From: Candidatus Nomurabacteria bacterium | GTDB lineage: Bacteria > Patescibacteriota > Minisyncoccia > Phycocordibacterales > UBA9973 | DNA: 36,351 bases | Assembly (NCBI GenBank): GCA_943356675.1 | Contig: CALRFQ010000008.1 | Location: 1-36,351, forward strand | Reading direction: 5' to 3' | Shown: positions 1 to 36,351 of the stretch, piece by piece | Position numbering within the stretch: the first letter of the stretch is position 1 | Layout of the letters: each line of letters opens with the position of its first letter | Notes under the pieces: model-generated | What the model was told of the DNA's origin: nothing | What the model saw: the letters and a program-made list of their open reading frames with translations, nothing else | Databases searched by the model: none | Program-made: the position numbers and the translations under genes

Positions 1-1362
1 AGGTACAACACCAAATTTAATTGTCGTATTTATATCATCTGCTGTAACTACATATGTAGTACTTGTAGCATTTAATATCTCTATATCATCACGATACCAT
101 TGGTATGTAGAAGTTCCTTCTAAGTCACCCTCAAGATCACCATATGTATAACTTCCTGTTAGTGTACTTCCTAAATATGCTGAACCTGAGATTGATACAG
201 AAGTGGCGGTGGGTGCAAAATTTGCTGGGTCGTATTCAAAAATAACACCGTTACTAGATGTGCCACCATAAGATGTTAATCCATAAAATTTACCATTACT
301 CTCTAACAGTGACCCAGAATATGGATTAGCTCCATTAACAGCATCATTAAAATCGTATATCCTGGTATATATACTAGTAGCAAGGTCATATTCAAAGACT
401 ACACCGTTAGTAGATGTGCCCCCATTATATGTCATACCATATAATTTACCATTACTCACAATCAATGATCCATAAGGAACAGCTCCATCAGTATCACCAA
501 AATCATATTTCTTTGTAAATGTACTAGTCGTTAAATTATATTCAAAAATAACACCGTGACTAGATACTCCACCAGTAGATGTGAGCCCATACAAATTACC
601 ATTACTTCCTATTAATGATCCGTGGGGATTTGCTCCATTAGTAACATCAAAATCATATTTCTTTGTATATGTACTGGTGGCTGGATCGTATTCGAAGATG
701 ACACCACGATTAGATGTGCCACCGTAATATGTCATACCGTAAAATTTACTATTAATCACAAGTAGTGATCCGTGGGGGTTAGCTCCATTAGTAGTACCAT
801 CAAAATTATACTTATTTGTATATGTACTGGTGGCTGGATCGTATTCGAAGATAACACCACGATTAGATGTACCACCAAATTCAGCCATACCATAAAACTT
901 ACTATTACTCTCTATTAGAGAACCAATTGGCATTAGCCCATCAGTACTAAAATCATATTTCTTTGTGTATGTACTAGTAGCTGGATTGTATTCAAAAATA
1001 ACACCGTAATCAGATGTGCCGCCACTAGGTGTCATACCATAGAATTTACCATTACTTTCTATTAGCGAGCCTTGGGGGAATGTTCCATTAGTACCACCAA
1101 AACTAAATTTTTTAGTATAGGTACTAGTAGCTGGGTCGTATTCGAAGATGACACCACGATTAGATGTACCCTTATATTGTGTCATACCGTAAAATTTACC
1201 ATTACTTTCGATTAGTGAGCCACGGGGAACTCTCCCATTAGCAAGATCAAAATCATATATCTTAGTAAATAACCCCGCCTCAGCACTCTGTGCACCTACC
1301 GCAAACGAAACCACTATGAACGCAACCAATATTAATTTTCGGAAATTTAGCAACTTTTTCAT
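1..1362 (-). CDS. Secreted tandem-repeat protein, GLoVer-type (TIGR03803-like) repeats; C-terminus lies outside the window
   Basis: Reverse strand reads MKKLLNFRKLILVAFIVVSFAVGAQSAEAGLFTKIYDFD... followed by repeats like YDFDGTNGANPHGSLIESNGKFYGMTYYGGTSNRGVIFEYDPATSTYTKK. Signal peptide at N-terminus. Open to the window edge, so absent from the ORF track. Confidence 0.85.
   Translation of the reverse strand, partial: MKKLLNFRKLILVAFIVVSFAVGAQSAEAGLFTKIYDFDLANGRVPRGSLIESNGKFYGMTQYKGTSNRGVIFEYDPATSTYTKKFSFGGTNGTFPQGSLIESNGKFYGMTPSGGTSDYGVIFEYNPATSTYTKKYDFSTDGLMPIGSLIESNSKFYGMAEFGGTSNRGVIFEYDPATSTYTNKYNFDGTTNGANPHGSLLVINSKFYGMTYYGGTSNRGVIFEYDPATSTYTKKYDFDVTNGANPHGSLIGSNGNLYGLTSTGGVSSHGVIFEYNLTTSTFTKKYDFGDTDGAVPYGSLIVSNGKLYGMTYNGGTSTNGVVFEYDLATSIYTRIYDFNDAVNGANPYSGSLLESNGKFYGLTSYGGTSSNGVIFEYDPANFAPTATSVSISGSAYLGSTLTGSYTYGDLEGDLEGTSTYQWYRDDIEILNATSTTYVVTADDINTTIKFGVVP
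230..1290 (-). repeat. About 7 tandem coding repeats, period ~150 nt (~50 aa), GxLIESNGKFYGMT..GGTSxxGVIFEYDPATSTYTKKYDF
   Basis: Recurrent acaccgN..tagatgtgcc / taaaatttaccattact blocks near 250, 402, 550, 701, 853, 1001 and 1150. Confidence 0.85.
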
Positions 1363-1412
1363 ATGTATTTTATTATACACCCCCCCCATATAAATACACA
1401 ATTTAATACACT

Positions 1413-1841
1413 TTAGAAAAGACCCCAGTAAGCATAGACCCCAGATTCCTCTGTATCTATCCGAAGATTTAATACTGAAATCACACCATTAAGTTCTGTT
1501 TGGAAATTAGCAAGTTGACTGTTAATACTATTTGGTTCTTTATATTTATCTAAGAATGACATTACAGATTCACCAATCTTTTTCATTTCTGAAATAAATA
1601 TTTCTGTTTTTACAGTATCTTGGCCTTTGTTTTTCATTTGCTCTAAAAGTTGAACATAGAAAATATCATTTTCCAAGTGTATATGCTCTAACAAATCCTT
1701 ATGAAATTGTTCTAAACTTTTTTCTATTTCTGTAAAATCTTTTTCTTCTGATGTAGATAGAACAAGTGTATGCGCCAAATCTTTCTGCAAACCTCTATTT
1801 TGTTCTATCATTACAGAAACAATATTTTTTATTTCTTCCAT
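1413..1841 (-). CDS. Hemerythrin HHE-domain-like protein
   Basis: 142 aa helical protein with FHKDLLEHIHLENDIFY, resembling the hemerythrin cation-binding motif. Confidence 0.5.
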   Translation of the reverse strand: MEEIKNIVSVMIEQNRGLQKDLAHTLVLSTSEEKDFTEIEKSLEQFHKDLLEHIHLENDIFYVQLLEQMKNKGQDTVKTEIFISEMKKIGESVMSFLDKYKEPNSINSQLANFQTELNGVISVLNLRIDTEESGVYAYWGLF

Positions 1842-1859
1842 AAAATTATTTTAAATTAA

Positions 1860-2333
1860 TTAATACTTTTTACTAAGTGCATAAAGTACTACGCCTGTCC
1901 AAAATGAAATCAATCCTAGAAGTAAAAATAACCCAGAGAATACATATGTAAGGATTCCGAGGTTTAGAGCTGTCGTAAGAGCAGTAGCAGTTACCCACAT
2001 ATCGCGAGTTGTGTTTGGCACTTGCACGGCTTTACCATCTGCGCCTAATACCACCTTCCCTGCTGCATCCACTTTGTCGATAGTGCGAGGCATTTCCGCA
2101 TATGTCTTGCCACCTGTAGTCTTTAGTGTATGCTCACGGATAATATCTGCCTGTGCCTTAAGTGTCATAGGGCCACTCACAAGTACTCCTGGGATTTCAG
2201 AATCTTCTGGAGTTGTTATTTTCTCCTGAGCAATATTTTTATGAGTAAATGAAATTCCCCATGCGCCACCAATAACCATAATAAGACCTGCGATAAAAGC
2301 AAACGCTGCAGAAACCTTTAATAGATTTTTCAT
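1860..2333 (-). CDS. Two-TM membrane protein resembling the actinobacterial family often annotated 'aromatic ring-opening dioxygenase LigA'
   Basis: N-terminal and C-terminal TMs around AQEKITTPEDSEIPGVLVSGPMTLKAQADIIREHTLKTTGGKTYAEMPR; AEKIT..D and GKTYAE motifs recalled from that family. Confidence 0.5.
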   Translation of the reverse strand: MKNLLKVSAAFAFIAGLIMVIGGAWGISFTHKNIAQEKITTPEDSEIPGVLVSGPMTLKAQADIIREHTLKTTGGKTYAEMPRTIDKVDAAGKVVLGADGKAVQVPNTTRDMWVTATALTTALNLGILTYVFSGLFLLLGLISFWTGVVLYALSKKY

Positions 2334-2440
2334 AAAACAAATTTATAAGGTCTTTCGGACCTTTATTATAATAATAAAATGAATACCTATATATAATTAT
2401 ATGCCTCTATACTTTTTTTGTCGAACAGAAAGGTGGATAA

Positions 2441-3226
2441 TTACCTTAGCATATTTCCACTCTCATAGCGCTTAATAGCAAATTTGTACATAATTCTGGT
2501 TATTATTACCCAGAAAATTGAAATGGATATACTTGCAATAAGTAATGGAAAAGACTTCTCTTTAATTATATCTATAGGCATTGCACTTGTGATGAGAATT
2601 GGAATTGCAGTTAAAAGAAAAACTTTAAGTTTATATGGGAATATTCCTCCGGGATAGAGCCCTGGCCTCATAAAAATATCCATCATTTGAGTAGAAACCA
2701 ATTCTCCGTCATAAACGAAAAATACAACAAGCGAAGCAAGTAATCGGAAGCATATAAATACCACACACCCAGAAATTGCCGCCATGATAAATAGTAGCCA
2801 TACTACGAGTGTGAATTTCAGATAGAAACCGTAGAAAATCATAATACTTATTCCCATAAGTAAATCTCCATATGCAGTGACTGAGAAGGACAAACCGGCA
2901 AGCTTCACGAATGAGCTCACTGGCGCTAGGAGAACACTATCGAAACTCCCCTTCACGACGAATTCTGGAAGTTCTTTCACTCCATAAAAGAAGCTGTGGC
3001 ACACTCCGAAGCAAAATGTAGAAACTCCGATCATTCCGATCACATCCACACTTGTCCAACCATTTATCGGACCTGTCGCATTCATGAAAAGAAGCCAGAT
3101 AACGAAAAATGTGAGATTGTTTAGAACCATACTTATGACCCCAATCCAAAAGGAAGTTCGAAGCACATAAGCATTACGCAGATTTGCAAGTGACATCGCT
3201 ATGAAGAATTTAATATCTCTTTTCAT
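2441..3226 (-). CDS. ABC-2 type transporter permease
   Basis: 261 aa, six hydrophobic segments, adjacent to a second permease and an ATPase. Confidence 0.8.
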   Translation of the reverse strand: MKRDIKFFIAMSLANLRNAYVLRTSFWIGVISMVLNNLTFFVIWLLFMNATGPINGWTSVDVIGMIGVSTFCFGVCHSFFYGVKELPEFVVKGSFDSVLLAPVSSFVKLAGLSFSVTAYGDLLMGISIMIFYGFYLKFTLVVWLLFIMAAISGCVVFICFRLLASLVVFFVYDGELVSTQMMDIFMRPGLYPGGIFPYKLKVFLLTAIPILITSAMPIDIIKEKSFPLLIASISISIFWVIITRIMYKFAIKRYESGNMLR

Positions 3227-3227
3227 A

Positions 3228-4019
3228 TTAGCCGTTTACTGCAAGCTTCTTGAATGAACGCTTTGAAATAATAATAATGAGGCCGACACAAATTAATATC
3301 CAAATTATAGAAATGAAAAATAATTGTGGGAAACGCTCCACGAAATTAGGATACATTGCAAATGAAATACTCACTGAAGCGCCGAATGGTGAATAAATAG
3401 CAATAGTTTGAAGCAGTTTAGGGAAGAATGCCACAGGCACCCAAGCCCCACCGAAGATCATTATAAATTTACTAACAACGAAAAATACTGGCTCACTATT
3501 GTGTAGCCATAGTCCTGAAAGTCCACATAGTAAATAAAGTAAACAAGTTAAAATTTGGCTCAGTACAAAAAGCACAATGAGCCCTAGTATCCAAAGTCCG
3601 AAACCAATATCTACGATAGGTAAACCTACAAGGAAGTAGCATAAAATTATTGAAATTATCGTGGCTGATATGAAAGGCACTAATCCCTGCCCTATCTGTA
3701 TGAAAACTTTTTGCCAAAGATAATTAATAGGTCGGAGTAAATACATTTCAATATTGCCGGATAGTATGTCTGCACGCATCGTCTTCTCTATACCGCGAAG
3801 TCCTAAGCAGAAGAATATGGCGTACACCACAATACTCCACACAGCATTTGGGAATGGTAATTTCGCCTGCATGCTAGGCACCATCTCATACACATATTTG
3901 TAAAGGTAAATACTGAAAAGCAAAAAAAGTGTGTGATTCACCATTTGGAAAACCACTTTCTTCTTTTGGTCCATTGTATTTTTCGCTACAATGTAAATGT
4001 AATATAAACCTTTATACAT
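3228..4019 (-). CDS. ABC-2 type transporter permease
   Basis: 263 aa polytopic protein; MRADILSGNIEMYLLRPINYLWQ motif typical of ABC-2 exporter permeases. Confidence 0.8.
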   Translation of the reverse strand: MYKGLYYIYIVAKNTMDQKKKVVFQMVNHTLFLLFSIYLYKYVYEMVPSMQAKLPFPNAVWSIVVYAIFFCLGLRGIEKTMRADILSGNIEMYLLRPINYLWQKVFIQIGQGLVPFISATIISIILCYFLVGLPIVDIGFGLWILGLIVLFVLSQILTCLLYLLCGLSGLWLHNSEPVFFVVSKFIMIFGGAWVPVAFFPKLLQTIAIYSPFGASVSISFAMYPNFVERFPQLFFISIIWILICVGLIIIISKRSFKKLAVNG

Positions 4020-4020
4020 A

Positions 4021-4779
4021 TTATTGTTTGTATATCTTCACCAAGACATCTTCAAGCGATGGACCTCTCTCTACCACAACATTTTCTTTATCAATTAGTT
4101 TATGAAGTTCATTTGTAGGTTCATCTACCACGATCTTTCCGTGGTTCACCACTATAGTACGGTCGCAAATAGCTTCAATATCACCCACATCGTGTGAAGT
4201 AAGGAAGATAGTCATATTGTGCTGATCTCTAAGCTGAAGTAGCACTTCACGCAAGTTCTGCTTGGCGATAATATCGAGACCTATACTTGGCTCATCGAGG
4301 AAAAGAATTTTAGGATTATGAATGAGTGAGCAAGCAATCTCCACACGCATGCGCTGGCCGAGTGAAAGTGTGCGTATAGCTTGATCTCGGAATGATTTCA
4401 TATCAAGAGTGTTCTCAAGATAATCAATCCTTTCTTTAATTTCAGTTTTAGAAAGCCCGTACATAACTCCAAAAAGTTTGAGAGTGTCGCCAAGTGGTAG
4501 ATTTGGTAGCAAGTTACTACGCTGGCCAAAGACTGCACCGATTTGTGCGACCACTTTTTTGCGATCTTTCGCTGGTGAGAGTCCTAAGATAGAAACTTCT
4601 CCACTAGTTGGATGAAGAATTCCAGTTAGCATTTTTATAGTCGTTGATTTTCCAGCACCATTTGGTCCGATAAGTGCGACAGTCTCACCTTGCTTGATGC
4701 TAAATGACACACTATCTACAGCCACCACAATCTTACCTTTGTGTTTGAATTCTTTTCGAAGATTTTTTACTTCTATCAT
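4021..4779 (-). CDS. ABC transporter ATP-binding protein
   Basis: Walker A GPNGAGKST, signature LSLGQRMRVEIA, Walker B ILFLDEPSIGLD. Confidence 0.95.
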   Translation of the reverse strand: MIEVKNLRKEFKHKGKIVVAVDSVSFSIKQGETVALIGPNGAGKSTTIKMLTGILHPTSGEVSILGLSPAKDRKKVVAQIGAVFGQRSNLLPNLPLGDTLKLFGVMYGLSKTEIKERIDYLENTLDMKSFRDQAIRTLSLGQRMRVEIACSLIHNPKILFLDEPSIGLDIIAKQNLREVLLQLRDQHNMTIFLTSHDVGDIEAICDRTIVVNHGKIVVDEPTNELHKLIDKENVVVERGPSLEDVLVKIYKQ

Positions 4780-4782
4780 AAA

Positions 4783-5097
4783 TTATCTAGAGCCCATACC
4801 ACCCATTAATCTCATAAGAGGTTCGAGTTCTTGGCGGTGCTTCATTATTTGAGCTTTGTATTTGCCCATGATGAGTACTGAGGCCAAGTCCTGTGGCATT
4901 CCACCTTTTGTCTTCTCTTCCACCTCTTTTTGAATCTTTTCGAAAAGTTCTTTGACTTCCTTATTCTCTTCGAGCGCCTTCATACTCTCTGCGAGTTCTG
5001 GGTTCTCAGATATTTGCTTGGCGATAGCTTCCGCCTGATCACTACTCATACCCTTCATTTGTAGGGTCTTTTTTAATATAAATGATTTAATTGACAT
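4783..5097 (-). CDS. Conserved hypothetical helical protein
   Basis: 104 aa, charged helical, co-oriented with ABC operon. Confidence 0.6.
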   Translation of the reverse strand: MSIKSFILKKTLQMKGMSSDQAEAIAKQISENPELAESMKALEENKEVKELFEKIQKEVEEKTKGGMPQDLASVLIMGKYKAQIMKHRQELEPLMRLMGGMGSR

Positions 5098-5124
5098 AAT
5101 GCGATTATAGCAAAAAAGTCATTT

Positions 5125-6087
5125 TTGTGCGAATATAAAATTATGAGCAAGCCTCATACTAAAATTATTGTAATCCTAGGCCAAACAGCCACCGGCAAGA
5201 GCGACTTTGCAGTGGAAATTGCGAAGCTCGTAGGCGGAGAAATAATTTCCGCAGATTCTCGCCAAGTCTATAAAGGACTCGACATAGGAAGTGGCAAAAT
5301 TACGAAAAAGGAAATGAAGGGAGTTCCCCATTACCTGCTCGACGTTGCCTCACCGACTCGGACTTTCACCGTGGCTGATTTCAAAAAAAAAGCAGAGCTT
5401 GCAATAAATAAAATTTATAAAAATAAAAAAGTGCCAATAATTTGCGGAGGTACAGGGTTCTATATCGACACACTCATATCAGGACAAGTTCTCCCAGAGG
5501 TTCCACCAAATGCAAAACTTCGCAAAAAATTATACTCAATGTCAGCGATAGCACAGTATGAGTACTTGAAAAAGTTAGATAAAGAACGCGCAAAAACTAT
5601 CGATAAAAATAATCCCGTCCGCCTCATCCGTGCGATTGAAATTGCTACCTCTCTCGGCAAAGTCCCAAAACTCCGCACAAGTCAGGCCAGTGCAAAATAT
5701 GATGTTATATATATTGGCTTAAATCTACCCGATGAAATTCTAAAAGAGAAAATCCGTATTCGCCTATATGCTCGAATTAGAGAAGGTATGGTAAAGGAAG
5801 TGGAAAATCTTCATAAAAATGGTGTGTCTTGGAAGCGCCTAAATGACCTCGGCCTTGAGTATAGATATGTGAGCGGATACATACAAAGTGGTGAATACAC
5901 TAAGGGTATTGCACCTTCCCTACTGCTTGAGAATGAATGGGTAAAGAAATTGAATTCCGAAATCTGGCACTATGCAAAGCGCCAAAAGACATGGTTCAAG
6001 CGCAACAAGGATATTACATGGATTGACCCTCGCGAAGTTTACGAGAGAGCCAAAGCCCTCTACAAAATCAAAAAGTTTTTAGAATAA
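5125..6087 (+). CDS. miaA: tRNA dimethylallyltransferase (start may be 5143)
   Basis: ILGQTATGKSDFAVEIAK, ISADSRQVYKGLDIGSGK, GGTGFYIDTLISG motifs. Confidence 0.95.
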   Translation: MCEYKIMSKPHTKIIVILGQTATGKSDFAVEIAKLVGGEIISADSRQVYKGLDIGSGKITKKEMKGVPHYLLDVASPTRTFTVADFKKKAELAINKIYKNKKVPIICGGTGFYIDTLISGQVLPEVPPNAKLRKKLYSMSAIAQYEYLKKLDKERAKTIDKNNPVRLIRAIEIATSLGKVPKLRTSQASAKYDVIYIGLNLPDEILKEKIRIRLYARIREGMVKEVENLHKNGVSWKRLNDLGLEYRYVSGYIQSGEYTKGIAPSLLLENEWVKKLNSEIWHYAKRQKTWFKRNKDITWIDPREVYERAKALYKIKKFLE

Positions 6088-6705
6088 TTATTTTTTAAGT
6101 TCTAAGATTAGACGCATCCAAAGACCCTCATGACTATAGGTAAGTTCTGATATTTCAAAATTAGATTTTAAAATTATTTCTCGTAACTCAGGCTCAGTAT
6201 AATATTTATAATAAACTGGAGCTTCTAACTTTCTTTCAGATATTTCATCACCTACACCATTTTTAAGAGAGATAGCAGCATATCCATTAGGCTTAATTAT
6301 TTCTGAAATATTTTTTAAATTTTTCTCTAAGACTTCTTGAGATGCGTGAACGAAAACTCCGTTTGCGAAAAACCCATCAAACGAATGTCGCCATTCTTCT
6401 TTAGGATTATCTCTGAAATCATACACTTCAGTTTTAAACCCTTCCTCCTCCAAGTTCTTTAAAGCTTCTGGAATTATATCTGTGCAAGTAACTTCAAAAC
6501 CTTTTGATTTAAAATATCTTGCATCTCGCCCAGTAGCTGAACCGAATTCCAATATCTTTGAATTTTCAGGTAACCTCATCAAGAAGGAATCTGCCCACTC
6601 TTTTGATTCGCCATTCATTTCAGATGGCGTACGTTCTGTATAAGTATCAAACTTATCTTTGTAAGTTTGAATAGTTTTATCAAATTTATTATTATCCTCC
6701 ATCAT
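6088..6705 (-). CDS. Class I SAM-dependent methyltransferase
   Basis: ILEFGSATGRDARYFKSKGFEVTCTDI motif I. Confidence 0.85.
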   Translation of the reverse strand: MMEDNNKFDKTIQTYKDKFDTYTERTPSEMNGESKEWADSFLMRLPENSKILEFGSATGRDARYFKSKGFEVTCTDIIPEALKNLEEEGFKTEVYDFRDNPKEEWRHSFDGFFANGVFVHASQEVLEKNLKNISEIIKPNGYAAISLKNGVGDEISERKLEAPVYYKYYTEPELREIILKSNFEISELTYSHEGLWMRLILELKK

Positions 6706-6708
6706 TTT

Positions 6709-7383
6709 TTACTTAAGCAAAAATCGAAGCGTAGAAACTAGACGAATCTTTTTAAATTCTGGAGAGCCGGGGTCTTTATCTACAATATCAAAGACTCCTT
6801 GATTACCACGCACGATGCCTCCCACTTTTGAGCCAGAGTTTGTAGCGAATTGTGCTGCTGTATCGCGAGCGTTCTTGATAGCTTCTGCAAGCATATCTGG
6901 CTTCACACTATTTAAATCAGAGAAATTAAATGCGATAGAATTCTGAGTAAGCACTACGCCACTCTTCACAAGCATTAGAGTCTCGCTTGAGCTCTTCTTA
7001 GCAATGTCTACTTTGTTTGTATAAACAGAGATTTGATTTGTAGAATTGTAGCGGAATGCTGCATCCTTGTATGTATCTTGGTAGATATTTGCAGGAGCCA
7101 CATTTATTTCTGCATCATCAAAACCTTTTGTCTTTAGAAATGTCTTAATAGTAACTAAATTCTTTTCAATATCTCCATAAAGTGCATCGATACTGTTTGA
7201 CTTCACTTCGAAGTTCATAGACCAGATAGCAGTGTCTGATTTCACAATCTTCTCTGATAGGCCTTTCACTTCTACATATGCTCCTTGATCAGAGAAATTT
7301 TTCGAAGCAATGAAACCAATAAAAGACAATACTACAATAGCTATGCTAATAAATATCTTCCCACTTATTTTAGTTGTTTCCAT
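6709..7383 (-). CDS. SIMPL (DUF541) domain protein
   Basis: N-terminal TM; VKGLSEKIVKSDTAIWSMNFEVKS pattern and AIKNARDTAAQFA typical of SIMPL proteins. Confidence 0.75.
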   Translation of the reverse strand: METTKISGKIFISIAIVVLSFIGFIASKNFSDQGAYVEVKGLSEKIVKSDTAIWSMNFEVKSNSIDALYGDIEKNLVTIKTFLKTKGFDDAEINVAPANIYQDTYKDAAFRYNSTNQISVYTNKVDIAKKSSSETLMLVKSGVVLTQNSIAFNFSDLNSVKPDMLAEAIKNARDTAAQFATNSGSKVGGIVRGNQGVFDIVDKDPGSPEFKKIRLVSTLRFLLK

Positions 7384-7662
7384 AGGTATAGTATAGCATA
7401 GATAAAGAAATTCGGATGGAGGAGGAAACGTGAGTACACTTTCGGCTACGCATAATTTTCTCGTAAAAATTTGCTCGACCGCGCCTCAGCTCGACAGCTT
7501 CCGGCTTCCGATTCCTCAACCTAAAAAGACTCTGATAACATCCGAGTCGGCGGTGGAGGGTAATCTTTCCCTACGGGAACAGTATACCTTTTCTAAATTC
7601 TTACAGAATTACAGAAAAGCTTTCCGCTTCCTCCACGCACGCAAAGGTTTTGCGTGCTACCG

Positions 7663-7692
7663 CCAAAAAAACAGCCGAAGCTGTTTTTTTAA
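7663..7692 (-). terminator. Intrinsic terminator following tRNA-Gly
   Basis: Reverse strand AAAAAAACAGCTTCGGCTGTTTTTTT hairpin. Confidence 0.8.
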
Positions 7693-7695
7693 ATG

Positions 7696-7766
7696 CGGGC
7701 GATGAAGGAATCGAACCCTCGCCAGACCTTTTGGAGAGGTCTGTTCTACCACTAAACTAATCGCCC
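7696..7766 (-). tRNA. tRNA-Gly (UCC)
   Basis: GGGCGAT acceptor / ATCGCCC, anticodon arm GACCT-CTCCAAA-AGGTC, T-arm GGGTTCGATTCCTTC; no encoded CCA. Confidence 0.93.
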
Positions 7767-7795
7767 GTATATTTGAATTTTAAATAAACAAAAAA

Positions 7796-7832
7796 TAAAA
7801 CCATCTCAGTGAAGAGACGGTTTTATTTTAGC
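7796..7832 (-). terminator. Intrinsic terminator after rpmG
   Basis: aaaaccatctc-agtgaa-gagacggtttt hairpin. Confidence 0.6.
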
Positions 7833-7850
7833 AAAATATAAGCTAAAAAA

Positions 7851-8009
7851 CTACTTTTTCGCCTCTTTATGCTTGGTATTCTTTTTGCACCATTTACAGT
7901 ACTTTTTAAGCTCGATCTTTTTAGTAACGAGTTTCTTGTTCTTGCTGGACCAGTAATTGATACGCTTGCAAGAAGTACATGCTAATTTGAAAAGTCTATC
8001 TTGTGACAT
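7851..8009 (-). CDS. rpmG: 50S ribosomal protein L33
   Basis: Reverse strand MSQDRLFKLACTSCKRINYWSSKNKKLVTKKIELKKYCKWCKKNTKHKEAKK*, with CxxC...CxxC; below ORF-track length cut-off. Confidence 0.92.
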   Translation of the reverse strand: MSQDRLFKLACTSCKRINYWSSKNKKLVTKKIELKKYCKWCKKNTKHKEAKK

Positions 8010-8036
8010 GGGACTACTATAGCATATAGCGCTAAA

Positions 8037-9206
8037 TTAGGCAATAATTCTCGGTATTAGAGGACTCACACGGGTTACAACCTCATAATTGATAGTATCT
8101 GTGGAATTACCTAACTCCTCAGCTGTAATATCTCCTTTGCCTTGCTTACCTAGGAGCACCACTTCGTCACCTGCCTTAACTCCTTTAATATCAGTAATAT
8201 CAACTACAAACATATTCATTGCGACACGACCAAGAATTGGAGCATGTTTGCCATTTATAAGTGCTTCGCCTTTATTTGATGCACTACGAGGAATGCCATT
8301 TGAATAACCTTGAGGAATTACTGCAATCTTGGTCTCAGATTTTGTAATATGTGTGAGTCCGTAGCCGATGGAATGCCCTGCTGGTAAAGTTTTCACTTGA
8401 GCTACGTGTGTGACCCACTTCATCACGGGCATCAGATCAAACTTTTTACTCCAATCCTTTTTCAGATTCTCACTTGGCCACATTCCATAAAGCCCGATTC
8501 CTATGCGCACAATAGGATGCACTCCATTCCACTTCTCATATGCGAGCACACCGGATGTCGCAGAAATGTGTGTGTGAATTTTGCCATAGCCAAACTTCTT
8601 GAAAGTTTCCACAACATTTTTATATGTATCAATTTGTTTTTGTGCATGCGAAAAATCATTTGTATCTTCTATGTTTGCAAAATGTGAATATACTCCGTCG
8701 ATTTTTATATTCTGCATCTTTTTAGCTTCCAATAAAAACTTCTCCAAATCCGCAGGCATCACACCCTCTCTTCCTAAATGCGAATCAACAGCGATATGAA
8801 CCTTTTGCTTCACTCCAAGCTTCCTAGCAATTTCATTTATGAGTAGTGCGTGAGAGAAATCAAAAACAGTAAGTATGCATCCAAGCTCTATAGCATTGGC
8901 TATATCACTCTTGCCTACATAGCCTAGGAGCAGTACCGGCTTCTTGGAAATCTTGCGTACATTATAAAGCTCGTCGATAGAATTCACTTGGAAGTAGTCC
9001 ACAAGCGGTGCGAGAATTTTCACCACTTCTTTGTCACCATGGCCGTAGGCATTGGCCTTCACCACAGCGGCAATCTTCGTGCCACTCTTCACCACCTTTT
9101 TAATACACTTAAAATTGTGCACAAGCGCACTCTTTGAAATTTCTATATATGAAAGTGGAAGATTATTTTTAACCATAATAGACTCAATTTTAGCATTAAA
9201 ATTCAA
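8037..9206 (-). CDS. alr: Alanine racemase
   Basis: AAVVKANAYGHG PLP-lysine motif; HIPISATSG-like HTHISATSG; IGIGLYGMWPS. Confidence 0.93.
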   Translation of the reverse strand: MNFNAKIESIMVKNNLPLSYIEISKSALVHNFKCIKKVVKSGTKIAAVVKANAYGHGDKEVVKILAPLVDYFQVNSIDELYNVRKISKKPVLLLGYVGKSDIANAIELGCILTVFDFSHALLINEIARKLGVKQKVHIAVDSHLGREGVMPADLEKFLLEAKKMQNIKIDGVYSHFANIEDTNDFSHAQKQIDTYKNVVETFKKFGYGKIHTHISATSGVLAYEKWNGVHPIVRIGIGLYGMWPSENLKKDWSKKFDLMPVMKWVTHVAQVKTLPAGHSIGYGLTHITKSETKIAVIPQGYSNGIPRSASNKGEALINGKHAPILGRVAMNMFVVDITDIKGVKAGDEVVLLGKQGKGDITAEELGNSTDTINYEVVTRVSPLIPRIIA

Positions 9207-9219
9207 GGTTTTAAAGTCC

Positions 9220-9248
9220 TTGACAAAAAAGTACTAATCTGCTATACT
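9220..9248 (+). promoter_or_regulatory. Sigma70-type promoter for the structured RNA
   Basis: TTGACA - 17 nt - TATACT. Confidence 0.85.
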
Positions 9249-9254
9249 AACTAA

Positions 9255-9538
9255 AGTTGAAATTGATTGCAATTCCGAATTGTATCCTTTAAAAGGATAC
9301 CGAATGCAATAATTCAGCTACACCATTCGCTGTGTAGGCAAAAAAAGCAGCCACAAAAGCACAGCTCAGAAGCCTGGGGTAATTATGCCCCGCCTAGTAC
9401 CTTTTTTGAGAATCATACCAGGCCCAGCAAACGAGGACCCTGGATGATTCATGAACCGCGGAGACTGCAGCTCCGCAAACCAAACCCAAGACTGTATGTC
9501 AGTCCACCGCGAAATTACGATTTTGCGGTGTTTTTTTT
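9255..9538 (+). ncRNA. Candidate free-standing structured RNA, family not recognised
   Basis: Strong promoter, multiple hairpins (9266-9310, 9318-9337, 9410-9450, 9458-9476, 9490-9504) and a terminal U-tract hairpin; no convincing protein. Confidence 0.65.
9505..9538 (+). terminator. Intrinsic terminator of the structured RNA
   Basis: CACCGCgAAATtacgATTTtGCGGTG followed by TTTTTTTT. Confidence 0.85.
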
Positions 9539-9593
9539 ATTATTTAATAGACTTTTTATTAAATTTTTGTATAATACATATGTTCTAGAGAAT

Positions 9594-9676
9594 GCGTCGG
9601 TGGTAGAGTGGTCTATTACAACAGACTGTAAATCTGTCGCCTCCGGGCTCCGAAGGTTCGAATCCTTCCCGACGCA
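9594..9676 (+). tRNA. tRNA-Tyr (GUA)
   Basis: Acceptor GCGTCGG/CCGACGC, anticodon arm ACAGA-CTGTAAA-TCTGT, long variable arm, T-arm GAAGGTTCGAATCCTTC. Confidence 0.95.
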
Positions 9677-9680
9677 CAAA

Positions 9681-9712
9681 ACAAAAAAAACGACATAAGT
9701 CGTTTTTTTTGT
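9681..9712 (+). terminator. Intrinsic terminator after tRNA-Tyr
   Basis: AAAAAACGACATAAGTCGTTTTTTTT. Confidence 0.8.
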
Positions 9713-9713
9713 T

Positions 9714-10010
9714 GCGTCGGAGAATGCCACATCTGTGGCATTCGAGAAGGATTCGAAAACCTTGAGTATATCGCACGGAGCGAAGCGAGTACGATACGAA
9801 AGGTGTACAGATTCTGTAAGAATCGAAATTCCTTCCGTGAAGGATTCGAAAAGCTTTTCCGTGTAGCTTTGCTACCGGAAAAGGTGTACAGATTCTGTAA
9901 GAATCGAAATTCCTTCCCGATACGAGAGGTGTACTGAACCTGTAAGGTTCGAAACTCCTTCCCAGCAACCAGAAAAGTACCCGTGACCGTAGGACAATAA
10001 ACTCCTTCCC
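9714..10010 (+). repeat. tRNA-Tyr 3' tail repeat array (degenerate tRNA-like modules)
   Basis: 38-nt exact direct repeat AAAGGTGTACAGATTCTGTAAGAATCGAAATTCCTTCC at 9799-9836 and 9880-9917; diverged copies at 9925-9963 and 9971-10010. Confidence 0.85.
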
Positions 10011-10014
10011 CATA

Positions 10015-10050
10015 CAAAAACCCGCCTACATATAGTAAGTGGGTTTTTAT
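10015..10050. terminator. Bidirectional intrinsic terminator
   Basis: AAAAACCCgCctacatatagtaaGtGGGTTTTT. Confidence 0.65.
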
Positions 10051-10067
10051 TTAGGCGAGAGTTTATA

Positions 10068-10727
10068 TCAATAATGTTTATAGACAATTTTGTCCATAAA
10101 ATTATAACCAACATAATAGCAAGCTGAGAAGTATGCAATACGAGCTACGGCTTGAAGAGGCTTAATCATATGATAATCCTTACTGAAGACTGAAAGTGAG
10201 ATCACAGTACCAATCTGAAAATGCGCTAAGGTATTTGTGAGATGCCATCCATCAGTAAGTCCAACTAAAGCTGTAGTACTAAACGGGAAGGCTCTACCTT
10301 CCTCTGGGTTGCCGTTTTTGTATTTATTATTACAGCTTTCTTGTAAGTTCCAAAAGTGCATTGAAGCATTTGGAAATCTAACAAAGAAGTATTCTGGATT
10401 ATTTGTCAGAATATCATGCGTATTTACGGTCATCCCTAAAGCAAACATGGTAAAAGAAATTATATGGAATCTTACCACTTCACTTTTGTCGGTAGACATT
10501 TTAAACCCGCACAATGGACTCAACACTTCATCACTATCATTTTTTCGTTCCAAATGTAAAACTCCTAATTTAGGCGTCTTTATAGAATAAAGGTGGAAAT
10601 TATTATGTTCACCTTTTACATTAGATATTTTAAATGCAGTCATTGCACCTAAAACTTCACAACTAACACTCTTTTGTGCTTTACAAAAAAATGATAAGAA
10701 CAGAATTGGTAATAAACTTAATTTCAT
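10068..10727 (-). CDS. Hypothetical membrane protein with Bacteroidota-like signal sequence
   Basis: MKLSLLPILFLSFFCKAQ signal; FPFSTTALVGLTDGWHLTNTLAHFQIG segment. Confidence 0.6.
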   Translation of the reverse strand: MKLSLLPILFLSFFCKAQKSVSCEVLGAMTAFKISNVKGEHNNFHLYSIKTPKLGVLHLERKNDSDEVLSPLCGFKMSTDKSEVVRFHIISFTMFALGMTVNTHDILTNNPEYFFVRFPNASMHFWNLQESCNNKYKNGNPEEGRAFPFSTTALVGLTDGWHLTNTLAHFQIGTVISLSVFSKDYHMIKPLQAVARIAYFSACYYVGYNFMDKIVYKHY

Positions 10728-10800
10728 GATGAAGGCTTATTATGATTTCATTAATCATAAACCTTTATATATATATATGCAAATATACTTTGACAATAAT

Positions 10801-10833
10801 CTAAAAACCCTAGGTATTACCTAGGGGTTTTTA
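10801..10833 (-). terminator. Intrinsic terminator after clpB
   Basis: AAAAACCCCTAGGTAATACCTAGGGTTTTT on reverse strand. Confidence 0.75.
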
Positions 10834-10834
10834 A

Positions 10835-13531
10835 TTACTTCGTATACGGACTTGGTTTTGCAATTTTTAGATTTGATTTCACTTTACCTTTTTTGAGTTC
10901 GATGACGAGTTCGTTATTCTTCAGTGTCACATAGACCACATCTCCTTTCTTCACACCTTTACCGATGATGAATGATGCTACAGGGTTAAGAATTTTATTT
11001 TGTATAAGTCTTCCTAGTGGGCGTGCGCCGTAGTGAGGATCGTAGCCTTCCTTTGCGAGGTAATTCATCGCATCATCTGACACATCAAGAATAATATCTT
11101 TACCAAGGAGGCGCTTACTGATCACTTGCATCTTGAGGTCCACAATGTGGCGAATAACTTCAGGTGAAAGTATGTCGAAGACGACAGTCTCATCGAGGCG
11201 GTTTAAGAATTCTGGGCGGAAGTAATCTTTCAAACTAGCAAGAACTTTATCTTTTGTATTGTTGTATTGCTCTTTCTCACTCTTCGCATTGAAGCCGAGA
11301 GTCTCCATCTTGTCGATATATTGTGAGCCGATGTTTGATGTGAGGATTATAATTGTATTCTTGAAGTTCACAACTCTACCCTTTCCATCTGTAAGGCGCC
11401 CTTCATCAAGCACTTGGAGAAGAATGTTGAATACTTCAGGGTGTGCTTTCTCCACTTCATCAAAGAGTATTACAGAGTATGGGCGGTGGCGTACTGCTTC
11501 TGTGAGCTGGCCTGATTCATCATGGCCCACATATCCTGGTGGTGAACCCACAAGCTTGGAAACGCTATGGCGCTCCATATACTCACTCATATCCACACGG
11601 ATTAGTGATTTCTCATCGTTGAACATAAATTCTGCTAGTGCCTTTGTAAGCTCAGTTTTACCTACGCCAGTAGGACCTAGGAAGATAAATGAACCGATTG
11701 GTTTGTTTGGGTCAGAAATCCCTGCACGGTTCCTGCGGACTACGTTTGCTACCTTTTCGATAGCTTCATTCTGGCCCACGACGCGCTTGCGAAGCTCATC
11801 TTCCATACGCATAAGTTTCTCGCGCTCTTCCTCAAGCATTTTCACAAGTGGAATTCCAGTCCAGCGCGCCACAACTTCTGCGATATCTTCTGCAGTAATT
11901 TCCTCTTTGAGTATTCGGCGAGACTTCTGAAGTTTCTTCAAACGAATTAATTTTGCATCCAAATCTTTCTTGAGTTGTGGAATTCTTCCGTAGCGGATCT
12001 CAGCTGCACGGCCAAGGTCGGCACGCATCTCAGCATTGTCGCCTTCTGTGCGAAGAGTTTCAAGTTCTTTCTTGATAGCACGAATACCCGCAAGAATATC
12101 TTTCTCATTATTCCACTTGAGTTCAAGCTCATGAGTCTTCTCTTTCAAATTTCCGATCTCTTTATCTATCTCTTTAATGCGAGCTTTTGTATCTTTGTTT
12201 TTAAGAGGGGTATTGGAATCACTCTCAAGTTCTTTCGCGAGAGCTTCCTTCTCGATTTCAAAACGCATTATCTTTCTGTGAGCTTCTTCAAGTGCTGGTG
12301 GCTTGTTCTCAAGCGCTATGCGAAGTGCTGACGAAGCTTCATCGATGAGGTCCACAGCTTTGTCTGGCAAGTAGCGATTTGTAATGTAGCGAGTAGAAAG
12401 CGACACCGCTGCGATAATCGCATCGTCTGTAATTCTTACGCCGTGGTAGATTTCATATTTTTCTTTAAGGCCACGGAGGATTGCCACAGTATCTTCTGTA
12501 TTTGGCTCATCCACATACACCGGCTGGAAACGGCGAGCAAGCGCAGGGTCCTTCTCTATATGCTTCTGAAACTCGTTTAGAGTAGTTGCACCGATCGCAC
12601 GGAGTTCACCACGAGCAAGCGCAGGCTTCAGCATATTGGAAGCATCAAGTGATCCTTCTGAACTTCCAGCTCCGACAATCGTATGAATCTCATCTATGAA
12701 AAGAATTATCTTACCATCTGCTTTTTCGATTTCTTTCATCATTCCGCGTAGGCGCTCCTCGAATTCTCCGCGGTACTTTGTGCCAGCGAGAAGAAGTCCA
12801 AGGTCGAGAGATACGACTTCTTTATCCTTCAGTGACTCAGGCACATCACCTTTCACGATTCTCTGAGCGAGAGCTTCCACTACAGCAGTCTTGCCAGTAC
12901 CAGCTTCACCGATGAGTATCGGATTATTCTTTGTACGGCGAGAAAGGATTTGCATAATGCGCATTATCTCCATGTCGCGGCCGATCACAGGATCGAGCTT
13001 GTCTTCACGAGCGAGCTTTGTGAGATTACGAGTGAACTTAGTAAGGAGCTTGGGCTTTTTACTTGATGCACTTTCTGTGACGTGCTCATTCTTCAGCATA
13101 TCTATAACTTCAAGCACACGCTCGCGATCAATTTTAAATTTTGAGAGTAATTCACGAGCTTCACCTGGAACTTCAAGAATAGAAATAAATAAATGCTCAG
13201 TTGAGACGAATTCATCTTTCATAGTTGCTGCCACTTTGCTTGATTCCTCGATAGCTTGTGCGAGATCTGGAGTAAGGTAAATCTGATACGATGGAGAAAC
13301 GGTGTTGCGATTCTCTGGAGATTCAATCATTTCAATTACATTGTCTGAAAGTAGCATTGTGTCTACCTCCATTTTGTCTAAAATAGAAATAATCATAGAA
13401 TCCTCCTGCACAAGAAGTGCTGTGAGTAGGTGCAATGAATTCACGTGGTTCTGTCCACGCTCAATAGCCAATTCGTGAGCTTTACGAATAGCTTCTTTGG
13501 CTTTAGTTGTGAAATGATTGAATGGTGGCAT
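10835..13531 (-). CDS. clpB: ClpB/ClpC-type AAA+ ATPase chaperone (ClpB favoured)
   Basis: Two AAA modules ([31 protein letters not shown]), long coiled-coil middle domain, N-terminal Clp repeats. Confidence 0.9.
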
Positions 13532-13564
13532 AATTTATTTTATATTTATATTATAATACAATAA

Positions 13565-14131
13565 TTACTGTGTGTCAACAGAAGGAGTAGCAGCAGATGC
13601 AGGTAGTGCTGGAGTTTCATTTGGCTTAAGTTCTGGCTTCTTCTCTTCCCCATTTATCTTTAGGATTGTGAATCCATTACCAAACTTCTTGAGGACCGTA
13701 GCAGGGAAATATTTATCTCCTAATTTAATTTTATAAGTTTTACTATTTTCAAGAATTATATTCTCTACCATTACCAAACCGACATCTGAGATAATTACTC
13801 CTTCACCTAGCGCTGGGGCAACCATTTCTTTACCTGTATTTGGATCTACGGGAATAGTGCCAGTAATATCTCCAGAATAAATAGCTACCACTACATTACC
13901 ATCTCCCACCACTGTACTATTTGAATCCTTGTCTTCTGCCTTCTTCTCTTCGGGTGCTGTTACTACATTGTTTATGGTTCTTTCTATCACTCTATTTATC
14001 GTTTGAGGTACTATCGGAGGGGCAACTTTCATAAGTGAAATAGAAACAATCCCCGTCGCAATTGAAATTACGAAAGAGAAAAGCATAGTTAGAAGTATTA
14101 GTTGCTGTTTGTTTAAATCTTTTAGATCCAT
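13565..14131 (-). CDS. Single-TM hypothetical protein with periplasmic PDZ/trypsin-like-leader resemblance
   Basis: 188 aa; N-terminal TM, then low-complexity linker and GEGVIISDVGLVMVEN segment. Confidence 0.55.
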   Translation of the reverse strand: MDLKDLNKQQLILLTMLFSFVISIATGIVSISLMKVAPPIVPQTINRVIERTINNVVTAPEEKKAEDKDSNSTVVGDGNVVVAIYSGDITGTIPVDPNTGKEMVAPALGEGVIISDVGLVMVENIILENSKTYKIKLGDKYFPATVLKKFGNGFTILKINGEEKKPELKPNETPALPASAATPSVDTQ

Positions 14132-14245
14132 CCCGTTAGAGATAGGAAGTCCAGAGACTTCCGTACCTTATTAAGTATTATAATATATTTACTATCGTAA
14201 CTTTTTCTAGTACCCCATAAGACATAACTACATATCTCTAACGGG
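14132..14245. mobile_element. MITE-like cassette with 13-bp inverted ends and ATCCAT direct flanks (alternative: invertible promoter)
   Basis: CCCGTTAGAGATA at 14132-14144 and TATCTCTAACGGG at 14233-14245; ATCCAT at 14126-14131 and 14246-14251. Confidence 0.5.
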
Positions 14246-14278
14246 ATCCATACAGATATTATAGCATACCCGTCAAAT

Positions 14279-15697
14279 CTATTTCCACTTATTATATTTC
14301 TCTAAAATCTTAGTTAAAATCTGTAAAACTTTCTTTACATCCCCTGCTTTTGTATCGCGTCCTATAGAGAAGCGAATACTTTCGTCTGTGAATTTTGAAC
14401 CACTCACTTTTCTAATTGCATTTATTACATGAGAGCTTTCTTCTTCATCCGTCTTGCATGCGCTCTTGTTCGACACCGCCACACCGTTTGCATCAAGTTC
14501 AATTACTAGTAGTTCATTTGAAATTCCTGCAACAGAAATATTTACATTATTTGGAATTCTGTTTTCTAAGTCTCCATTGATTTCAATCTTGTAGCCAGTT
14601 TTATTTTCAACATCCTTAATCCCTGTGAAAAATTCTTGTTGAAGCTTTCTTAATCTTTCGGACTCTTTCTCTTTAATTTTGTTTGTCTTCGCAAGTGCTA
14701 GAGCCATGCCTACTGCGCCGGCTACATTCTCTGTGCCAGCACGCAAGTGAAATTCTTGCCCTCCGCCATTTATAACAGGAACAAGCTCCACACTTCTTCT
14801 CTTATATAAAACTCCCATACCTTTCGGTCCGTAAATCTTCGCACCGTTAAAAGATAGTAAATCCACACCTAGTGCATCCATATTCCCAGTCTCCAAATAA
14901 TTCATTGCTTGGCAGGCATCTACATGAAAAAACGGAAAAAATGAATTCCCCGCTTTCGCGGCCTCACCCCCTGCCCCCTCTCCATTTACTTCGTGAATAG
15001 CGAGGGGAGAAATTCGAGATGCAATTGATTGCATTTTTCCCCTCTCTAAATTTGAAAAATTTGGGGAGGGGTTAGGGGTGGGGCGTGATTGTTTCCCAAT
15101 TTTTCTTGCACCTCTTACAACTTTCGCAATTTCTTTTATTGGCTGAATTGTTCCGATTTCATTATTCGCATACATTACGGAAACAAGCACTGTATTTTCT
15201 TTTATCGCTTCTTTGATATTTTTCTGATCTACAATTCCATTTGCTTCTACTCCGACATAAGTCACTTCCGCTCTGCCAGTTCTTTCTAACATCTTGCAAG
15301 TTTCTATCACCGCGGAGTGCTCAATATTCGTCGTTACGATATGTGGAATATTCGGAAGTCCGACTTCCGAATATTTATTTGCTATAAAATTTATAGTGCC
15401 TTCTATAGCAAGTGCGTCGCTTTCTGAACCTGAAGCTGTGAAAATAATTTCATCTGCATGCGCAAAAAGCTCCTTTGCAATATCCTTCCTTGCGTTCTCA
15501 AGAATTCTCCTTGCTTCCACACTTTGCTTGTGTAGCCCGCTCGGATTGGTATAATGCTCTAGGTTCACCTCCTCCATAGCCTTTAATACCCCCTTATCCA
15601 CCGGAGTTGCAGATGCATTATCCATATATATTAGGTTTTTCGGGAAGCCCAATTTCATAAGAACACTATAGCATAAACTGCAACAACATTTTAGCAA
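14279..15697 (-). CDS. Cysteine desulfurase (NifS/IscS family), with an internal low-complexity insertion
   Basis: YMDNASATPVDKGVLKAM, NPSGLHKQS, NIEHSAV, FFHVDACQA, SFNGAKIYGPKGMGVLY. Confidence 0.92.
   Translation of the reverse strand: MLKCCCSLCYSVLMKLGFPKNLIYMDNASATPVDKGVLKAMEEVNLEHYTNPSGLHKQSVEARRILENARKDIAKELFAHADEIIFTASGSESDALAIEGTINFIANKYSEVGLPNIPHIVTTNIEHSAVIETCKMLERTGRAEVTYVGVEANGIVDQKNIKEAIKENTVLVSVMYANNEIGTIQPIKEIAKVVRGARKIGKQSRPTPNPSPNFSNLERGKMQSIASRISPLAIHEVNGEGAGGEAAKAGNSFFPFFHVDACQAMNYLETGNMDALGVDLLSFNGAKIYGPKGMGVLYKRRSVELVPVINGGGQEFHLRAGTENVAGAVGMALALAKTNKIKEKESERLRKLQQEFFTGIKDVENKTGYKIEINGDLENRIPNNVNISVAGISNELLVIELDANGVAVSNKSACKTDEEESSHVINAIRKVSGSKFTDESIRFSIGRDTKAGDVKKVLQILTKILEKYNKWK
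14963..15083. repeat. Palindromic C/G-rich element inserted in frame within the cysteine desulfurase
   Basis: CTCACCCCCTGCCCCCTCTCC ... GGGGAGGGGTTAGGGGTGGGG inverted ends with inner hairpins; encodes RPTPNPSPNFSNLERGK...EGAGGEA. Confidence 0.85.
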
Positions 15698-15728
15698 AGA
15701 CCGTCCTTCCTAAAGTTTTTTAAAAAAA

Positions 15729-16724
15729 TTAATTTTTTACAACAATATCTCGATAGTCAATCCATTTTCGCCACGAATTGAAACCATCATAAATACCATC
15801 ATCACCTTCTAATTTTTCTAGGTTTGGATCGTATGTTTTTTCTTTGTAGGATTCACCATCGATTTTTAAATTAAACCAACTTCCAAAACGCTTTAGTAAA
15901 AATGGGTTATCATTTTCTTGCAAACTTTGATCAGGAGTATTGTCAGATGGATTTCTAAAAATCTTAAATGTGTGTCCTTGATACTCAAAGGTAACAGTCG
16001 GGAATAATTCTTCATTAAAAACTCGATCACGATTTAGAGTAGCATCTTCTGTAAGTATCTGTTTTTCTAAGGGGAAAATATAACCAATTGAAGATTCGTC
16101 TTGATATAAAGTATTACCTGTATTGATTTCACGATCTTTAAGTTGCTGAATAAGTTCTGGGTCTGCTTCACCACGCCTTTGAGTTTTAATATATTTTTTA
16201 TGAATTTCAGTAAGTAATTCCAATGTTGGTTCATCTGCAAAATCTTTATATAACTCCCCTTGGTATTCATTTGTGCGCATACGAGTTACAGGATTTTTAG
16301 TTTCCTTAACAAATACAAAATGAGCAAGAGACGTAGGGAAAAATACTGATCCATTCTTTTCTATCTTGTCCCAATCTGGCTCATTTAGTAAAATTGATTT
16401 TTTCCCAATTAATTTCATAACACCCTCTTTATTTAAAGGAGGAGAAATTAGTGTACTATCAGATAAAGCTAAAAGAGCTTCTTTTAAATTATTTTTGTCC
16501 CCAAGAACCATTTTTGCCTCGGGTGCAAAATCAACAATAGCATTTTTAAAATCCAAATTTTCTATTTTTGTAACATCAAGGTTTCTAACTAATTCCCTCA
16601 TTGTTTCAGGAGTTAATTTTTTTTCTGGAGTACCTCCTCCTGTGTCGTCAGGATTAGGACTTCTTTGCAGACTTTCCAATGCGTTGAATTTCATATTTAA
16701 ATAATACACCACTTGGCAATACAA
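15729..16724 (-). CDS. Hypothetical protein (likely start MKFNALESLQRSPNPDD)
   Basis: 331 aa ORF with good codon content; no family recognised. Confidence 0.7.
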   Translation of the reverse strand: MYCQVVYYLNMKFNALESLQRSPNPDDTGGGTPEKKLTPETMRELVRNLDVTKIENLDFKNAIVDFAPEAKMVLGDKNNLKEALLALSDSTLISPPLNKEGVMKLIGKKSILLNEPDWDKIEKNGSVFFPTSLAHFVFVKETKNPVTRMRTNEYQGELYKDFADEPTLELLTEIHKKYIKTQRRGEADPELIQQLKDREINTGNTLYQDESSIGYIFPLEKQILTEDATLNRDRVFNEELFPTVTFEYQGHTFKIFRNPSDNTPDQSLQENDNPFLLKRFGSWFNLKIDGESYKEKTYDPNLEKLEGDDGIYDGFNSWRKWIDYRDIVVKN

Positions 16725-16770
16725 GTCTAATATTGTAAAAAACGCTTAAGTAGTATATACTCTACCCTAT

Positions 16771-17217
16771 ATGAGTACTGAATTTATTGCTATTTTAATA
16801 CTTTCTGCAATTATTCTAATCCTGCTTGTTATGTTCATTCGCCTTGATATGCGCTTTAAGCGCCTTATGATGGGCACAGAGGCGAAAAATCTCGAAGAAG
16901 TGATGAATATCCTAGGTCACCATGTGGAGAAGCTAGAAGTCACCCAAAAGGAAATTAATGCTCATTTACTTAAAGTAGATGGCAGACTTGATAAAAGTAT
17001 CAGAAGTATAGTCACTTCCCGTTTCAACCCATTCCCTGATGCAGGTAGCAACCAAAGCTTCGCTATCGCACTATTAAACGATGAAGGAAATGGTGTAGTA
17101 CTTTCAAGTTTGTACGCACGCGACAGAATGAGTATCTTCGCAAAACCAATTGTAAAAAATTCTTCAACTCATGAACTTACAGAAGAAGAGGAAGAAGTTT
17201 TAAAGAAGGCAAAATAA
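16771..17217 (+). CDS. DUF4446 family protein
   Basis: N-terminal TM, SRFNPFPDAGSNQSFAIALLNDEGNGVVLSSLYARDRMSIFAKPI. Confidence 0.85.
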   Translation: MSTEFIAILILSAIILILLVMFIRLDMRFKRLMMGTEAKNLEEVMNILGHHVEKLEVTQKEINAHLLKVDGRLDKSIRSIVTSRFNPFPDAGSNQSFAIALLNDEGNGVVLSSLYARDRMSIFAKPIVKNSSTHELTEEEEEVLKKAK

Positions 17218-17230
17218 AAAATTAAATTAT

Positions 17231-18736
17231 ATGGAAAAATCCCCAACACAAACAAATACAATTGTAAGGCCACCTGTAGTGGTCGTTATGGGGCATGTGG
17301 ACCACGGAAAGTCTACCCTACTCGATTACATTCGTAAGACAAATATCGTAGACAAAGAAGCTGGAGGAATCACTCAGAATATTTCTGCATATGAAGTTAT
17401 GCATAAAGACGAAGCAGGGAAAGATAGGAAAATTACTTTCCTAGATACTCCAGGTCACGAAGCATTCTCAAAGATGCGTGCTCGTGGTGCTTCTGCTGCC
17501 GACATTGCTATCCTCGTAGTATCTGCAGAGGATTCTGTAAAAGCGCAAACTATCGAAGCTTGGAATACTATCATAGAAGCAAAGGTGCCATACATCGTGG
17601 CTATAAATAAAATCGACAAGCCAAATGCAAACTTAGAAAAGACTAAAATGGATCTCCTTGAGAAAGGAATTTATTTGGAGGGTCTAGGTGGAGACATACC
17701 TTTCGTACCTATCTCTGCAAAAGCTGGAACTGGTGTGGACGAATTACTCTCTATGATTCTTCTCGTTGCAGACCTCAATACATTTACAGGTAACGCGAAG
17801 ATAAATGCTACAGGAGTGATCATTGAGGCCAATCGTGACCCAAAGCGCGGAATATCTGCAACTGGCGTGATAAAAGATGGCACAATCAAGAGCGGAATGT
17901 ATGTAGTCGCAGGTGATGCTATAACTACAACTCGCATAATGGAGAACTTTCTTGGTAAGCCTGAGAAGCAAATGACTTTTTCATCCCCTATTCGTTTCGT
18001 CGGATTCGACAGCATGCCACCAGTAGGCGGAGTGTTCACAGCTTTTGATACAAAGAAAGAAGCAGAAGCTTTCCAGCTTGAAAATAAAAATATTGTGAAG
18101 AAAGTTTCAAAAGTTGATAGTAATTTCGCTGGCAAAACAATTCCAATAGTGATAAAGACAGATGTATCTGGATCATACGAAGCTCTAGAGAAAGAAATCG
18201 AGAAGATCAATACTCCTGAAATTTCTTTCCATATAATTTCTTCTGGTGTAGGAGCTATCGGTGACTACGATTTGAAAGCTGCAAACATCGATCCTGAGTC
18301 TATCGTGCTAGGCTTCAATGTAAAGCTCGAGCCAAATGCTCGCGACCTAAATGAAAGCCTTCATGTAAACATCCAGCAATTCGATATCATTTATAAACTT
18401 ATAGACTACTTAAAGGAAATCCACGAAGCACGAAGACCACGTCTTGAGATTACAGAAGTATCTGGATCTGCAAAGATTCTCAAAATTTTCAACGGCACAA
18501 AAGACAAGCAAATCGTTGGAGGTAAAATCCTAACTGGCAAAGTTTCCGTAGGCAACACTATCCGTGTAATGCGCCGAGATTTCGAAATCGGCCGTGGTAA
18601 GATTGTGGGACTTGAACAGAGTAAAATAAAGGCCACATTCGTAGAAGAAGGCACAGAGTGCGGAATACTTATTGAAACGAAAGTCGACATTGCACCAAGC
18701 GATGTGATAGAAGCATTTACTATAACTATTAAATAA
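17231..18736 (+). CDS. infB: Translation initiation factor IF-2 (short form)
   Basis: VVVMGHVDHGKSTLLDYIRKTNIVDKEAGGITQNISAYEV, DTPGHEAFSKMRARGA. Confidence 0.97.
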   Translation: MEKSPTQTNTIVRPPVVVVMGHVDHGKSTLLDYIRKTNIVDKEAGGITQNISAYEVMHKDEAGKDRKITFLDTPGHEAFSKMRARGASAADIAILVVSAEDSVKAQTIEAWNTIIEAKVPYIVAINKIDKPNANLEKTKMDLLEKGIYLEGLGGDIPFVPISAKAGTGVDELLSMILLVADLNTFTGNAKINATGVIIEANRDPKRGISATGVIKDGTIKSGMYVVAGDAITTTRIMENFLGKPEKQMTFSSPIRFVGFDSMPPVGGVFTAFDTKKEAEAFQLENKNIVKKVSKVDSNFAGKTIPIVIKTDVSGSYEALEKEIEKINTPEISFHIISSGVGAIGDYDLKAANIDPESIVLGFNVKLEPNARDLNESLHVNIQQFDIIYKLIDYLKEIHEARRPRLEITEVSGSAKILKIFNGTKDKQIVGGKILTGKVSVGNTIRVMRRDFEIGRGKIVGLEQSKIKATFVEEGTECGILIETKVDIAPSDVIEAFTITIK

Positions 18737-18743
18737 TTATTTT

Positions 18744-19070
18744 ATGACAGAATTTAGAGACGAAAAAATAACAAATCACATCCGTGAGCTCGCAGCAACC
18801 TTCATTGAGAAAGAAGGTGGTAACACTTCACTTATCACTGTCACACGCGTGTTGCTCGCTCCTGGAGGCAAACATGCGAAGATAATGATCAGTGTGCTAC
18901 CTCGCACTAAAGAGAAGGCAGCTTTCGGCTTTGTAAAAAGAAATTTGGGAGAAATGCGCACATTCGTGAAGAGCCGTCTCAACATAAACCCTATTCCCTT
19001 TCTTGATGTGGAGATAGATGAGGGTGAGAAGAATCGCCAGAAAATTGACGAGCTTCTCCAAAACGGTTAG
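18744..19070 (+). CDS. rbfA: Ribosome-binding factor A
   Basis: 108 aa directly after infB; RbfA-like KH fold pattern. Confidence 0.8.
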   Translation: MTEFRDEKITNHIRELAATFIEKEGGNTSLITVTRVLLAPGGKHAKIMISVLPRTKEKAAFGFVKRNLGEMRTFVKSRLNINPIPFLDVEIDEGEKNRQKIDELLQNG

Positions 19071-19084
19071 GATAGAAGTTATAA

Positions 19085-19156
19085 GACCTAGTCGCCAAGT
19101 GGTAAGGCAAAGATCTGCAAAATCTTTATACGACGGTTCGATTCCGTCCTAGGTCT
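19085..19156 (+). tRNA. tRNA-Cys (GCA)
   Basis: GACCTAG/CTAGGTC, AAGAT-CTGCAAA-ATCTT, GACGGTTCGATTCCGTC. Confidence 0.93.
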
Positions 19157-19162
19157 CAAAAA

Positions 19163-19191
19163 TTGTAAAAAGTGTTGTTTTGTGTTATACT
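19163..19191 (+). promoter_or_regulatory. Promoter for tRNA-Lys cluster
   Basis: TTGTAA - 17 nt - TATACT. Confidence 0.6.
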
Positions 19192-19214
19192 TTTTCTGTT
19201 TTTAATTTTGTTTT

Positions 19215-19287
19215 GCCCTTTTAGCTCAGCTGGTAGAGCAGCTCCCTCTTAAGGAGATGGTCGGGGGTTCGATTCCCTCAAGGGGCA
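19215..19287 (+). tRNA. tRNA-Lys (CUU)
   Basis: GCCCTTT/AAGGGGC, anticodon loop CTCTTAA, T-arm GGGGGTTCGATTCCCTC. Confidence 0.88.
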
Positions 19288-19318
19288 CAAAATTTTTGCT
19301 TTGCAAAAATTTGTGATT
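19287..19318 (+). terminator. Intrinsic terminator-like hairpin after tRNA-Lys
   Basis: CACAAAATTTTTGC-TTT-GCAAAAATTTGTG then TTTT. Confidence 0.6.
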
Positions 19319-19351
19319 TTTAAAGGTGAAAGTATTCACGTTTAAAAAGAA

Positions 19352-19421
19352 TCGAAAGACGGAGTGCGACGGCACGAGTCGGGGTCGCGAGCTTTTTCAA
19401 CAGAAAAAGACTTGTGACCGA
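19352..19421 (+). repeat. tRNA-tail repeat A, copy 1
   Basis: 70 nt TCGAAAGACGGAGTGCGACGGCACGAGTCGGGGTCGCGAGCTTTTTCAACAGAAAAAGACTTGTGACCGA; one mismatch to copy 2 at 19706-19775. Confidence 0.95.
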
Positions 19422-19456
19422 TTAACTCAGGGGCGAGATTCCCTCGGTTACAATAT

Positions 19457-19538
19457 GCTGGAGTGGCGGAATTGGTATACGCGCTAGTCTTAGGAACTAG
19501 TCCCGCAAGGGTTAGGAGTTCAAGTCTCCTCTCCAGCA
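19457..19538 (+). tRNA. tRNA-Leu (UAG)
   Basis: GCTGGAG/CTCCAGC, CTAGT-CTTAGGA-ACTAG, long variable arm, GGAGTTCAAGTCTCC. Confidence 0.95.
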
Positions 19539-19553
19539 CAAAATTTCATACAT

Positions 19554-19635
19554 GCCCGAGTGGCGGAACTGGTATACGCGCACGACTTAAAATCGTGTCT
19601 CGAAAGGGATGCGGGTTCGACCCCCGCCTCGGGCA
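19554..19635 (+). tRNA. tRNA-Leu (UAA)
   Basis: GCCCGAG/CTCGGGC, CACGA-CTTAAAA-TCGTG, long variable arm, GCGGGTTCGACCCCCGC. Confidence 0.95.
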
Positions 19636-19639
19636 CAAT

Positions 19640-19668
19640 TAAAATAACCCTTTAGGGTTATTTTTTTG
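19640..19668 (+). terminator. Intrinsic terminator after tRNA-Leu
   Basis: AAAATAACCC-TTTA-GGGTTATTTTTTT. Confidence 0.85.
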
Positions 19669-19705
19669 TGATTTTAAAATATAATAGGATTATATTTTAA
19701 AAGGG

Positions 19706-19775
19706 TCGAAAGACGGAGTGCGACGGCACGAGTCGGGGTCGCGAGCTTTTTCAACAGAAAAAAACTTGTGACCGA
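19706..19775 (+). repeat. tRNA-tail repeat A, copy 2
   Basis: 69/70 identical to 19352-19421. Confidence 0.95.
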
Positions 19776-19862
19776 ATCCCCCGCCGGAAAAGTACCTAGG
19801 GCCGTAGGGCGAGACTCTCCATCTCATCCCCATTTCCCCCTTATTTATCAAGCTCTTTTAGC

Positions 19863-19891
19863 TTGACTTTTTTGTCTATTTGGTGTATAAT
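19863..19891 (+). promoter_or_regulatory. Promoter upstream of 19932 gene
   Basis: TTGACT - 17 nt - TATAAT. Confidence 0.75.
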
Positions 19892-19931
19892 TATGTCAAA
19901 TTAATACATTAACAATTTAACCCCAACAGTT

Positions 19932-20384
19932 ATGTCAGGAACACCAGCCCCAGCAGAAGATCCTCATGGATCAAAAACCTCCCCCATTATGGTGGGTGGA
20001 ATCATATTATCTGCAATTGCAGTAATATGTTTACTCTTCTTCGTATTTTCGCCATCATCATCAGAAAATGATAGTAGTAGCGGAAATAAACCTTCAAACG
20101 GAAACGTTGGTAATGAGCAACCTGTAAGCAACATAATTCATGTTGAATTTAGTGGCAGTTTTGGAAAAGTATACAATATTCCATCAGGAAGAATTTGTAA
20201 CTATCTAAACGCTACTAAGCCTTACATTATGCGCAACCGCGATGGGAGCTTGTTCCCGTCTAATGGCACTGAAGACATTTCCGACGAAATTGGAATTGTC
20301 TCAGCAAACAAAAGCCAGCAGTTCTGCTCGCAAGATGGCTCCAGTGGGAGCCTAGACATAATTTTAACTAAAAATAACAACTAA
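19932..20384 (+). CDS. Single-TM hypothetical protein
   Basis: 150 aa, TM near N-terminus, Ser/Asn-rich linker. Confidence 0.7.
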   Translation: MSGTPAPAEDPHGSKTSPIMVGGIILSAIAVICLLFFVFSPSSSENDSSSGNKPSNGNVGNEQPVSNIIHVEFSGSFGKVYNIPSGRICNYLNATKPYIMRNRDGSLFPSNGTEDISDEIGIVSANKSQQFCSQDGSSGSLDIILTKNNN

Positions 20385-20388
20385 AATT

Positions 20389-21210
20389 ATGAATAATCTA
20401 TTTGCGAACAAAATCTACAATTACATTGCTACTATAATAGTGTTTATAATTGTATTCTTGTTGATGGAAGGTATTTACCACTTAACTGGGGTATATAGTT
20501 TCCAGAACTACACCTGGAAGAAGATTACACTTCTTTTAATTCTAGTAGGTTCCGGACTTTTTGTCTGGGAATCCTCGAAATTTACAGTTCCACCTATGGG
20601 TAGTGTACAATTACTATTCCTCGGTGAACAAACAGGAATTTGGCTTGAAGAAGGTGATTATTTTATATGGTTTCATGAACTTGGCTTAATTAAGCTTCAA
20701 TTAGATGAGGCTCAAAGTCACGAGATCAATGACATCTATGTAGACACCTTTGAAACACGAGATATTAACGGCAAAATGATTAAATGCAAAATTGATGGTG
20801 ACTGGGTAATAGCAGATCATGATCGATATAAATTAATCAAAGCAACAGATATCAAGCGTAATCTAACTTCAGGGCTTGAAAAAGCCGTAACGACATTTAC
20901 TGGAAGTAAAGAATTTGAGGCTGACCTGCTAGGGAAAAACCATGGTGACGATATTAACGACAACACATTCCGTAATCGTATGAGATCACGATTCGGAATA
21001 GAATTCGAAAATATCGATTGTATTATTATTTCTGGCGACCTTGTTCAAGATAATTTAAATAATTACCGAGACAAATTGACAGATAAATACAAAACTAAAC
21101 ACCCTACAATGTCAGATAAAGAAATTTCTGAACTTGTTGAAGTACAGTTAAAATTAGCAAAAAAAGTAATAAGCAATTCGCCATTGGTGAACCGCTATGA
21201 TGTTACTTAG
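20389..21210 (+). CDS. Membrane protein with SPFH/band-7-like domain (tentative)
   Basis: Two TMs then VPPMGSVQLLFLGEQTGIWLEEGDYFIW and TFETRDINGKMIKCKIDGDWVIAD, SPFH-like. Confidence 0.5.
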   Translation: MNNLFANKIYNYIATIIVFIIVFLLMEGIYHLTGVYSFQNYTWKKITLLLILVGSGLFVWESSKFTVPPMGSVQLLFLGEQTGIWLEEGDYFIWFHELGLIKLQLDEAQSHEINDIYVDTFETRDINGKMIKCKIDGDWVIADHDRYKLIKATDIKRNLTSGLEKAVTTFTGSKEFEADLLGKNHGDDINDNTFRNRMRSRFGIEFENIDCIIISGDLVQDNLNNYRDKLTDKYKTKHPTMSDKEISELVEVQLKLAKKVISNSPLVNRYDVT

Positions 21211-21225
21211 TTCTTTTATCTAACA

Positions 21226-21264
21226 ACAAAAAAAACCACATCCGTAAGGGTGTGGCTTTTTTTA
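21226..21264. terminator. Bidirectional intrinsic terminator
   Basis: AAAAAAACCACATCC-GTAAGG-GTGTGGCTTTTTTT. Confidence 0.8.
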
Positions 21265-21272
21265 TACAGAAA

Positions 21273-21590
21273 TTATTTAGTTATGTTGATGCTTCCGTTA
21301 TCTTGAATCTGTACAGAGTTCACTCCGAGAGTGTTCAATACTAAGCGCATTATTCCGAAAACTGCAATCATAATAAATAATCCTATGAGACCCCAAAGCA
21401 TATGGCTCTTCCCTGACTTACGAATCTCTTCATTTGTCGGGTTAAGAACGAATTGCATTACTCCATAAATGAAGTACACAAGAGCTAGAGTAAACACTAG
21501 AGCAATGAGTGGGTTTATCACAACCTTCTCAATACTATTTATGAGCGTACTCATGCTCGCATATGCGACTGGGAAAATCTCAAATTGCAT
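21273..21590 (-). CDS. VirB2/TrbC-like pilin-type membrane protein
   Basis: YFIYGVMQFVLNPTNEEIRKSGKSHMLWGLIGLFIMIAVFGIMRLVLNTLGV. Confidence 0.7.
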   Translation of the reverse strand: MQFEIFPVAYASMSTLINSIEKVVINPLIALVFTLALVYFIYGVMQFVLNPTNEEIRKSGKSHMLWGLIGLFIMIAVFGIMRLVLNTLGVNSVQIQDNGSINITK

Positions 21591-21596
21591 ATATTA

Positions 21597-21959
21597 TTAA
21601 CAAGGGTTAACTGGTGTAGGAACACAAGGAATATCAGTCTTCTGTAATTGAACATTACTGATACCAAGTGTATTCTGGATCATAAATACGATACCCCAGA
21701 AAGCCAGGATGATGAATAGACCGATAAGACCGTTGATGATCTTTCCGCGTGCACCCTTCTTTGCTTCTTCATCATTTGATACAGTGTACTGTATAACTCC
21801 CCAGATAAAGTAAACAACTGCAAGAGTGATAAGTATAGGAATGATTGTTCCTAGGATAACATTCACGATTGCAAGAACATTAAATAAACTCTGTGTAGCA
21901 GCGAATGCAGCCAATGGGAACATTCCTACCACAGCACTAAACGAAATAATTTTCTTCAT
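21597..21959 (-). CDS. VirB2/TrbC-like pilin-type membrane protein
   Basis: YFIWGVIQYTVSNDEEAKKGARGKIINGLIGLFIILAFWGIVFMIQNTLGIS. Confidence 0.7.
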   Translation of the reverse strand: MKKIISFSAVVGMFPLAAFAATQSLFNVLAIVNVILGTIIPILITLAVVYFIWGVIQYTVSNDEEAKKGARGKIINGLIGLFIILAFWGIVFMIQNTLGISNVQLQKTDIPCVPTPVNPC

Positions 21960-22073
21960 ATTATTTAGTATGTAAAATTAATTAACTTATAATAAATTTG
22001 TCTAATTTTGCGACCGCAAGTTAAGACAGTTACTCATATATTATAGCATATTTTACTCAATTAAACGCAACTA

Positions 22074-22475
22074 TTATTGATTTGATAGCTGTGGAATAAG
22101 ATTTGAGATACCAAATGTATTTGTAAGCACTGCCACAAGACCCCATACAGATATAATTACGAAAAGTCCTACAAGGCCCCAAATCACATACGACTTACCC
22201 TGCTTGCGAGCTTCTTCATTATTGGGATTAATAAACATTTGTATTACCCCCCAAATAAAACCAATCATAGCAATTGTAATAAGAAGTGAGACTATATTTG
22301 TTCTCAGAATACAAGAAAAGAAGTTGAATAAATCACCAATACTATTTTGAATACTAGAATTACTACAAACACCATTTGTGACTGTGCCCGGAGTAGCTGT
22401 AGCACCAAACGCAATACTAGGGGCAATAAGTGCTAATAAAACTGAAACTCTATTAATGTAATTTTTTATTTTCAT
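22074..22475 (-). CDS. VirB2/TrbC-like pilin-type membrane protein
   Basis: GFIWGVIQMFINPNNEEARKQGKSYVIWGLVGLFVIISVWGLVAVLTNTFGIS. Confidence 0.7.
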   Translation of the reverse strand: MKIKNYINRVSVLLALIAPSIAFGATATPGTVTNGVCSNSSIQNSIGDLFNFFSCILRTNIVSLLITIAMIGFIWGVIQMFINPNNEEARKQGKSYVIWGLVGLFVIISVWGLVAVLTNTFGISNLIPQLSNQ

Positions 22476-22490
22476 ATAATTTAATTATTA

Positions 22491-24332
22491 TTAAACTCCC
22501 TTACTAATCTCCGATACGGTTCCTGCTATAGCATTCGCAAGCACAAAGCATCCAAGAAGTAATGCCGCGCCTATCACAGTGTACAGAAGTGCATTCTTTG
22601 CTTTTGAAATTTCCTCAGGATTACCCATAGCTTTCACAAAAAGGAATCCGCAGTAAATAATTGCGAGCACAACAATAGGAACTCCGATCATAAGAACTAT
22701 CGACAATAATTTGGCAATGAATGATGGTATATCTGGATAATTCCCACCTAGAGGATTTTCAATTTTTGCATCTATCTCATTTGGTGTTCCACCAGCTTTT
22801 GGAGTTCCACCAGGATTTGGTGTTCCACCCGAGTTTGGAGTTCCACCAGGTGTTGTTCCTGAGCTATTGCCAGTACCACCAGGTGTTGTACCTGAGCTAT
22901 TCCCTGTACTACCTGTCGTCACACTAAACGATGGCACATTTAAGGTATTTGATGTATTCGAACCTGATTTCACTCGAATTGTACAATTGCTATAAGTAGT
23001 ACCTACTGTAAGCGTACCAAATTTAATTGCATTTACTCCAACTGTAGCGTTTGTATAATTAGAATCTTGAACACAAGATCCTCCATACAGTATATCTCCA
23101 GCAACTGTGGTATTGAAACTATATTCGGGAGTTTTGTTTGTAGTTGGATTTGGAGTAATCGGTGATACTTGAGTAATAACTGGAGTTGAAGTAGGTACAA
23201 CACTGAAATTACTAATTTTTAACGCTACTGAGTTTGTATGTGAGGTACTACCCTTAACAACAATATTGCAATCATTATAATTTATTCCACTATATCCTGG
23301 AGAGAGTGGCTGAGGTGGTGTAGCATTCGTACCAAGAGTGATAGTAGTATTGGTATCTTTGAGAATTGTCTTTGTACTTGATCCACATGAGCCCGTGTAG
23401 GTAATGTCGCCAGCTTCAGTAGATTTGAATGTATAATCTGGAGTAGTGTCATTTGTAGAAGATGGAGTCACTGCTGTCACCTCTGTAAGTGTAGGTCCTG
23501 CCGTTGAAGAAATAGCGAAAGAACTTACTAGAAGTGGCCATGAATCTGGGTACACACCATTGGGATCAGTCACAGTAATAGTACAGTCACCATAAGTAGC
23601 TGGTGGTAATGTGCCAAAAGTATCAAATGTAATAGTATTACTCCCTGGTATCACTGTATGACTTATGCTTGAGCTACATGAACCTCCGTATGTAATATTA
23701 CCAGCCTTTGTGGACTTGAATATATATGTAGGATTTGTATTTGTAGTAGGATTTGGGACAGCAGTAATCTGTGTAAGTATCGGCTTTATTGTCGAAGCTG
23801 TGTAAGTGAACAATTTAAATTGATCAGACTTGTAATATATCTTACTCGATGTGTCTGTAACAATAACTTGCACTAGATTACCTGGAGACGAATCAGTCGG
23901 AATATTTATGTACCAATCTTCCGAACTAGAATCCGGTGGAGGCACAAGTAGTGTAACAGTTGTAGTATTTGAGAGATTTATAGTCTTATCTACATAAGGA
24001 TTAGTTGTAGTTCCTGAATCATATAATCCCACCTTAAGTGAGTTAGCTGTTCCAGTAAGTCCACTTAAATCCACGATAGGCTTAATGACCATATAGTCCT
24101 TCTGGCCATTACCTGGGCGAGGAGTATTCACAGTCTTCACATACGAAGTTCCTACAGAAGTATTGTCCACATCCACAATACCACCTGCGCCATTTGAAAA
24201 TGTGCCACTTGTAGCGTTTACACTCTGTGAGAAGTAAATTGTGAAAACCATCGCGAGTGACATCGACAATACAAATGCGTGCTTGATAAGAAATCTAACT
24301 ATTGGATGCTTTTCTGTAGATATTTTATTCAT
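22491..24332 (-). CDS. Large surface protein: signal/TM, ~95-aa Ig-like repeats, Gly/Thr-Pro linker, VirB2-like two-TM C-terminus
   Basis: Repeated ITQVSPITPNPTTNKTPEYSFNTTVAGDILYGGSC...CTIRV blocks; GTPGGTGNSSGTTPGGTPNSGGTPNPGG linker; FVKAMGNPEEISKAKNALLYTVIGAALLLGCFVLANAI. Confidence 0.75.
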   Translation of the reverse strand: MNKISTEKHPIVRFLIKHAFVLSMSLAMVFTIYFSQSVNATSGTFSNGAGGIVDVDNTSVGTSYVKTVNTPRPGNGQKDYMVIKPIVDLSGLTGTANSLKVGLYDSGTTTNPYVDKTINLSNTTTVTLLVPPPDSSSEDWYINIPTDSSPGNLVQVIVTDTSSKIYYKSDQFKLFTYTASTIKPILTQITAVPNPTTNTNPTYIFKSTKAGNITYGGSCSSSISHTVIPGSNTITFDTFGTLPPATYGDCTITVTDPNGVYPDSWPLLVSSFAISSTAGPTLTEVTAVTPSSTNDTTPDYTFKSTEAGDITYTGSCGSSTKTILKDTNTTITLGTNATPPQPLSPGYSGINYNDCNIVVKGSTSHTNSVALKISNFSVVPTSTPVITQVSPITPNPTTNKTPEYSFNTTVAGDILYGGSCVQDSNYTNATVGVNAIKFGTLTVGTTYSNCTIRVKSGSNTSNTLNVPSFSVTTGSTGNSSGTTPGGTGNSSGTTPGGTPNSGGTPNPGGTPKAGGTPNEIDAKIENPLGGNYPDIPSFIAKLLSIVLMIGVPIVVLAIIYCGFLFVKAMGNPEEISKAKNALLYTVIGAALLLGCFVLANAIAGTVSEISKGV

Positions 24333-24353
24333 ATATTTATTAACTTATAATTA

Positions 24354-24764
24354 TTAATCTCTTAAAAATGTATTACCTGTGAAGCCAAGCTCTTTCACTA
24401 TCGTATGAATCACCAGCCAAGCAGCAAGTGCTATGAGGTAACCTTTTATCATAGTCATTATCATCTTCTTAGCATTAGTCATCGCCTCTTCATTACCACC
24501 AGAGGTAAGGAGCTTAAATCCAGCATAGCAGAATATGACGGCTGCAATAGGAGAAGCTATGTAGAAAAGCAAGAAAGAAATCACAATATTTGCAAGATTA
24601 ATTAATTGATTGAAATCACATGGATTCTCATACTCTCCTGCTGCGTTTAGAGCTCCAGTGTTACATTTAGGTACTAATCCACCGCCAGTAGTATAAGCAT
24701 ACGTCATATAAAGTGGTGTGGAGATAATTAGGAACGCGAATATTGATATAATTATTTTTCTCAT
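24354..24764 (-). CDS. VirB2/TrbC-like pilin-type membrane protein
   Basis: Signal peptide; AVIFCYAGFKLLTSGGNEEAMTNAKKMIMTMIKGYLIALAAWLVIHTIV. Confidence 0.75.
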   Translation of the reverse strand: MRKIIISIFAFLIISTPLYMTYAYTTGGGLVPKCNTGALNAAGEYENPCDFNQLINLANIVISFLLFYIASPIAAVIFCYAGFKLLTSGGNEEAMTNAKKMIMTMIKGYLIALAAWLVIHTIVKELGFTGNTFLRD

Positions 24765-26065
24765 AAAGCTTTTGGAAGGAGTGCACGAAGCTGGTCGTCA
24801 GCCTTAGACACTGAATCATTTAACTGTAATTTATTTGATAATATGTTACTAATAAGCTCACTAAATATTCTATCTGTATTTATACTGCTTGGATCTAGCC
24901 AAGAACGCACAACGATAGCGGATTTGAAGAATGAATATAAGTATGGATCTTCCGGTAGTGTCATGAGTAGTGTGCGAAGTGCGGGTGGGAGTGAAAGTGT
25001 GGCGGCTATAGCCTTAGCATTGTCAGGAGCAGTAAGAATTCCTAGTACACCGAAAGCTGTAGTAGTATTTGCGGATTTACTACTTATTGCTATTCCATAT
25101 ATCTTACCATAAGTGCGTATTGTAGAAGTACCACGAGTCTGAGGCACACTAGCCACATCGAAGCTTAAGTTTGGATTTACTCCTTCTATACTGAAAAGTT
25201 CGCTTGATCTACCTAAGTAGAAAGCGAGCTTCCCTCCCGTAAACATATCTGTGGAATTTAGCAAACCACGGTTCCAAGAGTATGCACTGTCGCCTGCATT
25301 TGAGAATGATGTGTAGTATGCAATAACTGACTCAATTGGAGGTTTCGGTAATCCAAAATTTTCTTTAAGATTTGAGCTGAGCACATCTACATTTCTTGTG
25401 ACTATAGGATTTCCACCTTGTATAAGAAGGAGTGAGAGTATATCTTTTGCATGGTTTATATTTTCAAAAGTACCTAGTGCGATTGTACTCTGAAGTATTG
25501 TCCCATCATTCTTTTTCTTTGTGAGCTTGTCTACGAGTGGAAAGACTTCATCCCAATACGCAGGTGGTGTTACTATACCTTCATTCGCAAGGAGAGTTTT
25601 ATTATAATAAAGCACTAAAGGATCGACAACAATAGGAAGTGCCACCACACCATCCTTGGTGAGATAGATATCTGCTCCATCTATAAATGTATCTCTGAAA
25701 AGCTTCTCTGGATAGCTAGCATAGGGCATTGTATATATGAAGCCCTTATTCTTCACAATCATATCTTCAGAAACGAAGAACATATCAGGACCAGTGTTTG
25801 ATGCGAAAGCTTCTATAAGCATTTGTTGGTATTCTGCTTCTGGTTTCTGTGTGTAATTCACGATAAGTGTACGACTGTTTAAAGGGTCTAAAACTTTTGC
25901 CATTTGTGAAGATGGAAAAGTCCCCCATATTGTGACCTTACCTTGAGGCAGAGTTGATGAACCCGATGATTTACCTATTGGTAATATTCCAGAAAATATC
26001 ATCACAGCAAAAACAAAAAACGCTACGAATATACCTAAAAATATTGTTTGAAAATTAGCCTTCAT
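24761..26065 (-). CDS. Membrane-anchored extracellular solute-binding protein (family 1-like)
   Basis: N-terminal TM, GKVTIWGTFPSSQ, TGPDMFFVSEDMI, ALPIVVDPLVLYYNKTLLANEGIVTPPAYWDEVF. Confidence 0.85.
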   Translation of the reverse strand: MKANFQTIFLGIFVAFFVFAVMIFSGILPIGKSSGSSTLPQGKVTIWGTFPSSQMAKVLDPLNSRTLIVNYTQKPEAEYQQMLIEAFASNTGPDMFFVSEDMIVKNKGFIYTMPYASYPEKLFRDTFIDGADIYLTKDGVVALPIVVDPLVLYYNKTLLANEGIVTPPAYWDEVFPLVDKLTKKKNDGTILQSTIALGTFENINHAKDILSLLLIQGGNPIVTRNVDVLSSNLKENFGLPKPPIESVIAYYTSFSNAGDSAYSWNRGLLNSTDMFTGGKLAFYLGRSSELFSIEGVNPNLSFDVASVPQTRGTSTIRTYGKIYGIAISSKSANTTTAFGVLGILTAPDNAKAIAATLSLPPALRTLLMTLPEDPYLYSFFKSAIVVRSWLDPSSINTDRIFSELISNILSNKLQLNDSVSKADDQLRALLPKAL

Positions 26066-26582
26066 ATTTAAATATTATACCATAATGATGGTCACCTGCC
26101 ATAATCTCTTCCACAGGTTTCATCTTATGCTTTTCGAAAAGTGCATAAGTCTGACCTTCAGAATGAACCAAATCTTTATGTGGACCCATCCCGCTCCAAG
26201 AATCACTCCAATCAACGACTAGAACTTTTCCACCGGGCTTCAAAATTCTTTTCACTTCTACAATACATGCATCCTTATTATCAATTTGAAAAAGCACATT
26301 TGAAAGTATGCAAGCGTCTATCACAGAATCGGCAATCTTTGTGCCTGCTTCCCTCTCCACGTCACCCCAGATTGTACGAATATTATTCAATCGAAGCTTT
26401 TTCGCTTCAGAATCAAGAATACTCAGCATTTCTTTCTGTACATCTACAGCATAAAGCACTCCGTCGCCTATTATTTCTGAAGCGGCAATAGCGTAAGCAC
26501 CAGAGCCTGAGCCAATGTCCGCGACATTCATTCCATGAGTAAGTCTAAATTGTGCAATATTTTTATTAGGATTTGAGAACAT
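26055..26582 (-). CDS. Class I SAM-dependent methyltransferase
   Basis: VADIGSGSGAYAIAASEIIGDGVLYAVDVQKEML; LKPGGKVLVVDW. Confidence 0.9.
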   Translation of the reverse strand: MFSNPNKNIAQFRLTHGMNVADIGSGSGAYAIAASEIIGDGVLYAVDVQKEMLSILDSEAKKLRLNNIRTIWGDVEREAGTKIADSVIDACILSNVLFQIDNKDACIVEVKRILKPGGKVLVVDWSDSWSGMGPHKDLVHSEGQTYALFEKHKMKPVEEIMAGDHHYGIIFKYEG

Positions 26583-26608
26583 ATATAAATTATATCACAA
26601 ATAAAATA

Positions 26609-26638
26609 AAAAGAACGAAATTTCTTTCGTTCTCTTCA
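26609..26638 (-). terminator. Intrinsic terminator after gyrA
   Basis: Reverse strand GAGAACGAAAGAAATTTCGTTCTTTTTATTTT. Confidence 0.7.
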
Positions 26639-26647
26639 TTTAACATT

Positions 26648-29095
26648 TTACAAACAAGTAATAGATGCGATTGAGTCGCCTGGGCGAAGCTTCATAATGT
26701 GCACACCCTGAGTTTGTCTTCCTGAAGTTGGGATTGATGCGAGACCCACACGGATCACCTGACCTTTTTGTGACACTGCTATGATTTCTGATTCATCACC
26801 CACAATCTTCGCTACGATGAGCTTCCCTGTCTTTGGAGTTACTTTAGCGGTTTTAATACCAGAACCTCCACGCTTCTGAGTTTTGTATTCAGTCACCTTA
26901 GTTTTCTTTCCAAGTCCGTTTGAGCCCATCACTAGGAATGATTGCGAATCATCACCCTTTGCAATACGATCCACTCCGATAATTGAATCACCCTTTCCGA
27001 GCTTCATAGCGCGTACGCCTCCTGCAGCACGGCCCATCTCGCGCACATCAGCCTCTTTAAAGCGGATTGATTGACCAAGTGTTGTCGCAAGCATTACATC
27101 GTCGCCCTTTGTGATTGGAAGTACAGATGCTAGGTCGTCGCCCTTGTCTAGCTTGATTGCGATAAGTCCTGAACGGCGTACATCTTTGAAGCTCTCTGCT
27201 GCTACTTTCTTCACCACACCGAGTGATGTGACCAGGAGCAAGCTCTCGACAGTCTTCTTTGTCTCTTTTGAAATCGGAAGGATTGAAGTCACCTTTTCAT
27301 TATCTTCAAGTGAAATAAAGTTCATTATTGATTTACCTTTTGTAGCTCTTTTACCTTCTGGAATATCATACATCTTGATCTGGTAAGCCTTTCCAAGATT
27401 TGTGAAGAATAGTAAATCGCTATGAGTGTTTGCAGAGATAAACATTGTAACGAAGTCCTCTTCCTTTGGTTCGATATCTATCACACCCACACCTCCTCGC
27501 TTTTGTGTGCGGTATTCAGATGGATCAGTGCGCTTCACATATCCACCCTTTGTGTATACAAGTACTGATTCTTTTTCTGGAATTAAATCTTCTTCATTTA
27601 TTGCCTTCACACCACCCTTGATTATTCTTGTGCGGCGTTCGTCATTGTATTTCTCCTTAATAGCTTCAAGCTCTGCTCCAATGAGCGCAAGCATTTTCTT
27701 TGGACTTGCAAGGAGTGCTTCAAGCTCTTTGATAAGTGCTTGTTTCTCAGCGAGTTCTAGCTCTACATTCTTTCTTTCAAGACCTGCAAGTTTCTGAAGT
27801 TTCATTTCCAAGATAGCTGTAGCCTGAAGTTCTGAGAACTTAAACTCTTTCATCAAGTTTAGCTTCGCTATCTGTGTGTCTTTCGAAGCACGGATTACAG
27901 AAATAACTTTGTCGATATGGTCGAGTGCTTTCTTAAGTCCGAGGAGGATATGCTCACGATCTTTTGCTTTTCTTAAGTCGAATTCTGTACGGCGCTTCAC
28001 TACCACTTGGCGGTGTGAGATGAAAAGTGAAAGAATACTCTTTAGTGATAGTGTCTGAGGCACTCCGTCTACAAGAGCGACTAAGTTGAAGTTGAAAGAT
28101 TGCTCAAGCTGTGTGTGCTTGTAAATATAGTTGAGAACTTTCTGAGGATGCACTCCACTCTTAAGGTCGATAGCAATACGAATATCTTTCGCAGATTCAT
28201 CGCGTAGTCCCTTAATACCTTCGAGTTTCTTTTCTTGTACGAGTGATGCGATAGATTCGATAAGCGCAGATTTGTTCACGCGGTATGGAATAGAAGTAAT
28301 GATAATTTGAAATACTCCATTCTTCTGTTCGTTTATCTCAGCTTCACCACGAGTTACTATACCTCCTCGGCCCGTAGAATACGCGTGAAGAATATCTGCT
28401 TGGCCATAAATAAGTCCTCCCATTGGAAAGTCAGGACCCTTGATATGCTGAAGTAAATCCTCTGTAGTTGCATCTGGCTCCTTTATAAGGTGGAGTGTCG
28501 CATCGATACATTCACCAAGATGATGTGGTGGGATGTTTGTAGCCATACCCACAGCGATACCGAGAGTACCATTGAGTAGTAAGCTTGGGACGGATGTAGG
28601 AAGCACTGTAGGCTCCTTGCGAGTCTGATCGTAGTTCGGACGGAAATCCACAGTGTCTTTCTCAAGATCACGAAGTAGATCGCCTGAAATTTTAGACATT
28701 TTTGCTTCCGTATAACGCATCGCAGCTGCTCCGTCTCCATCAATAGAGCCGAAGTTACCTTGGCCGAATATAAGTGGATAACGGTAAGAGAAATCCTGCG
28801 CCATGTTTACCATAGAGTCATACACAGCTACATCGCCGTGTGGGTGGTACTTTCCGAGCACATCTCCGACTACCGCAGCAGATTTACGGAAACGTGAAGT
28901 ATAGTTGAGCCCCATCTCATGCATAGCGTAGAGAATTCTTCGGTGCACAGGCTTGAGCCCATCGCGCACATCAGGAAGCGCACGATCAGTGATCACACTC
29001 ATCGCGTAGTCGATGAAAGATTCTTTCATCTCTTTTGAAATATTTACAGAAATTACATCTTCTCTTTTAATTGGTTCTTCTATTTCTTTCGGCAT
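26648..29095 (-). CDS. gyrA: DNA gyrase subunit A
   Basis: [52 protein letters not shown]-terminal blades. Confidence 0.97.
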
Positions 29096-29096
29096 A

Positions 29097-29423
29097 TTAT
29101 TGTTCTATTGGTATTAAATCTATAACTTTATCTGGTGTATCTTTTTTCTCTACTGTTTGTTCTGGTAACACATCTGATTTTATAGCACTAGCAGAAAGAC
29201 CTTGGTATGTATTTTTAATCTGAGTTTTAAAAAGTGTGAAAGGTTTAACATCTTCTTTTGTTTTGTTCGAAACTTCACCGCCACCGAAATGACTACCCAA
29301 ACTAAGTGCCCATACACCCCCGACTATCACCATACATATAGTAAGTGTGCCTGCTAGAACCTGACGACGGACATTTTCTGGCTTATCACGCAATTTAAGA
29401 ATGTAATTTATAAATTTCTGCAT
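29097..29423 (-). CDS. Single-TM hypothetical protein
   Basis: 108 aa, one TM, operonic with gyrA. Confidence 0.6.
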
Positions 29424-29426
29424 ATA

Positions 29427-30047
29427 TTATGATTGTAACACAATAATCTCTCCTTCTCTACCTACAAGCTCTTTAGCTTTTATTGTAAGTTTATCCATAG
29501 GCTTCACACTTTCTTGGCCACCTTCCTTAAGAAAAGCCTTCAAACTCTTATCATCGAAATCCATAGGAATAATAACCTTGGCATCAAGTGTAGTCGCGAG
29601 TTTGTACGCCTCTGCTGGGCTTATAGTACCCGCTCCACCTACTGGGATAAATACTATATCTGGCGAATCAATCTGACCTCGGGCTTCTGCAGAGAGTGTG
29701 CCGTTTGAAATAGGACCCAGAACGCAAAGTGATATTCCTTCTATAGAGAGTGAATATATAGTATTGATAAATTTCTTTCCATCTATTTCTGTATCTGTCA
29801 TTATCCCTTTGATAAATATTCCTTGCACTTCATAGTCACCAGGTCCGGAAATCTCAAGAGGTGTAGTCTCTCCGTGAGCCACCATTTCGAAGCCGTTGAA
29901 ATCTGGATGATTTGCAGAAGAAAGTGCTATGCGTGAACCGAAACGTGAGCCAGTAATTTTGGAATCCTTACTAATAGGATTGATCGCCATGACCAAATCC
30001 CCTTGCTGTATTTTGAAAAATTCTTTTCCGAGGTATGTGATAATCAT
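29427..30047 (-). CDS. Metallo-beta-lactamase-fold hydrolase-like protein
   Basis: MIITYLGKEFFKIQQGDLVMAINP...; FIPVGGAGTISPAEAYKLATTLDAKVIIPMDF as in CPR MBL-fold proteins. Confidence 0.75.
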   Translation of the reverse strand: MIITYLGKEFFKIQQGDLVMAINPISKDSKITGSRFGSRIALSSANHPDFNGFEMVAHGETTPLEISGPGDYEVQGIFIKGIMTDTEIDGKKFINTIYSLSIEGISLCVLGPISNGTLSAEARGQIDSPDIVFIPVGGAGTISPAEAYKLATTLDAKVIIPMDFDDKSLKAFLKEGGQESVKPMDKLTIKAKELVGREGEIIVLQS

Positions 30048-30078
30048 AGTCGCTATTATATCAAACTTTAAGAAATAA

Positions 30079-30112
30079 AAAAAGCCTACTGTTTTTTACG
30101 CAGTAGGGCAAT
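30079..30112 (-). terminator. Intrinsic terminator
   Basis: Reverse strand CCTACTG-CGTAAAAAA-CAGTAGGCTTTTTTT. Confidence 0.75.
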
Positions 30113-30130
30113 TTCCGTTGTCTAAACTAT

Positions 30131-30331
30131 TTAATCTTTTTTATGGCTAAAAATTTCAATCTCTGCCTCTTGGAACTCTTCATTCAAGATTTTTACTTCT
30201 CTTGTGATAAGCTCAAGGGCAACTTCTTCTGAAATCTCATGGTGCATAATCATCTTTTCTGTAGTTTTTTCTAAAATAAGATAATCTTGCAAATGTTCTT
30301 TCAATTCCGGATTTAAAATATTTAGTCCCAT
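30131..30331 (-). CDS. Small hypothetical protein
   Basis: 66 aa with own terminator downstream. Confidence 0.5.
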   Translation of the reverse strand: MGLNILNPELKEHLQDYLILEKTTEKMIMHHEISEEVALELITREVKILNEEFQEAEIEIFSHKKD

Positions 30332-30424
30332 AATATTTAAAAAATTAATTTAATATATTATACACCTAAACAGAATAATAGTCAATCTAGTAAAATCCTT
30401 ATAAATATGGTATCTTATGTGAGT

Positions 30425-30534
30425 TATAAGCCCGATTGGTGGATAACCCTTATTTTATATAGTTTTCTATATAGGAAAGACCCATTATCGTGCCGCTAGT
30501 TACGCATTGACGTAACAAGAGCGGTTTTTTTAAT
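30425..30534 (+). promoter_or_regulatory. Structured leader / attenuator candidate upstream of S1-domain gene
   Basis: TATATAG-TTTT-CTATATA hairpin then CCGCTaGTTACG-cattga-CGTAACaagAGCGGTTTTTTT ending 5 nt before ATG. Confidence 0.6.
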
Positions 30535-30536
30535 TT

Positions 30537-31670
30537 ATGAAAAAAACAGACAACAAAGAAATATTAGAAAATGTCGACAGTATTGTAAGTGAAGCAAAGG
30601 TAGAACTCTCAAGTATCGGCAAAATGCTCGATAAGACAGATCTTCCCCCACAAGCGGAGGCCCTAGTAGAAGGTCCTGTTATTGCTATCATGAAGAGCTC
30701 AGTATATATCGACCTAGCACCATTCGGTACTGGTATCATTTTCGGACGCGAGTTCATGAATGCAAAGGATATCATCAAGAAAGTTTCAATCGGCGACGTT
30801 GTGAAAGCAAAGGTTGTGGAAGCTTCAAACGATGAAGGTTACATAGAGCTCTCACTTAAGGAGGCTAAGCAAGCTCTTATCTGGAGTGAAGCTGAGAAAG
30901 CTATCAAGAACAAGACTGTGCTTGAAATCATGGTTAAGGAAGCAAACAAAGGTGGACTTATCATGGAATGGCAAGGTATCTCAGGATTCCTTCCTGCAAG
31001 TCAACTTAAGAGTGAGCACTACCCTCGCGTAGAAGATTCTGACAAGGATAAAATCTTGAAAGAACTTAAGAAGCTCATCGGTCAACGTATAAACGTAATC
31101 ATGATCTCTGCACTTCCAAAGGAAGGTAAGCTTATCTTCTCTGAGAAAGACAACAATCCCGAAGAGCGTGAAGGTATCATCAGTAAGTACACAGTTGGTG
31201 ATGCAGTCGATGCGACTGTCGCTGGTATCGTAGACTTCGGAGTATTCCTTAAAGTTGAGGAAGGTCTAGAAGGTCTAGTACACATCTCAGAAATTGATTG
31301 GGGCCTAGTGGAAGATCCACGTACAATGTTTAAAGTTGGAGACAAAGTTAAGGCAAAGGTTATTGAAGTGAAAGATGGAAAAATTTCTCTTTCAATCAAG
31401 GCTCTCAAAGAAAATCCATGGAATGAATACGAAGACAAACTAAAGAAGGGCGACATCGTATCTGGAGTAGTTATCAAGTTCAACAAGCACGGCGCTTTGG
31501 TATCTATCAAGCAAGGTGTGGCAGGACTTGTGCACAACTCTTCATTTGGATCTGAAGAAAAGCTAAAGAAAGCTCTTGAACTCGGAAAGACATACAACTT
31601 CCAAGTAACTCTATTCGAGCCAAAGGATCAGCGTATGACTCTCATCCACCTAGACGGCGACAAGAAGTAA
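30537..31670 (+). CDS. rpsA: S1 RNA-binding domain protein (ribosomal protein S1-like)
   Basis: Four S1 repeats, e.g. VAGIVDFGVFLKVEEGLEGLVHISEIDW; KVIEVKDGKISLSIKAL. Confidence 0.88.
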   Translation: MKKTDNKEILENVDSIVSEAKVELSSIGKMLDKTDLPPQAEALVEGPVIAIMKSSVYIDLAPFGTGIIFGREFMNAKDIIKKVSIGDVVKAKVVEASNDEGYIELSLKEAKQALIWSEAEKAIKNKTVLEIMVKEANKGGLIMEWQGISGFLPASQLKSEHYPRVEDSDKDKILKELKKLIGQRINVIMISALPKEGKLIFSEKDNNPEEREGIISKYTVGDAVDATVAGIVDFGVFLKVEEGLEGLVHISEIDWGLVEDPRTMFKVGDKVKAKVIEVKDGKISLSIKALKENPWNEYEDKLKKGDIVSGVVIKFNKHGALVSIKQGVAGLVHNSSFGSEEKLKKALELGKTYNFQVTLFEPKDQRMTLIHLDGDKK

Positions 31671-31702
31671 TTAAACTAATTTCTTCTCCCTTATCTCAAT
31701 TA

Positions 31703-31732
31703 AAAAACTCCCACTCGGGAGTTTTTTAATTT
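31703..31732 (+). terminator. Intrinsic terminator after S1-domain gene
   Basis: AAAAAACTCCCACTCGGGAGTTTTTT. Confidence 0.8.
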
Positions 31733-31757
31733 CTAATTTTAATTATTATAAACAACT

Positions 31758-31783
31758 CATTTTTAGACGGCCGTCTAAAAATG
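31758..31783. repeat. 26-bp perfect palindrome, left end of Cas2/PaaX-like unit
   Basis: CATTTTTAGACGG|CCGTCTAAAAATG. Confidence 0.97.
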
Positions 31784-31807
31784 GTATAGATAAGCACAAA
31801 ATATTTC

Positions 31808-32287
31808 TTATTTATTATTCTGAATTTTGAAAACCTTTACACATTCCTTAATACCTAATAACTTTAAGTGATCTATAAATTCTTTAGGTAGTGGACCATC
31901 CCCTAACCAAGCACTCTGCTGTATCATTTGAAAATTCCATAATTTTAATTGCAATCTAAGCCAATTTCTAACTTTTCTTTGTGTTTCTGGTATATCAAAC
32001 AAAACTAGAACCTTAATGTCTCCGGTCGGTCTAATTTTCATATTTCTAAAAACATGGTGAGATTGTAAAGATATTTTATTGAAAGTTATATTATCTTTAT
32101 CTAGGGCAATTACTCCACTAGCCTTAAGACGATTTAGTGTGTTATTAAAAGATTGACGATTCCTGTTTCTTTTCTTTTGAACTAACTCAAAAAGTATTTG
32201 TCTCTGAATCTTAATTGATTTGCAAGATAAAAGATGACTAATTATAAAATCAGTAAATGAAGCTTCATTTTCCCAACTGTTACTCAT
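31808..32287 (-). CDS. PaaX/Cas2-like protein: N-terminal winged HTH plus Cas2-like ferredoxin-fold C-terminus
   Basis: FNNTLNRLKASGVIALDKDNITF (wHTH) and IKVLVLFDIPETQRKVRNWLRLQLKLWNFQMIQQSAWLGDGPLPKEF (Cas2/PaaX-C-like). Confidence 0.75.
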   Translation of the reverse strand: MSNSWENEASFTDFIISHLLSCKSIKIQRQILFELVQKKRNRNRQSFNNTLNRLKASGVIALDKDNITFNKISLQSHHVFRNMKIRPTGDIKVLVLFDIPETQRKVRNWLRLQLKLWNFQMIQQSAWLGDGPLPKEFIDHLKLLGIKECVKVFKIQNNK

Positions 32288-32300
32288 ATAATAACTATAT

Positions 32301-32326
32301 CATATTTGGACGGCCGTCTAAATATG
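32301..32326. repeat. 26-bp palindrome (one mismatch), right end of Cas2/PaaX-like unit
   Basis: CATATTTGGACGG|CCGTCTAAATATG. Confidence 0.95.
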
Positions 32327-32331
32327 AGTTG

Positions 32332-32892
32332 CTAATTATATAGTGTCATGGCTTTTTCTCGGCCGGAGAGAACGAGAGTGGTAAGGATTTTTGCGACGCG
32401 GGGTGCAAGAATGTCTTTAATAACATTCAAATCCTCTTTAGAGAAATCTCCGAGCACATCAGGCTTCCTAAGTGTGCCAGTCTCGTCGAGTAGTGACACT
32501 CCCACGCGAATACGAGTGAATTCTTTTGAACCAGTAGCTGACATAATACTTTTCACACCGTTGTGCCCACCATCACCTCTATCATAAGAAATCTTGATTG
32601 CACCGATGGGCAAATCAATATCATCGTGAATCACAATAAGGTCTTCAAGTTTTGTACCGTAAGTTTTTTGTAAGTATGAAAGTGTATCACCTGACTTATT
32701 CATAAATGTATGTGGCTTCACAAAAAGTAAATCCGTATTTTCAATCCGAGAGCTGGCAAGATCCGCCGGCACATATTTATTCACTTGCCAACTATCCTTA
32801 TTTATTAGCTCATCTGCAATTATCCAAGCCACATTATGACGAATGTGTTTATATTCATCGCCAATATTTCCTAGAGCTATAATTGTTTTCAT
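32332..32892 (-). CDS. pth: Peptidyl-tRNA hydrolase
   Basis: IALGNIGDEYKHIRHNVAW; KPHTFMNKSGDTL; VIHDDIDLPIGAIKISYDRGDGGHNGVKSI. Confidence 0.95.
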   Translation of the reverse strand: MKTIIALGNIGDEYKHIRHNVAWIIADELINKDSWQVNKYVPADLASSRIENTDLLFVKPHTFMNKSGDTLSYLQKTYGTKLEDLIVIHDDIDLPIGAIKISYDRGDGGHNGVKSIMSATGSKEFTRIRVGVSLLDETGTLRKPDVLGDFSKEDLNVIKDILAPRVAKILTTLVLSGREKAMTLYN

Positions 32893-32989
32893 AAAATTAT
32901 AATAACACGGTAAGCGAATGTGACAAAACTAATTACACAACACTTTGACATATTCCGTCAAGCACATTTGTATGATAGAATAACGAAAT

Positions 32990-33616
32990 ATGGAACAAAA
33001 TAATAATATGAATGTCACAAGTAACAGTATTGAGGCAGGCGTAAATGAACCTGAATCTAAGATGAAGAAATTTTGGAGAGATGGTTTGGAATTTGTAAAG
33101 TTCGCTCTAATTGCACTAGCAATTGTAATACCTATCAGAATGTACATAGCACAGCCATTTATAGTAAGTGGTCAGTCTATGGTGCCAACATTTCAAAACT
33201 CAGACTATCTTATTATAGATGAAATATCTTACTTACTAGGCACACCCCATCGAGGAGATGTGATCGTGTTCCACTACCCTACTGACCATTCCAAATATTT
33301 GATAAAAAGAATTATTGCTCTTCCAAATGAAAATGTTCAAATAAAAAATGGAAAAGTTACAGTCTTCCCTTGCGACAAAATAGCAGATTGTAAAGGTATT
33401 GAGATGAAAGAGCCATACATAAACGAAACATTCTCCACTACTGATAATTACACGACAGGCGACAATGAATACTTCGTAATGGGAGACAATCGCAACAGAA
33501 GTTCAGATTCAAGAGTATGGGGATTATTAAATAGAAAAGATATCGTAGGACGTGCATTTATAAGATTATTACCACTCACACATATTAGTTATTTACCAGG
33601 TGCATTTACTCAATAA
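32990..33616 (+). CDS. lepB: Signal peptidase I
   Basis: VSGQSMVPTF, GDVIVFHYP, YLIKRIIALP, YFVMGDNRNRSSDSR. Confidence 0.96.
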   Translation: MEQNNNMNVTSNSIEAGVNEPESKMKKFWRDGLEFVKFALIALAIVIPIRMYIAQPFIVSGQSMVPTFQNSDYLIIDEISYLLGTPHRGDVIVFHYPTDHSKYLIKRIIALPNENVQIKNGKVTVFPCDKIADCKGIEMKEPYINETFSTTDNYTTGDNEYFVMGDNRNRSSDSRVWGLLNRKDIVGRAFIRLLPLTHISYLPGAFTQ

Positions 33617-33627
33617 AATAAAATTAT

Positions 33628-34926
33628 ATGGATAAAAAAACAAAAAAATCAAAAGAGCCATTACAGTCAGTGAAAGGAATGCGCGACATAATGGATGACC
33701 AATACTACAATTACCAAGGCTTCTTCGAGAAGGCACAAGAGATCGCGGTTTATTACGGATTCAAGCCAATTGAAGTGCCTATACTTGAACATGAAGAAGT
33801 TTTCACATCTAGTATCGGTGAAGGTACAGATGTGATCGATAAAGAGATGTACACTCTTCGCACAAAAGGCGGTGATCACTTGGCACTTCGCCCAGAAGGT
33901 ACTGCAGGAGTAGTGCGCGCTTATATCGAACACGGAATGCAGAGCTTGCCTCAGCCAGTGATGCTCTACTACTACGGCTCAATGTTCCGCCACGACAATC
34001 CTCAGCGCGGACGCTACCGAGATTTCAAACAATTCGGTCTTGAAATTATCGGAACTGAGAAGAGTATCGCAGATGCACTCATTATTAAAACCACAATGGC
34101 AATACTTGAAGAAGCAGGGGCTACAGGACTTGTGGTAGACATAAATTCCATTGGTGACAAAGAGTGCCGCCCAGCATACATAAAAGAACTTACAAATTAC
34201 TACAAGAAGCATTTGTCTGAGCTCTCTGCTGTTGACCGTGAGAGACTCAAGACTAATCCCCTACGCATCCTCGACTCAAAAGATCCGAAAGCTATTGCCA
34301 TAAATGAAAACGCACCGGACGCAGTGAGCTTCCTCACAGGTGAAGCCAAGAAGCACTTCAAGCAAGTGCTTGAATACTTAGAGCAAATGGAAGTGCCTTA
34401 CCGCATAAACAAGAATCTTGTGCGCGGACTTTCATATTACACTCACACAGTTTTTGAAATCATCGAAGTTTCAGAGGAAGAAGGTGTGCCACCACTTACT
34501 ATCGCAGGTGGAGGACGTTATGATTACCTTGCAAAGATGCTCGGAAGCAAGAAGGATGTGCCTGCTATGGGTGTGGCTATAGGAGTGGACCGTGTGATAG
34601 AAAGTAGCTGGTGCAACAAGCTCGCTCCAAGAATCGTAAAGAAACCAAAAATGTATTTTATACAACTTGGCTTCGACGCAAAACTTAAATCACTCAATGT
34701 TATAGAAATTCTTCGTAAAGCAAAAATTCCTATTGCGCAATCAATCTCAAAGGACAGCCTTGGTGCTCAGCTAGGAGTGGCAGAAAAAAGTGGTGTGCGT
34801 TATGCACTTATCTTCGGACAGAAAGAAGCCATGGAGAATTCTGTAATAGTTCGTGATATGACGAACCGATGCCAAGACACTGTAAAGCTCGACAAACTAC
34901 TTGATTACATTAAAGAACTAAAATAA
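33628..34926 (+). CDS. hisS: Histidyl-tRNA synthetase
   Basis: LRPEGTAGVVRAYIEHGM, FRHDNPQRGRYRDFKQFGLEIIG, GRYDYLAKMLG. Confidence 0.96.
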   Translation: MDKKTKKSKEPLQSVKGMRDIMDDQYYNYQGFFEKAQEIAVYYGFKPIEVPILEHEEVFTSSIGEGTDVIDKEMYTLRTKGGDHLALRPEGTAGVVRAYIEHGMQSLPQPVMLYYYGSMFRHDNPQRGRYRDFKQFGLEIIGTEKSIADALIIKTTMAILEEAGATGLVVDINSIGDKECRPAYIKELTNYYKKHLSELSAVDRERLKTNPLRILDSKDPKAIAINENAPDAVSFLTGEAKKHFKQVLEYLEQMEVPYRINKNLVRGLSYYTHTVFEIIEVSEEEGVPPLTIAGGGRYDYLAKMLGSKKDVPAMGVAIGVDRVIESSWCNKLAPRIVKKPKMYFIQLGFDAKLKSLNVIEILRKAKIPIAQSISKDSLGAQLGVAEKSGVRYALIFGQKEAMENSVIVRDMTNRCQDTVKLDKLLDYIKELK

Positions 34927-34927
34927 C

Positions 34928-35458
34928 ATGATTAAGATCGTACAAGATGGTCATAAAGCTCTACGCGCAATCGCTAAAGAGGTGCCTGTAGCTGAAATAC
35001 AATCTAGCAAGATCAAAAAGATTATTGCAAATATGAAAGAAGCTCTCGCCTCTCAAGGAGACGGCGTGGCTATAGCAGCACCTCAGATTGCAGAGACTCT
35101 ACGAGTATTCGTAGTTTCAGGGAAAGTTTTTGATGATGATTTTATTCGTGGAAAGGACCTTAATGTGAAAGTGCATGAAGACCTCACTTTCATAAATCCA
35201 ATTATCACAAAAATTTCTAAAGATAAGAAGCTCCTACCCGAAGGCTGCCTTTCTGTAAGACCACTATACGGTAAAGTAAGGCGCTCCACTCGAGCTACAG
35301 TCGATGCATACGGCGAAGATGGCAAGAAGTTCACAATGGACGGCACAGGGCTCCTTGCACACATCTTCCAGCATGAGACAGACCACCTAGACGGAGTACT
35401 TTTCATAGACAAAGCAAAGGATGTTCACGAATCAACTCCTGAAGAAGAATTTAAATAA
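34928..35458 (+). CDS. def: Peptide deformylase
   Basis: GVAIAAPQI, EGCLSV, HIFQHETDHLDGVLFID. Confidence 0.96.
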   Translation: MIKIVQDGHKALRAIAKEVPVAEIQSSKIKKIIANMKEALASQGDGVAIAAPQIAETLRVFVVSGKVFDDDFIRGKDLNVKVHEDLTFINPIITKISKDKKLLPEGCLSVRPLYGKVRRSTRATVDAYGEDGKKFTMDGTGLLAHIFQHETDHLDGVLFIDKAKDVHESTPEEEFK

Positions 35459-36288
35459 TGATAAATAAAGAACTTAAATTTATATACTGGGGCACACCCA
35501 CTGTGGCAAGCGAAACTCTACAAATCTTGATCGATAGTGGCTATGTTCCGCAAATTGTAATTACAAATCCTGACAGACCACAAGGTCGCGGACTTATGAT
35601 GACACCGTCTCCAACAAAAGTTCTTGCCGAAAAACATAATATAAAAGTTCTTACTCCAGAAAAAGTTGATGCAGAATTTATAGAAAGTCTTAAATCCATA
35701 AATTTTGATTTATCAATAGTGGTAGCTTATGGCAATATTCTTCCAGAAGAAATAATAAACTTGCCAAAATTTGGTACTCTTAATATTCACTATTCCCTAC
35801 TTCCAAAGTACCGCGGAGCTATTCCTCTTGAAGCTGCACTCCTCCATGGCGACGAAGAAACAGGCGTAACTATCCAGAAAATGGTAAGGAAGCTCGACGC
35901 TGGTGATATAGTCGCACAAGAGAAAGTAAGTATTAAGGGCGATATAAAAAAAGAAGATTTGAGAAAGATCCTTATTGAAGCAGGAGCCAAATTACTTTGC
36001 AGTACTATCCCAGATTATACAGAAGGCAAAACAACTCCAGTTCCTCAAGATGAAAGCTTGGTCACGCACTACGGTAAGATAAATAAAGAGGATGGAGAGA
36101 TTAATTTAAACGATGAACCACTTACTCTGTGGCACAAATACCGCGCGTACGAAGGCTGGCCAGGAATATACTTTTTCAAAGACAGTAAGAGAATTAAAAT
36201 TACTCTCGCTAAATATGAAAATAACTCGTTCATAATTGAGCGAGTTATTCCCGAAGGTAAAAAGGAAATTGATTATAAAAATATATAA
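35458..36288 (+). CDS. fmt: Methionyl-tRNA formyltransferase
   Basis: YGNILPEEIINLPKFGTLNIHYSLLPKYRGAIPLEAALLHGDEETGVTI. Confidence 0.94.
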   Translation: MINKELKFIYWGTPTVASETLQILIDSGYVPQIVITNPDRPQGRGLMMTPSPTKVLAEKHNIKVLTPEKVDAEFIESLKSINFDLSIVVAYGNILPEEIINLPKFGTLNIHYSLLPKYRGAIPLEAALLHGDEETGVTIQKMVRKLDAGDIVAQEKVSIKGDIKKEDLRKILIEAGAKLLCSTIPDYTEGKTTPVPQDESLVTHYGKINKEDGEINLNDEPLTLWHKYRAYEGWPGIYFFKDSKRIKITLAKYENNSFIIERVIPEGKKEIDYKNI

Positions 36289-36333
36289 CCTCACCCCCTA
36301 ACCCCCTCTCCAGAATACTAGCGAGGGGGAATT
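36289..36333. repeat. Second copy (possibly cut by window edge) of the C/G-rich palindromic element
   Basis: CCTCACCCCCTAACCCCCTCTCCAGAATACTAGCGAGGGGGAATTT, aligns with 14962-15013. Confidence 0.85.
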
Positions 36334-36351
36334 TAAAAAAAACTATTTGGA

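Follow-up and report, generated by a model that had tools for sequence, protein, structure and literature searches.

A winged-helix/Cas2-fold gene bracketed by inverted palindromes in Patescibacteria: a candidate REPtron-like system

A chromosomal gene for a protein that joins a winged-helix (wHTH) domain to a Cas2-like fold probably forms, together with the inverted palindromes that bracket it, a REPtron-like system in which the partner of the palindromes is this protein rather than an HUH transposase. We give this reading a probability of about 60%, judging from sequence comparisons. What speaks for it in the sequences is the bracket itself, the specificity of the subfamilies, the dispersal of solo palindromes, their in-frame insertion into genes, the empty sites, and arms that stay symmetric even as their sequence changes. 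As we picture it, the unit would be a wHTH-Cas2-fold gene lying between two inverted, hairpin-forming palindromes (a stem of about 15–17 bp and a 4-nt loop). The protein would recognise its own palindrome, as a cruciform or a single-strand hairpin, through the Cas2-like domain, would take part in copying or inserting the palindrome elsewhere as RAYT does for REPs, and would repress its own gene when bound at the promoter-side palindrome. Movement of the whole unit would be rare, and it would mainly be the palindrome alone that spreads, as in REP/RAYT. More tentative, and held at less than even odds, is the stronger proposal that the Cas2-fold protein itself cuts and copies hairpin palindromes, which would make it a new class of non-HUH palindrome-mobilising enzyme across Patescibacteria.

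The unit was found in a stretch of 36,351 nucleotides (the window, by which we mean the whole stretch analysed) from a genome of the Patescibacteria, tiny bacteria with reduced genomes. This genome, 719 kb in 25 contigs, is 98% complete and is referred to below as G000; Ca. Nomurabacteria and kin are its nearest named relatives. The unit occupies the 661-bp gap between the stop of an S1-like gene at 31670 and the stop of pth at 32332, in which the gene for the 159-aa protein is the sole gene. The features of the region are as follows.

31698–31731, + strand: intrinsic terminator belonging to the S1-like gene; setting of the insertion site, outside the unit
31744–31792, no strand: left arm of a 49-nt inverted repeat (84%, from an inverted-repeat search); outer end of the unit
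31758–31783, no strand: stop-side palindrome CATTTTTAGACGGCCGTCTAAAAATG, perfect, 26 bp, read from the sequence
31808–32287, − strand: PaaX_M/Cas2-like gene, wHTH and Cas2 fold, 159 aa (PF20803, E 1.3e-11; Foldseek)
32292–32340, no strand: matching right arm of the same 49-nt repeat (84%), which extends outward as far as the pth stop codon (32332–32334)
32294–32299, − strand: −10-like TATAGT (TGATATAGT) of a putative promoter, between the promoter-side palindrome and the ATG, read from the sequence
32300–32327, no strand: promoter-side palindrome TCATATTTGGACGGCCGTCTAAATATGA, 28 bp, one mismatched pair, a hairpin or operator candidate, read from the sequence
32332–32892, − strand: pth, right neighbour of the unit

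The initial annotation of this DNA had described a lone 159-aa gene between inverted copies of a palindromic end, and this description holds: the two 36-mers it quoted differ at five places, the inverted match reaches 49 nt at 84%, and no second gene lies between the ends. Its figure of 14 bp between the right palindrome and the start codon should read 12 bp before the ATG. The sequence TTTAGACGGCCGTCTAAA, allowing up to three mismatches, occurs at two places in the window, which are the two unit ends, where none would be expected. In the whole 719-kb genome there are no further copies of GACGGCCGTC, or of the 20-mer with up to three mismatches, and this lack of solo copies of the window's own palindrome in its genome counts against the REPtron-like reading.

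The order of palindrome, TATAAT-like box and ATG recurs upstream of many homologues. With the −10-like box placed between the palindrome and the ATG, the mRNA would be nearly leaderless. Since the upstream palindrome is on the promoter, autorepression through it, which had been put forward as the alternative to mobility, probably applies as well. A role of the hairpin in RNA only was rejected, because the upstream palindrome precedes the −10 box and would thus be absent from the gene's own mRNA; a known RNA family was likewise rejected, none being found in 31600–32500.

The protein matches PaaX_M (PF20803) in Pfam with an E-value of 1.3e-11, and the same domain was found in 40 of the 40 family members examined; a Pfam search gave no Y1_Tnp match in any of the members examined. 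The match to Cas2 falls below the curated cut-offs (21.6 against 23.8 in Pfam, 23.1 against 24.5 in NCBIfam). In the AlphaFold model (pLDDT 83.5), a winged-helix-like N-terminal part is followed by a ferredoxin fold, for which Foldseek gives Cas2 3exc as the first match (E 0.013, probability 1.00) and E. coli PaaX 8a39 as the fourth (E 0.022, probability 0.96), the E-values being modest and the probabilities high. A sequence search found no relative with a solved structure. The Cas2/PaaX-like character proposed earlier is thus borne out by Pfam and by the predicted structure. Among 40 relatives the invariant columns include Asp98, R107, W109, R111, Q123, S125, W127 and G129, with no HxH among them; the invariant Asp98 lies after the first Cas2-like strand and has a putative nuclease role. 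Homologues of 122–124 aa that lack the HTH still have palindromes, an indication that the essential partner is the Cas2-like domain.

This protein shares with the PaaX repressor a wHTH followed by a Cas2-like domain (PF20803 is central in PaaX) and a palindrome at its own promoter. Unlike PaaX, it lacks the C-terminal effector-binding domain, the chain ending after the Cas2-like fold with no more Pfam matches, and at 159 aa it is shorter than E. coli PaaX, whose structure has 305 aa; there are no adjoining paa genes, the gene is multicopy, and a palindrome is present at both ends. With the Cas2 of CRISPR adaptation it shares the ferredoxin-like fold and the conserved Asp after the first strand, and it differs in its fused wHTH, in scoring below the Cas2 cut-offs, and in the lack of cas1 in the genus. 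The earlier remark that no cas1 is visible can be extended to all 24 genomes of the genus, none of which has a Cas1 match, and a remnant of CRISPR adaptation was rejected on this ground.

Homologues are present in 29 of the 61 genomes searched, frequently several in each (four in the window's own genome, 12 in G023), and 153 were collected in the genome collection. In a phylum-wide search of 380 genomes, 90 gave a match at E 1e-10. The homologue records belong nearly all to Ca. Nomurabacteria, Zambryskibacteria, Campbellbacteria, Taylorbacteria or other Patescibacteria; one is titled Burkholderiales and is probably mis-binned. A phage or plasmid gene was considered and rejected, as IMG/VR, INPHARED and PLSDB gave no match.

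The bracket was scored as the best ungapped inverted match between the 100 bp upstream and the 100 bp downstream of a gene, with 13 or more taken as a pass. This inverted match proved the better test, as strict palindrome scoring alone overlooked decayed ends. In a set of 109 homologues, 90% non-redundant and drawn from Ca. Nomurabacteria and relatives, 83 are bracketed by inverted palindromes, as against 0 of 163 neighbouring control genes; the pass rate was 0.6% in shuffles and 3.2% in mixed pairs. Of 23 distant homologues taken from other families within the phylum, 15 are bracketed too (120-bp windows). The cores differ between subfamilies (GACGGCCGTC, CTGCAGGTGCAG, CGCTATAGCG, CTGCCATGGCAG and CGATCG), and closely related proteins tend to have similar cores (Mantel rho 0.33, p 0.001), core identity being 0.82 within a gene's own upstream–downstream pair and 0.47 in other pairs. 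Four homologues of 174–201 aa (L025, L026, L028 and L064) have the upstream palindrome only or none at all; most of them adjoin one conserved gene (at about 202 kb in G004), and they are perhaps domesticated regulators.

The palindromes are longer than their shared cores. Beyond the core, symmetry continues for a mean of 10.3 bp (median 8) at 28 sites, a set that includes the contig-end fold-back artefact L032, whose 58-bp extension is to be ignored, and for a mean of 14.0 bp at 11 sites; the chance expectation is 0.37 bp, and the arm sequence varies from site to site. Pairing amounts to 98–100% at offsets 3–4 and to 84–92% at offsets 14–17, which played no part in selecting the palindromes. 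In the two central pairs, that is, the central four bases, it is just 74% and 66%, a drop that gives the pattern of a hairpin with a 4-nt loop. It is unlikely that a dimer of a 160-aa protein would read so long a duplex. Alternatively, the perfect arms could be maintained by fold-back replication.

Palindromes of the same kind are also found away from the gene. In G004, the 34-bp palindrome before the family gene L060 recurs without a gene at 77507, 275246, 463647 and 687329, each time immediately after a stop codon, with which it overlaps or from which it is separated by no more than 29 bp. The core ACTCTGC..GCAGAGT occurs at 30 sites in the genus against one for the reversed-pattern control, and the TTACGCTATAGCGTAA-type core at 13 sites against none; some of these sites flank family genes, and the remainder are solo. 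The solo sites lie in convergent, tandem or divergent intergenic regions, and some lie within genes. In miaA of G003, G009 and G011, perfect palindromes of 36–42 bp stand in frame (reading TNSAMAEFV and similar); miaA of G001 has an apparently decayed insert, and that of G018, G005, G010, G002 and the window's own genome has none. Another palindrome lies in an RT gene of G020. Solo copies tend to occur where the matching gene is present (Fisher p 0.015 and 0.002, from tables counted by hand, with small counts that depend on genome completeness); it counts against the REPtron-like reading that two genomes, G020 and the incomplete G006, have solo copies with no matching gene detected. Copy numbers are low, from 2 to about 10. 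The murB gene of G008 holds a palindrome of 36 bp built on a TTCCGCTATAGCGTAA core (L166, 1491–1526) at a length unchanged from murB of G004, and this palindrome is a replacement or chance.

The palindromic elements of Rickettsia are in-frame inserts in genes. They and the CGTC REPs resemble the present palindromes in being short and in having in-frame gene inserts; the difference is that here the same palindromes bracket a dedicated protein gene.

Could the protein be a plain autoregulator, a PaaX-type repressor that acts at two flanking operators by looping, with the other palindromes as its regulon? The upstream palindrome on the promoter, the wHTH and the co-variation of core and protein all agree with it, and autorepression at its promoter is reported for E. 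coli PaaX (PMC9493321). Such a repressor, however, fits poorly with solo palindromes that follow stop codons, separate convergent genes or sit within genes in frame, with long arms that are symmetric despite varying sequence, with palindromes kept by homologues that have no HTH, and with family genes that change sites; we consider it unlikely.

Another reading takes the palindromes to be REPs moved by resident RAYT (HUH) transposases, with the PaaX/Cas2-like gene as a passenger or mere binder. RAYT (Y1) genes are indeed present in 19 of the 24 genomes of the genus, palindromes bracket RAYT genes in the same genomes, and it counts against the REPtron-like reading that resident RAYTs could move any hairpin. 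A census of repeated palindromes, however, gave two classes. The odd-centred families, which have other cores, count among their members copies located at RAYT genes of G004 and G017; the even-centred families include copies flanking PaaX/Cas2-like genes in G004 (n=5) and in G005 (n=4 and n=2, the census of G005 covering its two largest relevant contigs). G004 and G005 also have a few small clusters that resemble ordinary terminators. The complete genome G017, in which no PaaX/Cas2-like gene was detected, has six Y1 matches and odd-centred families only, three of them at RAYT genes, and the census found no even-centred family in it. Conversely, G008 has the unit and one further palindrome yet no Y1 match. 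Movement by RAYTs is thus quite improbable as the explanation of the even-centred palindromes.

A RAYT gene at 481432–482754 of G004:C1 has ACATAGGACSGTCCTATGT palindromes near both sides and more solo copies elsewhere, and by its sequence it is a REPtron in a Patescibacteria genome. In the window, a perfect odd-centred palindrome, AATATTCGGAAGTCCGACTTCCGAATATT, lies at 15347–15375 within a cysteine desulfurase ORF (14279–15697). It belongs to the AGTCSGACT family, and since this family is dispersed in G004, the palindrome is probably an in-frame insert of the RAYT-like class. The same ORF has a second in-frame stretch (RPTPNPSPNFSNLERGK...EGAGGE) that resembles an inserted repeat.

To return to the REPtron-like reading, the tnpA-REP gene of a REPtron is mostly single-copy, is not itself mobile, has REPs as neighbours and evolves in step with them (PMC8266576). 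The present system is alike in its stationary gene beside its own palindromes, in the co-evolution of protein and palindrome, and in the solo palindromes of 20–50 bp dispersed in the genome, here in relatives and not for the window's own palindrome. It differs in its Cas2-fold partner without HUH motif or Y1_Tnp match, in its even-centred palindromes and in its low copy numbers. As for the GTAG or CGTC foot of REPs, no tetranucleotide common to the flanks of different subfamilies was seen by eye. The system works like a REPtron; by protein family it is not one, as it has no HUH transposase.

Short palindromic repeats such as REPs and RPEs are common in bacteria, and for most of them we know of no established means of spread. 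CGTC-tagged REPs, a large class that includes some Rickettsia elements, were reported without a dedicated transposase (PMC3733652), so that a partner protein other than an HUH transposase would close a recognised gap. The protein described here would be a testable candidate for such a partner, and there may be a second, unrecognised route by which bacteria spread short palindromic repeats. A non-HUH partner with this fold would hint at one more connection of mobile DNA to the Cas2 fold of CRISPR adaptation, and would account for the peptides inserted in frame into conserved genes of minimal genomes. If the stronger proposal is true, the Cas2-fold enzyme would also serve as a model for the spread of some REP/RPE-type repeats that lack a known transposase. 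We found nothing in the open-access literature that ties Cas2 or PaaX to REPs or to CPR palindromes.

In the genus and its near relatives, family genes are found at about 20 different places on the chromosome, and the protein tree needs 21 site changes, the minimum possible being 19. The sites at 384k and 524k and much of rpsG–fusA are vertically inherited; those at 202k and 691k were entered more than once. G000 and G013 carry a family gene at the S1–pth site, which is empty in the complete sequences G004 (a gap of about 80 bp) and G017 (about 95 bp), the intergenic sequence of the empty sites being too diverged to define junctions. Junctions and target duplications are unreadable because nearly all the genomes are MAGs at species distance. 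It had been argued that a fixed S1–pth locus with no empty sites would speak against mobility; the many sites and the two empty ones answer that objection. No within-genome pair of genes exceeds 76% identity, so gene movement was old or horizontal. From the sequences, the gene copies look old and mostly vertical, and the solo palindromes look recent. A self-contained miniature transposon, in which a Cas2-like transposase moves the gene with its ends and solo palindromes are end remnants, was the earlier proposal, which is right only in part. It has in its favour the inverted ends, the many and empty sites and one truncated copy in the window's own genome, but the unit does not look like a frequent hopper. 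Against it stand the absence of recent within-genome duplicates, vertical persistence at rpsG–fusA and other sites, and near-identical, apparently more recent solo copies, which leaves the self-contained transposon very improbable.

The truncated copy (L049, G000:C5:17466–17828), of 147 aa with an early stop, is a decaying paralogue. Insertion into terminator loops is suggestive at L141, L145 and L146 and is not claimed, because orthologous intergenic regions have unrelated terminators. The rpsG–fusA gap (698.5–700.5 kb of G004:C1 and its orthologues) is a hot spot that holds 9 of the 46 sampled family members, and in G004 itself a GIY-YIG-like ORF stands there in place of the family gene.
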